Assembly (NCBI RefSeq): GCF_900091495.1
Contig: NZ_LT607413.1
Coordinates: forward strand, 2,914,001 to 2,978,000
Direction: 5' to 3'
Source: Micromonospora echinospora
GTDB lineage: Bacteria > Actinomycetota > Actinomycetes > Mycobacteriales > Micromonosporaceae
Length of the DNA stretch: 64,000 nucleotides
This document shows positions 1 to 64,000 of the stretch, piece by piece. The notes beneath the pieces are model-generated. The model did no database searches, was not told the DNA's origin, and worked only from the letters and a program-made list of their open reading frames with translations. Made by a program: the position numbers and the translations under genes. Each line of letters opens with the position of its first letter. Position 1 is the stretch's first letter.

Positions 1-202
1 CCTCGCCGAGCTGGGCGTCGACGGCGGTTCGGTGGTGCTGATCGGGGACTCGCTGGACGACGCCGACGCGGCCGAGGCGGTCGGCGGCCGGGCGGTCCTC
101 TACACCGGCGGCTTCACCGACGCCGTCCGCCTGCGGGCCTCCCGCCACCCGGTGGCCGAGACCCTCACCGAGGCCGTCGAGCTGGCCGCCACCCTGCGCT
201 GA
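1..202 (+). CDS. HAD-family hydrolase, C-terminal fragment
   Basis: The window opens inside this gene; 67 in-frame codons remain before the TGA at 200-202. The visible peptide contains GDSLDDADAAEAVGG near its start, the motif III/IV signature (GDSxxD, Mg-binding acidic pair followed by a small-residue helix) of haloacid dehalogenase phosphatases. The substrate cannot be told because the nucleophile motif and cap domain lie outside the window. It converges on the response-regulator gene on the other strand, with only 4 bases between the two stop codons. Confidence 0.7.
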   Translation, partial: LAELGVDGGSVVLIGDSLDDADAAEAVGGRAVLYTGGFTDAVRLRASRHPVAETLTEAVELAATLR

Positions 203-206
203 GGGG

Positions 207-863
207 TCAGGTGCGCAGGTAGGTGAGGACGGCCTGGACCCGCCGGTGCAGGTGGTGGCTGTCCGGGGGAAGGTCGAGCTTGGTGAAGATGTTGCGGACG
301 TGCTTCTCCACCGCGCCGTCGCTGACCACCAGCGTCCGGGCGATCGCGGTGTTCGAGCGCCCCTCGGCCATCAGGGCCAGCACCTCGCGTTCCCGGGGGG
401 TCAGCTCGCGCAGCGGGTCGTCGCGCCGCCGCCGGACGAGCAGTTGCGCCACCACCTCCGGGTCCAGCACGGTGCCACCGGCGGCCACCCGGGCGAGCGC
501 GTCCAGGAACTCGTCGATCGCGGCGACCCGGTCCTTGAGCAGGTAGCCGATCCCGCCGCCGGCGCCGCCGGTGGTGGCGAGCAGATCGTCGGCGTACGAC
601 ACCTCGACGTACTGGGAGAGCACCAGGATCGGCGTACGGGGCACGAGCCGGCGAACGGTCACCGCCGCCCGTAGCCCCTCGTCGGTGTGGGACGGCGGCA
701 TCCGGACGTCCACGATCGAGACGTCGGGCCGGTGCGTCGTCACCGCCTCCACCAGCGCGTCGCCGTCCCCGACGGCGGCCACCACCTGGTGGCCGTTCTC
801 GGTCACCAACCGGATGAGCCCCTCCCGGAGCAGTACGGCGTCGTCGGCGATCACCACCCGCAT
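207..863 (-). CDS. NarL/FixJ-type response regulator
   Basis: 218 aa cytoplasmic DNA-binding response regulator. The receiver domain (about residues 1-120) has the acidic pair D7/D8 and the phospho-acceptor D52 in VDVRMPP. A LuxR-type helix-turn-helix follows (about 150-215), with LTPREREVLALMAEG and a VEKHVRNIFTKLDL recognition helix. It lies 46 bases downstream of a histidine kinase on the same strand, so the two form a cognate two-component operon, kinase first. The HPK7-class kinase with a NarL regulator is a common actinobacterial arrangement. The signal and target genes cannot be read from sequence. Confidence 0.93.
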   Translation of the reverse strand: MRVVIADDAVLLREGLIRLVTENGHQVVAAVGDGDALVEAVTTHRPDVSIVDVRMPPSHTDEGLRAAVTVRRLVPRTPILVLSQYVEVSYADDLLATTGGAGGGIGYLLKDRVAAIDEFLDALARVAAGGTVLDPEVVAQLLVRRRRDDPLRELTPREREVLALMAEGRSNTAIARTLVVSDGAVEKHVRNIFTKLDLPPDSHHLHRRVQAVLTYLRT

Positions 864-909
864 GGTTCAGTTGTCTACCACGTCGACCTCGCCGGAGCGC
901 CCGGCGGCG

Positions 910-2208
910 TCAGCCGGGCAGGAGAGCGCGGATCTCGGTGGGCCCGCCGGTGGGGCTGGTCACCTCCAGGACGCCGCCGCCGGCCCGGACCCGGTCGGCG
1001 ATGCCGGCCAGGCCGTGTCCCTTGGCCAGGTGCGCGCCGCCCTGCCCGTCGTCGACCACGCTGATCTCCAGGTGCCCGTCCCGCCGGCCGACGGTCACCC
1101 GGCACTCGCTGGCGCGGGCGTGCTTGGCCACGTTGGTCAGCGCCTCGGCGACCACGAAGTAGGCGGCGTGCTCCACCGCCGCCTCGGGCCGGCCGTCGGG
1201 GGTGCCGAGGTCCGGGTCGACCCGCAGCTCGATGGGGATCAGCCCACGTCCGGCCAGGGCGGCCAGGGCGCCGGGCAGGCCCCGGTCCACCAGGATCGGC
1301 GGGGCGATGCCCCGGGAGAGGCCACGCAGTTCGGCCAGGGTCTCCCGGGTCTGGTCGAGCGCCTCGTCCAGGGTGCGGCCGGCCGCCTCCGGGTCGTTGG
1401 CGAGCTGCTGCCGGGCGCGGCCGAGGTCCATGGCCAGCCGGACCAGGCGCTGCTGGGGGCCGTCGTGGATGTCCCGTTCCAGCCGGCGCAGGGCCGTCGC
1501 CTCGGCGGAGACCGCGGCCCGCTTCTGCTCCTCCAGCACGGTGATCCGGTCGCGCATCTCGGCCACCCCGGTCAGCATCGCCCGACCGAAGCCGGCCTGG
1601 ACCAGCGCGCAGCCCCGGACCACTATCGGCAGGGTGAGCAGGAAGAACAGCCCGATGGCGGTGTGCAGGCCGACCCGGGCCCGGGTGGTGTCGCCGAGCC
1701 CGAGCAGCTCGTTGAGTTCGACGTTCTCCGGGGGGTGCGGGATCGCCCAGTCGTACGTGGCGTAGAGCGTGCCGGTGAGGGCTACCGCCCACCAGGTGAT
1801 GGTCACCACGAAGGTGACGATCGCCACGGGCAGCCGGAAGATGCCGTGGGCGAGGTCGAGCCAGGACTGGATGTCGCGCATCGGCAGGAAGATGCGCCGC
1901 CAGGCGGTCGCACCGGGTTCCGGGAGTCGGTAGCGCGGTCGGATCCGGGGTTGCCGGCGGACGGCGGCCAGGCGCAGCCGTTCGATGTCGGCCAGTCCCC
2001 GGGCGGCGTAGAGGGTCCCGGTGAGGATCGGCAGCCCGACCACCAGCACCACCAGCCCCAGCCCCAACGCCAGCCCCACCAGCAGGACCACGAGGCTGGC
2101 CAGCGCCAGCGGCAGACCGAGCAGGACGTATCCGGAATCGGTGAGGAGGCGTCGGGGAAGGCCCGGTGCGCGGGCCGCCACTGGAGAGGCGGGATTGGCC
2201 GAGGTCAT
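910..2208 (-). CDS. Sensor histidine kinase (HisKA_3/HPK7 class)
   Basis: 432 aa integral membrane kinase. The N-terminal half has two clusters of hydrophobic segments (about residues 25-65 and 125-150) and another at about 185-205. The dimerisation/phospho-acceptor motif is LERDIHDGPQQRLV, and the C-terminal ATPase domain shows the N-box (EALTNVAKHA) and a short G-box (DDGQGG, GHGLAGIADRV). No PAS, HAMP or large extracellular domain is visible, so sensing is probably intramembrane. It is the first gene of a two-gene operon with the response regulator downstream. The ATG at 2206-2208 is the first good start. The promoter should lie in the 366-base gap shared with rex. Confidence 0.92.
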   Translation of the reverse strand: MTSANPASPVAARAPGLPRRLLTDSGYVLLGLPLALASLVVLLVGLALGLGLVVLVVGLPILTGTLYAARGLADIERLRLAAVRRQPRIRPRYRLPEPGATAWRRIFLPMRDIQSWLDLAHGIFRLPVAIVTFVVTITWWAVALTGTLYATYDWAIPHPPENVELNELLGLGDTTRARVGLHTAIGLFFLLTLPIVVRGCALVQAGFGRAMLTGVAEMRDRITVLEEQKRAAVSAEATALRRLERDIHDGPQQRLVRLAMDLGRARQQLANDPEAAGRTLDEALDQTRETLAELRGLSRGIAPPILVDRGLPGALAALAGRGLIPIELRVDPDLGTPDGRPEAAVEHAAYFVVAEALTNVAKHARASECRVTVGRRDGHLEISVVDDGQGGAHLAKGHGLAGIADRVRAGGGVLEVTSPTGGPTEIRALLPG

Positions 2209-2574
2209 GGGTTAGAGGCTAGGCAGGGCGGGTGGTGCGACCCATCCCGTACACCGGCCTACCGGGGGTGGGGCTGGCCCTACCTCGCAGGACACGGCGA
2301 TCGGGTCCTGAGCGCAATTGGTCAGAGAAGTCGGAATTAAGCAATAATCGCAACGCGGTGCCGTAGTGCCCGCTCAATGGCGGGTGCGAAACGGAGGGGC
2401 CTGGTGTTGTCGCGTCGTGCATTTGCAAGATCGCGATTTGTGCACGTCTTCACAAGCGCCTACTGTGTAGTTCCGACGCGCCCTGCTAGCACAGCCGGCA
2501 AGATCGGTCGCCAGCGGGAGTCCCGAAACGGCCGGCGACCGGAGCTGGTCCAGGATCGCACCGCACGGAGTCTC
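2209..2574. other. Divergent intergenic region, kinase operon / rex
   Basis: 366 bases between the divergent histidine kinase and the chosen rex ATG. It is clearly richer in A+T than its surroundings around 2325-2350 and 2420-2475, as expected for promoters. It holds the Rex-type dyad at 2438-2455. An open frame runs through it into rex from 2377, but the extra 66 codons lack Rex-family sequence and would contain the operator, so they are taken as untranslated leader. Confidence 0.6.
2438..2455. promoter_or_regulatory. Putative Rex operator (ROP)
   Basis: The 18-mer TTGTGCACGTCTTCACAA matches the actinobacterial Rex consensus TTGTGAA-N4-TTCACAA at 13 of 14 defined positions (C for A at position 6). 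It ends 119 bases upstream of the rex ATG, in the rex-hem promoter region. Rex is known to bind such sites when NADH/NAD+ is low and to release on NADH binding. Autoregulation of rex and the haem genes is inferred from position. Confidence 0.8.
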
Positions 2575-3345
2575 ATGAGTCAGCACCGTCACCCAGGCGC
2601 GCCCAGCCGCGCCGGTGCCGTACCGGCGCTTCCGGATCTGCCGGAAGCGACCGTCGCGCGGCTCCCCGAGTACCTCCGCGCCCTCCACCACCTCGCCGAG
2701 ACCGGGCACGAGACGGTGTCCAGCGAGGGGCTCGCCACCGCCGCCGGGGTCAACTCCGCCAAGCTCCGCAAGGACCTCTCCCACCTCGGCTCGTACGGCA
2801 CCCGGGGGGTCGGCTACGACGTCGCGCTGCTGATCGAGCAGATCGAGTCGGTGCTCGGGCTCACCCAGCGGCGGGCGGTCGCCCTGGTCGGCGTCGGTAA
2901 TCTCGGTCACGCCCTGGCCGGCTACGCCGGCTTCGCCAGCCGCAGCTTCCGGATCGCCGCCCTCTTCGACGCCGACCCGGCCCGGGTGGGCGAGGAGATC
3001 AACGGGCTGGTCGTGCGGCACATCGACGAGCTGCCCCGGATCGCGGTCGAGGAACAGCTCGCGATCGGGGTCATCGCCACCCCGGCCGGAGCCGCCCAGG
3101 CAGTGGCCGACCAGCTCGTCGCGGTCGGTGTGACGAGCATCCTGAACTTCGCGCCGTGCGTCCTGGCGGTGCCCGACGGGGTCGACGTGCGCAAGGTCGA
3201 TCTCGCCATCGAGTTGCAGATCCTGTCCTTCCACGAGCATCGTAAGGCGTCGCTCACCGCCCTGCCGGGCACCGGCCCGTCCACCCTCACCACCCTCGCC
3301 GGCGGCGCCCCCACCACCGACCCCCAGGAGGCGATCGGCACGTGA
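2575..3345 (+). CDS. rex: Redox-sensing transcriptional repressor Rex
   Basis: 256 aa. The N-terminal winged helix (about residues 22-80) includes LATAAGVNSAKLRKDLSHLGSYGTRGVGY in part as SAKLRKDLSHLG, the Rex recognition-helix signature. A Rossmann NAD(H)-binding domain follows with GVGNLG at 106-111. Rex senses the NADH/NAD+ ratio and represses respiratory genes when the ratio is low. The start is the ATG at 2575 with GGAG four bases upstream; the family length of about 230-260 aa agrees. The stop overlaps the hemA GTG (GTGA), so rex and the haem genes are translationally coupled. The Rex operator lies at 2438-2455. Confidence 0.95.
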   Translation: MSQHRHPGAPSRAGAVPALPDLPEATVARLPEYLRALHHLAETGHETVSSEGLATAAGVNSAKLRKDLSHLGSYGTRGVGYDVALLIEQIESVLGLTQRRAVALVGVGNLGHALAGYAGFASRSFRIAALFDADPARVGEEINGLVVRHIDELPRIAVEEQLAIGVIATPAGAAQAVADQLVAVGVTSILNFAPCVLAVPDGVDVRKVDLAIELQILSFHEHRKASLTALPGTGPSTLTTLAGGAPTTDPQEAIGT

Positions 3346-4667
3346 AACTGCTCGCCGTCGGCGCGTCCTACCGCACCGCTCCGGTCGCTGTCCTGGAGCA
3401 GTTGGCGGTGGCCCCGGCCGAACTCACCCGGACCCTGGACCGTCTGGTCGCCCAGCCGTACGTCAGCGAGGCGGTGCTCGTCTCCACCTGCAACCGGGTG
3501 GAGGTGTACGCCGCCGTCTCCGGCTTCCACGGTGGTCTCGGCGACATCTGCGCCGTCCTCGCCGAGCAGGCCGGCGCGTCGCCCGCCACCCTCGCCAACC
3601 ACCTCTACGTGCACTACGACGCCGCCGCGGTCGACCACGTCTTCCGGGTCGCCGCCGGACTGGACTCCATGGTCGTCGGCGAGGCGCAGATCCTCGGCCA
3701 GCTCCGGGACGCCTACCACTGGGCGGCCGGCGCCGACTCGGCCGGACGGCTGCTGCACGAGCTGATGCAGCAGGCGTTGCGGGTGGGCAAGCGTGCTCAC
3801 GCCGAGACCGGAATCGACCGGGCCGGCCAGAGCGTGGTCAGTACCGCGTTGAACCTGGCGGCAGAGCAGCTCGACGGCACCCTGGCGGGTCGCCCGGCGC
3901 TGGTCGTGGGGGCCGGCGCGATGGGGGCGCTCGGCGTGGCCACGCTCTCCCGGCTCGGCGCCGGGCCGCTGACCGTCACCAACCGGGGCACCGACCGCGC
4001 GGTGCGGCTGGCCGAGTCGTACGGGGCCAGCGCCGTCGGAATGACCGAGCTGGCCGACGCGCTCTCCACAGTGGACATCGTAGTGGCCGCCACGGCGGCC
4101 ACCGAACCGGTCCTCACCCATTCCGTGGTGCGCCGGGCGCTCGCCGGGCGGGACGCCGACCGGGGGCCGCTGGTCCTGCTCGACCTGGCCGTCCCGCGTG
4201 ACGTCGGGCCGGGGGTCGCGGAGCTGCCCGGGGTCGAGGTGATCGACATCGACCGGATGGCCGCGGTGCTGGCCGGCGGACCGGCCGCCACCGACGCGGC
4301 GGCGGTCGACCGGATCGTCACCGGCGAGGTCGAGTCCTTCCTGACCTGGCTGCGCGGGGCGGACGTCGCACCGACCGTGGCCGCCCTGCGCGGACGCGCC
4401 GACGACGTGGTCGCCGCGGAACTGGCCCGGCTGGCCCAACGTCGTCCGGACCTTACCGACGACCAGCGGGCCGAGGTGGCCCGGACGGTCCACCGGGTGG
4501 TGCAGCGTCTCCTGCACCAGCCCACCGTGCGGGTCCGGCAGCTCGCCGCCGAACCCGGTGGCGACCAGTACGCCGCCCTGCTGCGGGAACTCTTCGACCT
4601 CCAGGTGCCGCAGACCTCCCCGGTCGACACGGTGCCCGACATCACTTCCGACCAAGGAGAGCGATGA
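3342..4667 (+). CDS. hemA: Glutamyl-tRNA reductase
   Basis: 441 aa. It reduces glutamyl-tRNA(Glu) to glutamate-1-semialdehyde with NADPH, the first step of the C5 route to tetrapyrroles. The catalytic Cys is C50 in VSTCNRVEVYA. A Rossmann motif VVGAGAMGALG lies at about 188-198, and a helical dimerisation domain closes the protein. The start is a GTG overlapping the rex stop; the TGA overlaps the hemC ATG (ATGA). Family length is about 430 aa. Haem supply is therefore placed directly behind the redox sensor. HemL (glutamate semialdehyde aminomutase), needed next, is not in this window. Confidence 0.96.
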   Translation: MKLLAVGASYRTAPVAVLEQLAVAPAELTRTLDRLVAQPYVSEAVLVSTCNRVEVYAAVSGFHGGLGDICAVLAEQAGASPATLANHLYVHYDAAAVDHVFRVAAGLDSMVVGEAQILGQLRDAYHWAAGADSAGRLLHELMQQALRVGKRAHAETGIDRAGQSVVSTALNLAAEQLDGTLAGRPALVVGAGAMGALGVATLSRLGAGPLTVTNRGTDRAVRLAESYGASAVGMTELADALSTVDIVVAATAATEPVLTHSVVRRALAGRDADRGPLVLLDLAVPRDVGPGVAELPGVEVIDIDRMAAVLAGGPAATDAAAVDRIVTGEVESFLTWLRGADVAPTVAALRGRADDVVAAELARLAQRRPDLTDDQRAEVARTVHRVVQRLLHQPTVRVRQLAAEPGGDQYAALLRELFDLQVPQTSPVDTVPDITSDQGER

Positions 4668-5632
4668 CCGCCCCCCTGCGCCTCGGCACCCGGGGCAGCG
4701 CGTTGGCGATGGCCCAGTCCGGCCACGTCGCCGACGCGCTCACGGCCGCGACCGGCCGGCCGGTCGAACTGGTCGAGATCGTCACCGCCGGTGACCGCTC
4801 CTCCGCGCCGGTGCACCGGCTCGGGGTCGGCGTCTTCGTCTCCGCGCTGCGCGACGCGCTCACCGCCGGCGAGATCGACCTCGCCGTGCACTCGTACAAG
4901 GACCTGCCCACCGCCGAACCCGGTGGGCTGCACATCGCGGCGGTGCCGCCCCGGCAGGACCCGCGGGACGCGCTCGTCGCCCGCGACGGCCGTACGCTGG
5001 CCGAACTGCCGTCCGGGGCCACCGTCGGGACCGGCGCGCTGCGCCGGGTCGCCCAGCTGCACGCACTCGGGATGCAGCTGACCGTCGTGCCGATCCGCGG
5101 CAACGTGGACACCCGCCTGGGCCGGGTGCTCGGGCCCGACGCCGATCTCGACGCGGTCGTCCTCGCCCGCGCCGGGCTGGCCCGGCTGGGGCGGACCGAC
5201 GAGATCACCGAGACGCTCGACCCGATGCTGATGCTGCCCGCGCCCGCCCAGGGCGCGCTGGCCGTGGAGTGCCGGGCCGACGACTCGGACCTGGTCGAGC
5301 TGCTCGCCGTGCTCGACCACGCGCCGTCCCGGGCCGCGGTGACCGCGGAACGGGCGCTGCTGGCCACCCTGGAGGCCGGATGCTCCGCACCGGTCGCCGC
5401 CTACGCCGAGGTCGCCGAGGGCGACACCGGTGATGAGATCTACCTGCGCGGGGCGGTGATCAGCCCGGACGGCACCCGAGACATCCGGCTGTCCCGCACC
5501 GGTACGCCCGCCGACGCGGCGGAGATCGGCAAGGCGCTCGCCGCCGAACTCATCGCCCGTGGCGCCGACTCGATCCTCGGCCAACCAGACCACGCCGGCC
5601 CGGGGACCCAGCAATTTGGGAGCACAGAATGA
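4664..5632 (+). CDS. hemC: Porphobilinogen deaminase (hydroxymethylbilane synthase)
   Basis: 322 aa cytoplasmic enzyme that polymerises four porphobilinogens to hydroxymethylbilane. The sequence opens with LRLGTRGSALAMAQ, and the cofactor-attachment Cys is C240 in LEAGCSAPVAAYAE, where the dipyrromethane primer is bound. The conserved Lys/Asp of HSYKDLPT lie at 79-80. The ATG at 4664 overlaps the hemA stop, and the TGA overlaps the next ATG. The gene is third in the overlapping rex-hem operon. Confidence 0.96.
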   Translation: MTAPLRLGTRGSALAMAQSGHVADALTAATGRPVELVEIVTAGDRSSAPVHRLGVGVFVSALRDALTAGEIDLAVHSYKDLPTAEPGGLHIAAVPPRQDPRDALVARDGRTLAELPSGATVGTGALRRVAQLHALGMQLTVVPIRGNVDTRLGRVLGPDADLDAVVLARAGLARLGRTDEITETLDPMLMLPAPAQGALAVECRADDSDLVELLAVLDHAPSRAAVTAERALLATLEAGCSAPVAAYAEVAEGDTGDEIYLRGAVISPDGTRDIRLSRTGTPADAAEIGKALAAELIARGADSILGQPDHAGPGTQQFGSTE

Positions 5633-7209
5633 CCCGCACCCGTAAGCCCGTAGGCCACATCGCGTTCGTCGGGGCCGGACCCGGCGACCCGGGCCTGCTG
5701 ACCCGTCGGGCGCACGACGCCCTGGTCGACGCGGACCAGGTGGTGTACGACCGGGGCGTACCCGAGTCGCTGCTCGACGCCGTCCGCGCCCAGGCCCGCC
5801 CCGACGCCCAGTTCACTCCGGCCGAGGGCGCGCCGGGTGATGTGGCGAAGGTGCTCATCTCGGCGGCCCGCTCCGGGCTGAACGCGGTGCACCTGGTCGC
5901 CGGTGACCCGTTCGGGCACGACTCCGTGGTCAAGGAGGTGCAGGCGGTGGCGCGTACCGCCGCGCACTTCGAGGTGGTGCCCGGTGTCGGCCAGGCCGAG
6001 GGCGTCGCCACCTACGCCGGGGTGCCGCTGCCCGGCGTCCGGACCGCCGCCGACGTCGAGGACGTCGCCACGCTGGACTTCGAGGCGCTCGCCGCGGCCA
6101 TCGGCCGGGGCTCGCTGGCGCTGGCGGTGGACGCCGGTGACCTCGCCGCGATCCGCGACGGCCTGCTCGCCGCCGGGGTGGACGGCACCACCGGCGTCGG
6201 GGTGACCGGGGACGGCACCGGGGAGACCCAGTACACCACCACGTCGACCGTCGACTCGTTCGTCGCCGCCGCGCTCGGCTTCACCGGCCGCGTCGTGCTC
6301 ACCGTCGGCGAGGGCGTCGGCCAGCGGGACAGGCTGAGCTGGTGGGAGAACCGTCCGCTGTACGGCTGGAAGGTGCTGGTCCCCCGGACCAAGGAGCAGG
6401 CCGGCGTGATGAGCGCGCGGCTGCGGGCGTACGGGGCGATCCCGTGCGAGGTGCCGACCATCGCGGTCGAGCCGCCGCGGACCCCCGCCCAGATGGAGCG
6501 GGCGGTCAAGGGCCTGGTCGACGGCCGGTACGCCTGGGTCATCTTCACCTCGGTCAACGCGGTGCGGGCGGTCTGGGAGAAGTTCGGCGAGCACGGCCTG
6601 GACGCCCGGCACTTCGGCGGCGTCAAGATCGCCTGCATCGGCGAGGCGACCGCCGACGCGGTCCGCGCGTTCGGCATCCAGCCGGAGCTGGTCCCGTCGG
6701 GGGAGCAGTCCTCCGATGGGCTGCTGGCCGAGTTCTCCCCGCACGACGAGGTCCTCGACCCGGTCGGCCGGGTGCTGCTGCCGCGCGCCGACATCGCCAC
6801 CGAGACCCTCGCCGCCGGGCTCACCGAGCGGGGCTGGGAGGTCGACGACGTGACCGCGTACCGGACGGTCCGGGCCGCCCCGCCGCCGGCCGAGATCCGG
6901 GACGCGATCAAGTCGGGCGGTTTCGACGCGGTTCTCTTCACCTCCTCCTCGACGGTGCGGAACCTCGTCGGTATCGCCGGTAAGCCGCACGCGCGTACCG
7001 TTGTCGCCGTGATCGGGCCCAAGACGGCGGAGACGGCGACCGAGTTCGGCCTCCGGGTCGACGTGCAGCCGCCGCACGCCTCGGTGCCCGACCTGGTGGA
7101 GGCGCTCGCCGCCTACGCCGTGGAGCTGCGGGAGAAGCTGGCGGCGATGCCGGCCAAGCAGCGCCGGGGCTCGAAGGTGCAGGGGCCGACCGCCCTGAGG
7201 TTCCGCTAG
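5629..7209 (+). CDS. hemD: SUMT-like / uroporphyrinogen-III synthase fusion
   Basis: 526 aa two-domain protein. Residues about 8-240 resemble uroporphyrinogen-III C-methyltransferase ([12 protein letters not shown] at 14-25, GDPF at about 90, [21 protein letters not shown]), and residues about 250-505 are uroporphyrinogen-III synthase ([51 protein letters not shown]). HemD closes hydroxymethylbilane to uroporphyrinogen III. The methyltransferase half lacks the usual FGRGGEE after GDPF and may be catalytically weak or structural. Similar fusions are usual in actinobacterial haem clusters. The ATG overlaps the hemC stop; hemB follows after 19 bases. Confidence 0.92.
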
Positions 7210-7228
7210 CCCACAGGAGGCAGCCGTC

Positions 7229-8212
7229 ATGCCGTACCCCGAGATCCGCCCCCGCCGGCTGCGCCGTAACGCGGCCGTGCGGCGGCTGGTCGCCGAGACC
7301 CGCGTCGCACCGTCGGACCTGGTCCTGCCGATGTTCGTCAGGGAGGGCCTGACCGAGCCCCGGCCGGTCGCGTCCATGCCCGGGGTGGTCCAGCACTCCC
7401 GGGAGTCGCTGCGCAAGGCGGCGGTGGAGGCGGTCCAGGCCGGGGTCGGCGGAATCATGCTCTTCGGGGTGCCGGCGGAGCGCGACGCCACCGGCTCCGG
7501 GGGCCTCGACCCGGACGGCATCCTCAACGTCGCCATCCGGGACGTGGTGAGCGAGGTCGGCGACGCCACGGTGGTGATGAGTGACCTCTGCCTGGACGAG
7601 TTCACCTCGCACGGGCACTGCGGGCTGCTCACCCCCGACGGCGGGGTGGACAACGACGCCACGCTGGCCGCGTACGCCGAGATGGCGGTGGCCCAGGCCG
7701 CCGCCGGGGTCGGCGTGGTCGGGCCGTCCGGGATGATGGACGGCCAGGTCGGCGTGGTCCGCCGGGCGCTCGACGCCGCCGGGCACCAGGACGTCGCGAT
7801 CCTGGCGTACGCCGTGAAGTACGCCTCGGCCTTCTTCGGCCCGTTCCGGGACGCGGTGGAGTCGTGCCTCGACGGGGACCGGCGCACCTACCAGCAGGAC
7901 CCGGCGAACCTGCGCGAGTCGCTGCGTGAGGTCGCGCTGGACGTGGCCGAGGGCGCCGACATGGTGATGGTCAAGCCGGCGCTGCCGTACCTGGACGTGG
8001 TCGCCGCGGTCCGGGCCGAGGTGGACGTCCCGGTCGCCGCCTACCAGGTCTCCGGCGAGTACGCGATGGTCGAGGCCGCCGCCGCCAACGGCTGGATCGA
8101 CCGGGAGCGGGTGATGCTGGAGACGCTCACCTCGATCCGTCGGGCCGGCGCGCAGATCATCCTCACCTACTGGGCGGTCGAGGCCGCCGGTCTGCTGCGC
8201 GAAGGCCGCTGA
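7229..8212 (+). CDS. hemB: Delta-aminolevulinic acid dehydratase (porphobilinogen synthase)
   Basis: 327 aa. It condenses two 5-aminolevulinates to porphobilinogen. The Schiff-base lysines are K197 ([15 protein letters not shown]) and K249 ([12 protein letters not shown]). The metal-site segment [15 protein letters not shown] has C121, D123 and C131, so one of the three Cys ligands of zinc-type enzymes is Asp. A strong ribosome site (ACAGGAGG) precedes the ATG. It is the last gene of the rex-hem operon. Order hemA-C-D-B is typical of actinobacteria, although hemB acts before hemC in the pathway. Confidence 0.96.
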
Positions 8213-8315
8213 CCGGTCCCGTAGCCGAACGCGGCTCGCCTCACGGCCGGCCGCATGAATGATCGAGGAGCGCGTGGGGAGCGCCGGCTGTGGCGCGCCC
8301 CACGCGCAAGCCTGA

Positions 8316-8534
8316 CTAGTCGTGCCAGCGGGTGCAGGTCCAGTGATCGCTCATGTATCCCCGGATACACGCGCGGTAGGGCTTGGTCGACCCGGCCCTG
8401 TACCTCAAGCTCGCCAACGCGCCATCTGAGATCCCGACCTGCCGGAAGAAGTAGCCAGAGACGTGTTCGGACGGGAAGACACCGGGCGGCCCGCCACCGG
8501 CCCACCCGCACCCCGAGGACGACTTGACGACCAC
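8316..8534 (-). CDS. Possible small ORF or gene remnant, unknown
   Basis: 72 codons from a GTG at 8534 to a TAG. The second half (FPSEHVSGYFFRQVGISDG..., ending DHWTCTRWHD) is rich in aromatic residues and has two Cys in CIRGYMSDHWTCTRW, which looks more protein-like than a random high-G+C frame. The N-terminus has no signal peptide, the only ATG is internal, and no ribosome site precedes the GTG, which sits exactly at one arm of an inverted repeat. It could be the 3' end of a secreted Cys-containing protein whose start was lost. No family is recognised. Confidence 0.25.
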   Translation of the reverse strand: MVVKSSSGCGWAGGGPPGVFPSEHVSGYFFRQVGISDGALASLRYRAGSTKPYRACIRGYMSDHWTCTRWHD

Positions 8535-8596
8535 ACGGGATGCGGCAACTGGGACCTTCCCGGCTTGCCGAAGCCCCGACCTGCCGCATCCCGTGT
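8533..8596. terminator. 15-bp inverted repeat, possible bidirectional terminator
   Basis: ACACGGGATGCGGCA at 8533-8547 is the exact reverse complement of 8582-8596, with a 34-base spacer. It sits between the convergent ends of hemB and the M23 peptidase gene, 12 bases before the peptidase stop. The long spacer is unusual for an intrinsic terminator, and there is no T-tract; it could instead be a mobile-element or protein-binding relic. Confidence 0.45.
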
Positions 8597-8607
8597 CGGT
8601 CTTCCGT

Positions 8608-9576
8608 TCAGATGAGCGTGCTCCAGGTGACCGGGCCGACCACTCCGTCCGCCGCCAGGCCTCGGGAACTCTGGAAGTTCCGCACGGCGGTGGCGGTCAC
8701 GGAACCGAAGGCGCCGTCCACGGTGAGGCTCGCGCCCCGGGCGTTGAGGGCCACCTGGAGGCCGCGCACAAGGTCCCCGGAGTTGCCCTGCTGCAACGGC
8801 AGGATCAGCGCGGTCCAGGTGATCGGGCCGACCACCCCGTCCACGTAGAGGCCCTTGTTGCTCTGGAACGTCCGGACCGAGGTCGCGGTCCCCGGGCCGA
8901 AGTAGCCGTCCACGACGGTGGAGACACCCCGGCCGCGCAGCAGGTGCTGAATCACCCGGGCGACCCAGGACGTGGTGCCCTGCGACACGCTCGGCCAGCC
9001 GGTGGTGCCCACCGGTGCGGTCGAGCCCAGGCTGATGCCCCGGTTGGCGAGGAACGTCCGGGGGTCCATCGTGGTCAGCCGGGGCCGGTGCACCTCGAAG
9101 TGCAGGTGTGGTCCGGTGGAGTTGCCGGTGGTGCCCATCAGGCCGATCAGCTGACCGGCGAGCACCCGCTGGCCGTCGCTGACCAGCACCCGGTGCAGGT
9201 GGCCGTAGTAGGAGAAGTAGCTGTCGGCGTGGTCGATGTGCACGCTGTTGCCGGTGCGGCCCGGGAGCGGCCCGCTGGTCGGGTCGCCCGGGTAGGAACC
9301 GGTGCGGATGTCGCGTACGGTTCCGGCCGCGATGGCGTAGATCGGGGTTCCCTGGCTGTTGGCGACGTCCCACCCGGCGTGGTCCGGCCGGGAGGGGGTC
9401 TTGTAGCCGGAGGTGAGGGTGCCGAGCGTGGGGTTGCTCCAGCCGGGGGTGGCCGCGCTCGCCGCAGTCGGCAGGCCGACGGCCCCGATCCCGATGCCGA
9501 CGCCCAGAGCCGTGAACACCGCGCGGCGGCTGACGGTCGTTCCGGATGTCTCGACGGGACGGTCGTTCTCAGGCAT
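8608..9576 (-). CDS. Tat-exported M23 metallopeptidase with two peptidoglycan-binding domains
   Basis: 322 aa secreted cell-wall endopeptidase. A twin-arginine signal (SRRAVFTALGVG..., ending PTAASA about residue 41) precedes an M23/LytM domain with zinc ligands H66 and D70 (HAGWD) and H157/H159 in GPHLHF. Two C-terminal PG_binding_1 modules (about 205-257 and 267-320) each carry the VDGxFGxxTxxxVRxFQ pattern and end in VVGPxTWxxLI. It should cut peptide cross-links in peptidoglycan. The start is the ATG at 9574-9576, which places the Arg pair correctly. It is monocistronic. Confidence 0.93.
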   Translation of the reverse strand: MPENDRPVETSGTTVSRRAVFTALGVGIGIGAVGLPTAASAATPGWSNPTLGTLTSGYKTPSRPDHAGWDVANSQGTPIYAIAAGTVRDIRTGSYPGDPTSGPLPGRTGNSVHIDHADSYFSYYGHLHRVLVSDGQRVLAGQLIGLMGTTGNSTGPHLHFEVHRPRLTTMDPRTFLANRGISLGSTAPVGTTGWPSVSQGTTSWVARVIQHLLRGRGVSTVVDGYFGPGTATSVRTFQSNKGLYVDGVVGPITWTALILPLQQGNSGDLVRGLQVALNARGASLTVDGAFGSVTATAVRNFQSSRGLAADGVVGPVTWSTLI

Positions 9577-9711
9577 GGCCCACCCCTGGCTCGCGCACTC
9601 GGCCGGCTCGACGGGCCGACGGTTGAGGCAGATCGTAGATCATGAATGTGAGTCTGGCGATGGGCAGCGCGGATTCACGGTGCAAGAGAGGGAAGGGGGG
9701 CAGTGGGAACG

Positions 9712-9758
9712 ACCGCGGCCCGCCGCCCGGGTGGAACACCCGGGCGGCGGGCCGCGGT
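9712..9758 (-). terminator. Strong GC-rich terminator hairpin
   Basis: A near-perfect hairpin: a 22-bp stem (9712-9733 with 9737-9758) closed by a 3-base GAA loop, directly after the stop codon of the large nuclease gene on the minus strand (stop at 9773). No long T-tract follows, as is usual in actinomycetes. Confidence 0.85.
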
Positions 9759-9772
9759 TGAGCCGCTGTTGC

Positions 9773-12700
9773 TCAGTCGTCGTCGACGACCGTGCCGAAC
9801 GCGATCGGGTCGGCCAGCAGCAGGCCCGGGACCCCGGTCACCACCAGGGCGAACTTCTCGTCCGCCTCCCGCTTCCGGTCACCCCGCACGTCCACCGGGA
9901 ACGCGACCGAGGTCTGCCCGGCGGCGAGCGTCCGGCAGCCGGCGTACGGCTCGAAGTCCTGCCCGGACCGGGCGGTCACGCCGAGCGTGCCGGCGCAGAC
10001 CAGCACCGGGTGGGACAGCGGCCGGGACACCGTGACGGTGAAGGTGGCCGGGGTGTCGCCCCGGTCGCCCTCGACCACCCGGACGTCCGCCACGCTCAAC
10101 GACGCGCGGGAGGAGAACCGGGCCACCTGCGGGTCGTGGTCGCTGGAGCCCCGTGACCCGTCCCCGGCGTGCTCGGCCGGCCAGTCGGCGTTGATGTGCG
10201 CCGCCCGCACCTGGACCAGGTCGGCGTGCAGCGCCTCGTTGACGAAGAGGTGGTCGAGCGTCTGCGCGTGCCCCTCGAAGCTGTACGAGTACGCCGACGA
10301 CGGCACCTCGGCGGCCAGGTCGTCCCAGAGGTTGCGCAGTCCCGCCTGGTACAGCGGACCGAGCTGGTCCGAGGGCGTCGGGTCCGCGCCGGTGGCGATC
10401 GGGTCGTCCGGGCGGGGGAAGACGTTCAGGTCACCGCCGTAGACCACCCGGGCGTGCGGGTCGGACGCCTCGATCGCGGTGACGATCGCCGCGCCGTACC
10501 GGGCCTGCTCGGTGCGCTGCCCCACCCGGCTGTCCGGGCCGGACGAGTAGTGGTTGCTCACCGCCCACAGGGTGTACGACTCGGACCCGCCCGGAGTGGC
10601 CCGGACGGTGAACTTCGCGAGCTGCGGGGCCCGGGTGAAGACGTTGTCGCCGTCCTTGCCGGTGGAGGTGTCCACGTCCGGCGGGAGCAGCGCGTTGAGC
10701 GTCTTCGGGTTCTGCACGTCCGCGTTGGACGGCAGCCCCGCCGCCCGGTACACGACCGTGGGGGAGGAGCCGAGCAGCGGGTCGGCGGCGGTCGCCCCGG
10801 CCAGCGACAGCCGGTCGGTGCGGAAGAGGAACCCGGAGGTGATGCCCCGGGCGTCCGCGCCGGTGCGGTCGTACGCGGCGGCGTAGGCCGGGCCACCGGC
10901 GGCGGCGACGGCCAGCGCCAGCTCCTGGAGGGTGTCCGGCGCGCCGTCGGCGTCGTTGGTGTCGCCGCAGACCAGCGCGCCCCCGGCGACCGTGCAGATG
11001 TCCTGGTCCTCGGCCTCCTGCACCAGGATCAGGTCCGGCGCGTGCAGGTCGGTGACGATCTGGTCGGCGAGGTTGCCGAGCTGCTCACGGTAGTCGGCCT
11101 CGCTCGCCGGGACGTAGTCGAACGGCGGCCGGACGCCGGGGCACCCGGCGTTGCCGGTGAAGTCGCAGCCGTCGAAGGGGTCGTCCCGGTGGTCGTAGAG
11201 GTTCTCCACGTTGTACGTGGCGACCGCGATCTCCTTGGACCGGTCGGCCGGGCGCGGCGGGTTGTTCCGCGACGGGTCGGTGCCGGCGGTGAAGGCGGCC
11301 TGCTCGACCTGCACGCCGTACTTCTCGAAGGAGTAGTAGAGCGCGCCGTACGCGTCCTGGGTCAGGGTGTCGAAGGTCTTCGCCGGCGGTAGCAGGGTGG
11401 TGCTGTCCCCGGCGGTGGCCTTGACGCCCATGCTGCCCAGCATGATCCGCTGGCCGTTGCCGTCGTCGAAGAGGCGGGTCGGGTCGTTGTCCAGCGGGTG
11501 CGTGTCCCGGAACACCCGGCGGGCGTACGGGTCGGCCCGGTCCAGCAGCGGGTCGTCCCGGTCGACCAGCCAGGTCTCCGCGTCGGCGGTGGAGGCGAAG
11601 ACCGCCCGTCCGCTCACCGCGCCGCTGCCGGCGCGGACCCGCAGCCGGGCCCCCTCGTGCCGCTCCCAGAACCGCTGCGCGGCGGCCAGGTCGGCCGGCG
11701 GCACCGCGTCGGTGACCGCGACGACCGTGTTGACGTCCAGCCCGGAAGCGATCTTCCGGACCAGCGACGCCGAGGAGAGCTGGGTCATGTCGAAGTACTC
11801 GGACACCCGGGCCCGGAGCACCACCTCGTCGCCGACGGTCGGCACGTAGCCACCGATCAGCGAGGTGAAGTTGCCCATGAACACGAAGATGCCGTCCGAG
11901 CTGGTCGGGTCACCGTCCGTGGCGTCGGCCCGGCTCTGGAGGAAGAAGCCGTGCTGGTCCGCCCCGGCCGAGGTCCGCGCCAGGGTGCGCTGGGTGACCA
12001 CACCCCGGACGTCGTACAGGGCGCTGCTGGTGCCGTTGCCCGACGGCGGGGCGAGCGGGGACCGGTCGGCCGGGCCGGACTCGGTGTCCGTGGTCGACCC
12101 CTGCACCTCGCCGACGGTCAGCTCGCGGGTCACCGTCACGGCCAGCGTGCAGGTCGCGGTGCCCCCGTCCGCGTCGGTCGCGGTCAGGGTGACCGTGTAC
12201 GCCCCGCCGGCCAGGTCGGCGCTGGCGGTCACGGTGGCGCGGGCGGTGCCGCCCACCGCGTCGGCGGCGGTGAACGCGGTCCGGCCGATCGTGCCGGCGG
12301 TCGGGGTCGGGGTGACCGCGCTGACCGTCAGGTCGACGATCCGGTCGTCGGCGTCGGTCGCGGTGACCTCCCGGGCCGCCGCCGTGCCAGCCGGGGTGAC
12401 CAGGGCCGGACCGCAGGTCAGCACGGCCGGCTGGTCGACCGGGCCGCCACCGTCGACGGTGTGCGCGCCGAGCCCGTCGAACGTGTCGGTGGCGAAGCCG
12501 GCCCAACCGGCGGCCGGGTCGAAGGCGTCCGACGGGTCGGTGTCCCCGGCGGTCACCGTGGGCAGCCGGCGCAGGGTGTTGTTCTCGGTGCTGGTGAGGC
12601 CGCTGCCCCACTCGGTGCCCGGGTCGACGCCGACCTGGCCGATCGAGTCGAGCACGGTCGTGCCCCGGCGGAGCACGATCGCGTCGTCGCCGTTGTAGAG

Positions 12701-13048
12701 GCTCGCGCCGGTGGTCTGGTCGGCCTGGGCGAGGATCGCCGCGCTGGCCGAGGAGCTGGCGAGGACGAAGACGTCCCCGGCGGCGACCGTGCCGGTCAAC
12801 GCCAGGTTGGTCGGCGTGGTCGAGCCGTTGAAGTAGAGCTGGAGCTGGTAACCGCCGGCGGCCAGGTCGACGGCGGCGCCGGTGCCGTTGAACAGCTCGA
12901 TCGCCTTGTTGTTCGACGAGCCCTCGACGTACTCCGAGATGAACAGGTCGGTGGGCGCGGCGCTGGCCGCGAGGGGTGCGACGCCGACGGCCGTGGCTGT
13001 CACGGCGGTGACGGTCGCGAGCGCGGCGAGGATGCGGCGCGGGCGCAT
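9773..13048 (-). CDS. Modular extracellular endonuclease/exonuclease/phosphatase-family nuclease
   Basis: 1091 aa secreted nuclease of the ExeM/NucH type. Order: signal peptide (to about residue 31, LAASAAP); lamin-tail domain (LFISEYVEGSSNNKAIELFN, about 33-160); a putative-Ig segment; an OB-like ExeM domain (YDVRGVVTQRTL...GFFLQS); the endonuclease/exonuclease/phosphatase core with ATYNVENLYD, LVQEAED, YGGDLNVFPRPDDP and SSDHDPQ; and a Calx-beta domain at the C-terminus. It likely degrades extracellular DNA or RNA. The frame is open to 13207, but the ATG at 13048 has GGAGG eight bases upstream and starts the signal peptide. A strong hairpin follows the stop. Confidence 0.92.
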   Translation of the reverse strand: MRPRRILAALATVTAVTATAVGVAPLAASAAPTDLFISEYVEGSSNNKAIELFNGTGAAVDLAAGGYQLQLYFNGSTTPTNLALTGTVAAGDVFVLASSSASAAILAQADQTTGASLYNGDDAIVLRRGTTVLDSIGQVGVDPGTEWGSGLTSTENNTLRRLPTVTAGDTDPSDAFDPAAGWAGFATDTFDGLGAHTVDGGGPVDQPAVLTCGPALVTPAGTAAAREVTATDADDRIVDLTVSAVTPTPTAGTIGRTAFTAADAVGGTARATVTASADLAGGAYTVTLTATDADGGTATCTLAVTVTRELTVGEVQGSTTDTESGPADRSPLAPPSGNGTSSALYDVRGVVTQRTLARTSAGADQHGFFLQSRADATDGDPTSSDGIFVFMGNFTSLIGGYVPTVGDEVVLRARVSEYFDMTQLSSASLVRKIASGLDVNTVVAVTDAVPPADLAAAQRFWERHEGARLRVRAGSGAVSGRAVFASTADAETWLVDRDDPLLDRADPYARRVFRDTHPLDNDPTRLFDDGNGQRIMLGSMGVKATAGDSTTLLPPAKTFDTLTQDAYGALYYSFEKYGVQVEQAAFTAGTDPSRNNPPRPADRSKEIAVATYNVENLYDHRDDPFDGCDFTGNAGCPGVRPPFDYVPASEADYREQLGNLADQIVTDLHAPDLILVQEAEDQDICTVAGGALVCGDTNDADGAPDTLQELALAVAAAGGPAYAAAYDRTGADARGITSGFLFRTDRLSLAGATAADPLLGSSPTVVYRAAGLPSNADVQNPKTLNALLPPDVDTSTGKDGDNVFTRAPQLAKFTVRATPGGSESYTLWAVSNHYSSGPDSRVGQRTEQARYGAAIVTAIEASDPHARVVYGGDLNVFPRPDDPIATGADPTPSDQLGPLYQAGLRNLWDDLAAEVPSSAYSYSFEGHAQTLDHLFVNEALHADLVQVRAAHINADWPAEHAGDGSRGSSDHDPQVARFSSRASLSVADVRVVEGDRGDTPATFTVTVSRPLSHPVLVCAGTLGVTARSGQDFEPYAGCRTLAAGQTSVAFPVDVRGDRKREADEKFALVVTGVPGLLLADPIAFGTVVDDD

Positions 13049-13143
13049 AGGGCCTCCACGAAGGATGTACGGGAACCACCGCACGGTAGGCGTCGATGCG
13101 GTACGACGTCCATCCCCCACCGGACGGGCCGGTGAACAACCGG

Positions 13144-14163
13144 TCAGCGGGTCCGTGCGTCCAACCGGTGCACCAGTTCCGCCACGTCGGCACCGTACTC
13201 GCACCACTGGCGGTCGGGCCGGTAGCCCAGCTCGGCGTTCACCGCCAGCATGGCCTCGTTGGCCTGGGCGTTCCAGGTCTGCACCTCGGTCAGCCCCGGC
13301 TCGGCGGCACGTAGTTCCAGCAGCATCCGGGCCTTGATCGCCCGGTCGATGCCGTAGCCCCGGTGCTCCGGCACGACGATGGTGTCGTACTGGTCGGCCC
13401 GGGTGGGATGCTGCGCCGGCACGACCACCTCGGTCAGCCCGGCGACCTCGCCGGTGCGTTCGTGGATGGCGCAGACGATGTACGGCTTCATGCCCCGCCG
13501 GTGCAGGCAGTCCAGGCTGTCCCGGAGCCGCTGCGGGTCGTAGGAGCTGGGTCGCAGCTCGCCGTCGCCGATGTCGCGCGAGTCGGCCTTGGCCCGGGCG
13601 TACGACTCGATCAGGTCGTCCGGCGGCCCGCCCGGGCAGAACTCGATCCGGTACCCGGTGCCGATGCCGATGGACATCGCGTCCACCGCCGTCCAGTCCA
13701 CCGTGGCGAGCCGGAGCACGCTGCGGGTCTCCACGTAGTCCCGCCCGAAGCCGAGCGCCTCGAAGAACGCCATGGCCGGCGTCCCGCCGACCACCTCGAC
13801 CCCGACCGACTGGAAGCCCTCCTGGTAGGTGCGGCGGGCGGCCAGTCGGACCAGGGTGCGGCCGAGGCCGGTGCGGCGTGCGTCCGGGTGCACCAGCACC
13901 TCCAGCACGCCGATGTCGCCGAGCAGGAGCACCTGCACGTGGCCGAGGATCGCCCCCGGCGGGCCGTCGACGGCCGCCTCCGCCTGGGCCACCCAGGAGA
14001 TCCGCCGCTCACCGGGCATCACCTCGGAGAGGTACTCCCGCAGCGAGGTCTCCCGCCAGGGCGGATCGTCGGGCAGGTCGGCCGCCAGGACCGCGTTCAG
14101 CGTCGCCAGCAGGGACGCCATCTCGGCGGACGACGCGGTCCGGGGATCCCACTCGCGCACCAT
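13144..14163 (-). CDS. Tandem GNAT-family N-acetyltransferase
   Basis: 339 aa with two GNAT folds, like mycothiol-synthase-type proteins. The first (about residues 1-160) has the acetyl-CoA motif VHPDARRTGLGRTLV; the second (about 175-335) has VVPEHRGYGIDRAIKARM, and AQANEAMLAVNAELGYRP at its end. The substrate is unknown. The ATG at 14163 follows a possible GTG at 14166. The gene runs toward the nuclease gene on the same strand with 95 bases between them, so the nuclease may have its own promoter there. Confidence 0.85.
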   Translation of the reverse strand: MVREWDPRTASSAEMASLLATLNAVLAADLPDDPPWRETSLREYLSEVMPGERRISWVAQAEAAVDGPPGAILGHVQVLLLGDIGVLEVLVHPDARRTGLGRTLVRLAARRTYQEGFQSVGVEVVGGTPAMAFFEALGFGRDYVETRSVLRLATVDWTAVDAMSIGIGTGYRIEFCPGGPPDDLIESYARAKADSRDIGDGELRPSSYDPQRLRDSLDCLHRRGMKPYIVCAIHERTGEVAGLTEVVVPAQHPTRADQYDTIVVPEHRGYGIDRAIKARMLLELRAAEPGLTEVQTWNAQANEAMLAVNAELGYRPDRQWCEYGADVAELVHRLDARTR

Positions 14164-14233
14164 CACGCGTACAGCTTGCCGGCAACGGTAGCCCGGGGGA
14201 AGTATCCAGAACGTCCGGGATGGATGCGTCGGC

Positions 14234-15862
14234 TCAGCCTCGGCTCTTCTGGCCGTACTCGTTGGCCTTGTCGAACACGTCCTGCGCGTACTGGCGGACG
14301 TCGTTGTAGGACAGGATCGCCCCCCACCAGTCGCCGGGGACGGTCATCTTCCGGCCGCCCTTGCAGAGGTAGTTTCCAGCGGCGAGCGCGGCGTCGTCCA
14401 AGTCGTGGGGGTTCTTCACGCCGTCGTTGTCCGCGTCCGCGCCGATCTCCTCCCAGGTGGTCGGGATGAACTGCATCGGGCCGACCGCCCGGTCGTAGAC
14501 GAGGTCCCGGTCGAGGCGGCCCCGGTCGGTGTCGAGGATCCGCATGCGGTTGCCGTTGCCGTCGAGCGGCAGACCGATGATCTCCGGCAGCGCCTGCCCG
14601 TCCGGCAGCAGCTTCGCGCCGTTGGCCGAGCCGTGCCCCGACTCCACATGTCCGATCGCGGCGAGCGTGGTCCAGCTCAGCGCGCAGCTGGGCGTGGTCT
14701 GGGCGAGCACCAGCTCGGCGTAGCCGTACGCCTGCATGGCCACCTGCGGGACACCGACCTTCTCGCCGGTGACCCGGGCCCACTCGGCGAGCGCGTCGGC
14801 CGGGCGGCCGGTCGGCAGCGGGGCGACGCCGCCGGGGGTGACCCCGCCCGGCAGTGGTGTGCCGGGCGGCACGGCCCCGCCGGGGAAGGACGGCACGGTG
14901 GTCGGTCCGCCGGACGCGTCGGGGCCGTCGCTCCCGGCCACCGGGCGCGGCGCGGGGGCGGTCGCCGGCACCAGCAGCGCACCGGCCGCCGCCGTGGCGG
15001 AGACCAGGGCGAGCAGGAAGATCCCGGAGAGGGCGAACCGGCCGCCGGGGCGTTTCGACCAGTCCCGGGTCGCCCGGACCGCGCCGGCCGCGGCCTGCCG
15101 GGGTGGCAGGCGTACGGCGTGCGCGAACGGCACCCGGTAGCGGCGTCGCGTGGCCCGGCCCGGCCCGTCCTTCGAGTCGGGCTCAGTCTTCGAGTCCGAG
15201 TCAGTTTTCGGGTCCGAGTCAGCCTTCGGGGCGGGCTCAGCCGTCGGGTCGCCCCCGGTTCCCGGCTCCGCGGCGGCCTTGGTGTCCGCGCCGGCCTTGG
15301 TGTCCGCGTCGGCCTTGGTGTCCGCGTCGGCCTTGGTGTCCGACCCGGTCCCGGCCTCGGGCTCGGTCTTCGCCTCAGGTTCGGTCCTTGCACCGGGTTC
15401 GGGGCTGGCCGCCGGGGTCGACTCCGTCCCGGGGGCACGCGTCGGGTCCGGGCTGCTCCCCGGGGCGGGTTCGGTGGCCGGTCCGGCGGTGGTCGGCTCG
15501 GCGGTCGCCGCCGGGGCGGCTGCGGTGTCGCCGGACGTGTCCCTCGACGGGGCGCCGGGTTCGGCCGGCGTGTCTTCCGCGCGGGTGGGGGCGTCGTCCG
15601 CCGGGGCGGGGACGGTCACGGCGGGGACGGTTCCGGCCGGTGCGATGGCGGCTGGTGGGGCGTCGGCCGGTGCCGGGCCGCTCGACCGGAGCGTCTCCGG
15701 CGGCACGGGCGTCCGGGGCTTCGGCACCGCATCGGCGGTGCGCGGTGCCGCCTCCGGGGCTGCGCCCGACGTGGCGAGCGGCCCGTCGGGCGGCGCGGCC
15801 GGACGCAGGGGCCGACTCCGCACGCTGTCCTCTCCGTCCACCACCCGTCGAGTATTACCCAT
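14234..15862 (-). CDS. Membrane-anchored lytic transglycosylase with long low-complexity cytoplasmic region
   Basis: 542 aa. Residues 1-275 are Pro/Ala/Thr/Asp/Lys-rich, with a hexapeptide repeat (A-D-A-D-T-K type, about 176-195); one membrane segment lies at 276-297; a Pro/Gly linker follows; and the extracellular SLT domain occupies about 355-540. The catalytic Glu is E407 (HVESGHG), followed by GPMQFIPTTW, a Ca-binding-like DADNDGVKNPHD and AAGNYLC. It cleaves the glycan strands of murein. The frame is open to 16258, but the ATG at 15862 avoids overlap with the divergent zinc-ribbon gene. Confidence 0.88.
   Translation of the reverse strand: MGNTRRVVDGEDSVRSRPLRPAAPPDGPLATSGAAPEAAPRTADAVPKPRTPVPPETLRSSGPAPADAPPAAIAPAGTVPAVTVPAPADDAPTRAEDTPAEPGAPSRDTSGDTAAAPAATAEPTTAGPATEPAPGSSPDPTRAPGTESTPAASPEPGARTEPEAKTEPEAGTGSDTKADADTKADADTKAGADTKAAAEPGTGGDPTAEPAPKADSDPKTDSDSKTEPDSKDGPGRATRRRYRVPFAHAVRLPPRQAAAGAVRATRDWSKRPGGRFALSGIFLLALVSATAAAGALLVPATAPAPRPVAGSDGPDASGGPTTVPSFPGGAVPPGTPLPGGVTPGGVAPLPTGRPADALAEWARVTGEKVGVPQVAMQAYGYAELVLAQTTPSCALSWTTLAAIGHVESGHGSANGAKLLPDGQALPEIIGLPLDGNGNRMRILDTDRGRLDRDLVYDRAVGPMQFIPTTWEEIGADADNDGVKNPHDLDDAALAAGNYLCKGGRKMTVPGDWWGAILSYNDVRQYAQDVFDKANEYGQKSRG
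15276..15347. repeat. Four 18-bp tandem repeats inside the transglycosylase gene
   Basis: Four copies of GCCTTGGTGTCCGCGTCG (units start at 15276, 15294, 15312 and 15330; the first and last diverge at the end). Being a multiple of three, changes in copy number keep the frame; they encode the hexapeptide repeat of the cytoplasmic region. Confidence 0.9.
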
Positions 15863-15901
15863 GTCAGCGCCGACGTCAGGACCGGTCGTACCCTTGTTGC
15901 C

Positions 15902-16123
15902 ATGCCCCGGTACGAGTTCCGCTGCCGCGCCTGTGGCGCCACCTTCGAGGTCAACCGGCCGATGGCGCAGGCTGGTGCGCCGGCCTCCTGCCCGCAGGGC
16001 CACGCCGACACCGTCAAGCTCCTCTCCACCGTCGCGGTGACCGGCCGGGGTGGCGCCGGGCCGGTCGGCGGAGGCTCCGCCCCGTCCGGCGGTGGCTGCT
16101 GCGGCGGCGGTTGCGGCTGCTGA
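15902..16123 (+). CDS. FmdB-family zinc-ribbon protein
   Basis: 73 aa. The FmdB signature is MPRYEFRCRACGATFEV with CxxC at about 9-12 and a second Cys (C31) and His before a Gly-rich tail. The tail ends GGGCCGGGCGC, a Cys/Gly-rich terminus common in actinobacterial members. The role is uncertain; the name comes from a formamidase regulator. It is divergent from the transglycosylase with only 39 bases between the starts, so their promoters overlap or share the gap. Confidence 0.88.
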   Translation: MPRYEFRCRACGATFEVNRPMAQAGAPASCPQGHADTVKLLSTVAVTGRGGAGPVGGGSAPSGGGCCGGGCGC

Positions 16124-16248
16124 TTCCCGCGCCCCCGTCAGCCGGTTGCGGTACCTTGCGGTCGAATCCGTCCGGCCGTTCTCACGATGCGTGACGGTCT
16201 CGACATAAGGCAGCATGGCCGGCGACGTCAGGGGCGGAGGTTCCACGC

Positions 16249-18993
16249 ATGTCGCCACGGATCCGCCTCCCGAGCGGGTGGGTGACCTTCCTGTTCACCG
16301 ACATCGAGGGCTCGACCCGTCTGGCCCGGATGCTCGGTGCCGGTTACCGGCCGGTGCTGCACGAACACCGTCGCCTGCTGCGTCACACCCTGGTCGCGGC
16401 CGACGGCGCGGAGCTGCTCACCGAGGGCGACTCGTTCTTCATCGCCTTCGCCGACGCCGCTGCGGCGGTCGCCGCGTGCCTGGCCGCGCAGCGGGCGCTG
16501 GCCGGTCACGACTGGCCCACCCCGGAGGCGGCCCCCCGGGTCCGGATGGGTCTGCACACCGGGTACGCGGAACCTCGCGACGGCGAGTACGCCAGCCCGG
16601 AGGTGCACCGGGCGGCCCGGATCGCCGCCGCCGCCCACGGTGGACAGGTGCTCTGTTCGGCGTCGACGGTGCGGCACGCCGAGCCGCTGCCGGCCGGGGC
16701 GTCCCTGCTCGACCTCGGGCTGCACCGGCTGCGCGGCTTCGACGACCGGGAGCGGCTCTTCCAGGTCCTCGCCCCCGGTCTCGAACGGGAGTTCCCGCGC
16801 CCGCGTACCGCCGACGCCCCGCCGCACAACCTGCCCACCCGGGTCACCTCGTTCGTCGGGCGGGAGGCGGAACGGGCCGAGCTGCGGCGGCTGGTGGCGG
16901 TCCACCGGCTGGTCACCGTCGTCGGCGCGGGCGGCGCGGGAAAGACCCGGCTCGCCGTGGAGGTGTGCGCCGGGCTGGTCGAGGCGTACCCGGACGGGGT
17001 GTGGTTCGTCGACGTCGCCACGGTCACCGACCCGGGGCTCGTGCCGTTCGCGGTCGCCGCCGCCTTCGGTCTGCGGCCGGAGCCGGGCCGCCCGGTCATG
17101 GACACCCTCGTCGAGTACGCGGCCACCCGCCGCACGCTGGTCGTGCTGGACACCTGCGACGCCCAGCCGGCCGCCATCGCCGAGGTGATCTCGCGGCTGC
17201 TGACCGGCGCGCGGGACGTGCGGGTGCTCGCCACCAGTCGGGAGTCGTTCAATCTCCCCGGCGAGGTGGTGTGGCGGATCCCGCCGCTGTCGATCGACCC
17301 GTCACCGGGCGGCGGTGAGAGTGACGCCGTGGCCCTGCTGCTCGACCGGACCACCGCCGCCCGGGGTGGGCGGCGGCCTGGCTCGGCCGAGGCCGCCGAC
17401 CTGCGTCGGGTGGTGCACCGGCTGGACGGTCTCCCGCTCGCCATCGAGCTGGCCGCGGCCCGGCTGCGGGTGCTCTCGGCGGGGCAGCTCGCCGAACGCC
17501 TGGCCGACGTGCTCGGTGCGCTGGACGCTGGACGGGACGAGCCGGACGCTCCCCGGCCCTGGTCGGGTGGGCAGGAGGACACCGTGGAACTACGGACCGC
17601 CGGCGAGCTGCCCGGGGACGGCACCCGGTCGACGGTCGAACGGCACGCCACCATGCAGGCCACCGTCACCTGGTCGTACCGGACGCTCGGCCCCCGGTCG
17701 GCCCGGCTGCTGCGCTGGCTGGCGGTCTTCGCCGGGCCGGTCGACCTGGCAGCGGTGGAGTGGCTGCTCGACGGGGACCCGCTCGGTTCCCTCTCGGTGC
17801 TGGTGGACAAGTCGATGATCCTGGCCGAGCCGAGCGCGTCGGGCTGTACGTACCGGATGCTCGACCCGATCCGGGCGTACGCCGCCCGCCGCCTGGCGGC
17901 GGCCGGCGAGGAGCAGGTCGCCCGGGACCGGCACGTGGCCTGGTCGCAGCACGTGCTGCGGCGGGCGTACCTCGGCCCGGACGGGCAGCCGGTGACCCTG
18001 TCGCTCTACTCGCTCGACCCGCTCGCCGGTGAGCTGCGGGCCGCCCTGCGCTGGTCCACCACGGGGGGACGGGCCCGGGACGGGCTGCTCCTCGCCGGTG
18101 GCCTGGACCTGTGGTGGCGGGAGCGGGGGCTGGCCCGGGAGGGACGGCTCTGGCTGTCCCGGCTCTACGGGCGGATCGCCGAGACCGGTGAGCGGATCCC
18201 CGAGGCGGAGCTGGCGGCGGCGTTCCACATGCACTCGCTGCACGCCGGGGCGGACGGCGAGTTCGCCGAGGAGCTGCGCTTCGCCCAGCGGGCCGAGGCG
18301 GCGGCGCGGCAGGCCGGGGACGCCGGTTTGCTGGCCCGGGTGCTCGCCGGCCGGGCCGCGCCCCTGGTCGACATGGGACAGTTCGCCGAGGCGGAGCAGG
18401 TCTGCCGCGAGGTCATCGCCTGGGCGCGGGAGCGGGGGGTGGCCGCCGACGGCCTGCTCGCGGTCTACAGCCTGGCCGAGCTGCTGTGGCGGCGCGGGGC
18501 GCTGGACGAGGCGGCGGAGCTGCTCGGCGCGGCCCGCTCGGTGGAGGCGACCCGGCCGGTGGAGCGGGGACAGCGCTCGGTGGACATGCTGCTGGGCATG
18601 GTGGCGCTGGCCCGGCGGGATCTGGTCGCCGCGCACGAGCACCTCCAGGTGGCGCTGCGGTCCCGGATGAGCCACGGCTACCACGGTCGGGCCTGCGACA
18701 CGGTGAACGCGCTCGCGGTGCGCTGTGTCGACGGGGGTGACCCGCTCACCGCCGCCCGGCTCTTCGGCGCGACCCAGGCGACCCGGGCCCGGATGCGGTT
18801 CACGCCGGGGCTGTTCGGGGCGTACTGGCTGCGGTGGCAGACGGAGGCCCGCCGGCGGCTGGGGGACGCCGCGTTCGACGCCGCCTACGCGGCCGGCGCG
18901 GAGTTGGGACTGGAGGAGGCGGCGGCGCTGGCCCAGGCCGTGGAGCACCCGGACCTGTCCCCCGCCTCCCCCCGGTTCACGTCGAGCTGGTGA
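16249..18993 (+). CDS. Class III cyclase domain / NB-ARC ATPase / TPR signalling protein
   Basis: 914 aa. Residues 1-175 form a class III nucleotide-cyclase homology domain (FLFTDIEGSTRL with metal Asp D18, EGDSFFIAF with D61, R124 in VHRAARI; the usual transition-state Asn is H120). Then come an NB-ARC/AAA-like ATPase with Walker A GAGGAGKT (226-233), LVVLDTCD, VLATSRE and LPLAIELAAARL, a winged-helix segment and C-terminal TPR-like helices. Unlike AfsR- or LAL-type regulators, no DNA-binding domain is visible at either end. Such cyclase/ATPase fusions are frequent in mycobacteria and actinomycetes, with poorly known roles. ATG at 16249 chosen. Confidence 0.85.
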   Translation: MSPRIRLPSGWVTFLFTDIEGSTRLARMLGAGYRPVLHEHRRLLRHTLVAADGAELLTEGDSFFIAFADAAAAVAACLAAQRALAGHDWPTPEAAPRVRMGLHTGYAEPRDGEYASPEVHRAARIAAAAHGGQVLCSASTVRHAEPLPAGASLLDLGLHRLRGFDDRERLFQVLAPGLEREFPRPRTADAPPHNLPTRVTSFVGREAERAELRRLVAVHRLVTVVGAGGAGKTRLAVEVCAGLVEAYPDGVWFVDVATVTDPGLVPFAVAAAFGLRPEPGRPVMDTLVEYAATRRTLVVLDTCDAQPAAIAEVISRLLTGARDVRVLATSRESFNLPGEVVWRIPPLSIDPSPGGGESDAVALLLDRTTAARGGRRPGSAEAADLRRVVHRLDGLPLAIELAAARLRVLSAGQLAERLADVLGALDAGRDEPDAPRPWSGGQEDTVELRTAGELPGDGTRSTVERHATMQATVTWSYRTLGPRSARLLRWLAVFAGPVDLAAVEWLLDGDPLGSLSVLVDKSMILAEPSASGCTYRMLDPIRAYAARRLAAAGEEQVARDRHVAWSQHVLRRAYLGPDGQPVTLSLYSLDPLAGELRAALRWSTTGGRARDGLLLAGGLDLWWRERGLAREGRLWLSRLYGRIAETGERIPEAELAAAFHMHSLHAGADGEFAEELRFAQRAEAAARQAGDAGLLARVLAGRAAPLVDMGQFAEAEQVCREVIAWARERGVAADGLLAVYSLAELLWRRGALDEAAELLGAARSVEATRPVERGQRSVDMLLGMVALARRDLVAAHEHLQVALRSRMSHGYHGRACDTVNALAVRCVDGGDPLTAARLFGATQATRARMRFTPGLFGAYWLRWQTEARRRLGDAAFDAAYAAGAELGLEEAAALAQAVEHPDLSPASPRFTSSW

Positions 18994-19005
18994 GCCGGGC
19001 GCGGG

Positions 19006-19542
19006 TCAGCGCCGGGCGGCGGCCCGCTCGGCGTCGGCCTTCATCTTGGCCGCCCGGTCCAGGTCGGCCTGGCTGACCACGACCGAGCCGAAGGCCCGGA
19101 CCGCCTGGTAGTACGTCCAGGCCAGGCTGTAGCAGGCCGGCTGGACGACGCTGCTGTACTTGGTACAGACGCGCTTGAGGTCCTCGTAGAAGGCGCTGTC
19201 GACGCGGGCCTTGTTGGCGCTGGTGAAGACGCCCATCGCCTTGTGGTTGCGGTAGCCGAAGTCGTGCCGGTAGCAGGACAGGTTGAACGTGAACCCGAGC
19301 GGGTTGTCCGGGCTGGACGAGCAGTAGTCGGTCGACCAGTTGAAGGCGTACGCCGACCAGGCGCCCTGGTTCAGGCGGGCCGAGTTCCAGGAGTTGTAGC
19401 TGCTGGCGCTGGTCTGTGTCCAGCTGTACATCACCGACAGCTTCTGGTCCCGGGTGACCGCGGCGGCCGGCGAGGCGACCCCGAGGAGGGTGAGCAGCGC
19501 GAACGCGCTGGCGGCGAGCAGGGTGGTGAGGCGACGGTGCAT
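19006..19542 (-). CDS. Secreted prokaryotic phospholipase A2
   Basis: 178 aa with a signal peptide (cleavage near PAAA-VT, residue 28). The catalytic motif is SCYRHDFGYRNH with H93/D94, as in the Streptomyces violaceoruber phospholipase A2 family. Four Cys (C74, C90, C126, C137) would form two disulfides. It should hydrolyse the sn-2 ester of phospholipids outside the cell, Ca-dependently. The C-terminus ends in a charged helix. The stop lies only 13 bases from the end of the convergent cyclase/NB-ARC gene. Confidence 0.92.
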   Translation of the reverse strand: MHRRLTTLLAASAFALLTLLGVASPAAAVTRDQKLSVMYSWTQTSASSYNSWNSARLNQGAWSAYAFNWSTDYCSSSPDNPLGFTFNLSCYRHDFGYRNHKAMGVFTSANKARVDSAFYEDLKRVCTKYSSVVQPACYSLAWTYYQAVRAFGSVVVSQADLDRAAKMKADAERAAARR

Positions 19543-19681
19543 CGGATTTCTCCTCCGGGTGGGGGTGAGCGCCGGAATGGTGTCACCGGCGGGTTACCGG
19601 TTGGAGAACAGTTTTTATCGATCTTGATGGATATCCGGTGTCGTCTCGATGGAAATTGCCACCATGCGTAGAAACCGACGA

Positions 19682-19714
19682 ATGCCCCGGGGTGGACGGG
19701 CCACCCCGGGGCAT
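19682..19714 (-). terminator. Terminator hairpin after the GHL10-like gene
   Basis: A 14-bp perfect inverted repeat (ATGCCCCGGGGTGG at 19682-19695 with 19701-19714) and a 5-base loop lie 16 bases past the stop at 19730 on the minus strand. It also separates that gene from the phospholipase promoter. Confidence 0.85.
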
Positions 19715-19729
19715 CCGGTGCTCGTCAGG

Positions 19730-21394
19730 TCAGCGCACGAAGCGCGCCGGGCTGGCCGGGCTCTCGTTGTGCAGCCGGTCCAGCGCGGTCACCAGGTAGG
19801 TGTAGGACTTACCCGCCTCGGCGGTGGAGTCCACCCAGGACTGCACCGCGCCCGGGGTCGCCCGCACGGTGTCGACCAGGTTCGTCGCGTCGGCCAGGTC
19901 GCAGCGGCCGGGCAGCTGCCGGTCGTCCAACCGGTAGATCGCGTACGAGGTCGCCGTCCCGAGCGGCCCGACGCCGTCCGCCGGCTGCCGCCAGGTCAGC
20001 TTCACCCCGTCGGCGGTCCGCTGCGCGCCGGTCACCACCGGGAAGAGCAGCGGCTTCGCCGCCAGGTGCGGCATGGTCGGCACCAGCGCCGGCTTCGAGT
20101 AGTGGTCCTGCGCGTAGATGTCGGTCGCGCCGAGCCGGTTGGCCCGCACCTGCACGGCCGAGAAGTGCACGTTGCCGAGCACCTCCGGGTGCGACCGGTT
20201 GAGCGTCAGGTGGTCGGACAGCTCACGCGGGTTCATCCAGAACGAGCCGTACGCCGGATCGCCGCTCTTGTAGTCGGCCTGGCCGATGTAGAGCTGCACC
20301 TTCGTGCCGCGTACCGTCTCGGCCCACCACGGCACCAGCCGGGCGTAGTCGGCCGCCGGGTACTGGCCGATGTACCAGTAGAGCTGCGGCACGACGTAGT
20401 CGATCCACTCCTCCTTGATCCACTTGCGGGTGTCGGCGGAGATGATGTCGTACGACTGGCTGCCGGTGGTGTCCGAGCCGAGCGGGTCGACCGACTTGTT
20501 CCGCCAGATGCCGAACGGGCTGACCCCGAACTTCACCCACGGCTTCGCCGCCTTGACCTTCTCGCCCATCTCCTTGACCAGCAGGTTGATGTTGTCCCGC
20601 CGCCAGTCGGCCTTGTCGGCGATACCCCGGTTGTGCTCGGCGAACGTCGCGTCGTCCGGCACCTGGTGGGTGCCGCTCGGGTACGGGTAGAAGTAGTCGT
20701 CGAAGTGCACGCCGTCGATGTCGTACCGCTCGACCGCGTCCATCATCGCGGTCTGGACGAACTCGCGGACCTCCGGAATGCCGGGGTTGTAGTAGAGCCG
20801 GCTGCCGGCGACCCCGTCCGGCGGGTACGCGAAGGTCCACTCCGGGTGCTGCCGGGCCGGGTGGTTCGGGGCGAGCTGGTTGATGTCCGCGCCCGCGCCG
20901 CCCGGGGCCGGCATCGAGATCCGGTACGGGTTGAACCAGGCGTGGAACTCCAGGTTCCGCTTGTGCGACTCGGCCACCAGGAAGGCCAGCGGGTCCCAGC
21001 CCGGGTCCTGCCCGCGCACCCCGGTCAGGTACTCCGACCAGGGCTCGTGCGGCGATGGCCAGAACGCGTCGGCGGTCGGCCGGATCTGGACGACCACCGC
21101 GTTGTGGTTGAGCCTCTCGGCGAGGTCGAGCCAGGCCAGGTACTCCGCCTTCTGGGTGGCGATCCGGTCCGGCGCGGTCCACGAGGTCTTGGTGGGCCAG
21201 TCGATGTTGGTCACCGACGCGATCCACATCGCCCGGAACTGGCGCTTGGGGGTGGCCGGGTCGATGGTGCAGTCGGCGGAGGCGATGGTGGTGGGGGCGT
21301 CGGCAGCCGGGGCGGCGTTCGCGGGCGTCGCGGCGACGAGCGCGCCGAGCAGCGCGACGGCCAGCCCGGCGGCTCTGAGCCGAGGTGCCTTCAT
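19730..21394 (-). CDS. Secreted GHL10-like (DUF187-type) glycoside hydrolase
   Basis: 554 aa. A signal peptide (to about ATPANAAPA, residue 28) precedes a TIM-barrel hydrolase domain of the GHL10/DUF187 family: QFRAMWIASVTNIDWPT, AVVVQIRPTADAFWPS, FHAWFNPYRIS, YDIDGVHFDDYFYPYP (acidic DD near the barrel end) and YVVPQLYWYIGQ. A fibronectin-III-like module closes the protein (about 455-554, KLTWRQP...YAIYRLDD). Members act on bacterial surface or exopolysaccharide glycans; the substrate is not predictable. The ATG at 21394 has AAGGGA upstream; the open frame beyond it is not coding. Confidence 0.88.
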   Translation of the reverse strand: MKAPRLRAAGLAVALLGALVAATPANAAPAADAPTTIASADCTIDPATPKRQFRAMWIASVTNIDWPTKTSWTAPDRIATQKAEYLAWLDLAERLNHNAVVVQIRPTADAFWPSPHEPWSEYLTGVRGQDPGWDPLAFLVAESHKRNLEFHAWFNPYRISMPAPGGAGADINQLAPNHPARQHPEWTFAYPPDGVAGSRLYYNPGIPEVREFVQTAMMDAVERYDIDGVHFDDYFYPYPSGTHQVPDDATFAEHNRGIADKADWRRDNINLLVKEMGEKVKAAKPWVKFGVSPFGIWRNKSVDPLGSDTTGSQSYDIISADTRKWIKEEWIDYVVPQLYWYIGQYPAADYARLVPWWAETVRGTKVQLYIGQADYKSGDPAYGSFWMNPRELSDHLTLNRSHPEVLGNVHFSAVQVRANRLGATDIYAQDHYSKPALVPTMPHLAAKPLLFPVVTGAQRTADGVKLTWRQPADGVGPLGTATSYAIYRLDDRQLPGRCDLADATNLVDTVRATPGAVQSWVDSTAEAGKSYTYLVTALDRLHNESPASPARFVR

Positions 21395-21670
21395 CAGGTG
21401 CGTCCCTTCGTTGGGGCTCGGCTGGCAGGGGAGCGGACGGCGGCTGATCGGCAAGATTCGTCGCCAGCAATACACCGTCAGAAGGAAATTTTCACAACCG
21501 GCCGCCCGACGCAAGACCCCACCGGAGATCCGCCGCCCGCCCGGTCGCCGACTCGACCCGCCGTTACCGGGTTGGTACGCGACGTGGCGGTTCGCCGGTC
21601 GGGCGTCGGGGTAGCAGCAGCGGTCACCGGCCGCCACGGAGGTGGTCGCACGGTGGGAGGGGTGACTGCG

Positions 21671-23134
21671 GTGTCCGTGCTGCGTACCAAACCGATCAAG
21701 GACGTGATCGCCCAGAGCCAGGCGGACGGGGAGGACGGCGGACCCGGACTGAAACGCCGGCTCGGCGCCCGCGACCTCACCGGATTCGGCATCGGCATCG
21801 TCATCGGGACCGGCATCTTCACGCTCACCGGGCTGGAGGCCCGGGAACACGCCGGTCCCGGCGTGGTGGTCTCGTTCGCCATCGCCGGGCTGGTCGCCCT
21901 GCTCGCCGCGCTCTGCTACGCCGAACTGGCCTCCAGCGTCCCGGCCGCCGGCAGCGCCTACACCTACGCGTACGCCACCATGGGCGAGATCGTCGCCTGG
22001 ATCATCGGCTGGGACCTGCTGCTGGAGTTCGCCCTCGGCTCGGCGGTGGTCGCCCGGGGCTGGTCCGGCTACCTCGCCGAACTGTTCAACCTCCCGGCCG
22101 CCTGGTTCGGCGAGGAGGGGAGCGTGGTCAACGTCGGGGCCATCGGCATCGTGCTGCTCCTCGGCGTGGTGGCCATCGTCGGCATCCGGGAGTCGGCCCG
22201 GCTCACCAACCTGCTCGTCCTCGTCAAGGTCGCCATCTGCGTCTTCGTGATCGTCGCCGGGGCGTTCTTCGTCAAGGCCACCAACCTCACCCCGTTCATC
22301 CCGCCGGCCGAGGAGGCCGGGGCCGGCGAGACCGGCCTCCGGCAACCGGTCACCCAGGCGATCTTCGGGATGGAACCCTCGGTCTTCGGCTTCGCCGGGG
22401 TGCTCACGGCCGCTGCGGTGGTCTTCTTCGCGTACACCGGCTTCGAGGCGGTGGCCAACCTGGGCGAGGAGACCAGGAACCCACGACGGGACCTGCCGCT
22501 CGGCCTGCTCGGCACGCTGCTGGTCGCCACCGTGCTCTACATCGGCGTCTCGCTGGTGGTGGTCGGCATGGTCCCGTACGACGAGATCGACCGGGGCGCC
22601 CCGATCGCGGCGGCCTTCGAGTCGGTCGGGGCCGGCTGGGCGGCGGTCCTCGTCTCCATCGCCGCCGTCGCCGGCCTGACCAGCGTGATCCTGGTCCAGT
22701 TGGTGGCCATGGGACGGATCGGGTTCGCCGTCGCCCGGGACGGGCTGATCCCGCCCGCCGTGGCGAAGGTGCACCCCCGCTGGGGCACCCCGTACCGGAT
22801 CACGGCGATGATGACCGTGCTGGTCGCGCTGCTCGCCGGCTTCCTGCCGCTGACCGCCCTGGCCGACCTGGTCAGCATCGGCGCGCTCTGCGCCTTCGTG
22901 CTCGTCTCCCTGGCGGTGCCGATCCTGCGCCGCACCCGGCCGGAGCTGGACCGGCCGTTCACCGTGCCGTTCTCGCCGGTGCTGCCGATCGTCTCGGCGC
23001 TGGCCTGCCTCTACCTCATGCTCAACCTGTCGGTGGAGACCTGGCTGCGCTTCCTGGCCTGGATGCTGCTCGGCTTCCTCATCTACCTCTTCTACGGCCG
23101 CCGCCGTAACCGCCTCGCCCAGCACAAGTCGTAA
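21671..23134 (+). CDS. APC-family amino-acid permease (cationic amino-acid transporter type)
   Basis: 487 aa with about 12-13 hydrophobic segments. Signature elements are GARDLTGFGIGIVIGTGIFTLTG at the first helix (GTGIF), EIVAWIIGWDLLLEF, FFAYTGFEAVANLGEETRNPRRDLPLG and ILVQLVAMGRIGFAVARDGLIPP. It resembles the CAT/YfnA subgroup of the APC superfamily, which imports amino acids by proton symport. The GTG at 21671 is chosen because GGGAGGGG lies eight bases upstream; a GTG at 21662 is too close to it. A 44-bp palindrome follows the stop. Confidence 0.9.
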   Translation: MSVLRTKPIKDVIAQSQADGEDGGPGLKRRLGARDLTGFGIGIVIGTGIFTLTGLEAREHAGPGVVVSFAIAGLVALLAALCYAELASSVPAAGSAYTYAYATMGEIVAWIIGWDLLLEFALGSAVVARGWSGYLAELFNLPAAWFGEEGSVVNVGAIGIVLLLGVVAIVGIRESARLTNLLVLVKVAICVFVIVAGAFFVKATNLTPFIPPAEEAGAGETGLRQPVTQAIFGMEPSVFGFAGVLTAAAVVFFAYTGFEAVANLGEETRNPRRDLPLGLLGTLLVATVLYIGVSLVVVGMVPYDEIDRGAPIAAAFESVGAGWAAVLVSIAAVAGLTSVILVQLVAMGRIGFAVARDGLIPPAVAKVHPRWGTPYRITAMMTVLVALLAGFLPLTALADLVSIGALCAFVLVSLAVPILRRTRPELDRPFTVPFSPVLPIVSALACLYLMLNLSVETWLRFLAWMLLGFLIYLFYGRRRNRLAQHKS

Positions 23135-23156
23135 CTCCTGCTCCGGCTGGGTGGTT

Positions 23157-23200
23157 GCAGGGGTCCCCTGTTACGCAGAAAGCGGTAACAGGGGACCCCT
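23157..23200. repeat. 44-bp palindromic element, copy 1
   Basis: Two 16-base arms (23159-23174 and 23185-23200) around a 10-base loop, lying between the convergent permease and GH43 genes. A copy identical at 40 of 44 positions lies in the opposite orientation at 30235-30278. It probably serves as a bidirectional terminator, but the conserved loop (GCAGAAAGCG) suggests a dispersed repeat family. Confidence 0.85.
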
Positions 23201-23225
23201 CCTACCAGGCCTGAGGGCGGTGCGG

Positions 23226-24245
23226 CTACGGGCGCGGCTGGGCAGTGGCGGTGGGGCCCTTGACGACGGGACGCCCGTCGCGCCAGACGACCTCGTCCAG
23301 CCAGGTCTGCCGGCCGGGGGCGACGGAACCCTCCTGTCCGGGCGGCCAGGCGTGGTAGAGCAGCCAGGTCCGGCCGTCGGACTCGACCATCGAGGCGTGG
23401 CCGGGGCCGGAGGCCGCCGCGTTGCTCCGCAGGATCGGGTTCTCCGGCGCCTTGACGCAGGGGCCGGTCGGGCTCTCGCAGACCGCGTAACCCTCGGCGT
23501 ACTCGGCCCGGTCGTAGGCGTTGGCGGCGAAGAAGAGGTAGAGCTTGCCGTCCCGCCGCCAGAAGAACGGCCCCTCGATCAGGTGGCCCTCCCACGGCTC
23601 GGTCTGCTTGAGCAGCTTCGCCGGCTCGCCGACCAGTTCCAGCCCGTCCTCGGAGAGGCGCTGCGACCAGAGCCAGGTGTCCTGGCCGACGGCGTTGCCG
23701 TCGTTCTTCCAGAGCAGCCACAGACTGCCGTCGGTGTCCCGGAACGGGCTGGCGTCGATCGCGCCGCCCAGCTCCGCCTGGCAGATCAGCGGCCCGGACG
23801 ACTCGTCCCCGTACGGGCCCTGCGGCGCGGCGGCGACCGCCCGCCCGACGCACTGCCGACCGGAGGCCCGCCCGGCGACGGTGTAGTAGAGGACGAACCG
23901 GTCCGGGGCCAGTTCGATCGCCTCCGGCGCCCAGGTCTTCCCCGGGTCGGCCCAGGCCGGCAGCTCCGGCAGGGCGTCCCCGGCCGGCGTCCACTCCACC
24001 AGGTCGGGCGAGGTGTGCACGGGGACGTTGCGGCCGTCGCCGTTGGTGTGGAAGAGGTACCAGATGTCGCCGACCCGGATCGCGTGCGGATCGGGGGAGT
24101 CGGTGGCGATGACCGGATTGGTGAACATGTCGGGTCCCGTGGTCGTGGCGGTCGGTTCGTCGGTCGCGGTGCAGCCCGCGACGAGCAACGCGGCGGCGGT
24201 CAGCAGGGCCGCCTTGCCGCGTCGCCGGCCGGTTCGGACGGTCAT
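23226..24245 (-). CDS. GH43-family glycosidase lipoprotein
   Basis: 339 aa. A lipobox LLVAGC (Cys about residue 25) anchors it to the membrane surface. The five-bladed propeller shows the GH43 acids: the first Asp in NPVIATDSPDPHAIRVGDIWYLFHT, the second in GGAIDASPFRDTDGSLWLLWKN, and the Glu in GHLIEGPFFWRRDGKLYLFF. GH43 enzymes include arabinofuranosidases and arabinanases. As the last gene of the GH51-ABC operon it most likely trims arabinose from plant polymers outside the cell. Its ATG overlaps the stop of the upstream permease gene (ATGA). Confidence 0.92.
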   Translation of the reverse strand: MTVRTGRRRGKAALLTAAALLVAGCTATDEPTATTTGPDMFTNPVIATDSPDPHAIRVGDIWYLFHTNGDGRNVPVHTSPDLVEWTPAGDALPELPAWADPGKTWAPEAIELAPDRFVLYYTVAGRASGRQCVGRAVAAAPQGPYGDESSGPLICQAELGGAIDASPFRDTDGSLWLLWKNDGNAVGQDTWLWSQRLSEDGLELVGEPAKLLKQTEPWEGHLIEGPFFWRRDGKLYLFFAANAYDRAEYAEGYAVCESPTGPCVKAPENPILRSNAAASGPGHASMVESDGRTWLLYHAWPPGQEGSVAPGRQTWLDEVVWRDGRPVVKGPTATAQPRP

Positions 24246-25066
24246 CCCTTGAGCCCGCTGCGGGACACACCCTGGATGATGTGCCGCTGGGCCAGCACGA
24301 AGAGGATCAGCACCGGCACGCTGGCCAGCACCGCGCCGGCCATGATCACCGGGTAGTCGGTGACGTACGCGCCCTGGAGCAGGCCCAGGCCCGCCGGCAC
24401 GGTCAGCTTCTCCGGGCTGAACAGCACGTAGACCGGCCAGAGGAAGTCGTTCCAGTTGGTGAGGAACGACAGCACCGCCAGGGTGGCCAGGGCCGGCTTC
24501 GACAGCGGCAGCAGCACCTTCGTGAAGACCTGCCAGTGGTTCGCGCCGTCCAGCACGGCCGCCTCCTCCAGCTCCGCCGGGATGGAGAGGAAGAACTGCC
24601 GGAGGAAGAACACCCCGAACGCGCTGGCCGCGCCCGGCACCACCAGCACGGTGAGGGTGTCCAGCCAGTCGAGCCGCTCGGCGATCACGAAGTTCGGGAT
24701 GATCAGCGAGGTGGGCGGGATGAAGAGCGTCCCCACGATCAGCGCGAAGGTCACCCTACGACCCCGGAACCGCAGCCGGGCCAGGGCGTACGCGGCCATC
24801 GAGGCGGTCACCAGCACCAGCAGCGCGTGCAGCGTGGCCGCCAGCATGCTGTTGACGAACCAGCGCAGCACCGGGTTGGCGGTGTCGGTGAGGATCCGCT
24901 CGTAGCCGTACCCGGAGAGCGGGTTCGGCAGCCAGTCCGGCGGGATCTTCTGCGCGTCCCCGTAGGTCTTCAGCGAGGTGACGACCATCCAGAGCAACGG
25001 GGTGAGGAACACCAGGGCCAGGAGCACCAGGAGGGTGTAGCGCCCGGTGCGGCGGAGTGTCGACAC
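24242..25066 (-). CDS. Sugar ABC transporter permease, MalG type
   Basis: 274 aa with six predicted membrane segments, beginning TLLVLLALVFLTPLLWMVVTSLK. The EAA loop is LEEAAVLDGANHWQVFTKVLLPLSKPALATL, the contact for the ATPase. It is the second permease of a CUT1-type sugar importer. GTG at 25066 follows GAGGAGG by six bases, and 11 bases separate it from the MalF-like stop. No ATPase gene is in the operon, so a shared MsiK-type ATPase elsewhere is expected, as is usual in actinomycetes. Confidence 0.92.
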   Translation of the reverse strand: MSTLRRTGRYTLLVLLALVFLTPLLWMVVTSLKTYGDAQKIPPDWLPNPLSGYGYERILTDTANPVLRWFVNSMLAATLHALLVLVTASMAAYALARLRFRGRRVTFALIVGTLFIPPTSLIIPNFVIAERLDWLDTLTVLVVPGAASAFGVFFLRQFFLSIPAELEEAAVLDGANHWQVFTKVLLPLSKPALATLAVLSFLTNWNDFLWPVYVLFSPEKLTVPAGLGLLQGAYVTDYPVIMAGAVLASVPVLILFVLAQRHIIQGVSRSGLKG

Positions 25067-25077
25067 GTCTCGCCTCC

Positions 25078-26040
25078 TCAGTCTTCCCGGTACCGGAAGA
25101 ACCGGAAGTTGACCATGCTGATCACGGCGAGGGCGAGCGCGAAGAGGATGCTCATCGCGGCGGCCCGACCCGCGTCGTTGTCCCGCAGCCCCTCGTCGAC
25201 GATCCGCCAAACCACCGTCCGGGTCTGCTCGCCCGGCGCGCCCTGCGTGATCAGGAAGGACTGGCCGAAGACGTTGGCCGAGGCGAGGATCGTCGTGGTC
25301 AGCACGAAGAGCATGACCGGCCGCAGTCCGGGGAGCGTGACGTTGCGGAACCGGTCCCAGGCGCCGGCGCCGTCCATCTTCGCCGCCTCGTACAGCTCCG
25401 GTGGGATGTCCTGGAGACCGGCCAGGTAGATCACCGCGTTGAACCCGGAGGTCCACCAGACGGTTACCCCGACCAGGGAGACCCAGGCCCACGGCACGTC
25501 GGTCACCCAGGGCGTGTCCGACGGTAGCCCGACCGCGCCGAGCAGCCGGTTGACCAGGCCCAGGTTCGCGTCGAGCAGGAAGCGCCAGAGCAGGCCGATC
25601 ACCGCGACGCCGAGCACGTACGGGGCGAAGTAGACCGCCCGGAAGAACGTCCGCCCGGGGAACTTCTCGTTGAGCAGCAGCGCCAACCCGAGCGGGACGA
25701 CCACCAGCAGCGGTACCGAGAAGAGGGTGAAGATGCCGGTGGCCCGGACGCTGGACCACCAGTCCCCGTAGATCGCCGAGTCGCTGGAGAAGAGGTCCCG
25801 GTAGTTGTCCAGCCCGACGAAGGGCCGGTGGGGCAACTGGAGGTCCCACTGGTGCAGGCTCAGCCAGAGCCCGAACACGATCGGGGCCAACCCGAAGACC
25901 AGGAAGAGGACGAGGTACGGCGCGAGGAAGAGGTACGGGGTGGTGGCCCGCCCGCGCCGGTCCGGCCCCTGGCGTCCCCGCTGCGCCGCCGGGGGCGGCG
26001 CGTCCCCACGCGCCGCCCCGACCGTGCCGATGCCGGCCAC
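25078..26040 (-). CDS. Sugar ABC transporter permease, MalF type
   Basis: 320 aa. A hydrophilic Pro-rich N-terminus precedes six hydrophobic segments (from YLFLAPYLVLFLVFGLAPIVFG). The EAA loop is LYEAAKMDGAGAWDRFRNVTLPGLRPVML. It is the first permease subunit of the arabinoside importer and pairs with the MalG-like protein downstream. The start is GTG at 26040, seven bases after the solute-binding protein stop. Confidence 0.92.
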   Translation of the reverse strand: MAGIGTVGAARGDAPPPAAQRGRQGPDRRGRATTPYLFLAPYLVLFLVFGLAPIVFGLWLSLHQWDLQLPHRPFVGLDNYRDLFSSDSAIYGDWWSSVRATGIFTLFSVPLLVVVPLGLALLLNEKFPGRTFFRAVYFAPYVLGVAVIGLLWRFLLDANLGLVNRLLGAVGLPSDTPWVTDVPWAWVSLVGVTVWWTSGFNAVIYLAGLQDIPPELYEAAKMDGAGAWDRFRNVTLPGLRPVMLFVLTTTILASANVFGQSFLITQGAPGEQTRTVVWRIVDEGLRDNDAGRAAAMSILFALALAVISMVNFRFFRYRED

Positions 26041-26047
26041 GACCGCC

Positions 26048-27376
26048 TCAGTTCCCGTACTTCTTGCGGTTGTCCGCCAGCTGCTTGTCGGCCTTCGCGA
26101 CGCCGTCGTCCAGCGCCTGCTTCGGTGACTTCTTGCCGAGCACCGCCTCGTTGAACGAGCTGTAGAAGGTGGTCAGCACCTCGCCGATGCCCGGCGCGGC
26201 CGGCGGGAAGGCCGCGTAGTCGATCTCGGGGGCGAGCGCGTTCACCTCGGTGAGCGCCGTGAAGCCGGCGTCCTCGCGGACCGCCTTGCGGGCCGGCACC
26301 TGGCCGCCAGCGGCCCAGTCCAGCGAGTGCTGGCTCAGCCAGTTGATGAAGACCTTCGCCCCGGCCACCTTGTTGGCGTTGGTGCTGCGCTGCTTGACGA
26401 TGGTGAAGTTGTGGGAGTTGGCCCAGGCCGCCGGCTTGCTGCCGATCTGCGGCAGGGGCGCGACCCCCCACTGCACGTCGGGGCTCTTCTTCAGGTCGTT
26501 GACCTGCCAGATGCCGTTCCAGTTGAAGGCGTTCTTGCCGCCCTTGAACGCCAGGTAGTCGGCGTCCTGGCCGACGTTGGCGGGGGAGTGCCCCTGCTTG
26601 ATCATGTCGACCAGCCAGGTGCACGCCTCGACCGCCGGGTCGGAGTTGAAGGTGGCCTTCGCGACGTCGGCGTCGAAGAGCGAGCCACCCCACTGGTGCA
26701 GCAGCGAGTAGAAGGTCATGCCGCCGGTGAACTGGAACGGGCTGACCCAGAAGCCCTGCACGCCGGACTTCTTCAGCTCGGTGAGCGCGGCGGTGTAGTC
26801 GTCCCGGGTGGTCGGCGGCTTCTCCGGGTCGAGGCCCGCCTTCTGCATCAGGGCCTTGTTGTAGTAGAAGCCGAGCGGGTGCATGTCCAGCGGGATGCCG
26901 TACCGCTTGTCGTTGTAGAGGCCGCCCGCCCACACCGTCGGGGAGAAGTCGGCCTCGGTCAGCTCCAGCGCCTTGGCCACGTCGTCCAACTCGGTGATGA
27001 CGCCCCGGGCGGCGAAGGTGGCGAGCTGGTCCATGTGCATGACCGCGATGTCCGGTGCGGCGCCCCCGGAGACCGCCCCGGGGAGCTTGCTGTAGTAGTC
27101 CTCCCACTGGTAGGTGGTGACCGCCACCGCGATGTTGCTGTGCTCGGCGTTGAACGTCTCCACGAGTTTCTTGAAGATCTCGCCGTCGCCGCCGGTGAAG
27201 CCGTTCCACAGCTTCAGGTCGACCTTCGGGCCGGTGTAGTCCTTTCCGCCGTTGCCCGAGGCGGTGGTGGACTCCTCGTCGTCGCCACCGCAGCCGGCCA
27301 GGGCGAGTGTGGCCGCGGTGCCGAGCCCGACACCGAGGCTGAGCAGACGCCGTCGGCTCATCTCGTTGCGCATCAT
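26048..27376 (-). CDS. Sugar ABC transporter solute-binding lipoprotein
   Basis: 442 aa. The N-terminus MSRRRLLSLGVG...ALAGC combines a twin-arginine-like motif with a lipobox (Cys about residue 29). The mature part is a CUT1-family extracellular binding protein (LKLWNGFTGGDG, YYNKALMQKAGLDPEKPPTT, GGKNAFNWNGIWQ). The ligand is probably an arabinose-containing oligosaccharide, judged by the flanking GH51 and GH43 genes. ATG at 27376 follows AAGGAG by nine bases. The 131-base gap before it contains self-complementary GGGCCC-rich runs that could form an intercistronic hairpin. Confidence 0.92.
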   Translation of the reverse strand: MMRNEMSRRRLLSLGVGLGTAATLALAGCGGDDEESTTASGNGGKDYTGPKVDLKLWNGFTGGDGEIFKKLVETFNAEHSNIAVAVTTYQWEDYYSKLPGAVSGGAAPDIAVMHMDQLATFAARGVITELDDVAKALELTEADFSPTVWAGGLYNDKRYGIPLDMHPLGFYYNKALMQKAGLDPEKPPTTRDDYTAALTELKKSGVQGFWVSPFQFTGGMTFYSLLHQWGGSLFDADVAKATFNSDPAVEACTWLVDMIKQGHSPANVGQDADYLAFKGGKNAFNWNGIWQVNDLKKSPDVQWGVAPLPQIGSKPAAWANSHNFTIVKQRSTNANKVAGAKVFINWLSQHSLDWAAGGQVPARKAVREDAGFTALTEVNALAPEIDYAAFPPAAPGIGEVLTTFYSSFNEAVLGKKSPKQALDDGVAKADKQLADNRKKYGN

Positions 27377-27507
27377 GCTGTTGTCTCCTTCGGGACGGGA
27401 TCGCCGGGTCCGGCCGGGAGCCCGGCCCGGGTTCTGGCCCGGGTGCGGGTGGCCCAACGTGTCGAGGCCGGCGGCGGAGCTGGTCAGAGGGTAGGTGGTG
27501 GAGCCGG

Positions 27508-29019
27508 TCAGGACCGGGTGGCGAAGCGCAGCATGTTCCAGGAGACGGCGGGCAGGCGTACGGTGCACCGGCCGCCGTCGACGGTGGGGGTGGTGCTCTC
27601 GCGGGGCGTGACCCGGTCGGGCTCGGCCTCGGTGTTGCTCGCCGTCGGGTCCTCCCCGGCGGCGAGGGTCAGGTGGGATCGGCCGGAGGGCCGGGGCAGG
27701 CCGCGCAGGTCGATCTCCAGCGGCAGGTCGTCGCTGCCCCGGTTGACCGCGAAGACGGTCAGCTCGCCCCGCTCCTCGTCGTGCACCGCCACGGTGTCCA
27801 GCACGGGCACGTCGCCGTAGCGGGCGGTGGGGTAGGTCGGGGAGACCGGTTCGGTACGCAGCACCGTGCCGCGGGCGTACCGGGCGGTGAGCGCGAACGG
27901 GTGGAAGATGCTCTGCCGCCAGGCCGGGCCGCCGGTGCGGGTCCGGATCGGGGCGATCACGTTGGCCAACTGCGCCTGGCAGGCCACGCCGACCCGGTCG
28001 GCGTGGCGGAGCAGGGTGACCAGCAGGTCGCCGACGACCACCGCGTCGACCGCGGTGAAGGTGTCCTCGATCAGCGCCGGGGCCTCCACCCATCCGCGCC
28101 GGTCCAGGTCGGCCTGGAGGCGGGACTGGTACCAGACGTTCCACTCGTCGAAGGAGACCTTGAGCTTGCGCGAGTGGCGCAGCTTGGCCGCCACGTGGTC
28201 GGCGGTGGCGACCACCTCGCGGATGAAGTTGTCCATGTCGACCGCCGAGGCCAGGATGCTGGCCTGGTCGCCGTCGGACGGGTCGTAGTAGGTGTGCGCG
28301 GAGATGTAGTCGACGTGCTCGTAGGTGTGCTCCAGCACGGTCGCCTCCCAGGAGGCGAAGGTGGGCATCCCCCGGTTGGAGCTGCCGCAGGCGACCAGGC
28401 TGATCGAGGGGTCGACCAGCTTCATCGCGCGGGCGGTCTCGGCGGCCAGCCGGCCGTACTCGTCGGCGGTCTTGTGGCCGACCTGCCAGGGGCCGTCCAG
28501 CTCGTTGCCGAGGCACCAGAGCCGGATTCCGTACGGCTGCTCCGCGCCGTGCTTGCGGCGCAGGTCGGACCATGCGGTCCCGCCCGGGTGGTTGGTGTAC
28601 TCCAGCAGGTCGCAGGCCTCCTGGACGCCACGGGTGCCGAGGTTGACCGCCATCATCGGCTCCACCTGCGCCCGTGCCGCCCACGTCATGAACTCGTCCA
28701 GGCCGAAGGCGTTGGTCTCGATGCTCTTCCAGGCCAGGTCGAGCCGGCGCGGCCGGTCGCCGGCCGGGCCGATGCCGTCCTCCCAGCGGTAGCCGGAGAC
28801 GAAGTTGCCGCCGGGGTAGCGGACCACCGAGACGCCGAGTTCGCGGGTGAGTTCCAGGACGTCGGCGCGGAACCCGTCGGCGTCGGCCCCGGGGTGGCCC
28901 GGCTCGAAGACGCCCCCGTAGACGCAGCGCCCCATGTGCTCGACGAACGATCCGAAGAGTCGGCGGTCGGACGCGCCGATCGCGAAGGCGGGATCGATCG
29001 TCACCTGAGCGGTCCGCAC
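27508..29019 (-). CDS. GH51 alpha-L-arabinofuranosidase
   Basis: 503 aa, cytoplasmic (no signal peptide), the usual size for the family. The acid/base is E173 in WCLGNELDGPW, and the nucleophile is E292 in KVSFDEWNVWY. VVRYPGGNFVSGYRWEDGIGP is the substrate-site signature. It releases arabinose from oligosaccharides imported by the downstream ABC transporter. GTG at 29019 lies nine bases after AAAGG; a GTG at 29028 is too close. It is first in an operon running to the GH43 gene and is divergent from a LacI repressor; their shared region carries two operators. Confidence 0.94.
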   Translation of the reverse strand: MRTAQVTIDPAFAIGASDRRLFGSFVEHMGRCVYGGVFEPGHPGADADGFRADVLELTRELGVSVVRYPGGNFVSGYRWEDGIGPAGDRPRRLDLAWKSIETNAFGLDEFMTWAARAQVEPMMAVNLGTRGVQEACDLLEYTNHPGGTAWSDLRRKHGAEQPYGIRLWCLGNELDGPWQVGHKTADEYGRLAAETARAMKLVDPSISLVACGSSNRGMPTFASWEATVLEHTYEHVDYISAHTYYDPSDGDQASILASAVDMDNFIREVVATADHVAAKLRHSRKLKVSFDEWNVWYQSRLQADLDRRGWVEAPALIEDTFTAVDAVVVGDLLVTLLRHADRVGVACQAQLANVIAPIRTRTGGPAWRQSIFHPFALTARYARGTVLRTEPVSPTYPTARYGDVPVLDTVAVHDEERGELTVFAVNRGSDDLPLEIDLRGLPRPSGRSHLTLAAGEDPTASNTEAEPDRVTPRESTTPTVDGGRCTVRLPAVSWNMLRFATRS

Positions 29020-29071
29020 GGCGGCCACCTTTCCTCGTCGCCTGACTTTCCTGATCACCTGACTGCGGGCA

Positions 29072-29085
29072 GTGATCGTGGTCAC
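29072..29085. promoter_or_regulatory. Crp-like dyad GTGA-N6-TCAC
   Basis: AGTGATCGTGGTCACT carries the perfect Crp core GTGA-N6-TCAC at 29072-29085, 53 bases upstream of the GH51 start, between that start and the LacI operators. A cAMP-receptor-type activator or repressor input is inferred; the flanking bases (A and T) differ from the full TGTGA/TCACA consensus. Confidence 0.45.
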
Positions 29086-29101
29086 TCGCCTGCCCGACTT
29101 T

Positions 29102-29124
29102 CTACAACGTTGTAGGCAACGTTG
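29102..29124. promoter_or_regulatory. Two tandem LacI-family operators
   Basis: A perfect 14-bp palindrome CTACAACGTTGTAG (29102-29115) is followed one base later by CAACGTTG (29117-29124), both centred on the CG step typical of LacI-family sites. They lie midway between the divergent GH51 operon and lacI. A weak promoter for lacI (TTGTAA, 16-base spacer, TAAAGT at 29144-29149) overlaps the second site, so binding should repress both directions until the sugar inducer is present. Confidence 0.8.
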
Positions 29125-29181
29125 TAAAGGGCTGGTGGCACGGTAAAGTGCCCCGCATAACGGGGTCGGGAGGGTGACGAG

Positions 29182-30189
29182 GTGCGGCACAGGCTCAAGG
29201 ACGTGGCCGAGAGGGCCGGGGTGTCCGTCAAGACCGTATCGAACGTCGTGAACGGATACCAGCATGTCCGACCAGCCACCCGGGCGCGAGTCGAACAGGC
29301 GATCGCGGAGCTGAACTACCGGCCGAACCTCTCCGCCCGCAACCTGCGCAAGGGGCGTACCGGCGTGATCGCCCTCGCCGTGCCCGAGCTGGACATCCCG
29401 TACTTCGCCGAGCTGGCCCGGCACGTCGTGGTCGCCGCCGCCGAGCAGGGCTGGACGGTGCTGATCGACCAGACCGGCGGCAGCCGGGAGCAGGAACGGG
29501 TGGCCGCCAGCGGCATCGGCGACCACCTCATCGACGGGTTGATCTTCAGCCCGTTGGCGCTCACCGCCGAGGACCTGACCGGCCTGGACGGCACCCCGAT
29601 GGTGCTGCTCGGTGAACGGGTCGACCACGGGCCGGCGGACCACGTGATGATCGACAACGTGGCCGCCGCCCGGCAGATCACCGCCCATCTGGCGGGCCTC
29701 GGCCGCCGCCGGATCGCCGCGATCGGCGCACAGCGCACCGCCGAGGGGGCCAGCGCCCGGCTGCGCCTCGCCGGCTACCGGGCCGCCCTCACCGACGCCG
29801 GCATCGGGTACGACGAGCGCCTGGTCGCCCCCGCGCCGGTGTGGCACCGCGCGGACGGGGCCGCCGCCATGCGCGACCTGCTCGCCTCCGGGGAGCGCCC
29901 CGACGCGGTCTTCTGTTTCAACGACACGCTCGCCCTGGGCGCGCTGCGCGTCCTGCATGAGTACGGCCTGCGGGCGCCCGAGGACGTCGCGGTCGCCGGC
30001 TTCGACGACATCGAGGACGGGCGGTTCTCCATCCCCACCCTGAGCACCATCGCGCCGGACAAGGAGCGCATCGGCCGGCTCGCGGTGGAGCTGCTGGTCG
30101 GCCGGATCGAGGGCGACCGGGACGCCCCGCCCCGGACCCTTACCGCGCCGTACCGTCTCGAACTCCGCGAGAGCACCCTCGGCCGCTGA
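29182..30189 (+). CDS. LacI-family transcriptional repressor of the arabinoside locus
   Basis: 335 aa. The N-terminal HTH reads RLKDVAERAGVSVKTVSNVVNGY, followed by the hinge helix (NLSARNLRKGRTG). The periplasmic-binding-protein-like effector domain includes IAALAVPELDIPYFAEL-type sequence, DDVAVAGFDDI-type EDVAVAGFDDIEDGRF and the C-terminal LTAPYRLELRESTLGR. GTG start at 29182. It is divergent from the GH51-ABC-GH43 operon and shares its operator region, so it most likely represses that operon and itself. An arabinose-derived inducer is an inference. Confidence 0.92.
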   Translation: MRHRLKDVAERAGVSVKTVSNVVNGYQHVRPATRARVEQAIAELNYRPNLSARNLRKGRTGVIALAVPELDIPYFAELARHVVVAAAEQGWTVLIDQTGGSREQERVAASGIGDHLIDGLIFSPLALTAEDLTGLDGTPMVLLGERVDHGPADHVMIDNVAAARQITAHLAGLGRRRIAAIGAQRTAEGASARLRLAGYRAALTDAGIGYDERLVAPAPVWHRADGAAAMRDLLASGERPDAVFCFNDTLALGALRVLHEYGLRAPEDVAVAGFDDIEDGRFSIPTLSTIAPDKERIGRLAVELLVGRIEGDRDAPPRTLTAPYRLELRESTLGR

Positions 30190-30471
30190 CCGCCTCCGCG
30201 AGAGCATCCAAGAGCACCCGCGTCCGGTGCCTGCAGGGGCCCCCTGTTACCGCTTTCTGCCGAGCAGGGGACCCCTGCCGGCACCCCACGCGGGTGCCGG
30301 CAGCCGCCGCAGCGAACCCGCCGACGCGGGTGCCGGCGGCCCGGACCCAGCATCCACATGCGACAGTCCTTGGTGGCGTGACGGCGACACCGATCGGGGG
30401 ATGGGCGCGGTGTCGTCCCGCCGCCACGATGTACGCGCGCGCCGCGCGCTGTCATGACACCTGGGGGCGAG
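30190..30471. other. Intergenic region downstream of lacI with palindromes
   Basis: 282 bases between lacI and the acidic-protein gene. It contains palindrome copy 2 (30235-30278), directly followed by a second hairpin (CCGGCACCC at 30278-30286 with 30292-30300) and another copy of the GCGGGTGCCGG string at about 30327. The promoter of the downstream pair should lie in 30340-30460, but no clear consensus was seen. Confidence 0.55.
30235..30278. repeat. 44-bp palindromic element, copy 2
   Basis: Reverse-orientation copy of the element at 23157-23200, identical at 40 of 44 positions, including the 20-base string GCAGAAAGCGGTAACAGGGG read on the minus strand. It lies 45 bases past the lacI stop and can act as its terminator. 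Confidence 0.85.
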
Positions 30472-30924
30472 ATGAGCACCGATTCGAGCTGGGGCGACTA
30501 CCTGTCCACCGACACGTCCGTCGCGGACACCGGCATCGACGCGTTCGCGGCGACCGTCGAGCCGATCATGCCGGTGGTCGAGCCGGTGTTGCCCGAGCCG
30601 GTGCTGGACGTGGTCGACAGCGAGATCGCCGGGGCCGCGGCCGACCAGGACTGGTCCGACTGGCACGCGGCCAGCGGCGACCAGTGGGCCGAGTCGGCGC
30701 AGGACTGGGTCGACTACGCCAACGAGAACCTGGCCGCCGGCAACCTCGAAGCCGCCGAGAGCGGAATGGCGTACGCCGCCGACCACGCCCACATCGCCGA
30801 CAGCAACTACGACGTGTCCCTCGACTACTCCACCCAGGCGGTCACCCACCTGGACACGGCGGTGGCGGAGGTCGCCCCGTACGACACGTACGACGCCGGC
30901 ACGAGCTTCGACATCGCGGAATGA
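30472..30924 (+). CDS. Unrecognised 150-aa acidic protein without Lys or Arg
   Basis: No family is recognised. The protein has 21 Asp and 10 Glu and not one Lys or Arg, hence a net charge near -31, and no Cys. It has no signal peptide or membrane segment. The first 50 residues are Pro/Val-rich (VVEPVLPEPVLDVVDSE); the middle is Trp-rich and repetitive (DQDWSDWHAASGDQWAESAQDW); the rest is Ala/Asp/Tyr-rich and probably helical. ATG at 30472 has GGGGGCGAG immediately upstream; an ATG at 30454 in frame lacks a site. Its stop overlaps the next ATG (ATGA), so the two proteins are made together and may interact. Confidence 0.75.
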   Translation: MSTDSSWGDYLSTDTSVADTGIDAFAATVEPIMPVVEPVLPEPVLDVVDSEIAGAAADQDWSDWHAASGDQWAESAQDWVDYANENLAAGNLEAAESGMAYAADHAHIADSNYDVSLDYSTQAVTHLDTAVAEVAPYDTYDAGTSFDIAE

Positions 30925-32351
30925 GCTGGGCGGCAGACACCGACCCCGGGGCGCGGCCCGACCCGGCCGTGACCGCCACCGAGGCGGGTCGGCTGCTGGC
31001 CGGCGCGGAACGCCGGATCGCCGCGCCGCCGAGCGTGGCCCGGCAGCACCTGCTCCGCGTCCTCCGGGATCTCTCCTTCGAGCTGCGCACCGAGCAGCTC
31101 AGCCTGCTGGAGGCGGTACGCGGCTCGAAGCTGGGCGGGGTCACCCTCTCCGCCGCCCGGGTGCCGGTCGCGCTGCGGATCGGCCTCGAAGCCGACGGCC
31201 CCGGCTGTCGGGTCGGCGTCCTGCTGGCCGACCGCTGGGCCGGCCGGGTGGGCCGGAACTGGGGCCTCACCTCGGCCTACGTGCAGCTCTTCGAGTCCGT
31301 CCTCGGCGCGGTCGACGACGTGCTCGGCCGCCTCGACCCGGCCGCTGCCACCACCTTCCCCGGTTGGTGGCGACAGACCGGCCCCGGTGACGTGGCGATC
31401 ATGCAGAACGCGGCGAGCCTCGCCAACCGGGCCGGGGCGATGCTCTCCCGGCACGCGTCCCGCCTGCTCGACGGGGACTCCCCGGCCCAGCGCCGGGCGG
31501 CGGTCAGCCGGTCCGGCACCGACACCTTCGTCTTCGAGACCCCGCAGACCGTCGCGGAGGTGCCGGCGGAACTTGCCGACGGCATGCTGATGGTCGGCGC
31601 GCTGATCGCCGGCAGGCCCGGGGACATGCCACCGAACCTGGTGGCCCAGGTCCAGTCGCTGGTGTTCCGGGTCGAGGAGCACCTCGCCTCGGTCCCGCCG
31701 GGCTCGGCCCCGGCCGCCCGGTTCACCGTCGAACCGGCGGACGTGCCGGTGGTGACCTTCCTGCACCAGCAGGCCCGGCTCCGGAGCCTGCTGCCGGTGC
31801 GGAACCTGCGGACCTGCACCACCTGCCGGCTGGAGAAGGTGACCAATCCCGATCGGGAGCGGTTGCAGGAGCGCACCCGGCGGACCCGGGACCTGGCCAC
31901 CAGCCTCAGCGCGGTGGTCACCCCGTACGTGCTGGCCGGCCGGTTGGCGCAGCTCAACAACAAGGGGCCCGACTTCGCCTGCCCGCGCTGCCAGGGCATG
32001 GACGCCGACGAGACGGTGGTGACGTTCTGCCAGCGATGCGGCGACCGGCGGGCCGAGACGGCTCTGCGTACCTGCTCGAAGTGCCGGTTCGACTTCCGCA
32101 GCCTGGTCGCCGGGGACCGGGTCTGGCAACCCCGCCAGACACCCCCGGCCACCCCGCCTCCGGTTACCGCGGCCCCGCCACCCGCACCCCCGCCGCAGCC
32201 GATGCCGGCGCCGGCACCCGCTCCGGGCTGGGGTACGGCAGCCCCGCCGCAGCCGGCACCTGCCCCGACGTCGGCACCTGCCCCGGCGTCGGCGGCGCCC
32301 CGGCCGGTGGACCCGGAGGCGGAGCAGTGGCCCCGTCCTCCGGGCGGTTAG
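30921..32351 (+). CDS. Unrecognised protein with four CxxC motifs and a Pro/Ala-rich tail
   Basis: 476 aa, no recognised family. Residues about 10-285 look like a folded helical domain without membrane segments. Four CxxC pairs follow at 299-302, 354-357, 370-373 and 385-388 (CTTC, CPRC, CQRC, CSKC), which would make two zinc ribbons; between the first and second pair lies a charged helix (DRERLQERTRRTRDLA). Residues 406-476 are a Pro/Ala low-complexity tail. It is translated from an ATG overlapping the stop of the acidic gene. A zinc-stabilised scaffold or nucleic-acid-binding partner for the acidic protein is possible but unproven. Confidence 0.75.
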   Translation: MSWAADTDPGARPDPAVTATEAGRLLAGAERRIAAPPSVARQHLLRVLRDLSFELRTEQLSLLEAVRGSKLGGVTLSAARVPVALRIGLEADGPGCRVGVLLADRWAGRVGRNWGLTSAYVQLFESVLGAVDDVLGRLDPAAATTFPGWWRQTGPGDVAIMQNAASLANRAGAMLSRHASRLLDGDSPAQRRAAVSRSGTDTFVFETPQTVAEVPAELADGMLMVGALIAGRPGDMPPNLVAQVQSLVFRVEEHLASVPPGSAPAARFTVEPADVPVVTFLHQQARLRSLLPVRNLRTCTTCRLEKVTNPDRERLQERTRRTRDLATSLSAVVTPYVLAGRLAQLNNKGPDFACPRCQGMDADETVVTFCQRCGDRRAETALRTCSKCRFDFRSLVAGDRVWQPRQTPPATPPPVTAAPPPAPPPQPMPAPAPAPGWGTAAPPQPAPAPTSAPAPASAAPRPVDPEAEQWPRPPGG

Positions 32352-32372
32352 GTCGCCTCGATCGACTCCGGT

Positions 32373-32420
32373 TCGGCGATGTCGGGATGTCCACGGTCCT
32401 GGACGCACCGACATCGCCGA
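32373..32420. terminator. Two-part hairpin between convergent genes
   Basis: A 13-bp outer stem (32373-32385 with 32408-32420), symmetric 3-base internal bulges, and a 5-bp inner stem (GTCCA/TGGAC) with a 6-base loop. It lies in the 131-base gap between the convergent CxxC-protein and methyltransferase genes and can terminate both. Confidence 0.75.
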
Positions 32421-32482
32421 CATGGCGTACGTCGACCCGCAGGCCGCCGTCTGCTGGGCGTCGGCGCGGGCGCGCCCGCCCT

Positions 32483-33217
32483 TCAGTCGAAGAAGCGGGC
32501 CAGGTGGGACGGCTCGGGGCCCGGGTCGTCGGCGGCGAGCGGCGTCAGGTCCGCGAAGATCGACGCGCCGTCGCAGCCGACGTGCAGCGGGTACCAGCGC
32601 GGCGTACCGGGCGGGCGCTGCCCACAGATCCCCTTGATCGTCTGGACGTCGAGCAGCCGGACGTGGGTCGGGTCGGCGACCGCGTTCACGTGCCGCCACC
32701 AGGGGCTCATCACGTGCAGGACGCCGCCCGGCCGGAGCACCCGGTGGGCCTCGTCCACCAGCGGCAGGAAGTCGACCATGTGCTCCAGGATGTGCACCGC
32801 GAAGAGGACGTCGACCGAGTCGTCGGCCAGCGGCAGCGACCCGGAGAGGTCCGCCACCGCGTCGACGCCGGGGGCGGGGAGGATGTCCAGCCCGAGGTTG
32901 CCCGGGTACTGCTTCGTGCCGCCGCAGCCCAGGTCCACGACGACCGGTGCCCGGCCGGCGACGGCCACCCGCGACCAGACCCCGAACACCCCGGCGAGCC
33001 GGCCGACCCGTTCCCGCACCAGACGCAGGTCCGCCGCCGTGGGCACCTCGCCGGTCAGGTGGGCCACGCCCCGGTCGAATCCCACGTCGACCGCCAGGTC
33101 GCGCAGGCGGTCGTCGTGTCGGGCCTGGTCCGTCCACGCTCCGGTGAGAAAGACGTCGATCGCCCTCAGCCGGTCGGCCGAGGGCGGTGCCTGCGCCAGC
33201 GCGACCATGCGGGCCAC
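32483..33217 (-). CDS. BON-like domain / SAM-dependent methyltransferase fusion
   Basis: 244 aa. Residues about 92-235 are a class I methyltransferase: VVVDLGCGG (motif I), LGLDI, ADLSGSLPLADDSVDVLFAVHILEHM (motif IV region), VLRPGGVLHVMSPWW. Residues about 36-88 resemble a BON domain (DRLRDLAVDVGFDRGVAHLTGEVP, then RLVRERVGRLAGVFGVWSRVAV), a small alpha/beta fold usually seen in phospholipid- or membrane-associated proteins such as OsmY. No signal peptide is present. The substrate is unknown; lipid or surface small molecules are speculative. ATG at 33217 is chosen from the open frame. Confidence 0.75.
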   Translation of the reverse strand: MARMVALAQAPPSADRLRAIDVFLTGAWTDQARHDDRLRDLAVDVGFDRGVAHLTGEVPTAADLRLVRERVGRLAGVFGVWSRVAVAGRAPVVVDLGCGGTKQYPGNLGLDILPAPGVDAVADLSGSLPLADDSVDVLFAVHILEHMVDFLPLVDEAHRVLRPGGVLHVMSPWWRHVNAVADPTHVRLLDVQTIKGICGQRPPGTPRWYPLHVGCDGASIFADLTPLAADDPGPEPSHLARFFD

Positions 33218-33318
33218 CTCCCGCCGCCCGTTACCCGCATCCGCGCCCGGTATGCGCGGGTTGCCGGAAGGGTCGCCCCGGCGACCGCGTGTGCGGAACG
33301 GCGACTCATACGGACGGC

Positions 33319-33390
33319 CCGGTCAGCGGGAACGGCGCTGGTGCAGTCCGGTCAGCGGGAACGGTGACTGGTGTGGTCCGGTCAGCCGGT
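33319..33390. repeat. Degenerate tandem repeat of about 29-30 bp
   Basis: CCGGTCAGCGGGAACGG begins at 33319 and 33348, and a truncated third copy begins at 33378. The third copy contains the stop codon of the adjacent minus-strand gene. The gap from 33218 to 33381 otherwise holds nothing recognisable. Confidence 0.75.
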
Positions 33391-33699
33391 GATGCCGCGC
33401 CGTCCGCCCCGCCCGACCCCGCGTACCCGCTGCCGGGGCGCGAGCTGCATCTTCGGGCGCTTGAGGTGGTAGCGGTGCAGTTCGTGGTTGCCGGGCAGCG
33501 ACGGGTCCTCGCTCATCGCCACCAACTCCCAGCCCTGGTCGCCGGCCCGGTTCAGGTGGGACAGCGCGGTGTCGCCGTACGGCGTGACGTCGACCATGGC
33601 GCCGTCCGGCCCGTACCAGTGGAAGGTGACCTCCCAGCCGATGCCGTCGCTGACCGCCTGCCGGCGGCGTACCAGCAGTGCGTACTCCCACCTCAGCAT
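33382..33699 (-). CDS. DUF4177-like small protein
   Basis: 105 aa, predicted cytoplasmic. The pattern WEYALLVRR...GWEVTFHWYGPDG...LNRAGDQGWELVAMSED matches the short beta-alpha-beta DUF4177 type (YEYxxL ... GWELV), whose function is unknown. A basic C-terminal tail (KRPKMQLAPRQRVRGVGRGG) follows. The ATG at 33699 is preferred to the TTG at 33702. It shares direction with the downstream-lying ABC-F gene but is separated by only 38 bases from that gene's stop, so it may be read from the same transcript. Confidence 0.7.
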   Translation of the reverse strand: MLRWEYALLVRRRQAVSDGIGWEVTFHWYGPDGAMVDVTPYGDTALSHLNRAGDQGWELVAMSEDPSLPGNHELHRYHLKRPKMQLAPRQRVRGVGRGGRRGITG

Positions 33700-33737
33700 C
33701 AACCGATTGTGACCCGCCGATGGACGGTACGCACGGA

Positions 33738-35375
33738 TCAGAGCTCGGCGATCCGTCCGTCGTCGACGTGCAGCCGCCGGTTGGTCTCGATCGCCTCCAG
33801 CATCCGCCGGTCGTGGGTGACCAGTAGCAGCGTGCCGGGGTAACTCGCCAACGCCGACTCCAACTGCTCGATCGCGGGCAGGTCCAGGTGGTTGGTCGGC
33901 TCGTCCAGCACGAGCAGGTTCACCCCGCGCCCCTGGAGCAGCGCGAGCGCCGCCCGGGTCCGCTCGCCGGGGGAGAGGGTCGCCGCCGGCCGCAGCACGT
34001 GGTCGGCGCGCAGGCCGAACTTGGCCAGCAGGGTCCGCGCGTCCGCCGGCGACATCTCCGGTACGGCGGCCCGGAACGCGTCCAGCAGCGGCGCGTCGCC
34101 GACGAAGAGCCCCCGGGCCTGGTCGACCTCACCGACCACCACCCCCGGCCCGAGCGAGGCGTGCCCGGAATCCAGCGGCACCCGGCCGAGCAGCGCCGCC
34201 AGCAGGGTCGACTTGCCCGACCCGTTCGCCCCGGTCACCGCCACCCGGTCGGCCCAGTCGATCTGGAGGGTCACCGGGCCGAGCGTGAAACCGCCCCGGC
34301 GTACCACGGCGTCGCGGAGCGCGGCCACGACGGCCCCGGCACGGGGCGCGGCGGCGATCTCCATCCGCAGCTCCCACTCCTTGCGCGGCTCCTCGACCAC
34401 CTCCAGCCGCTCGATCAGCCGCTCCGTCTGCCGGGCCTTCGCCGCCTGCTTTTCGGAGGACTCGGACCGGAACTTCCGGCCGATCTTGTCGTTGTCGGTC
34501 GCCTTGCGCCGGGCGTTGCGCACGCCCTTGTCCATCCAGCCCCGCTGGGTGCGGGCCCGTTCCTCCAGCCCGGCGCGGGTCTCGGCGTACTCCTCGTACT
34601 CGGCGCGGGCGTGCCGACGGGCCACCTCGCGCTCCTCCAGGTACGCGGCGTAGCCACCGCCGTAGTGCCGGACCTGCTGCTGGTGCAGGTCCAGCTCCAG
34701 GATCCCGGTGACCGTGCGGGTCAGGAACTCGCGGTCGTGGCTGACCAGCACCGTGCCGGCCCGCAGCCCGGTGACGAACTCCTCCAGCTTCGCCAGTCCG
34801 GCCAGGTCGAGGTCGTTGGTCGGCTCGTCGAGCAGGAAGACGTCGTACCGGCTGAGCAGCAGCGAGGCCAGCCCGGCGCGGGCCGCCTGCCCGCCGGAGA
34901 GCCCGGTCATCGGATGGTCCAGGTCGACGCCGAGGCCCAGGTCGGCGGCCACCTGTTCGGCGCGTTCCGGCAGGTCGGCCCCGCCGAGGGCGAGCCACCG
35001 CTCCAGCGCCTCGGCGTAGGCGTCGTCGGCGCCGGCGGCCCCGGCGGTCAGCGCCTCGGTCGCCGCGTCCAGCGCGGCCTGCGCCGCCGTCACCCCCGTC
35101 CGGCGGGCCAGGAAATCGCCCACCGACTCGCCGGGGCGACGTTCCGGCTCCTGCGGCAGGTGGCCGACGTTCGCGGTGGGCGGGCTCAGCGTGACGCCGC
35201 CGGCTTCCACGGGCTGCAACCCGGCGAGGGTACGCAGCAGCGTCGACTTGCCGGCCCCGTTCGCCCCGACCAGGCCGATCACGTCCCCGGGGGCCACCAC
35301 CAGGTCGAGTCCGGTGAAGAGCAACCGGTCGCCGTGCCCGGCGGAGAGGTCCTTGACGATCATCGTGGCGCTCAT
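33738..35375 (-). CDS. ABC-F family ATPase
   Basis: 545 aa soluble protein with two ABC ATPase domains and no membrane part. Walker A motifs are GANGAGKST and GANGSGKST; signatures are LSGGQAARAGLASLLL and LSPGERTRAALALLQ; Walker B ends in LLDEPTNDLDL and VLDEPTNHLDL. A highly charged linker lies between (GWMDKGVRNARRKATDNDKIG). ABC-F proteins act on the ribosome E site in translation or in antibiotic protection; sequence alone does not separate these. The ATG at 35375 has only a weak ribosome site. It is divergent from the ROK gene with 66 bases between. Confidence 0.92.
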   Translation of the reverse strand: MSATMIVKDLSAGHGDRLLFTGLDLVVAPGDVIGLVGANGAGKSTLLRTLAGLQPVEAGGVTLSPPTANVGHLPQEPERRPGESVGDFLARRTGVTAAQAALDAATEALTAGAAGADDAYAEALERWLALGGADLPERAEQVAADLGLGVDLDHPMTGLSGGQAARAGLASLLLSRYDVFLLDEPTNDLDLAGLAKLEEFVTGLRAGTVLVSHDREFLTRTVTGILELDLHQQQVRHYGGGYAAYLEEREVARRHARAEYEEYAETRAGLEERARTQRGWMDKGVRNARRKATDNDKIGRKFRSESSEKQAAKARQTERLIERLEVVEEPRKEWELRMEIAAAPRAGAVVAALRDAVVRRGGFTLGPVTLQIDWADRVAVTGANGSGKSTLLAALLGRVPLDSGHASLGPGVVVGEVDQARGLFVGDAPLLDAFRAAVPEMSPADARTLLAKFGLRADHVLRPAATLSPGERTRAALALLQGRGVNLLVLDEPTNHLDLPAIEQLESALASYPGTLLLVTHDRRMLEAIETNRRLHVDDGRIAEL

Positions 35376-35441
35376 CAGGAGTCGAAGCCTAGTCCTCCGG
35401 CCCCCCGTGGACCGAACGCATTCGGCAGACTGGCGCGCGTG

Positions 35442-36218
35442 GTGACCACGTTGGCGATCGACTGCGGTGGCGGCGGCATCAAAGGGACGGTGCTCGACGA
35501 GGCGGGGACGATGCGCGCCCGGCCGTTGCGGGTGCCCACGCCGTACCCGCTGCCGCCGAGCCTCTTCGTCAAGACGCTGCTGGACCTCGCCGGGCGGCTG
35601 CCCACCGCCGACCGGCTGACCGTGGGTCTGCCCGGGATGCTCCGGCACGGGGTGGTGGTGGCCACCCCGCACTACGTCACCCGGTCTGGGCCACGCTCCC
35701 GGGTCGATCCGGGACTGCTCGCCGAGTGGACCGGGTACGACGCGCGTACCGCGCTCGCCGACGCCTTCGGCGTGCCGGCGCTGGTGCTCAACGACGCCGA
35801 GGTGCACGGTGCCGGGGTGGTCGCCGGCAGCGGCTGCGAGCTGGTGCTGACCCTCGGCACCGGGCTCGGCTGCGCCCTCTTCGACGGCGGGGTGCTCGCC
35901 CCGCACCTGGAACTGTCCCAGGCGCCGGTGCGCTGGGGGATGACCTACGACACCTACGTCGGCGAGCCGGAGCGCCGCCGGCTGGGCGACGGCTTCTGGT
36001 CCCGCCGGGTCCGGCAGGTGGTCGAGGGGCTGCGGCCGGTGTTCCGCTGGGACCGGCTCTACCTGGGCGGCGGCAACTCCCGACTGATCCGGCCGGAGCA
36101 GCTCGCGCGGATGGGTGAGGACGTGGTGGTGGTGCCGAACACCGCCGCGCTGGTCGGTGGGGTCCGGGCCTGGCAGCTCACTCCGCCGGTGTCCGTCGAC
36201 GGGCGTCCGGGCGGCTGA
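35442..36218 (+). CDS. ROK-family / polyphosphate-glucokinase-like kinase
   Basis: 258 aa. It opens with LAIDCGGGGIKGTVLDEAG, the phosphate-1 motif of the ROK/actin-like fold but with GGGG where DxGGTxIK is usual. LTVGLPGML, LVLNDAEVHGAG (catalytic Asp in NDAE), ELVLTLGTGLGCALFDGG and LYLGGGN follow. The ROK zinc motif is absent, as in polyphosphate glucokinases. The sugar acceptor is unknown. GTG at 35442 is chosen, with another GTG three bases earlier; no clear ribosome site. Confidence 0.8.
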   Translation: MTTLAIDCGGGGIKGTVLDEAGTMRARPLRVPTPYPLPPSLFVKTLLDLAGRLPTADRLTVGLPGMLRHGVVVATPHYVTRSGPRSRVDPGLLAEWTGYDARTALADAFGVPALVLNDAEVHGAGVVAGSGCELVLTLGTGLGCALFDGGVLAPHLELSQAPVRWGMTYDTYVGEPERRRLGDGFWSRRVRQVVEGLRPVFRWDRLYLGGGNSRLIRPEQLARMGEDVVVVPNTAALVGGVRAWQLTPPVSVDGRPGG

Positions 36219-36303
36219 CCGGCCGGGAACACTCGCCACCCCTGCGGTGTTTGTGCGAGCGTCGGACGAGGAGCGGACGGCGGGACACGAGGGGGTGGGT
36301 CGA

Positions 36304-36672
36304 ATGGACTTCCTGGCGGAGTACCGACGGGCGGCGATGTTCTTCGAGGCCGGGGACCCGACCGGAGCGGCCCGGCTGTTGGAGCCGATCGTGGCGGCCG
36401 AGCCCGGCAACGCCTCGGTGCGGCAGCTGCTGGCGCGCGCGTACTTCCAGTCGGCCCAGCTCGGCCGGGCCGAGGAGCAGCTGCGGGTGCTGGTCGACCA
36501 GGACCCGAGCGACCACTACGCGCACCACGTGCTGGGCCGGACGCTGGAGCGGCTGAACCGTCCGGTCGACGCGCTGCGGCACCTGCGTATCGCCGCCGCG
36601 ATGCACTCGGCGAACGACGACTACCGCAAGGCCCTGCAACGGGTCGAGACCCGGGTCGGCAGCCCGCGCTGA
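36304..36672 (+). CDS. Tetratricopeptide-repeat protein
   Basis: 122 aa made almost wholly of TPR helices: RRAAMFFEAGDPTGAARLLEPIVAAEPGN, ASVRQLLARAYFQSAQLGRAEEQLRVLVDQDPSD and HYAHHVLGRTLERLNRPVDALRHLRIAAAM are three successive 34-residue repeats. It should be a cytoplasmic protein-protein adaptor; the partner is unknown. The ATG at 36304 is preceded by a GA/GT-rich site (GAGGGGGTGGG). A strong hairpin follows the stop. Confidence 0.88.
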   Translation: MDFLAEYRRAAMFFEAGDPTGAARLLEPIVAAEPGNASVRQLLARAYFQSAQLGRAEEQLRVLVDQDPSDHYAHHVLGRTLERLNRPVDALRHLRIAAAMHSANDDYRKALQRVETRVGSPR

Positions 36673-36678
36673 CCACCT

Positions 36679-36724
36679 GCGGCCCGGCGGCTTCCCGTAC
36701 CGACACGAGAAGCCGCCGGGCCGC
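36679..36724 (+). terminator. Terminator hairpin after the TPR gene
   Basis: A 16-bp perfect stem (36679-36694 with 36709-36724) and a 14-base loop begin six bases after the TPR-gene stop. Confidence 0.85.
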
Positions 36725-36843
36725 CGCAGGAAGCCTGCCGACCTACCATGGCCGGCATGGGAGCCGACCTGCCGGTCGGGGGAGCGCCACGGTCACGTGG
36801 CGCGTCCGGCCGGCGGCGGCACGACACTCGACCGGGGCGCGGC

Positions 36844-37098
36844 ATGAAACTCAAGCTGGACCTGCACGACATCTTCAACAAGGGCCACGACATCGACCGG
36901 GCGCTGCGCGGGATCATGGACGAGGCGGTGGCGAAGAAGGCCACCCTGGTCGAGATCATTCCCGGCAAGGGCTCCGGCCAGCTCAAGAAGCGGGTGCTGC
37001 GGTTCCTCGACCAGAAGGACGTCAAACAGCTCTACCACCGGGTCGAGAAGGACTCCAAGAACTTCGGTCGCCTCTTCGTCCACTTCCGCTGGAAGTAG
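36844..37098 (+). CDS. Small Smr-domain protein
   Basis: 84 aa consisting of a lone Smr (small MutS-related) domain: LDLHDIF is the family LDLH motif, IPGKGSGQLKKRVLRFL is the GKG motif, and the C-terminus VHFRWK is conserved in actinobacterial members. Smr domains nick or bind nucleic acids; the stand-alone short form has no proven role. The frame is open from 36748, but the ATG at 36844 begins the conserved domain and follows GGGGCG. Confidence 0.85.
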   Translation: MKLKLDLHDIFNKGHDIDRALRGIMDEAVAKKATLVEIIPGKGSGQLKKRVLRFLDQKDVKQLYHRVEKDSKNFGRLFVHFRWK

Positions 37099-37157
37099 TA
37101 GCCCCGGTTCCGCCGGGAATGGTGACGGCCTGGCCGCTGACCTGAATCCCAGGTCGC

Positions 37158-37841
37158 CTACCGGGCGCCGACGGCGACCATTCCTGCGGTGACCGGGGAG
37201 GGCCGGAAGCCCTTGGCGATCAGGTAGACGCCCAACGAGAACTCCCACACGGCGATGGGGATGGCCGCGACCGCCACCACCGGCGACAGCCGGTCCCAGA
37301 GGCCGAACAGTATGCCGGCGTCGGAAACGACGAGCAGGGGCGCCCCGACGAGCCCGAGCACGGGAAGAACCCGCGGCACCAGGCGTGACTGGTACAGCAG
37401 GGAACCCAGCAGCAGGGCGTTGACGGCCGGAATGAAGCCTTGGCTGAGCAGGAAGACCGAGTCGTAGAAGGCGACCAGCGCCTGGCCGGTGACCAGCGCG
37501 TCTGCTCCGGCTTCGGCCCGCCGCAGGGCCACGACCGTCAGGAGGCTCCCGACGCCGACGAAGATGCAGGCGGCTTCGAGGACCCGGGCGGTGACGAAGC
37601 CCAGCGCGCGGGTTTCGCCCTGCCGCTTGAGCACCGGGTACAGCACGACGGCGGTGCCGATGCAGGCGAGGGCGACGATCACTTCAAGGACGCCACCGAT
37701 GACGACCGGGGTTTCCGGCGTGGTGCCGACGACGTAGTCCGCGTCGCGCACCGGATCGTACAGGGCGAGGGTCGGAATCGAGGCAAAGGTGAGCACGTAG
37801 AACCCGCCCGCGACCAGCGTGGTCCTCCTCAGTGGGTCCAC
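37158..37841 (-). CDS. DUF4386-type multi-pass membrane protein
   Basis: 227 aa with about six hydrophobic segments. The order LRRTTLVAGGFYVLTFASIPTLALYDPV, GGVLEVIVALACIGTAVVLYPVLKRQ, VLEAACIFVGVGSLLTVVAL and LGSLLYQSRLVPRVLPVLGLVGAPLLV matches DUF4386, of unknown function. The GTG at 37841 has GGAAAGGAG six bases upstream and is preferred to a TTG at 37862. Confidence 0.85.
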   Translation of the reverse strand: MDPLRRTTLVAGGFYVLTFASIPTLALYDPVRDADYVVGTTPETPVVIGGVLEVIVALACIGTAVVLYPVLKRQGETRALGFVTARVLEAACIFVGVGSLLTVVALRRAEAGADALVTGQALVAFYDSVFLLSQGFIPAVNALLLGSLLYQSRLVPRVLPVLGLVGAPLLVVSDAGILFGLWDRLSPVVAVAAIPIAVWEFSLGVYLIAKGFRPSPVTAGMVAVGAR

Positions 37842-37958
37842 CGGGGCTCCTTTCCCGCTCAATCGACGGTGGTCATGCCGTCACCCTCCTGCGGATCGGT
37901 GCGATGGCGAATAGGCCGCTCGGGCAATTCGCGTGGCCGCAATCCTGGCCGGCGCAAA

Positions 37959-38008
37959 ATGCGGCATCTCGGCGTCTCCGAGCAGGGTGATCGCCCGAGA
38001 CGCCGCAT
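37959..38008 (-). terminator. Possible hairpin after hicB
   Basis: ATGCGGCATCTC (37959-37970) pairs with GAGACGCCGCAT (37997-38008) with one mismatch; an alternative 8-bp pairing GGCGTCTC/GAGACGCC is perfect. It lies 36 bases past the hicB stop in an A+T-richer gap (37842-38043). Confidence 0.5.
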
Positions 38009-38043
38009 ATCTGGTCGGTCAGCCGCGCCGGACTCCCTGCTTG

Positions 38044-38388
38044 TCAGGCTGCCGTCAGCTTCCGTACCACGTACTGGTTGAGGCTCAGCCCGTCCTCGGC
38101 GGCGTGGGTTGCCAGCTCGCGGTGCAGGCTTTCCCCCACACGAACGTTGAACTTGCCCGAGTAGCTACGGTCGGCGAACGGCTGCGGCACGTCCTCGCCC
38201 TGTTGCTCCATGTCCGCGATCACTTCGCGTAGTAGGTCTTGGAGTCCCTTCAGAGCCTCGACCTGAGAGGAAGCCAGCCAGGAAAGGGACGCGAATTCCG
38301 CGCAGGTGGCGACGAACTCGTTGTCCTGGGCTGACCACGTGATGCGGTAGGTGTAGTGGGTCACCTCGGGATCAGCGACTGGCTTCAT
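38044..38388 (-). CDS. hicB: HicB-family antitoxin
   Basis: 114 aa. A partial RNase-H-like HicB domain (YTYRITWSAQDNEFVATCAEFASLSWLASSQVEALKGLQDLL) is followed by a C-terminal ribbon-helix-helix-like DNA-binding segment (GKFNVRVGESLHRELATHAAEDGLSLNQYVVRKLTAA). It should neutralise HicA and repress the operon. Its ATG overlaps the hicA stop by four bases. Codon use is less G/C-biased than in neighbours, suggesting horizontal acquisition. Toxin-first order is typical of hicAB. Confidence 0.92.
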   Translation of the reverse strand: MKPVADPEVTHYTYRITWSAQDNEFVATCAEFASLSWLASSQVEALKGLQDLLREVIADMEQQGEDVPQPFADRSYSGKFNVRVGESLHRELATHAAEDGLSLNQYVVRKLTAA

Positions 38389-38633
38389 GATGCGGCCCCC
38401 TTCTTGTCGATCGCCTTGAGTACCTGCCGTACCTGGTACGCCTTGGCCTTGCCTTTGTCGTTTTGGATATTGACGCGCGGGTCGCCGGCCCATGGCATCT
38501 TGAAGACCGCGTGGGAGGTGCCGTCCTGCCGTGGCTTCCCGAAGTAGTGTTCGCACACCCTCCTGAGGTCGTTGTAGGCGATGTTCTGCGGGTTGCTTCT
38601 CATCGTTTCCACGATCTTGTCCACCGAGGGCAC
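38385..38633 (-). CDS. hicA: HicA-family mRNA interferase toxin
   Basis: 82 aa. The double-stranded-RNA-binding-like fold carries the catalytic His in DGTSHAVFKMPWAGDPRVNIQ, with VCEHYFG before it and AYQVRQVLKAI at the end. HicA cleaves mRNA and tmRNA independently of translation when free of HicB. The GTG at 38633 begins the conserved MPSVDKIV-type N-terminus. An open frame continues to 38684 but would include the dyad at 38641-38660, which is better read as the operator. Confidence 0.9.
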   Translation of the reverse strand: MPSVDKIVETMRSNPQNIAYNDLRRVCEHYFGKPRQDGTSHAVFKMPWAGDPRVNIQNDKGKAKAYQVRQVLKAIDKKGAAS

Positions 38634-38640
38634 GCCTCGA

Positions 38641-38660
38641 TGGTACTGCGGGTAGTACCA
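38641..38660. promoter_or_regulatory. Putative hicAB operator dyad
   Basis: TGGTACT-GCGGGT-AGTACCA: perfect 7-base arms with a 6-base spacer, eight bases upstream of the chosen hicA GTG. Size and position fit a ribbon-helix-helix HicB site for autoregulation. Confidence 0.7.
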
Positions 38661-38724
38661 CGCGGCAACGCCGCTCGTGAACACCTGTCCGCAGCCTCGA
38701 CGCCGAGGCGCGGGTCCGGGTGGG

Positions 38725-41151
38725 TCAGAGGTGGTGGGTCTGGGCCACCGCGAGCATCTCGGAGGTGTGGGAGCCGACTACGCCGACGTCGGGTGGGCGG
38801 GGACGGAAGCCGGGTAGGGCGTCGAGGCCGTCGCTGGCGTCCATGGCGCGTAGCGCCACCCGCTCCGCCTTCGGCGTGAGGGTGAGCGTGATCTCCAGAC
38901 CCTCCGGTGGCGGGGCGTGGAAGACCAGGCCGACGTCCCACCGCTGTGCGTCGGCGATCCGGTCGACGGGCACCGGCCGACCGGCCACCACCATCGACCG
39001 CACCGTTGCCGTGGTGGCGTCCACGTGCAGCGTGGTCAGGCGGACCTGCCGTTGCGGCGTGAGCCGCAGCCGCAGGGTGCGCTCGGTGCCGGCACGGGTG
39101 TCGGCGAGCACCTCGACCTTCGGGGCGGGCAGGTCGGCGCGGGGTGCCGGGCCGGCTCGCAGTTCCGCGTCACCGAGGCCGGGGAACTCGTCGTCGACGC
39201 GTTCGGTCCCGTCGACGTACCCGTCGGTCCAGGGCTGCGGGTCGGTCTCGTGGCTGAGCCAGCGTGCCTGCCCGGTGCCGGCGTCGAGGGCGTACATCAG
39301 GTGGGTCGGGATCGGGTGGGCGGCGTCGAAGCGGTCCACGGTCAGGCCCACCCCGGCGAAGACCACCGCGGCGACCGTCGCGGCCAGTGCCGGCAGCGCG
39401 CCCCGGCGGCGGGCCCGCGCGGCGGCCATGCCGCGTGCGCCGCCGGCCTGCGGGTGCAGCAGGTCCACCACGGGCAGTGCGGCGAACCCGAGCAGCGTCG
39501 CGAAGAGCGCGGCGACCGCGCCCATCCCCATACCGAGCGCCGGGAAGAGCAGCACCACCGTGGGAAGGAGGACCAGCACCGCCACCGCCGCCGCGAGGGT
39601 CACCGCGACCACCGGTCCGGGGCCGTCGATCCGGGTGGCCAGGGCGACCAGGCCGGCGAGCGCGCCGGCCAGGGCAGGCAGGGCCGCCAGGTACGACCCG
39701 CCGGGCGCGACCACGGCGAGCAGCACACCGAACAGGGCGAGCCAGCCCAGTCCGCCGATCGCCAGCGCGGCCGGGCCGACCGCGCGGCGGGTCAGCGCGT
39801 ACCAGCCGAACAGGACGGCGGCGGCGAGCGCCACCACCGCCAGGCGGTACCACCCCGGACGGTACGGGTCGAGCAGCTCGGCGTAGCCGGGGCGGACGGC
39901 GAGCACCGCCGTCCAGAGCAGCCAGGCGGTGAGCGGGGCGGCGAGGAGCGGCACCGCTGCCAGCCCGAAACCGGCGGCGAGCCGGGGCAGGCTGGTCCGG
40001 CCGTGTCGGCGGGCCGCCCAGCCGAGCGCGGCGATGGCCAGCAGCCCGGCCAGGGCCAGCGGCCAGGTCAGCCAGCCGGGGTAGCGGACCAGGCCGCCGG
40101 GCACCGGGAAGTACGTGGCGTCGTGCGCGGCGTCCAGGGTGTCCAGGTCGGTCCGGCCGAACTCGCGGGCCAGCGCGAGCACGTTGTCGCCGTGGTGCTG
40201 GAGGCTGCGCCGGTCCATCGACTCCGGGGTGTCCAGCGGGGTGTGGTAGATCGCCCCGCCGTCCAGGTACGCCGAGTTCAGCCCGACGAAGTCCTCGTCG
40301 AGGAAGGCGGTGAAGTCGGTGTCGTTGGGCAGCAGCCGGTAGACCTCCACCGCGAACGAGGTGCCCACCGGGTGCGGAGCGGCCCGGCCGAACGCGCCCA
40401 CCAGGGCGGCGTTGCGCCGGGAGGTCTCGAACATGATCACCGGGCCGGTCCGGCCGCGCGCCTCCAGGTTGAGCACCACCCCGCCGTCGGCGGCGAGCGG
40501 GTGCTCGGCGGCGAACGCGGCGGCTCCGCAGAGGCAGGCCTCCTCGGCGTCGGTCAGCACGAACACGATGTCGTTGCGGGGCCGGGGCCCGATGGTCAGC
40601 GCCCGGGCCACCTCCAGGATCGCCGAGGTGCCGGCGGCGTCGTCGTTGCCGCCCGGTCCGGACTGCACCGAGTCGTAGTGCGCCACCAGGAAGACGCGGC
40701 CGGTCGGGTCGGTGCCGGGGAGCCGGGCCACCACGTTGCGGACCCGGGCCAGCGTGGTGCCGCCGGCGGCCCCGCTGAGCTGCCCGGCCTCCGGTGCGAC
40801 CGTGTCCTGCACCGACGTCTCCAAGCCGAGCCCGCGCAGGGTCTGCTCCAGGTGCGCCCGGGCCCGGTCGTTGGCCGGGCTGCCGGCGGCGTGGGTCTCG
40901 GCGGCCACCACCTTGACGTGCTCGTACGCCCGGGTGGCGCTGAACTCGGCGGCCGGCGCGTCGGCCGGGGCCGGGGCGGGCGTTCGCAGGTCGAACAGGG
41001 TGCCGGCGGCGACCGCGACGAGCACGGCGAGCGCGGCCACGGCGGCGGCCGGTCGGCGGCGCGGCCGGGCCAGCGCCCGGTCGGCGGCGGGGGTGGCAGG
41101 CGGTGCGCCCACTGGGGTCTCCTCGCGGGGTGGGGCCGGGGGTGGCACCAT
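38725..41151 (-). CDS. M28-family aminopeptidase with multi-pass membrane domain
   Basis: 808 aa. A Pro-rich cytoplasmic start and one membrane segment (about 35-52) lead to an extracytoplasmic M28 peptidase (about 70-345) with di-zinc ligands in AHYDS (H158), GGNDDAAG (D170/D171), DAEEACLCG (E203/E204), NLEARG (E230) and YHTPLD. About eight membrane segments follow (from about 375), then a C-terminal extracytoplasmic beta-rich domain. The layout resembles Ermp1/Fxna-like or PA-less vacuolar-type membrane M28 peptidases. ATG at 41151 follows GGGAGGGG. The substrate is unknown. Confidence 0.88.
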   Translation of the reverse strand: MVPPPAPPREETPVGAPPATPAADRALARPRRRPAAAVAALAVLVAVAAGTLFDLRTPAPAPADAPAAEFSATRAYEHVKVVAAETHAAGSPANDRARAHLEQTLRGLGLETSVQDTVAPEAGQLSGAAGGTTLARVRNVVARLPGTDPTGRVFLVAHYDSVQSGPGGNDDAAGTSAILEVARALTIGPRPRNDIVFVLTDAEEACLCGAAAFAAEHPLAADGGVVLNLEARGRTGPVIMFETSRRNAALVGAFGRAAPHPVGTSFAVEVYRLLPNDTDFTAFLDEDFVGLNSAYLDGGAIYHTPLDTPESMDRRSLQHHGDNVLALAREFGRTDLDTLDAAHDATYFPVPGGLVRYPGWLTWPLALAGLLAIAALGWAARRHGRTSLPRLAAGFGLAAVPLLAAPLTAWLLWTAVLAVRPGYAELLDPYRPGWYRLAVVALAAAVLFGWYALTRRAVGPAALAIGGLGWLALFGVLLAVVAPGGSYLAALPALAGALAGLVALATRIDGPGPVVAVTLAAAVAVLVLLPTVVLLFPALGMGMGAVAALFATLLGFAALPVVDLLHPQAGGARGMAAARARRRGALPALAATVAAVVFAGVGLTVDRFDAAHPIPTHLMYALDAGTGQARWLSHETDPQPWTDGYVDGTERVDDEFPGLGDAELRAGPAPRADLPAPKVEVLADTRAGTERTLRLRLTPQRQVRLTTLHVDATTATVRSMVVAGRPVPVDRIADAQRWDVGLVFHAPPPEGLEITLTLTPKAERVALRAMDASDGLDALPGFRPRPPDVGVVGSHTSEMLAVAQTHHL

Positions 41152-41456
41152 CCTGCCCCTCCCGCGCGTCCGGCGGGGGACGTGATCGTCCTCGCATGCT
41201 GATTCCCTTCCGGATCGTGGAGGACGGGCGAGCCGGTCCGGGCGGCGCGGCCCGTGGGAGCGTGCCCGGCCCGTCCGGTCGGTCGACCACCGCTCACTGC
41301 GGTCGGTGCCCTTTTTGCCCGCTGCTGCGTAGTGACCGACCCCATCTCCGCCCGTGCCGTGGCCGTCGTGTTGTGTGCGACCGTTGTCTAATACAGGATC
41401 AGCAGGGCACTCGGAAGGAGCGCGACATCAGTAGTGATCTTCCGCGTCTCGCGGCG
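41152..41456. other. Divergent intergenic region, M28 peptidase / phosphatase operon
   Basis: 305 bases. A possible -10 region TAATAC (41389-41394) precedes an AGGAG at 41416-41420. The sequence 41427-41456 is open in frame with the phosphatase gene and may in fact be its coding start from an ATC codon. No other element was recognised. Confidence 0.45.
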
Positions 41457-42710
41457 GTGACCCGGTCCGTGCCGGGGGCGGGGCTGCCCCGCGCCACCGT
41501 CGCGCCGCTGGCGTACCCGCACGGTGGCCTCGGCCGGCACCCGGCGCTGCCGCCCGGCGAGCGGTTGCGGGTCCTGCTGGTCGAGGACGACGAGGGAGAC
41601 GCGTTCCTCGTCGGGGAGCTGCTCGCCGAGACCAACTCGATGATCGACCTGCTGGTCGCCACGAGCCTGAGCGAGGCCCGGCAGCGGGTGGTCGGGGTCG
41701 ACTGCGTCCTGCTGGACCTCGGCCTGCCCGACGCCCAGGGGATCGACGGCCTGCGTCAGGTCCTCGACATGGCGGGCGGCGCGGCGGTCTGCGTGCTCAC
41801 CGGTCGCTCCGACGAGCACCTGGGCATCGTCGCGGTCGCCGAGGGCGCGCAGGACTACCTGGTCAAGGGCACCGTCGACGGCGTCCTGCTGACCCGCGCG
41901 CTGCGCTACGCCGTCGAGCGGAAGCGGGCCGACGAGAACGCCCGCCGGCTCCGCGAGGTCGAGCTGCGGCAGGCCGAGTCGGCTCGCCTGGAACGCGGCC
42001 TGCTGCCGACGCCGCTGCTGATGGAGCGCGACCGGATCGCGGTGCACACCTTCTACCGCCCGGGCCGGCACGCCGCCCTGATCGGCGGGGACTTCTACGA
42101 CGTGGTGCAGACCCGGCCGGGGCGGATCGACCTGATCGTCGGGGACGTCTGCGGACACGGCGTGGACGAGGCGGCGCTCGGTGTGGAACTGCGGGTGGCC
42201 TGGAGGGCCCTGATCCTCGCCGGGGTGCCCGACGACGAGGTGCTGCCCGCCCTGGAGCAGGTGCTGATGAGCGAACGCCGGCTCCAGGAGATCTTCGCGA
42301 CCGTCGCCACCACGCGGCTGGACCTGGACGCCAACCGGGCGACCGTACGGTTGGCGGGGCACCCGCCGCCACTGTTGATCGCCGGGGGTGAGGTCGCGCC
42401 GGTGCCCGCCCGGGGCGGCCTGCTCCTCGGTGTGCGCCCCCGTCGGCCCGTCGCCTTCGACCTGGAGTTTCCCACCGATGACTGGTCCCTGCTGATGTAC
42501 ACCGACGGCCTGATCGAGGGGCGCGTGGGCAACGGTGAGGAGCGACTCGACGTGCCGGGGCTGAGCGCCCTGGTCGGCGAGCCGGCCAGCCGGGCCGTGC
42601 CCCTGCCCGAGCTGCCGGGCTGGCTCGTCGGCCAGGCGGAGGATATCAACGGTGGCCCGCTCGCCGACGACGTGGCGATGCTGCTGGTCAGCCGGGGCGG
42701 TGGCCGGTGA
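41457..42710 (+). CDS. Response-regulator-linked PP2C (RsbU/SpoIIE-type) phosphatase
   Basis: 417 aa from this GTG. A receiver domain (LRVLLVEDDEGDAFLVGELL, phospho-Asp in VLLDLGLPD, Lys in DYLVKGT) is joined by a helical linker to a SpoIIE-type serine phosphatase (GGDFYDVV, VGDVCGHGVDEAALG, LRLAGHPPPLLI-type RLAGHPPPLLI, MYTDGLIEGR, ADDVAMLLV). It would dephosphorylate anti-sigma-factor antagonists under control of a kinase, probably the one encoded next. The only strong ribosome site (AGGAG, 41416-41420) lies six bases before an in-frame ATC at 41427, so translation may start there. The TGA overlaps the kinase GTG. Confidence 0.88.
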   Translation: MTRSVPGAGLPRATVAPLAYPHGGLGRHPALPPGERLRVLLVEDDEGDAFLVGELLAETNSMIDLLVATSLSEARQRVVGVDCVLLDLGLPDAQGIDGLRQVLDMAGGAAVCVLTGRSDEHLGIVAVAEGAQDYLVKGTVDGVLLTRALRYAVERKRADENARRLREVELRQAESARLERGLLPTPLLMERDRIAVHTFYRPGRHAALIGGDFYDVVQTRPGRIDLIVGDVCGHGVDEAALGVELRVAWRALILAGVPDDEVLPALEQVLMSERRLQEIFATVATTRLDLDANRATVRLAGHPPPLLIAGGEVAPVPARGGLLLGVRPRRPVAFDLEFPTDDWSLLMYTDGLIEGRVGNGEERLDVPGLSALVGEPASRAVPLPELPGWLVGQAEDINGGPLADDVAMLLVSRGGGR

Positions 42711-44491
42711 ACGCCGTCACGCGGGGGTGGACGCTGCGCCAGCGGGTGGTCACCCTGCTGACCGTGGTCGGCGTGCTGCTGGTCGGCCTGGCCGCCGCCG
42801 AGGCGGCGGTGGCCGCACGGAACCGGGCCCACACGGACGCGGTGCTGACCGAGACCGGTCCGCTGCGGGTCCAGGCGCAGGAACTGTTCAACGCGCTGCT
42901 CGACCAGGAGACCGCCGTCCGCGGGTACGCGGTCAGCGGCGACCGCCAGGATCTCCTGCCGTACGAGAGCGGCGTCGAACAGGAGCGGGATCGGATCGAG
43001 TCGATGGGCCGGCTCGCCGAGGACTACCCGGCGGTCCGGGGAGAGTTGGACGCCGTCCGCATCCAGGCGGAGCGGTGGCGGCAGGCAGTGGCCGTACCGG
43101 TGATCACGACGGTCGACCAGGACGGCACCCAGGCGGCCCAGAACCTGATCAACGACCGGACCCGGCAGGAGTTCGACCAGATCCGCAGCTCGATGTCGCG
43201 GCTGGAGGCGGAGATCCTCGCCGAACGCGAAGCCAACGAGCGGAACATCCGGCGGACCGGCAACCTGCTGGTCGTCCTGCTGATCATCGCGGCGCTGGTG
43301 GTGGTCGTGGCCGGCGCGGTCCTGCTGGTCTCGCTGGAGCGCATGGTCGTCCGGCCGCTCACCGGTCTGGCCGGTCAGGTGCGGGAGGTGGCCGAGGGCG
43401 ACTACCAGCACGAGATCAGCGGGTCCGGGCCACCGGAGTTCCAACAGCTCGCCGACGACGTCGAGGCGATGCGGCGCAAGATCGCCAAGGATCTCGCCGA
43501 GGTGCGGGAGGCCCGGGAGCGGATCGAGTGGGTCAACACGCAGCTGCAGAAGCAGGCTGAGGAGTTGGTCCGGTCCAATCGTGACCTGGAGCAGTTCGCG
43601 TACGTGGCTTCGCACGACCTTCAGGAGCCGTTGCGTAAGGTGGCGAGTTTCTGTCAGTTGCTCCAGCGTCGTTACGCGGGGCAGCTCGACGAGCGTGCCG
43701 ACCAGTACATCGGGTTCGCGGTGGACGGGGCGCAGCGGATGCAGCGTCTGATCAACGATCTGTTGGCGTTCTCCCGGATCGGTCGTCTGACGACGGGTTT
43801 CACGGAGGTGGACCTGGATCGGGTGATGGCGGAGGTGGCGGGGCAGACGGAGGTCGCCCGGCAGCAGGCCGGTGCCGAGTTGACCTGGTCGGAGTTGCCG
43901 ACCATCCGGGGTGAGGAGCCGTTGCTGACCAACCTGCTGGCGAACCTGGTCAGCAACTCGGTGAAGTTCCGTCGGCCGGACGTGCCGCCGAGGGTGCATG
44001 TGTCGGCGCGTCTGGTGGACGGCGAGTGGGAGATCACCTGCCGGGACAACGGTATCGGGATCGAACCGGAGTTCGCGGACAAGATCTTCGTGATCTTCCA
44101 GCGGTTGCACTCCAAGGACGCCTACCCGGGGACGGGCATCGGCCTGGCGATCGTCAAGAAGATCGTCGAGTACCACGGCGGTCGGGTCTGGGTCGACACC
44201 GACACCGAGGAGGGCACGGCTATCCGGTTCACCCTCCCGGCGTTGCCCGAGGACGTCGAGGCCGCCCGGGCGGCGGCCGACGAGCGGGACGGCGACGCCG
44301 ACGCGACCGGGGACGACGCGCCGGCCGGAAGCACCGACGCGGAGCCGGGCGCGGAACGTGCCCGGCCCGCCGACATCGACGAAACGGCAACGACCGGGCC
44401 GACCGACGACACCCTTCGGGACGCTGACGACCAGCGTCCGGACCAGGCGACGAGCGGCAGGACGGCTGGCACGAAGGAGACAGTGCGATGA
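42707..44491 (+). CDS. CHASE3-HAMP sensor histidine kinase
   Basis: 594 aa. Two membrane segments (about 13-33 and 186-209) bracket an extracytoplasmic CHASE3 helical domain ([22 protein letters not shown]). A HAMP segment, a coiled-coil and a HisKA domain with phospho-His H303 ([17 protein letters not shown]) follow, then the ATPase domain ([45 protein letters not shown]). The C-terminal 85 residues are an acidic, Ala/Asp-rich tail. The kinase core resembles phytochrome-type kinases. Codon choice changes from about 43560 to 44180. GTG start overlaps the phosphatase stop; the stop overlaps the next ATG. Confidence 0.92.
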
Positions 44492-44940
44492 CCGCTCCGG
44501 CGGACGGCAGAAGCCCGATCGAGGTCCTTCTCGTCGAGGACGACCCGGGCGACGTGTTGATGACCCAGGAGGCGTTCGAGGAGCACAAGCTCCGCAACCG
44601 GCTGACCGTCGTCTCCGACGGCGCCGAGGCGCTCGCCTACCTGCGGCGCGAGGGCCAGTACGCCGACGCGGTGACGCCGGACCTGATCCTGCTCGACCTC
44701 AACCTGCCCCGGCGCGACGGCCGGGAGGTGCTGGAGGAGATCAAGAGGGACGAGATGCTCTGCCGGATCCCGGTGGTGGTGCTCACCACCTCTCAGGCCG
44801 ACGAGGACATCCTCCGCAGCTACCAGCTGCACGCGAACGCGTACGTGACGAAGCCGGTCGACTTCGAGCGGTTCATCTCGGTGGTCCGGCAGATCGACGA
44901 GTTCTTCGTCAGCGTGGTCAAGTTGCCGCCGCGTGGTTGA
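44488..44940 (+). CDS. Single-domain response regulator (Rcp1-like)
   Basis: 150 aa receiver domain alone: [17 protein letters not shown] (acidic pair), [13 protein letters not shown] with phospho-acceptor D70, [12 protein letters not shown] and [13 protein letters not shown] (Lys). This is the Rcp1 type that pairs with phytochrome-like kinases. It overlaps the kinase stop by four bases and the next gene by eight. It likely carries phosphoryl flow from the kinase to an output protein or competes with the receiver of the phosphatase. Confidence 0.92.
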
Positions 44941-45745
44941 CGACACCCTGCTCGACGACGTCGGCGGCCTGCTGCGCAAGGCCGCCGAGCAGATCGTCGT
45001 GCCGCTGTTCCGCCGTCTCGACGACCACGAGATCACCGAGAAGGCCCCGGGCGACGTGGTCACCGTCGCCGACCAGCGGGCCGAGGAGATGATCTCCGAG
45101 GAGCTGCTCCGGTTGCGTCCCGGCTCGGTGGTGGTCGGCGAGGAGGCCGTCGCCGCCGACCCCGCGCTCCTGGCGCACCTGCGCGCAACGGGGGACGTCT
45201 GGCTGGTCGACCCGGTCGACGGCACCGCCAACTTCGCCTCCGGGCAGCGGCCGTTCGCCCTGATGGTGGCCCTGCTGACCGAGGGCGAACCGGCGGCGTC
45301 CTGGATCCTCGACCCGCTGGCCGACAACCTGGCCGTGGGCCGGGCCGGCGCGGGCGTACGTCTGGACGGCCGGACGGTCGACACGGCCGGTCGGGTGCCG
45401 CCCCTCGACGAGTTGCGTGGCGCGTCGATGAGCCACTACCTGCCACCGCCGATGCGGTCCCGGGCGACGGCCGGCGGCCGGCGGCTCGGCGAGGTCCTCC
45501 CCGGTCAGCACTGCGCCGGCCGGGAGTACCTCGACGTGCTCGCGGGCACGCAGCACTTCGTGCTCTTCTGGCGGACGTTCCCGTGGGACCACGTGCCGGG
45601 CGCGCTGCTGGTCCGGGAGGCCGGCGGGGTGGTCCGCCGGTTCGACGGCACCGACTATCACCCGGCCGTCGACGACCACGGGCTGCTGGTGGCCGCGAAC
45701 GAGCAGATCTGGGACGCGGTGCACGCCGCCCTGCTCGCCGACTGA
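44933..45745 (+). CDS. Inositol-monophosphatase-family phosphatase
   Basis: 270 aa. FIG superfamily motifs: VVGEEAV (metal Glu), [22 protein letters not shown] (metal Asp pair), [14 protein letters not shown] in the middle and [21 protein letters not shown] (the third metal Asp) near the end. It hydrolyses a sugar or inositol monophosphate, Mg-dependently; the substrate could also be histidinol phosphate. GTG at 44933 lies eight bases inside the response-regulator gene, so it belongs to the signalling operon, which is not an obvious metabolic context. The stop codon lies inside a tandem duplication. Confidence 0.88.
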
Positions 45746-45834
45746 GACACCCCCGACGGGCCGGCCGTCCGGGTAGTCACGGGCTCGGACTGAGACACCC
45801 CGACGGGCCGGCTGTCCGAGCCGTCACCGGCTCG
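45740..45834. repeat. Tandem duplication spanning a stop codon
   Basis: Two imperfect copies (45740-45787 and 45788-45834) of a 47-48-base unit beginning GACTGAGACACC; the first contains the TGA of the inositol-phosphatase gene. Confidence 0.85.
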
Positions 45835-45835
45835 G
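45816..45835 (+). terminator. Terminator hairpin after the signalling operon
   Basis: CCGAGCCG-TCAC-CGGCTCGG: 8-bp stem with a 4-base loop, 71 bases past the inositol-phosphatase stop, within the second duplicate; in the first duplicate the left arm is degraded. Confidence 0.65.
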
Positions 45836-45931
45836 ACGGCGGCCGGCGGTCCGGTATTGTGACCGGCGGTCCACGCCGAGGACGCGCCCGGGGCCGGGCC
45901 GCGTCCCGGCTGACGAGAGGACATCGCTTTC

Positions 45932-46945
45932 GTGCGCAGGACGGCTCTCCACCGGTGTCGCGGCCTCCGGCCGCTGGTCGCACTGCTCGCCGTGGTGGCG
46001 CTCGTGCTCGGCGGGGCCGCCCCCGCGCACGCCGAGCCGGCCGAGGGCGGCACCAAGGCGCTTCGGGACGCCTTGGAGGCCAGTGCCAAGGGCCACATCG
46101 AGGCCACCGCCAAGCTGGAGAACTCCAAGAAGCGGCAGGAGCAGCTCACCACCGAGCTGAAGAACATCGAGACCCGACTGGTCGGACTGACCGCCCAGGT
46201 GACCAAGGTGGCCGTCCAGTCGTACAAGCAGGGGCGGCTGACCGCCACCGGGCTGCTGTTGCAGAGCAGCGCGCCGGAGACGTTCCTCCAGCGGGCCGCC
46301 GAACTGGACGTGATGGCCCAGCGGGACGCCCAGCGACTGCGGGCGCTCGCCGACGAACGCGGCCGTGCCGACCGGGCCAAGCTGGCCATCGACGCCGAGG
46401 TCCGCGAGCAGATCAAGCAGGTCAACCAGTTGGCCAAGAAGAAGCGGGAGGCCGAACGGGCGCTCGCCGCGGTCAGCTCCGGCCCCAGTAGCGGCTTCGG
46501 CAGCGGTGGGTCCGCCACCGCCCGGCCGGCGCCGCGCAATCCGGATGGTTCCTGGCCGTCGGAGTCCTGCTCGGTGAACGACCCGACCACCTCGGGCTGC
46601 ATCACCGCGCGCACCCTCAACGCCCTCCAGCAGGCCCAGGCGGCCGGCTACCGGCGACACGTCTCCTGCTTCCGCAGCGGCGGGTCGGGCGAACACCCCA
46701 AGGGGCGGGCGTGCGACTTCTCCGCCGCCACCAACGGCTTCAAGGACGAGACGGCCACCGGCGGCGACAAGGACTACGGTGACCGGCTCGCCGCCTGGTA
46801 CGTCCGCAACGCCAGCCGCCTCGGCGTGCTCTACGTGATCTGGTACCGGCAGATCTGGCATCCGGGCACCGGCTGGCAGGCGTACGGCGGCCGGGGCAGC
46901 CCCGCTGCCGACCACACGAACCACGTTCATCTCTCCATGTACTGA
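45932..46945 (+). CDS. Secreted coiled-coil protein with C-terminal ARB_07466-like domain
   Basis: 337 aa. A signal peptide (to about APAHA, residue 34) is followed by a long coiled coil (about 38-165, rich in K/E/Q with RIPA/CwlO-like heptads), a Ser/Gly/Pro linker and a C-terminal domain (about 205-337) with two Cys pairs and the ending GRACDFSAATN...WHPGTGWQAYGGRG...DHTNHVHLSMY. The HxH-like end and RACDFS motif match secreted domains near cell-wall hydrolases; the coiled coil resembles that of NlpC/P60 RipA-type or FtsEX-linked hydrolases. Peptidoglycan-related function is inferred. GTG start after GAGAGG. Confidence 0.8.
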   Translation: MRRTALHRCRGLRPLVALLAVVALVLGGAAPAHAEPAEGGTKALRDALEASAKGHIEATAKLENSKKRQEQLTTELKNIETRLVGLTAQVTKVAVQSYKQGRLTATGLLLQSSAPETFLQRAAELDVMAQRDAQRLRALADERGRADRAKLAIDAEVREQIKQVNQLAKKKREAERALAAVSSGPSSGFGSGGSATARPAPRNPDGSWPSESCSVNDPTTSGCITARTLNALQQAQAAGYRRHVSCFRSGGSGEHPKGRACDFSAATNGFKDETATGGDKDYGDRLAAWYVRNASRLGVLYVIWYRQIWHPGTGWQAYGGRGSPAADHTNHVHLSMY

Positions 46946-46981
46946 CCGTCCCTACCAGGAACGCTGCGTACCATCGCAGCG

Positions 46982-48535
46982 GTGAGCTCCCCGAAGTCCC
47001 CCGTCGACGTCGACGTCACCCCGTCCGCGCCGGCCCCGGTTCGGGCGCTGCCCACCGGTCTCGCCGCGTTCCTGGTCTTTTTCTCCAGCGGGGCCGTGCT
47101 GGTCTTGGAGACCGTGGCCCTGCGTCTGGTCGGCCCGTACGTCGGGGTCACCCTCCAGGTCACCAGTTCAGTGATCGGGATCGCGCTGGCCGCCATCGCG
47201 TACGGGGCGTGGACCGGCGGCTGGCTCGCCGACCGGCGGGACCCGCGCCCCCTGCTCGCCCCGGCGCTGGTGCTGGCCGGCATCGCCACCGCGGTCACCC
47301 TGCCCGTGGTCCGGTACGCCGGTGAGGTGCTGCGCGGCAGTGCGGCGAGCGCGATCCTGCTGCTCGTCGCGGCGGCCGTCTTCGTGCCGGCGGCACTGCT
47401 GTCGGCGGTCACCCCGCTGGTGGTGAAACTCCAGCTCGCCGACCTGCGCCGAACCGGGCAGGTGGTCGGTCGGCTCTCCGGCATCGGCACCCTCGGCGGC
47501 ATCACCGCCACCCTCGCCACCGGATTCGTCCTGGTGGCGGCCCTGCCCAGCTCGGTCATCATGCTGGGGCTGGCGGTGGCGCTCGGGGTGAGCGGGATAG
47601 CCCTCGGGGTCTACCTGTACCGGCAGGACCGCACCGGGCTGCCCGGTCCGGCCCGCGCCCGCGCCGCCTTGGCGGTGCTCGGGCTGGCCGGAGCGGGCCT
47701 GGCCGCCGTCGCGCCGGACCCGTGCGACATGGAAACCGCATACCACTGCGCGTCAGTGGAGGTGGACGGCAGCCGGCCGACCGGCCGGACGCTGCTGCTG
47801 AACTCCGCCCAGCACTCGTACGTCGACCTGGCCGACCCGACGTACCTGAAGTTCGAGTACACCCAGTGGATCGGGGCGGTCGCCGACGTGGCGGCCCCGG
47901 CCGGGCAGCGGATGGACGCGCTGCACGTCGGCGGTGGCGGCTTCACCATGCCCCGCTACCTCGCCGCCACCCGCCCCGGCAGCGACAACCTGGTCTTCGA
48001 GATCGACGGGGGACTGGTCGACCTCGGCCGGTCGGACCTGGGCCTGCGCACCGGACCGGACATGCGGGCCGAGGTCGGCGACGCCCGGATGCTGGTCGCC
48101 GGGGAGCCCGCCGCCAGTCGGGACCTCGTGGTGGGAGACGCCTTCGGACACCTGGTGGTGCCGTGGCACCTGGCGACCCGGGAGATGGCCGCCGAGATCC
48201 GCCGGGTGCTCCGTCCCGGCGGGATCTACGTGCAGAACGTCATCGACTACCCGCCGCTGCGGTTCATCCGTGCCGAGGTGGCCACCGTGGCCGCCGAGTT
48301 CCGGCACGTGGCCCTGGTCGCCCCGCCGGCCGCGCTGCGCGGCGAGTACGGGTCCAACTTCCTCATCGTCGCCTCGGACCAGCCACTGCCGCTGGCCGCC
48401 ACCGAGGAACGGCTCGCCACGCTCGACGAGCCGACCCGGCTGCTGTCCGGTGCCGACCTGACCGCGTTCGTCGATGACGCGCTGGTGCTGACTGACGACT
48501 ACGCCCCGGTCGACCAGCTTCTCGCCACCGCCTGA
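46982..48535 (+). CDS. Membrane-fused spermidine-synthase-like protein
   Basis: 517 aa. Residues about 25-250 form seven to eight membrane segments (LAAFLVFFSSGAVLVLETVALRLVGPYVG..., LLSAVTPLVVKL), and about 285-500 form a spermidine-synthase-type Rossmann domain: LHVGGGGFTMPRYLA, VFEIDGGLVDLGR, EVGDARMLV, DLVVGDAFGHLVVPWHLATREM and LRPGGIYVQNVI. The Asp of the polyamine synthase DxxD pair is not fully kept (VVGDAFG), so true aminopropyl transfer is uncertain. Such fusions are widespread and poorly understood. GTG start at 46982. Confidence 0.88.
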   Translation: MSSPKSPVDVDVTPSAPAPVRALPTGLAAFLVFFSSGAVLVLETVALRLVGPYVGVTLQVTSSVIGIALAAIAYGAWTGGWLADRRDPRPLLAPALVLAGIATAVTLPVVRYAGEVLRGSAASAILLLVAAAVFVPAALLSAVTPLVVKLQLADLRRTGQVVGRLSGIGTLGGITATLATGFVLVAALPSSVIMLGLAVALGVSGIALGVYLYRQDRTGLPGPARARAALAVLGLAGAGLAAVAPDPCDMETAYHCASVEVDGSRPTGRTLLLNSAQHSYVDLADPTYLKFEYTQWIGAVADVAAPAGQRMDALHVGGGGFTMPRYLAATRPGSDNLVFEIDGGLVDLGRSDLGLRTGPDMRAEVGDARMLVAGEPAASRDLVVGDAFGHLVVPWHLATREMAAEIRRVLRPGGIYVQNVIDYPPLRFIRAEVATVAAEFRHVALVAPPAALRGEYGSNFLIVASDQPLPLAATEERLATLDEPTRLLSGADLTAFVDDALVLTDDYAPVDQLLATA

Positions 48536-48641
48536 ACACGGCGTCCCGGCGGGGCCTCCGCACCGCCCGATCGGTGGCGATGCTGACCGATTTTGTCGTG
48601 GTCGGTGTAACTATCCGGTCGGTCGGGCAACACCTGTTGCC

Positions 48642-50423
48642 ATGGGCGATGGGGTCGGCAAGGGCGCGCAACTTCTCGGTGACCGGTACCGGCTGATCGA
48701 ACAGGTCGGTGCGGGCGGCATGTCCGTGGTCTGGCGTGGATACGACGAGGTGCTCGGCCGTCAGGTGGCGGTCAAGGTGCTCGCCTCGCGGCTGGCCAGT
48801 GACCGGGCCTTCCGGCACCGGATCCGCGCCGAGGCGCAGGCCGCCGCCCGACTGCTCCACCCGCACATCACCAACGTCTACGACTACGGCGAGTCGGAGC
48901 AGGTCGGGCTGACCGTCCCGTACGTGGTCATGGAGCTGGTCGACGGTCCGCCGCTGACCGCCCGGCTCGGCCGGGACCGGCAACTGCCCTGGCGGGAGGC
49001 GGTGACCATCGCCGCCGAGACGTCCGCCGCCCTCTCCGCCGCACACGCCCGGGGCGTGGTGCACCGGGACGTCACCCCGGGGAACGTGATGCTCACCCCG
49101 ACCGGCGTGAAGGTCGTCGACTTCGGCATCTCCGCCCTGGTCGGGGAGAGCGAGAAGGGGCCGGACGGCGCGCTGCTCGGCACCCCGGCGTACGTCGCTC
49201 CGGAACGGCTCGACGGTGGCTCGGTCTCCCCGGCCACCGACGTGTACGCGGTCGGGCTGCTGCTCTACCGGATGCTGACCGGGCGGCTCCCCTGGCAGGC
49301 GAGCACCACCACCCAGATGCTCCGCGCCCACGTGCAGGCCGACCCCGCGCCGATGCCAGCGGTGCCCGGCCTGCCCGGGGACGTGGTCGAGCTGGTGGAC
49401 CGCTGCCTGGCAAAGCGCCCCGAGGACCGACCGACCAGCGTCGAGTTGGCCCGTACCCTCGCCGAGGCGGCCGGGGTGGCCGCCGCCCTGCCGGTGTCGC
49501 CGGCCGGCCCGTCGGACGCGGCGCTGCTGGCCGCCGCGAACACCACGATCCTGCCCTGGTCGGCGGCGACCGACGCGCTGCCGCTGTCGGTCAGCCGGTC
49601 GCGGCGCGCGAAGGGCCGGCGACGGCGGCAGGCGCAGGCGGGCGCGGTGGCGGCCGGCCTGCTCGCGGTGACCGGCGTGGTGTGGGGGATGAGCGCGCAA
49701 CAGCCGGCCAGCGGCGACCAGGTGAGCCCGGACGAGGCCCGGATGGGGCTGGACCGGCCGGCGCCCTGCACGGTCGACTACGCGTTGCGCCGCGACGACG
49801 GTCGCACGTTCACCGCCGACGTGACCCTGACCAACACCGGTAAGACGGAGCTGCGGGACTGGACGATGCGCTTCACCCTGCCGGGCGACCAGACGGTCAG
49901 CGGCCCGAACCCGGCGATGGTCCGGCAGCAGGGGCGGACGGTCGAGGTCCTCCCGGCCGCCGGGCAGGCCGCGCTGGCGCCCGGTGCCGCCGAGAAGATC
50001 GCCCTGACCGGCCGGTACGCCGGGTCGAACCCGCTGCCGGTCCGGTTCGAACTCGGTACCGAGACCTGCGAGGTCCGGGTCGCCGGGGTGGCCGGCAGCT
50101 CGCCCACGCCCATCCCGACGGTCGCCTCGGGCGGTGGCGCGACGCGGACCGGCGGCTCCACGACCACGTCCGGCACGAACACCCGCACGAGGGACTCGGA
50201 CGACGACGGGAACGACAAGGGCAAGAGCAAAGGCAAGGACAAGGACAAGGACGGTGAGGGAAAAAAAGACGAAAGCCCGGAGCCCACGCCCCCGGTGACG
50301 GAACCGGCCCCGGATCCGGAGCCAACTCCGGACGTGACCCCAAGTCCCGATGACACCGGCGGGAACGACGGCGACGACGGGGACGATGGGGGCGACGACG
50401 GCGAGGACCCGGCCGAGGGGTGA
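48642..50423 (+). CDS. Receptor Ser/Thr kinase with extracellular CBM2-like domain
   Basis: 593 aa. The kinase domain (about 15-280) has GAGGMSVV, K45 in VAVKVL, HRDVTPGN (D143, N148; T145 replaces the usual Lys) and DFG (D160). One membrane segment (333-351) follows a basic stretch (RRAKGRRRR). Outside, residues about 376-480 look like a family-2 carbohydrate-binding module: C376 and C476 as the disulfide, DVTLTNTGKTELRDWTMRFTLPGDQTVSG, ALAPGAAEKIALTGRYAG. An extremely acidic low-complexity tail follows. The kinase may sense polysaccharide or cell wall. ATG at 48642. Confidence 0.88.
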   Translation: MGDGVGKGAQLLGDRYRLIEQVGAGGMSVVWRGYDEVLGRQVAVKVLASRLASDRAFRHRIRAEAQAAARLLHPHITNVYDYGESEQVGLTVPYVVMELVDGPPLTARLGRDRQLPWREAVTIAAETSAALSAAHARGVVHRDVTPGNVMLTPTGVKVVDFGISALVGESEKGPDGALLGTPAYVAPERLDGGSVSPATDVYAVGLLLYRMLTGRLPWQASTTTQMLRAHVQADPAPMPAVPGLPGDVVELVDRCLAKRPEDRPTSVELARTLAEAAGVAAALPVSPAGPSDAALLAAANTTILPWSAATDALPLSVSRSRRAKGRRRRQAQAGAVAAGLLAVTGVVWGMSAQQPASGDQVSPDEARMGLDRPAPCTVDYALRRDDGRTFTADVTLTNTGKTELRDWTMRFTLPGDQTVSGPNPAMVRQQGRTVEVLPAAGQAALAPGAAEKIALTGRYAGSNPLPVRFELGTETCEVRVAGVAGSSPTPIPTVASGGGATRTGGSTTTSGTNTRTRDSDDDGNDKGKSKGKDKDKDGEGKKDESPEPTPPVTEPAPDPEPTPDVTPSPDDTGGNDGDDGDDGGDDGEDPAEG

Positions 50424-50465
50424 GGTCCGTCCCTCGCCGGTGACCACGCGCTCCCGCGACGGGTC

Positions 50466-51143
50466 TCAGGTCAGCCCGGCGAACCGTTGCACCTGGTCGA
50501 TGCCGCCTTCCACGATCAGCAGGGAGCCCTCGGGGAGCACCGTCTCCGCCACGGCGTACTCGTACGGTCTGCCGGGCAGCTTCGCCCCGACCACCATGAC
50601 GCCGTAGCGGGCGGCCGGCGCCACCTCGGCCAGCGTGCGGCCGACCAGGGGCGGTGGCACCCGGACCTTGGCGATGGCGAAGTCGTCGCCGAACCCGATG
50701 AAGTCGAGCATGTTGCTGACGATCAGATGGGCGACCCGCTCCCCGGTCTCCGCCTCCGGGAAGACCACGTGCTGCGCGCCGATCGCGGAGAGGATCCGGG
50801 CGTGCTTCCGGGAGGTGGCGCGGGCCCAGATCGCCGACTCGCCGACCTCGATGAGCGCGAGGACGGTAAGGATGCTCGCCTCCACCGCCGCGCCGATACA
50901 CACCACCACCCGCTTGAAGTCGGCGACGCCGAGTTGGCGTAGCGCCGTCTCGTCGGTCGCGTCGGCCTGCACCACCCGGTCCAGCCGGGACGACCACCGC
51001 TGCACCGTCTGGAGATCCCGGTCGATGGCGAGCACCTCGTGGCCGAGCCGGGTGAGGGTCACGGCCAGGTAGGTGCCGAACCGGCCCAGCCCGATCACCA
51101 CGACGCCGTGGCTGTCTCCGCCGGGGTTACGTCTAGCCGACAA
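50466..51143 (-). CDS. TrkA/KtrA-type potassium-channel regulatory subunit
   Basis: 225 aa RCK protein. The N-domain has VVVIGLGRFGTYLAVTL, a nucleotide-binding Rossmann loop, then IDRDL and ADATDETAL; a TrkA_C domain occupies about 140-220. It gates the partner membrane subunit encoded upstream. The start is a TTG at 51143 with GGAGG eight bases ahead, overlapping the trkH-like gene's end by 11 bases, so the subunits are translationally coupled. No ATG is available near the conserved start. Confidence 0.92.
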   Translation of the reverse strand: MSARRNPGGDSHGVVVIGLGRFGTYLAVTLTRLGHEVLAIDRDLQTVQRWSSRLDRVVQADATDETALRQLGVADFKRVVVCIGAAVEASILTVLALIEVGESAIWARATSRKHARILSAIGAQHVVFPEAETGERVAHLIVSNMLDFIGFGDDFAIAKVRVPPPLVGRTLAEVAPAARYGVMVVGAKLPGRPYEYAVAETVLPEGSLLIVEGGIDQVQRFAGLT

Positions 51144-52548
51144 TGGGTTGCTCCTCCGGGTACCGGTACAGCCGTCTTCGGGTGTTCAACGCGATCGCCG
51201 ACCCGAGGGTGAGGGTGCCGACCCGCCCGATGTACATGAGGGCGATCAGGATGAGCTGTCCGGCGGGTGGGAGGGTGGGCGCTACGCCGGTGGAGAGCCC
51301 GGTGGTGCTGAACGCCGAGGTCACCTCGAACAGGGCCCGGTCGTAGCTCAGCCGCTCGGTCAGCAGGATCAGCGCCACCGTGCCGGCCACCACCAGCGCC
51401 ACGCTGAGCAGGGCCACGGTGAGCGCCTGACGTTGGCTCGCCGTGGCCGCCCGACGCCGTCCGACGGTGACGTCCGGCTCGCCCCGCACCTCGGCCCAGA
51501 TGGCGAAGGCGAGCAGGAAGAAGGTGGCGACCTTGATGCCCCCGGCGGTGCTGGCGCTGCCGCCGCCGATGAACATCAGGGCGATCAGCAGGGGATAGCT
51601 CGCCTCGTCCAACCCGGTGATGTCCAGCGTGTTGAACCCGCCGGTGCGGACGAACGCGTCCTGGGTGAAGGCGGCCAACGCCTTGCCCTCCCAGCCGAGG
51701 GAGCCGAGCGTGCGGGGGTTGCTCCATTCGGCGGCCAGCAGGACGGCGAAGGCGACCGCGAGCAGCACCAGGCTGCCCCAGACGGTCAGCTTGGTGCCGA
51801 TCGTCCAGCGGCCCGGTCGTCGCCAGCTCCGGGTGGCCTCGAAGAGCGCGGGGAAGCCGAGCCCGCCGATGATCGAGCCGAACGCCAGTGGCAGGGTGAC
51901 CCACCCGTCGTGCGCGAAGCCGGTCAGGTTGTCCCGGTAGAGGGAGAAGCCGCCGTTGTTGAACGCCTGGACCGCGTGGAAGAAGCCGTACCAGAGGGCC
52001 CGGCCCGGCGAATAATCGTAGGCGAGGACGAAGCGCAGGGCCAGGACCGTGGTCATCACGGCCTCGCAGACCAGCATGGTGAGGCCGATCCTGAGCAGCA
52101 ACCGGCGTACGTCACCGATGCCGAACTCGGCCGTCTCCGCCTGCACCAGCAACCGGTTGCGCAGCCCCAGCTGACGGGCCACCAGCAGGATGACCAGGGT
52201 GCCACCGGTGAGGATGCCCAGACCGCCGACCTGCGTCAGGACGGTGATCATCACCAGTCCGACCGGGGTCCAGTAGTCCGGCGTGTCCACCACGACCATC
52301 CCGGTGACCGAAACCGCCGAGGTCGCGGTGAACAGGGCGGTGAGGAAGGGGGTGATCCGGTGCTCCTCGGTCGCCGGGGGCAGCATCAGCAGACCCGTGC
52401 CGAGCAGGATCGCCACCAGGAAACCGAGGGGCACGATCCGCACGGGGTGACGGAGAAGCCGGCGCACCAGCCAATCTTCGTGCCGGAGCACGGCACCGGG
52501 TGCGGAAACGGGCATCCTCCGCAGACGCGAGGACAACCATTCCGACAT
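51133..52548 (-). CDS. TrkH/KtrB-type potassium transporter membrane subunit
   Basis: 471 aa with the four pore-loop repeats of the Trk/Ktr/HKT superfamily; the filter glycines appear in SAVSVTGM, FNNGGF, VRTGGFNT and AFSTTGLSTG. It forms the K+ (or Na+-coupled K+) path with the RCK protein encoded downstream. ATG at 52548 follows a GGCAGG site. Divergent from the glycerophosphodiesterase gene with 86 bases between. Confidence 0.93.
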   Translation of the reverse strand: MSEWLSSRLRRMPVSAPGAVLRHEDWLVRRLLRHPVRIVPLGFLVAILLGTGLLMLPPATEEHRITPFLTALFTATSAVSVTGMVVVDTPDYWTPVGLVMITVLTQVGGLGILTGGTLVILLVARQLGLRNRLLVQAETAEFGIGDVRRLLLRIGLTMLVCEAVMTTVLALRFVLAYDYSPGRALWYGFFHAVQAFNNGGFSLYRDNLTGFAHDGWVTLPLAFGSIIGGLGFPALFEATRSWRRPGRWTIGTKLTVWGSLVLLAVAFAVLLAAEWSNPRTLGSLGWEGKALAAFTQDAFVRTGGFNTLDITGLDEASYPLLIALMFIGGGSASTAGGIKVATFFLLAFAIWAEVRGEPDVTVGRRRAATASQRQALTVALLSVALVVAGTVALILLTERLSYDRALFEVTSAFSTTGLSTGVAPTLPPAGQLILIALMYIGRVGTLTLGSAIALNTRRRLYRYPEEQPIVG

Positions 52549-52634
52549 TCACCTGCCGGTCAGTCGGAGACCATCTTCCGGTCGCCGGCCGCCGCTTGGC
52601 TGATCGCGATTCCTCTCGATGACAGGAGACGGCG

Positions 52635-53756
52635 TTGCGACGTACCCTTTCCGCCCTCGGTGTGGCCGGCGCGCTGCTCACGGTCGCGGTGGCCGTGCCC
52701 ACCGCCACGGCCGTCGGGGCCGAAGCGCAGGCCCGCCCGGACCGGTCGCGGGCCACCGACCGGCCGGTCGTGATCGCCCACCGTGGGGCGAGCGGCTACC
52801 GGCCCGAGCACACCCTGGAGGCGTACCGGCTGGCGATCCGGATGGGCGCGGACTACATCGAGCCCGACCTCGTCCCGACGAAGGACGGCGTGCTGGTCGC
52901 CCGGCACGAGAACGAGATCTCCGGGACGACCGACGTGTCCGCCCGACCCGAGTTCGCCGCCCGGAAGACCACGAAGACCATCGACGGGGTCGCGGTGACC
53001 GGCTGGTTCACCGAGGACTTCACCCTCGCCGAACTGAAGACGCTGCGCGCCAAGGAACGGCTGCCGCAGGTCCGGGTCACCAACACCGCGTACGACGGCC
53101 GGTTCGAGGTGCCCACCCTCCAGGAGGTCGTCGACGTGGCCCGGGAGGAGGGGCGGAAGCGCGGCCGGGTGATCGGCATCGCCCCGGAGACCAAGCACCC
53201 CACCTACTTCGCCTCCATCGGGCTGCCCCTGGAGGAGCCGCTGGTCGAGGTGCTCCGGGCCAACAAGCTGACCAAGCCCAGCTCGTCGGTGGTCATCCAG
53301 TCCTTCGAGACGGCCAACCTGCGCAAGCTGGACAAGATGATCGACGTCAAGCTGGCGCAGCTCCTCGACGCGTCCGGCCGCCCGTACGACTTCAGGGTCG
53401 CCGGTGACCCGCGCACCTACGCCGACCTGGCCACGCCGGCGGGCCTGCGCTGGATCGCCGGGTACGCCGACATCGTCGGCGCGCAGAAGAACCTGATCGT
53501 GCCCCGGGACGCCGCCGGCAGGCTGCTCGCGCCGACCACCATCGTCCGGGACGCGCACCGGGAGAAGCTGGACGTGCACGCCTGGACGTTCCGCGCGGAG
53601 AACCAGTTCCTCGCCGTCGACCACCGGATCGGCACCGACCCGAACGCCCGGGGCGACATCACCGCCGAGTACGAGCTGTTCTTCCGGCTGGGCCTGGACG
53701 GCGTCTTCGCCGACCACCCGGACACGGCCGTCGCCGCGCGCGCCGGCCTCTCCTGA
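52635..53756 (+). CDS. Secreted glycerophosphodiester phosphodiesterase
   Basis: 373 aa. A signal peptide (to about ATAVGA, residue 29) precedes a GDPD barrel: HRGASGYRPEHTLEAY (H49/R50), ADYIEPDLVPTKDGVLVARHE (E76, D78, H91) and FRLGLDGVFADHPDTAV at the end. It hydrolyses glycerophosphodiesters, possibly from teichoic acid or phospholipid, to glycerol-3-phosphate. The start is TTG at 52635, with AGGAG six bases upstream and the signal peptide beginning immediately. A strong bidirectional hairpin follows. Confidence 0.93.
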   Translation: MRRTLSALGVAGALLTVAVAVPTATAVGAEAQARPDRSRATDRPVVIAHRGASGYRPEHTLEAYRLAIRMGADYIEPDLVPTKDGVLVARHENEISGTTDVSARPEFAARKTTKTIDGVAVTGWFTEDFTLAELKTLRAKERLPQVRVTNTAYDGRFEVPTLQEVVDVAREEGRKRGRVIGIAPETKHPTYFASIGLPLEEPLVEVLRANKLTKPSSSVVIQSFETANLRKLDKMIDVKLAQLLDASGRPYDFRVAGDPRTYADLATPAGLRWIAGYADIVGAQKNLIVPRDAAGRLLAPTTIVRDAHREKLDVHAWTFRAENQFLAVDHRIGTDPNARGDITAEYELFFRLGLDGVFADHPDTAVAARAGLS

Positions 53757-53781
53757 CCCGCCCGATCCGTCTTTCCTCCTG

Positions 53782-53817
53782 CTGGCCCGCCACCCGACCG
53801 CCCGGGTGGCGGGCCAG
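53782..53817. terminator. Bidirectional terminator
   Basis: A 15-bp perfect stem (CTGGCCCGCCACCCG at 53782-53796 with 53803-53817) and a 6-base loop between the convergent glycerophosphodiesterase and sigma-factor genes. Confidence 0.9.
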
Positions 53818-53852
53818 CCCCCGTTGACAGGAGGGCCGTGCCGGCTGACCCG

Positions 53853-54380
53853 TCAGTCCACCCGGGCGGGTTCGAACAGTTCGGCCAGGGGCCCGTCGAG
53901 CCGTCGCAGGCTGGCTATCGCCCGGCTGGCCCGGCTCTTCACCGTTCCCGTCGAGCAGCCCAACAGCTCGGCGATCTCCTGTTCGCGCATCTCCGCCCAG
54001 TACCGCAGGACCAGCACCACGCGCTGCCGGGCGGGGAGCGCACGGAGCGCGGCGAGCACCAGGCGGGCGGTGTCCCGCGGCTCGTACGGGTCTTCGGCCA
54101 GCCGGTCCGGCAGTTCCCCGGTGGGAATCTCCCACCGCCACAGCCGCCGTCCGGCCCGCCAGGCCGCCCGCACCATCACCCGCCGGGTGTACGCCTCGGC
54201 GTCGCCGTCCGGGTGGAGCCGGTGCCAGGCCCGGTACGTCTTGACCAGCGCCTCCTGTGCCAGGTCCTCGCCGTGCCCGTGGTCGCCGGTGAGCAGCGTG
54301 CCGTGCCGCACCAGCGGGACGTACCGGGCGTTGACGAACTCGGCGAACCCCGGCGGCCCGGCGGTGGTGGCGGGGGCCAT
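53853..54380 (-). CDS. SigE-family ECF RNA polymerase sigma factor
   Basis: 175 aa. Region 2 reads GHGEDLAQEALVKTYRAW with FAEFVNARYVPLVRHGTLLTGD before it; region 4 is LPARQRVVLVLRYWAEMREQEIAELLGCSTGTVKSRASRAIASL. This is the SigE/ECF-like group common in actinomycetes. Its ATG shares one base with the stop of the upstream gene (TGATG), which encodes a membrane-anchored protein that may be its regulator. The regulon is unknown. Confidence 0.92.
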   Translation of the reverse strand: MAPATTAGPPGFAEFVNARYVPLVRHGTLLTGDHGHGEDLAQEALVKTYRAWHRLHPDGDAEAYTRRVMVRAAWRAGRRLWRWEIPTGELPDRLAEDPYEPRDTARLVLAALRALPARQRVVLVLRYWAEMREQEIAELLGCSTGTVKSRASRAIASLRRLDGPLAELFEPARVD

Positions 54381-55492
54381 CAGCGCCCCGCCGGGGCGAG
54401 CAGGGCGCGGATCTCGGCGAGGAAACCCTCGGGCAGCCAGACCCGGCCACCCATCGAGGAGGTGGCGAAAGCGCAGTCGTCGGTACTGCTGATCGCCACC
54501 ACCGCCTGCGGCGATCCGGAGGGGTACATCAGCGTGAGCGCGGCCATGTCCCGGGCGGCCGGCTTCCAGGCCGGGGTCAGAGGCTCCCCCGAGGAGCAGG
54601 TCAGCTCGTCCTCGTCGACCGTCCGGTCCAGGTCACGTAGCCGGTCCAGCACCATCGCGACGGCGGTCGCGTCGCTGGAGTCGATCCGGTCGTGTCCCCG
54701 TTGGCCGAGCTGGGCGGCGGGTGCGGCCTCCGGCAGCACCAGGCGGCCGGGCTTCTCCGTGGCGCTGTGGATCGACGCTGCGAACGGGTTCAACTCCGCT
54801 GGCGTCATCTCGACCGTGAGCCCCGCGCCCGACCAGGGCATCTCCACATTGAAAGCGGCCCAGCGGCCACGTCCGAACGCCGCGAAGCCGTCGACGTCAT
54901 TGTCGGCGAACCAGGCGGGCTGCCCGCCGGGCAGGACCACCTCGGTCAGACCCGAGCTGAAGGTCTGGGGCGGTAGGTTCGGTGGGTCGTACGGGGGATG
55001 CCAGCGGCGGACCACGACCATCGGTTGCGCGTCGCAGTCGCCGCCCGGACCGACGTTGACGTCGACCAGGATCGACCGGGCGGGCACCTCGCAGTAGGTC
55101 AGCGGCCGGCTGACGTCCCGGTTCACCCGCCAGCCGGGCGGCGCCGGCACGACCAGCCCGTTGACCCGTATCGCCTCGTCGTCTCCGAGCTCAACCAGGA
55201 ACGGACGGGGCGTGCCCTTGCGGCCGCTGCCGTCGGGCAGTGGGTCAGGGGTGCGGCGGCCGGTGGGGCTGGCAGCCGGGCCGATCCCGGACGCGTCACC
55301 GGTCGGCCAGCCGGTGGCGACCAGTCCGCCGCCGACGAGCAGCGCGACCGTCACGACGCCGGCCAGTCCGGTCGTGACCTGGCGTCGGCGCGCGGCGGCA
55401 CCGCGTCTCAGCACCTCCGGTACCGGGTCGGCGCTGGTCGGGTGGGTGTCGGCGACCGCCGAATCCAGCAGTGCCCTGATCCGCTCCGTCAT
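54380..55492 (-). CDS. Membrane-anchored protein coupled to SigE-family sigma factor
   Basis: 370 aa, family not recognised. A cytoplasmic N-terminus of about 38 residues (MTERIRALLDSAVADTHP...[12 protein letters not shown]) precedes one membrane segment (VTTGLAGVVTVALLVGGGLVATG, about 39-61) and a large extracytoplasmic domain with Cys residues. The short cytoplasmic part could hold an anti-sigma segment but lacks the ZAS HxxxCxxC motif. ATG at 55492 has GGAGG. It is the first gene of a pair with the sigma gene; sigma genes usually come first, so this order is less common. Anti-sigma or sensor role is inferred from context only. Confidence 0.75.
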   Translation of the reverse strand: MTERIRALLDSAVADTHPTSADPVPEVLRRGAAARRRQVTTGLAGVVTVALLVGGGLVATGWPTGDASGIGPAASPTGRRTPDPLPDGSGRKGTPRPFLVELGDDEAIRVNGLVVPAPPGWRVNRDVSRPLTYCEVPARSILVDVNVGPGGDCDAQPMVVVRRWHPPYDPPNLPPQTFSSGLTEVVLPGGQPAWFADNDVDGFAAFGRGRWAAFNVEMPWSGAGLTVEMTPAELNPFAASIHSATEKPGRLVLPEAAPAAQLGQRGHDRIDSSDATAVAMVLDRLRDLDRTVDEDELTCSSGEPLTPAWKPAARDMAALTLMYPSGSPQAVVAISSTDDCAFATSSMGGRVWLPEGFLAEIRALLAPAGR

Positions 55493-55813
55493 CGACGTCC
55501 TCCTCGTGTGGACGCGCCACCCCGTGTGGTGGCTCCATCCACCCAAAGGCACCGGAGGTCGGAGACGGTTCCACGAGCGGACGTCCGACGCCGCCAGCAG
55601 GCCCGACGTTTCCCCGCCACTGCGCCACCGTCCCCGAGCGCCGCTGGTGGCCGCCATCTCGTCCACCACCGGCGGTCGGCACCCATGGTGCTGCCGACGC
55701 TGTAGAGCTGCCCCGTCTGTGCGCCCACGCCGGAGTGCCGAGGGCGGGGCGTCGGGGGCGGCGGGGTGGTTCCGCCGACCGTGGCCGGCGTGGGCCCTCT
55801 CGGCAGCGGAGGA

Positions 55814-56041
55814 TCTCCCCGCCGCCCGCCGCCCGCCGCCCGCCGCCCGCCGCCGCCCGCGCCCGCCTGCCGGTCGGTCCCCGTCCGCCGTCCGGTCCGC
55901 CGCCCCGTCCGCCGCCGGCCGTCCGCCGGCCCCAGCCCTCCGCCGCCCGCGCCCGCCCGCCGGTCGGTCCCTGCCCGCCGGTCGGTCCCCGCCGGTCGGT
56001 CCCCGCCGGTCGGCCCGCGCCGGTCGGCCCCCGGCCGGCCG
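55814..56041. repeat. A-depleted low-complexity run with short tandem repeats
   Basis: The plus strand has only one A (55934) in 228 bases. Early it repeats CCGCCCG-type units (55818-55866), later GCCGGTCGGTCCCC-type units (about 55968-56035, five degenerate copies). It lies upstream of the sigma operon and downstream of the GNAT gene. G-quadruplex or slippage potential is inferred. Confidence 0.85.
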
Positions 56042-56086
56042 ATTGGCGGTGCCGCGCGGTGGGCTCGATGGCGTCCGGCGTCGTGA

Positions 56087-56131
56087 ATCTTGGACACTTA
56101 CCGTCGAATGCGGACGGTAAGTGTCCAAGAT
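56087..56131 (-). terminator. 19-bp perfect hairpin after the GNAT gene
   Basis: ATCTTGGACACTTACCGTC (56087-56105) is the exact complement of 56113-56131, around a 7-base loop. It begins 24 bases past the GNAT stop on the minus strand. Its A+T content is much higher than neighbours, suggesting an inserted or conserved repeat element. Confidence 0.75.
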
Positions 56132-56155
56132 CTGGAGGCTGACATGGGGTGAGGG

Positions 56156-56839
56156 TCAGTTCTCGGGTAGGAAGGCCGCCGCCACGGTCGAGTGCGTCGT
56201 CCAGCCGAGCGATTCGTAGAGGCTGCGCCCGTCGTCGGTGGCGACCAGGATTCCGGTCCGTAGTCCGTGTTGCGCGCCATGGTCGGCCAGGGCCCGCATG
56301 ACGACCGTCCCCAGCCTGCGCCGTCGGTGCGCGGGCGTGGTCTCCACCTGGTCCACGACGCCGTACGACCCGGCGGGGGCCAGCCGCCCGGAGGCCGCCG
56401 GGCTTCCGGTGGAGTCCACCACCGTCGCGACGACCGCCCCGCCGGTCGTGTCGATCCGCACCGCGTACGGCGCGGGCGGGGTCACCACGCCTTCACCGAA
56501 CGGGGCGCTCATCAGGTGGTTGACCGGGGCCATCGTCCAGTGCGGGGGCAGCGCGCCGCGCAGTTCGGCGGAGCTTCCCATGGCCTTGATCCAGGTGCCG
56601 GGGGCGGTCAGGCGTCGGCCGAGGTCGTCCAGTACCGCCGCGTCGTGGCGGTGCAGCACGTAACGCACCCGGTGGCCCGGCCGCCCCACCTCGACCCGGA
56701 AGCCCCCGGGTACGGCTGTCGGAGCGGGTGTGCTCCGGCAGCGGGCCCAGCCCCGGCCCCAGGCCACCACCAGCTCCGGCAGGGTTGGATCGCCGCCAGG
56801 CGTGGGAACGCGCGCGGCCGGGGTGGGACCGTCGGTCAC
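56156..56839 (-). CDS. GNAT-family N-acetyltransferase
   Basis: 227 aa from the GTG at 56839; an upstream GTG at 56884 would give 242 aa but overlap the GntR gene by 32 bases. The GNAT core is at the C-terminal half: VVDQVETTPAHRRRRLGTVVMRALADHGA (acetyl-CoA motif with RRRRLG) and LYESLGWTTHSTV. The N-terminal half is a divergent second fold. The substrate is unknown. It lies directly downstream of a short GntR regulator, which may control it. Confidence 0.8.
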   Translation of the reverse strand: MTDGPTPAARVPTPGGDPTLPELVVAWGRGWARCRSTPAPTAVPGGFRVEVGRPGHRVRYVLHRHDAAVLDDLGRRLTAPGTWIKAMGSSAELRGALPPHWTMAPVNHLMSAPFGEGVVTPPAPYAVRIDTTGGAVVATVVDSTGSPAASGRLAPAGSYGVVDQVETTPAHRRRRLGTVVMRALADHGAQHGLRTGILVATDDGRSLYESLGWTTHSTVAAAFLPEN

Positions 56840-56852
56840 CGGCGTGCTCTGG

Positions 56853-57080
56853 TCACTGCGTCCGTTCGGCGACGTAGGTGCCACGCCCCGGCTGTCCGGT
56901 GATCAGCTCCCGGTCGTGCAGGAGCGAAAGCGCGCGCGAGGCCGTGTTCATGTGGACGCGATACGCCTCGGCCAGCTCGCGGGTGGAGGGGAGCTTGTCG
57001 CCGGGCTTCAACTCGCCGCTCTTGATCTTCGCGGCGATGTCGTTGGCGATCTGGCGGTATGGGGCTTGTGCTGTGGGCAT
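56853..57080 (-). CDS. Short GntR-family regulator (winged helix only)
   Basis: 75 aa. PYRQIANDIAAKIKSGELKPGDKLPSTRELAEAYRVHMNTASRALSLLHDRELI is a complete GntR winged helix, and the C-terminus GQPGRGTYVAERTQ ends the wing; no ligand-binding domain follows. Such short forms are common in actinomycetes and usually act as local repressors. The ATG at 57080 follows GGAG by eight bases. A perfect dyad lies 96 bases upstream. Confidence 0.88.
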   Translation of the reverse strand: MPTAQAPYRQIANDIAAKIKSGELKPGDKLPSTRELAEAYRVHMNTASRALSLLHDRELITGQPGRGTYVAERTQ

Positions 57081-57377
57081 GGTGAGGACTCCGGTTGGTT
57101 CGGCATCACCGATCATGCCGGACCTGCACCAGTAGCTGCAATAAGCGGTCGTGTCGTTACTCTACGGGGTCGACCTACACAAACATTTTGTGTAAGTTGC
57201 TGGGTGTCCGGCTCCGGTTGGTTCGGCAAACCCTCGGAGGTGGGCATTCGAGTGGGCTCCGGGGTCGTACCGCCGATGAGGGCTGCGGTCGCGGGGCCGG
57301 CGGCCCGGTCCGTGTCTCCCCTTGCTGTGGACCGGGCCGCCTTCCAGCGACGACGGGTGACGGAGGGATGTCCGCAC
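57081..57377. other. Divergent intergenic region, gntR / DivIVA-like gene
   Basis: 297 bases. It contains the TACACAAA-N3-TTTGTGTA dyad at 57176-57194 in an A+T-rich island (57135-57200). An open frame crosses it in phase with the plus-strand gene but has no family sequence. The rest was not recognised. Confidence 0.5.
57176..57194. promoter_or_regulatory. Putative GntR operator dyad
   Basis: TACACAAA-CAT-TTTGTGTA, perfect 8-base arms with a 3-base spacer, midway between divergent genes and 96 bases from the gntR start. GntR-family sites are typically such short A+T-rich palindromes. Confidence 0.6.
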
Positions 57378-57752
57378 ATGGGAATCCTGGAGAGACTGTT
57401 CCGGCCGGCGGGCCGACCACGCCATGGCCAGGCCCGCCATGACCAACAGGCCCGCCATGACCAGGCCCGGCACGGGCGGCCGGAGCAGCACCGGCGGCGG
57501 TCGCCGAACGAGGGGTGGTACCGCTCGGCGACCTGTCGGTCGCTGACCGCCGGGCAGGTCCGCGACCGGCAGTTCCGCAGCGTGCGTCGAGGCGGCCTCG
57601 ACCCGCTGGAGGTGTACGCGTTCCTGCACCGGGTCGCCGGTGAGCTGGCCGCCGCCCGGCGTGAGCTGACCTACACCACCGAGGAGAACGTCCGGATCAA
57701 GCGGGCGCTGCGGAGCTGGCAGTCCCGGTTCGCACCGAGGACGCACCGGTGA
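57378..57752 (+). CDS. Small DivIVA-like protein
   Basis: 124 aa. The C-terminal half (about 53-120) shows the DivIVA-type opening: CRSLTAGQVRDRQFRSVRRGGLDPLEVYAFLHRVAGELAAARREL, with the RGGxDPxEVxxFLxxV pattern and a following coiled coil. The N-terminal part carries a His/Gln/Ala repeat (QARHDQ type, about 20-36). DivIVA proteins bind curved membranes at poles; this one is short and may be a division-site or cell-end adaptor. ATG at 57378 follows GGAGGG; an ATG at 57368 is in another frame. Confidence 0.75.
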   Translation: MGILERLFRPAGRPRHGQARHDQQARHDQARHGRPEQHRRRSPNEGWYRSATCRSLTAGQVRDRQFRSVRRGGLDPLEVYAFLHRVAGELAAARRELTYTTEENVRIKRALRSWQSRFAPRTHR

Positions 57753-57820
57753 GTGAGGACGCACCGGTGAATGAGGGCGTGCCGGTGAATGAGGGCGTGC
57801 CGGTGAGCGGGGGCGTGCCG
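57749..57820. repeat. Four 18-bp tandem repeats at a gene start
   Basis: Units GTGAATGAGGGCGTGCCG and variants begin at 57749, 57767, 57785 and 57803, each opening with an in-frame GTG; a partial unit precedes at about 57731. Copy-number change would add or remove N-terminal hexapeptides without shifting frame. Confidence 0.85.
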
Positions 57821-58081
57821 GTGTACCGGGACCGCGAGCGCTTCGTGGTGCACCTGCCGGTGGTCGCCACCGACCTGGCCGGGGCGTTGCGCTTCGCCCG
57901 GTCGATCACCCGGGCGGTGAGCTTCCTGGCCGACGTGGACCGGGGCGAGACGACGGTCTCCGCCGAGGACGCGCAGGGCGTACGGCACCGGGTCTTCTGC
58001 GACCGGTTGTTCGCGCGCGGCCGGCGCTGTCCACGGCCGGCCGGACACGACGGCGACTGTGGGGCCGAGCGACACCGGTAG
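57749..58081 (+). CDS. Unrecognised 110-aa Cys/His protein with 18-bp repeat at its start
   Basis: The stop of the DivIVA-like gene overlaps this GTG (GTGA). The N-terminus consists of four hexapeptide copies (E-G-V-P-V-N type), the middle is a beta/alpha segment (ERFVVHLPVVATDLAGALRFARSITRAVSFLADVDRGETTV), and the C-terminus FCDRLFARGRRCPRPAGHDGDC is a CxxxC/HxxxC-like metal-binding candidate seen in other actinobacterial small proteins. Each repeat unit offers a GTG in frame, so the true start may be any of several. Function unknown. Confidence 0.65.
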   Translation: MSEDAPVNEGVPVNEGVPVSGGVPVYRDRERFVVHLPVVATDLAGALRFARSITRAVSFLADVDRGETTVSAEDAQGVRHRVFCDRLFARGRRCPRPAGHDGDCGAERHR

Positions 58082-58215
58082 GTGGCGGGCGTCGACACGA
58101 TGGTCAGTGTCCCGGTGGCGGTGTCGGCCATCGACCGGAAACACCGGGGTGCCCAATTGTCCCGGTCGGCCACCTGGTCGGCGTTACTTGTGTGTTGCCG
58201 CCACATAGCCCGTGG

Positions 58216-58225
58216 GTGACGTCAC
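58216..58225. promoter_or_regulatory. Palindrome GTGACGTCAC ahead of the liv operon
   Basis: Perfect 10-base palindrome 57 bases upstream of the solute-binding gene ATG, in the only long gap (58082-58282) before the operon. It may be an operator; the regulator is unknown. Confidence 0.35.
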
Positions 58226-58282
58226 TCCTAGCGTGAGCCGACAACGGATTTCCCTTCCTCCGAGTCCTCACGTGGAGTCGCA

Positions 58283-59488
58283 ATGACGGTCCGGACGACG
58301 CGGCGCGCGGTCCTCGCCGCCGCCACCATGATGGCTGCGGCGGTCGCCGCGACCGCCTGTGGCAGCCCGCAGGAGACCGCCTCCGGTGGCGGTGACGACG
58401 CCGCCCCGGTCAAGGTCGGCCTGGTGTACTCCCAGTCGGGAGCCCTGGCCAGCTACGGCAAGCAGTACATCGAGGGGTTCCGGGCGGGCCTCGACTTCGC
58501 CACCGACGGCACGGGCAAGGTCGACGGCCGGACCATCGAGGTCACCGAGGTCGACGACGCCGGTGACCCGGCCAAGGCGGTGTCGGCAGCGAAGGACCTG
58601 ATCGGCAAGGGGCACAAGATCCTCGCCGGGTCCACCGCCTCCGGGGTGGCGTTGCAGGTCGCCCCGATTGCCGCGCAGAACAAGGTGCTCTTCATCTCCG
58701 GCCCGGCCGCCACCGACGCGGTGACCGGTGCGAACCGCTACACGTTCCGGTCCGGCCGGCAGTCGTACCAGGACGTGGTGACCGCCAAGTCGTTCATCGG
58801 CGACCCGGCCGGCAAGAAGGTCGTGGTGTTCGCCCAGGACGGCGCGTTCGGCGACGCCAACGAGGCCGCCGTCAAGGCCGTCATCGGCGGCGCCGGGGCG
58901 ACCGTGAGCAGCGTCCGGGCCCCGGCCAGCGCGACCGACTTCACCCCGTTCGCCAGCCAGATCACCGCCGCCAAGCCGGACCTGCTCTTCGTCGCCTGGG
59001 CCGGCACCACCGCCCCGGCGATGTGGCAGACCCTCGACCAGCAGGGCGTGCTGACCTCCACCACGGTCGTCACCGGGCTCGACATCCGTGCCTCCTGGGC
59101 GACCTTCGGCGCGGCCGGCACCAAGATCTCGTTCCTGTCGCACTACTTCGACGGGGCCAGCGACACCGAGGCCGCCAAGGCGCTCAAGGCCAAGGTCACC
59201 GGCGGGACGCTCGACCTGTTCCACCCGGACGGCTTCGCCGCCGCCCAGATGGTGGTCCGCGCGGTCGCCGAGGGCGGCGACGACGTGGAGAAGATGGTCA
59301 CCGCGCTCGAAGGCTGGAGCTTCGACGGGGTCAAGGGCAAGATGACCATCCGCAAGGAGGACCACGCCCTGCTCCAGCCGATGTACCAGGCCAGCCTCAC
59401 CGGCAGCGGCACCGCGTTCACCGCGAGCGCCCAGAAGAGCCTCACCGGCGACGAGTCCGCGCCGCCGGTCGTGGCGATGAAGGGCTGA
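58283..59488 (+). CDS. Branched-chain amino-acid/amide ABC solute-binding lipoprotein
   Basis: 401 aa. A signal ending in ATACGS (lipobox-like, Cys about residue 30) precedes a Leu/Ile/Val-binding-protein fold: VKVGLVYSQSGALASYGKQYIEGF, ILAGSTASGVALQVAPIAAQNKVLFI, TFRSGRQSYQDV and WSFDGVKGKMTIRKEDHALLQPMYQ. Ligands of the HAAT class include branched-chain amino acids, amides and urea. It heads a five-gene operon with LivG-, LivF-, LivH- and LivM-like proteins. ATG at 58283. Confidence 0.93.
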   Translation: MTVRTTRRAVLAAATMMAAAVAATACGSPQETASGGGDDAAPVKVGLVYSQSGALASYGKQYIEGFRAGLDFATDGTGKVDGRTIEVTEVDDAGDPAKAVSAAKDLIGKGHKILAGSTASGVALQVAPIAAQNKVLFISGPAATDAVTGANRYTFRSGRQSYQDVVTAKSFIGDPAGKKVVVFAQDGAFGDANEAAVKAVIGGAGATVSSVRAPASATDFTPFASQITAAKPDLLFVAWAGTTAPAMWQTLDQQGVLTSTTVVTGLDIRASWATFGAAGTKISFLSHYFDGASDTEAAKALKAKVTGGTLDLFHPDGFAAAQMVVRAVAEGGDDVEKMVTALEGWSFDGVKGKMTIRKEDHALLQPMYQASLTGSGTAFTASAQKSLTGDESAPPVVAMKG

Positions 59489-59495
59489 TCCGACG

Positions 59496-60239
59496 ATGCT
59501 CGCCACCCGCGGTCTGACCTGGCGGATCGGTGAGGTCGCCATCGTCGACGACGTGCACCTCGACCTGACGGCCGGAGAGTTCCTCGGCGTGATCGGGCCG
59601 AACGGTGCCGGCAAGACCTCACTGTTCAACCTGATCACCGGCCTGCGTCGCCCCACCACCGGAACGGTCCTGCTGGACGGGAGGGACATCAGCGCCCTCC
59701 CGCCGCACCGGCGGGCCCGGCTCGGGCTGGGGCGCACCTTCCAGGCGTCCTCGGTCTTCGGCTCGCTCAGCGTGCGGGAGAACGTGCGGCTCGCCGTCCA
59801 GGCGCACCGCGGGGGTTCGATGAAGCTGTGGCGGCGGGCGGCGGCCGACCGGGAGGTGGTCGCCGCCGCCGACGCGGCGCTCGACCGGGTCGGCCTCGCC
59901 CACCGGGGTACGGCGCTCGCCGGCACCCTCGCCCACGGCGAGAAGCGCAAGCTGGAGATCGCCCTGCTGCTCGCCGGAGAACCCCGGGTGATGCTGCTGG
60001 ACGAGCCGATGGCCGGGGTCAGCGCCGAGGACGTCCCCGAACTGGTCAGCGTGATCAAGTCGCTGACCGGGGAGAGCGGCCGGGCGGTGCTCATGGTCGA
60101 GCACCACATGGACGTGATCCTGGAGCTGGCCGACCGGATCGCCGTGATGCACCACGGCGCGCTGCTCGCCTGCGACACCCCGGAGACGGTGATGGCCAAC
60201 CCCACCGTCCAGGAGGCATACCTGGGGGAGGCCCTGTGA
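59496..60239 (+). CDS. livG: Branched-chain amino-acid ABC ATPase, LivG type
   Basis: 247 aa. Walker A GPNGAGKTS (about 34-42), FQASSVFGSLSVRENV of the LivG subgroup, signature in LAHGEKRKLEIALLLAGEP (LAHGE variant), Walker B VMLLDEPMAGVS and switch His in MVEHHMD. It powers import with the partner LivF-like ATPase. It begins seven bases after the solute-binding gene and overlaps the next gene (GTGA). Confidence 0.93.
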   Translation: MLATRGLTWRIGEVAIVDDVHLDLTAGEFLGVIGPNGAGKTSLFNLITGLRRPTTGTVLLDGRDISALPPHRRARLGLGRTFQASSVFGSLSVRENVRLAVQAHRGGSMKLWRRAAADREVVAAADAALDRVGLAHRGTALAGTLAHGEKRKLEIALLLAGEPRVMLLDEPMAGVSAEDVPELVSVIKSLTGESGRAVLMVEHHMDVILELADRIAVMHHGALLACDTPETVMANPTVQEAYLGEAL

Positions 60240-60997
60240 CCGCCATCCTCACCGTCGAGGACCTGTCGGTCCGGATCGCCGGGCTGCACATCCTCCAGGG
60301 GGTGTCCTTCACGGTCGCCCCGACCGGGGTCACCGTGCTGCTCGGGCGCAACGGCGTCGGCAAGACCACCACGTTGCGTGCCGTCGTCGGGCTCACCCCG
60401 GCCGGCGGCGAGGTGACCGGCCGGGTCCGGATGGGCGAGCGCAGCCTGCTCGACCGGCCCACCCACCGGCTGGTCCGGGACGGCCTCGGCTACGTACCCG
60501 AGGACCGCTGCGTCTTCGCCGGCCTCACCGTCGCCGAGAACCTGCGGCTCGCCGAGCGGCGCGGCAGCACCCCGGCGTACGACCGGGTGTTCGCGCTCTT
60601 CCCGGAGCTGGACCGGCGCGGACGCCAGCGGGCCGGCTCGCTCTCCGGCGGCCAGCAGCAGATGCTCGCCATCGGCCGGGTGCTGCTCAACGACAACAAG
60701 CTGCTCCTGGTCGACGAGCCGACCAAGGGGCTCGCCCCGAAGGTGGTGACCGAGGTGGCCGAGGTGCTGGAACGCGTCGCCGAGACGGTGCCGGTGCTGC
60801 TCGTCGAGCAGAACCTCGCCGTGGTGCGCCGGCTCGCCACCGACGCGGTGGTGATCGACGCCGGGCGGGTCGCCTGGAGCGGCAGCGCCCGGGACCTGCT
60901 CGCCGAGGCGGAGCTGACGAAGTCGCTGCTCGGCGTCGGATCGGCGGAGGCGCACTCCCCGGGCCCCGCAGTGGCGAGGAAGGACCAGCTCGCATGA
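60236..60997 (+). CDS. livF: Branched-chain amino-acid ABC ATPase, LivF type
   Basis: 253 aa. Walker A GRNGVGKTT, GYVPEDRCVFAGLTVAENLRLA (LivF-type VPEDR), signature LSGGQQQMLAIGRVL, Walker B LLVDEPTKGLAP and switch His replaced by Gln (LLVEQN), as is usual in LivF. GTG at 60236 overlaps the livG stop, and its stop overlaps the permease ATG. Confidence 0.93.
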   Translation: MTAILTVEDLSVRIAGLHILQGVSFTVAPTGVTVLLGRNGVGKTTTLRAVVGLTPAGGEVTGRVRMGERSLLDRPTHRLVRDGLGYVPEDRCVFAGLTVAENLRLAERRGSTPAYDRVFALFPELDRRGRQRAGSLSGGQQQMLAIGRVLLNDNKLLLVDEPTKGLAPKVVTEVAEVLERVAETVPVLLVEQNLAVVRRLATDAVVIDAGRVAWSGSARDLLAEAELTKSLLGVGSAEAHSPGPAVARKDQLA

Positions 60998-61884
60998 GCA
61001 CCGTCGTGCTGCTCACCCTGACCGGCCTCGGACTGGCCGCGCTCTACTTCCTGGTCGCCTCCGGGCTCTCCCTGGTGTTCGGCCTGGCCGACGTGCTCAA
61101 CTTCGCGCACGGGCTCTTCCTCGGCGTGGGGGCGTACGCGACCTGGTGGGCGTCGGGGAACCTGCCCGGCGCCGGCCCGGACGGCCTCGGCTTCGTGGTG
61201 GCCGCTGCCTTCGGCGTGCTCACCGGCGCGCTGGTCGCGGTGCTGGTGGAGTTGGTGCTGATCCGGCCGCTCTACTCCCGCACCATCGCGCAGGTCCTGG
61301 TCACCGTCGGGCTCTCGCTCGCCGGGGTGGCCCTGCTCCAGGCGGTCTGGGGCGCCGACCCGCGTCCGTTCCCGCGACCGGAGTGGACCCGCCAGGTGAC
61401 CTCGGTGTTCGGGGCGAAGGTGCCGAACGCCGGGCTGCTGCTGATCGTCGCCGCCGGGCTGGTGCTCGCCGCGCTGCTGGCCTTCCTCCGCTTCACCCGG
61501 TACGGCCTGGTGATCCGGGCCGGGGTGGAGAACCGGGAGATGGTCACCGCGCTCGGCATCGACGTGCGGAAGGCGTTCACCCTGGTCTTCGCGATCGGCG
61601 GGGCGGCTGCCGCGCTGGCCGGCGCGCTGGGCGGGGTCTACTTCGGCTCGGTCTCGCCCGGTCAGGGCGGCTCGCTGCTGATCTTCGCGTTCATCGTGGT
61701 GGTGATCGGCGGGATGGGCTCGGTGGTCGGCTCCGCGTACGCGGCCGTCGCGGTCGGGCTGCTGCAACAGTTCGTGAACTACTACGGCACCTCCGGCCTC
61801 GGCGACATCTGCGTCGTCGCGCTGCTGGCCGTGGTGCTGCTGCTCCGTCCGCAGGGCATCGCCGGAAAGGTGGCCACCGCATGA
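60994..61884 (+). CDS. livH: Branched-chain amino-acid ABC permease, LivH type
   Basis: 296 aa with eight or so membrane segments, opening LTLTGLGLAALYFLVASGLSLVFGLADVLNFAHGLFLGVGAY, the LivH signature (GLxxVFGxxxxxNFAHG). EAA-like coupling loop near RAGVENREMVTALGIDVRKAF. Both ends overlap neighbours by four bases. Confidence 0.93.
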   Translation: MSTVVLLTLTGLGLAALYFLVASGLSLVFGLADVLNFAHGLFLGVGAYATWWASGNLPGAGPDGLGFVVAAAFGVLTGALVAVLVELVLIRPLYSRTIAQVLVTVGLSLAGVALLQAVWGADPRPFPRPEWTRQVTSVFGAKVPNAGLLLIVAAGLVLAALLAFLRFTRYGLVIRAGVENREMVTALGIDVRKAFTLVFAIGGAAAALAGALGGVYFGSVSPGQGGSLLIFAFIVVVIGGMGSVVGSAYAAVAVGLLQQFVNYYGTSGLGDICVVALLAVVLLLRPQGIAGKVATA

Positions 61885-63005
61885 CGAACTCCGTGGTCGA
61901 CGGCGCGGTGGAGCCGCCGAAGGCGGCCGTCCCGGCCGAGCCTAGGCCGTCGGGGTGGCAGCGGCTGCGGCCGTTCCTGCCGCTGGTGGCGTTGGCGGTC
62001 GCCGCGATCCTGCCGTACTCGACGGTGCACCTGCCGGGCATCTTCGAGGGGCCGCTGAACTCGCCCGGCACCCTGCAACTGCTCGCCGTCTGCCTGGTCT
62101 TCGGCGGGCTCGCCGCCGGCTACGACCTGCTGTTCGGGCGGACCGGGATGCTCTCCTTCGGGCACGCGCTCTACTTCGCCGCCGGGGTGTACGGCACCGA
62201 CATCCTGGTCACCAAGGCCGGGCTGCCGCTGTGGCAGGCGGCGCTGCTCGCCCTGACCGGCGGGACGACCCTCGCCGCGCTGCTCGGCGCGGTCGCCCTG
62301 CGGACCGTGGGTATCGCCTTCGCCATGGTCACCCTGGCGTTCGCCCAGGTCGGGGCGATCCTGGTGGCCCGGGACTTCGGCGGGCTGACCGGCGGTGAGG
62401 AGGGGCTTCCGCTGGACGTCTCCGGGCTGCCGGCGGCGCTGGTCGGCGTGACGAACACGGTGAACCTGTACTGGCTGGCGTTGGCGTACCTGGCGGTGGT
62501 CGTGCTGGTGGTGCACCGGGTCAGCGCGTCGCCGACCGGACGGGTGCTCGCCGGGCTGCGCGACGACGAGCGGCGGATCGGGGTGCTCGGGCTGGACCCG
62601 TACCGCTTCAAGCTGGTCGCGTTCACCCTGTCGGGTGGGCTGGCGACGGCCGGCGGAGCGGTCTACTGCCTGATCATCGGCGGCGCCTCGCCGCACATCA
62701 CCTCCAGTGAGCTGACGCTCTCCCTGCTGGTCATGGTGGTGCTCGGCGGGCCGGGCACCCGCTGGGGCCCGGTGCTCGGCGGCATCCTCTACATGTACCT
62801 CGACCACCGGCTGACCGCCTTCGGGGCGTCCGAGGCGGTGGACGCGCTGCCCGGCTGGCTCAGCGCCCCGCTCTCGCAGCCGCTGTTCGTGCTCGGCACG
62901 GTGTTCATCCTGGCGGTCTACTTCTTCCCCGGCGGCCTCGCCACCCTGGCCACCCGGCTGGGCCCGCTCCGCACCGCCCTCACCCGCCCCCGCCGGACCC
63001 CCTGA
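61881..63005 (+). CDS. livM: Branched-chain amino-acid ABC permease, LivM type
   Basis: 374 aa. A hydrophilic N-terminus of about 30 residues is followed by about ten membrane segments with GYDLLFGRTGMLSFGHALYFAAGVY (LivM signature) and the coupling loop RVLAGLRDDERRIGVLGLDPYRFKLVAF. Last gene of the operon; a direct duplication spans its stop codon, and a strong hairpin follows. Confidence 0.93.
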   Translation: MTNSVVDGAVEPPKAAVPAEPRPSGWQRLRPFLPLVALAVAAILPYSTVHLPGIFEGPLNSPGTLQLLAVCLVFGGLAAGYDLLFGRTGMLSFGHALYFAAGVYGTDILVTKAGLPLWQAALLALTGGTTLAALLGAVALRTVGIAFAMVTLAFAQVGAILVARDFGGLTGGEEGLPLDVSGLPAALVGVTNTVNLYWLALAYLAVVVLVVHRVSASPTGRVLAGLRDDERRIGVLGLDPYRFKLVAFTLSGGLATAGGAVYCLIIGGASPHITSSELTLSLLVMVVLGGPGTRWGPVLGGILYMYLDHRLTAFGASEAVDALPGWLSAPLSQPLFVLGTVFILAVYFFPGGLATLATRLGPLRTALTRPRRTP

Positions 63006-63059
63006 CCGCACCTGCTCGCCGACTCCGCCGGACTCCCTGACCGCACCTGCTCGCCGCCC
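62990..63059. repeat. 35-bp direct duplication spanning the livM stop
   Basis: Two copies (62990-63024, 63025-63059) of a unit beginning CCGCCGGAC and including CCTGACCGCACCTGCTCGCC; the first copy contains the livM TGA. Confidence 0.85.
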
Positions 63060-63074
63060 CCGCCGCCCCCGCCG

Positions 63075-63107
63075 CCCCCACCGGCCGGCGGGGTCGGCCG
63101 GTGGGGG
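63075..63107 (+). terminator. Terminator after the liv operon
   Basis: 13-bp perfect stem (CCCCCACCGGCCG at 63075-63087 with 63095-63107) and a 7-base loop, 70 bases past the livM stop and 30 bases before the helicase ATG. Confidence 0.85.
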
Positions 63108-63136
63108 ACGGCGGGCCGGACTGGTAGAAAGGGCGG

Positions 63137-64000
63137 ATGGGGGATCGGGCGGCGGTACGGGAGCGGGCCGAGGCGGTGCTGCGGCGCCTGGCCGGTGAGC
63201 ACGCCCGACTGCGCGAGGACCAGTGGCGGGCGATCGAGGCGCTGGTCGTCGACCGGCGTCGGGTGCTCTGCGTCCAGCGCACCGGGTGGGGCAAGTCGGC
63301 CGTCTACTTCGTGGCCACCGCCCTGCTGCGCGGGCGGGACGCCGACACCGCCCCGACCGCCGACACCGCCCCGACCGCCGACACCGCCCCGACCGCCGAC
63401 ACCGCCCCGACCGGCGACGTCGGCCCGACGGTGATCGTGTCGCCGTTGCTGGCGTTGATGCGCAACCAGGTGGAGGCGGCGGCCCGGGCCGGTATCCGGG
63501 CCCGCACCATCAACTCGGCGAACCTCGACGAGTGGGACGGGATCACCGCCGAGATCCACGCCGGCACGGTCGACGTCCTGCTGATCAGTCCCGAACGCCT
63601 CAACAACCCGGACTTCCGGGACACTGTCCTGCCCCGGCTGGCCGCCACGACCGGGCTGCTCGTGGTCGACGAGGCGCACTGCGTCTCCGACTGGGGGCAC
63701 GACTTCCGTCCCGACTACCGCCGGCTGCGTACCTTCCTGACGAACCTGCCGACCGGCACGCCGGTGCTCGCCACCACGGCCACCGCCAACGCCCGGGTCA
63801 CCGCCGACGTCGCCGATCAGCTCGACACCACCGCTGGTGCCCCGGGCACCGACCGGGCGGACGTGCTGGTGCTGCGCGGCAGCCTGGACCGGGAGTCGCT
63901 GCGGCTGGCCGTACTCGACCTGCCCAGCCCGGCGCACCGGCTCGGCTGGCTCGCCGACCACCTGGACCGCCTCCCCGGCTCGGGGATTGTCTACACGCTG
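63137..64000 (+). CDS. RecQ-like ATP-dependent DNA helicase, 5' part
   Basis: 288 codons before the window ends. Superfamily 2 motifs: LREDQWRAIEALVVDRRRVLCVQRTGWGKSAVYF (motifs 0 and I), IVSPLLALMRNQV (Ia), LLISPERLNNPDF (Ib-like), VVDEAHCVSDWGHDFRPDYRRL (motif II DEAH and RecQ aromatic loop) and LATTATAN (motif III). It unwinds DNA 3' to 5' in repair. Between motifs I and Ia lies a five-copy hexapeptide repeat (ADTAPT). ATG at 63137; the C-terminal helicase half, RQC and HRDC lie outside the window. Confidence 0.9.
   Translation, partial: MGDRAAVRERAEAVLRRLAGEHARLREDQWRAIEALVVDRRRVLCVQRTGWGKSAVYFVATALLRGRDADTAPTADTAPTADTAPTADTAPTGDVGPTVIVSPLLALMRNQVEAAARAGIRARTINSANLDEWDGITAEIHAGTVDVLLISPERLNNPDFRDTVLPRLAATTGLLVVDEAHCVSDWGHDFRPDYRRLRTFLTNLPTGTPVLATTATANARVTADVADQLDTTAGAPGTDRADVLVLRGSLDRESLRLAVLDLPSPAHRLGWLADHLDRLPGSGIVYTL
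63341..63430. repeat. 18-bp tandem repeats inside the helicase gene
   Basis: Four identical units GCCGACACCGCCCCGACC (starting 63341, 63359, 63377, 63395) and a diverged fifth (63413-63430). They encode ADTAPT in frame and are absent from ordinary RecQ proteins. Confidence 0.92.

What the first reader, a model, noticed from the sequence alone, without database searches (positions are those of the whole stretch)
30472..32351. Candidate novel system: Lys/Arg-free acidic protein coupled to a four-CxxC protein
The first protein has 31 acidic and no basic residues in 150 aa, striking in a genome where Arg is abundant. Its stop overlaps the start of a 476-aa protein with four CxxC pairs and a Pro-rich tail. 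Charge, absence of Lys/Arg and translational coupling suggest a stoichiometric complex, nucleic-acid mimicry, or a chaperone/inhibitor pair. I recognise neither family.
Basis: partly seen in the sequence, partly recalled or inferred. Interest (0 to 1): 0.75.

Follow-up and report, generated by a model that had tools for sequence, protein, structure and literature searches.

The report
Conserved acidic hairpin–zinc protein pair
Two overlapping genes encode an undescribed protein pair, a small acidic protein almost free of lysine and arginine and a larger protein with zinc-ribbon motifs, that stay together in two bacterial phyla and so probably work together, although what they do is unknown.

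Summary
ORF1 (30472-30924, 150 aa) has 31 Asp/Glu and no Lys or Arg; its stop overlaps the start of ORF2 (30921-32351, 476 aa, four CxxC, Pro-rich tail) as ATGA. The pair is co-conserved. In the window's taxonomic family 18 of 354 genomes match ORF1, and 18 of 18 have ORF2 directly downstream. In a Chloroflexi class 10 of 177 genomes carry ORF2 strongly; 8 of those 10 have ORF1 upstream. Lys/Arg depletion spans both phyla (no Lys in 40 of 46 homologues). ORF1 is predicted as a two-helix hairpin with disordered ends; ORF2 as a helix-grip-like domain plus zinc ribbons with eight invariant Cys. Neither window protein matches a family above cut-off in Pfam, NCBIfam, PADLOC, PHROGs or PDB sequences. 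A UniRef 'excreted virulence factor' name on one homologue is not supported. Best reading: a dedicated partner pair, ORF1 being the acidic modulator of ORF2. Binding and function are unproven, and ORF2 occurs without ORF1 beside it in a few genomes.

The parts
30472..30924 (+). ORF1: 150-aa acidic protein, 31 D/E, no K or R
   Evidence: homologues; selection
30472..30579 (+). ORF1 disordered N-terminus (residues 1-36) beginning with a conserved short Asp/Trp/Tyr-containing motif
30601..30735 (+). ORF1 helix 1 (residues 44-88), with Trp 61, 64 and 72 invariant in 12 two-phylum rows
   Evidence: AlphaFold2 block means pLDDT 92-99; alignment
30745..30882 (+). ORF1 helix 2 (residues 92-137)
   Evidence: AlphaFold2 block means pLDDT 83-99
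30895..30921 (+). ORF1 disordered C-terminus (142-150); a longer Tyr-Asp-rich repeated tail in many homologues
30921..30924 (+). ATGA overlap of ORF1 stop and ORF2 start
   Evidence: of 16 junctions printed for 18 family loci, 14 ATGA, 1 GTGA, 1 TGATG
30921..32351 (+). ORF2: 476-aa multi-domain protein with zinc-ribbon motifs
30987..31346 (+). ORF2 N-terminal alpha/beta domain (residues 23-142), helix-grip/SRPBCC-like fold
31746..32135 (+). ORF2 zinc-ribbon region (residues 276-405) with a helical insert; net positive (+2 to +11) in 26 of 26 aligned sequences
31815..31826 (+). CxxC 1 (C299/C302)
   Evidence: invariant
31980..31991 (+). CxxC 2 (C354/C357)
   Evidence: invariant
32028..32039 (+). 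CxxC 3 (C370/C373)
   Evidence: invariant
32073..32084 (+). CxxC 4 (C385/C388)
   Evidence: invariant
32136..32348 (+). ORF2 Pro-rich tail; in some relatives it carries DUF2510 or further CxxC motifs

Best explanation
A two-gene module encoding a dedicated protein pair. Shown: a conserved adjacent pair in two phyla, ORF1 first, overlapping by ATGA or a similar junction in the window's taxonomic family (in the three Chloroflexi contigs looked at the genes are 12-20 bases apart instead), in several different genomic settings, with Lys/Arg kept scarce in ORF1. Predicted: ORF1 is a long acidic helical hairpin flanked by disordered tails; ORF2 is a helix-grip-like domain plus zinc ribbons with a flexible Pro-rich tail, that is, an adaptor or sensor. 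Inferred: ORF1 binds ORF2, probably at or near its basic zinc-ribbon region, and its uniformly negative surface keeps anionic partners (nucleic acid or acidic lipid) off ORF2 until a ligand or membrane event releases it. Excluding Lys and Arg keeps that surface from binding polyanions itself. ORF2 is the core component and ORF1 its modulator.
For: Adjacency: 18 of 18 ORF1-bearing genomes among 354 in the family; 8 of 10 ORF2-bearing Chloroflexi genomes among 177; 7 of 8 loci of a separate contig scan (4 Micromonospora, 3 Chloroflexi), though these overlap with the genome counts: the 3 Chloroflexi contigs lie in G541-G543, and the 4 Micromonospora contigs give the same match figures as four of the 18. 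Neighbourhoods: in 23 loci no third gene family occurs in more than 6, and those that reach 6 are confined to one group of related genomes. Conserved overlap. K/R among substitution types at non-K/R reference positions: 6 of 341 for ORF1 over two phyla (12 rows) against 137 of 1483 for ORF2 (26 rows). ORF2 residues 276-405 net positive in 26 of 26. Eight Cys invariant in 26 and in 52 rows. Folds.
Against: No complex was predicted or measured. Charges do not balance (-31 against +8), and ORF2 residues 1-402 are net negative in 5 of 26 relatives, with the zinc-ribbon region only +2 to +5 in four relatives that I take to be of the Chloroflexi type; this weakens the charge part and I lowered its odds slightly for it. 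ORF2 lacks ORF1 upstream in 2 of 10 Chloroflexi genomes and in G005; the eighth contig-scan locus, L019, matches ORF2 residues 220-393 only and has no ORF1 hit. Over short distances the K/R scarcity does not stand out clearly from ORF2 (2 of 209 against 8 of 307). The helix-grip resemblance is of fold only.
Confidence: 0.37

Rival explanations
1. ORF1 is a type VII (ESX) secreted helical-hairpin protein of the EspC/WXG100 kind and ORF2 its cytoplasmic escort.
For: Predicted helical hairpin; one homologue bears a UniRef name beginning 'Excreted virulence factor E' (cut in the listing, the EspC reading is mine). ORF1 of the window itself has one YxxxD (residues 137-141).
Against: No EspC or WXG100 Pfam match in 15 plus 12 family rows at E<=5. 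No PF10824 match in the own genome at E<=0.01 (the same search rang in 1 of 14 control genomes). YxxxD/E in the last 60 residues in 14 of 46, at the low end of 200 shuffles (mean 22.6, range 14-32); W-x-G anywhere in 4 of 46. ESX machinery itself was not searched for.
Confidence: 0.1
2. ORF1 is a nucleic-acid (polyanion) mimic that blocks a DNA- or RNA-binding protein other than ORF2, with ORF2 as helper.
For: Net charge -31 in 150 aa without Lys/Arg; zinc ribbons in the partner.
Against: No PADLOC or PHROGs family for ORF1; the viral-contig scan with the ORF1 alignment found no relative (pattern-limited); ORF1 was not searched in phage or plasmid records. Long disordered ends do not fit the compact mimics known to me (recalled).
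Confidence: 0.15
3. A toxin-antitoxin or inhibitor pair: ORF1 neutralises a harmful ORF2.
For: Small acidic gene first, overlapping a larger gene; patchy distribution (18 of 354 and 10 of 177).
Against: No catalytic-looking set of invariant residues beyond the Cys (by eye); ORF2 without ORF1 upstream in 2 of 10 Chloroflexi genomes and in G005; ORF2 not found in 72,556 plasmid records.
Confidence: 0.12
4. The Lys depletion is just the lysine-desert trend of proteasome-bearing actinobacteria, so the composition carries no functional information.
For: Lysine deserts of at least half the sequence occur in 25.7% (M. tuberculosis) and 35.4% (S. coelicolor) of the filtered proteins (passages of PMC10665810). 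Within Micromonospora-type rows ORF1 does not differ clearly from ORF2 in K/R gain.
Against: Arg is scarce too, and the depletion holds in Chloroflexi copies (no K or R in 3 of 3 contig copies; 48 R and 6 K in 7737 residues of 46 members). Whether those Chloroflexi have pupylation was not tested.
Confidence: 0.13
5. ORF1 is a PspA/ESCRT-III-like hairpin that polymerises on membranes, with ORF2 as adaptor.
Confidence: 0.08

Closest known systems
Unnamed zinc-ribbon/DUF2510-type proteins beside an infB-like gene in four genomes of another genus of the family (L031-L034)
   Same: Share the ORF2 zinc-ribbon region (30-34% identity, E 1.1e-10 to 4.0e-8) and end in a DUF2510-like stretch after a Pro-rich part (by eye)
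   Different: The match covers only about residues 256-393 of ORF2; no helix-grip N-terminal domain seen and no ORF1-like gene beside them (by eye); their genomes are not among the 18 with ORF1
Generic zinc ribbons (Pfam Zn_ribbon_15, DZR, L37e; NCBIfam rubrerythrin-like)
   Same: Paired CxxC; matches in part of the 26 ORF2 relatives (Zn_ribbon_15 in 18, best E 3.3e-5; rubrerythrin-like in 14, best E 0.00039)
   Different: ORF2 of the window matches none above cut-off; its first two CxxC pairs are about 50 residues apart with helices between them
SRPBCC / helix-grip proteins (Rv2186c, CoxG-type, plant PR-10), KA1 domains, spermine synthase N-domain
   Different: About 9-12% identity in these rows; no Pfam match for the domain; a shared fold shows no function
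EspC / WXG100 type VII substrates
   Same: Small helical hairpin; no signal peptide seen (by eye)
   Different: No profile match, no conserved WxG or YxxxD/E

Membership tests
EspC (PF10824) | Match to the family profile | tested here: not met
   None in 15 + 12 rows at E<=5; none in the own genome at E<=0.01
WXG100 | WxG motif between two helices | tested here: not met
   W-x-G anywhere in 4 of 46; the turn of ORF1, residues 89-91, reads AGN
Type VII substrates | C-terminal YxxxD/E (PMC3935865, abstract) | tested here: not met
   14 of 46, below the shuffle mean of 22.6; present in ORF1 of the window but not conserved
Type VII substrates | ESX machinery in the genome | not tested
   No search for the machinery was made
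PspA/ESCRT-III | Family profile and fold | tested here: inconclusive
Zinc ribbon | Paired Cys ligands, invariant | tested here: met
   8 Cys invariant in 26 and in 52 aligned rows; the metal itself is not testable here
SRPBCC superfamily | Helix-grip fold with a ligand cavity | tested here: inconclusive
Toxin-antitoxin | Toxicity of one gene relieved by the other | not testable with these tools
   Only gene order fits
DNA mimic | Binds a DNA-binding protein in place of DNA | not testable with these tools
   Only composition fits
Known defence or phage protein | PADLOC or PHROGs profile | tested here: not met
   PADLOC: none for 4 of 5 proteins given; one weak hit (E 0.0017, in the Pro/Ala-rich tail) for P0067. 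PHROGs: only E 0.2-0.33, on 3 ORF2 relatives including ORF2 itself; none for the 2 ORF1 proteins

The most novel reading that the evidence does not exclude
A previously undescribed two-protein regulatory system shared by actinobacteria and Chloroflexi: a Lys/Arg-free hairpin with a Tyr-Asp-rich disordered tail acts as a built-in polyanion decoy that gates ligand- or nucleic-acid/lipid-binding by a helix-grip/zinc-ribbon adaptor.
Probability: 0.28. Interest if true: 0.7.

Novelty: new variant of a known kind. Interest (0 to 1): 0.52.

Why it matters
A protein with no Lys or Arg over 150-190 residues, kept nearly so across two phyla, is very unusual, and here the exclusion goes with one partner gene. 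That makes a direct test possible: does the partner need a surface free of positive charge? The case also defines a two-gene family of unknown function with clear boundaries, invariant residues, predicted folds and a distribution.

Tried and rejected
EspC/WXG100 type VII assignment: rejected on profile and motif. Mobile, phage or plasmid origin: no match for ORF2 in plasmid, phage or viral-contig collections, none for ORF1 in viral contigs (both viral scans are pattern-limited); ORF1 was not searched in plasmids or phages. Solved-structure relatives by sequence: none for the ORF1 profile; for ORF2 only weak ribbon or unrelated hits (best E 0.015). One-row Pfam matches of ORF1 rows at E 0.068-0.43 (the best, 0.068, is Imm51) were taken as chance. 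A shared promoter motif upstream of ORF1: nothing convincing by eye. Wider Actinomycetes-type class: 7 of 394 genomes matched, 2 of the own genus strongly, 5 at E 3.4e-4 to 7.3e-4, taken as chance; at most 4 candidates a genome were scored, so weak relatives may be missed. Four Chloroflexi-class matches at E 1.0e-4 to 3.8e-4 were dropped from the count of 10. A second ORF1 hit in G541 covers the first 35 residues only, at a contig end, and reads the same as the main copy there. The mutational null for K/R gain (2 seen against 21.6 expected; 6 against 37.6) was judged too generous, since ORF2 itself shows K/R at only 8 of 307 over short distances. Paper listings showed no paper on this pair or on a Lys/Arg-free protein of this kind; papers were opened only as follows: PMC10665810 passages, PMC11237479 passages, PMC3935865 outline and abstract. 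In fold searches a missing family excludes nothing.

Full report
Observation. ORF1 has 31 Asp/Glu, 4 His and no Lys or Arg in 150 residues. ORF2 has 476 residues, four CxxC pairs and a Pro-rich tail, and the two genes share ATGA at 30921-30924. In 48 ORFs called in the 64-kb window by a simple rule K+R averages 10.6%, and ORF1 is the only one with none.

Reality of ORF1. The single-sequence search lists 18 proteins, the query's own included; a two-phylum profile lists 44, overlapping with these (in one search only the 7994 candidates sharing most words were scored). Nonsynonymous/synonymous ratios against four relatives are 0.54, 0.56, 0.72 and 0.79; ORF2 gives 0.37 in the one comparison made. 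ORF1 is thus a protein-coding gene under mild purifying selection.

Composition. Over 46 family members, including fragments and copies with doubtful starts, there are 6 Lys and 48 Arg in 7737 residues; 40 of 46 have no Lys, 25 have neither, 42 have at most two of both together. The three Chloroflexi copies read from named contigs have none in 186-190 residues. As a control, among substitution types at positions where the reference row is not K/R, K/R make up 6 of 341 in ORF1 (12 rows, two phyla) and 137 of 1483 in ORF2 (26 rows); in 15 rows each of the near relatives the figures are 2 of 209 and 8 of 307, which is no clear difference. The exclusion therefore stands out over long distances only. 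Lys-poor proteins are a known trend in pupylating actinobacteria (PMC10665810, passages); that trend concerns Lys, not Arg.

Co-conservation. With the ORF1 profile 18 of 354 genomes of the family match: 11 of the own genus, 6 and 1 of two others. In 18 of 18 ORF2 follows directly on the same strand. Of 16 junctions printed, 14 are ATGA, one GTGA, one TGATG. In a 150-genome sample of the family, ORF1 alone as query found 9 and ORF2 residues 21-402 found 15: the same nine, plus a diverged copy without ORF1 (G005), a fragment (G103) and four that share only the zinc-ribbon region. In the class of one Chloroflexi genome, 14 of 177 genomes matched ORF2, ten of them strongly (E 1e-112 or better; three of the ten are the genomes that supplied the queries and first contigs). 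ORF1 lies upstream in eight of the ten, weakly in one (G590); in G578 and G583 it is not there. In the three Chloroflexi contigs first found the genes do not overlap but lie 12-20 bases apart. In 23 neighbourhoods, annotated by a crude ORF rule and partly cut by contig ends, no third gene family occurs in more than 6, and those belong to one group of related genomes; about five different settings are seen within the family. The pair is the unit of conservation, patchily distributed.

Known families. There is no match above cut-off in Pfam or NCBIfam for either window protein; relatives of ORF2 show zinc-ribbon and DUF2510 matches. PADLOC and PHROGs give nothing for ORF1. The name 'Excreted virulence factor E...' on one UniRef entry is not reproduced by current Pfam on a set that includes that protein, and the own genome has no EspC-family match.

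Mechanism. Shown: an adjacent, co-conserved, usually overlapping pair, with a composition constraint on the first partner. Inferred: direct binding and gating of ORF2 by ORF1. The charge balance (-31 against +8, and net negative ORF2 in some relatives) argues against simple neutralisation, so I propose a shielding or decoy role. Confidence in partnership is high; in this mechanism it is low to moderate.

Novelty. The parts are of known kinds (helical hairpin, helix-grip-like domain, zinc ribbon); the combination and the Lys/Arg-free partner are not described in the libraries named above or in the paper listings seen. I call it a new variant rather than categorically new because the biochemical function is not known.

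Noticed in passing
L031-L034 (G061, G094, G039, G080): A separate unnamed protein beside an infB-like gene (by eye) shares the ORF2 zinc-ribbon region, followed by what looks like a PH-like stretch and a C-terminal DUF2510-like motif: the ribbon region is reused in another architecture.
   Followed up: partly
L030 (G103): Only a late part of ORF2 matches, with a TAG in the matched frame: a decayed or truncated copy.
   Followed up: partly
L010 (G034): The ORF1 frame lacks its usual stop and runs on into the ORF2 region: decay or a sequencing error.
   Followed up: no
window 30916-30924: The C-terminal Glu of ORF1, invariant in 15 of 15 rows, is encoded by the GAA of GGAATGA, so its conservation may partly reflect the overlapping start codon of ORF2.
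   Followed up: partly
L072, L073 (G578, G583): Chloroflexi ORF2 copies without ORF1 upstream; in G583 an MFS-transporter-like gene (by eye) sits there instead. Whether ORF1 lies elsewhere in those genomes was not searched.
   Followed up: partly
window 27508-30207; L012: Upstream of the pair lie, by eye, an arabinofuranosidase-like gene and a divergent LacI-type regulator; Micromonospora haikouensis (L012) shares neighbours with the window on both sides.
   Followed up: no
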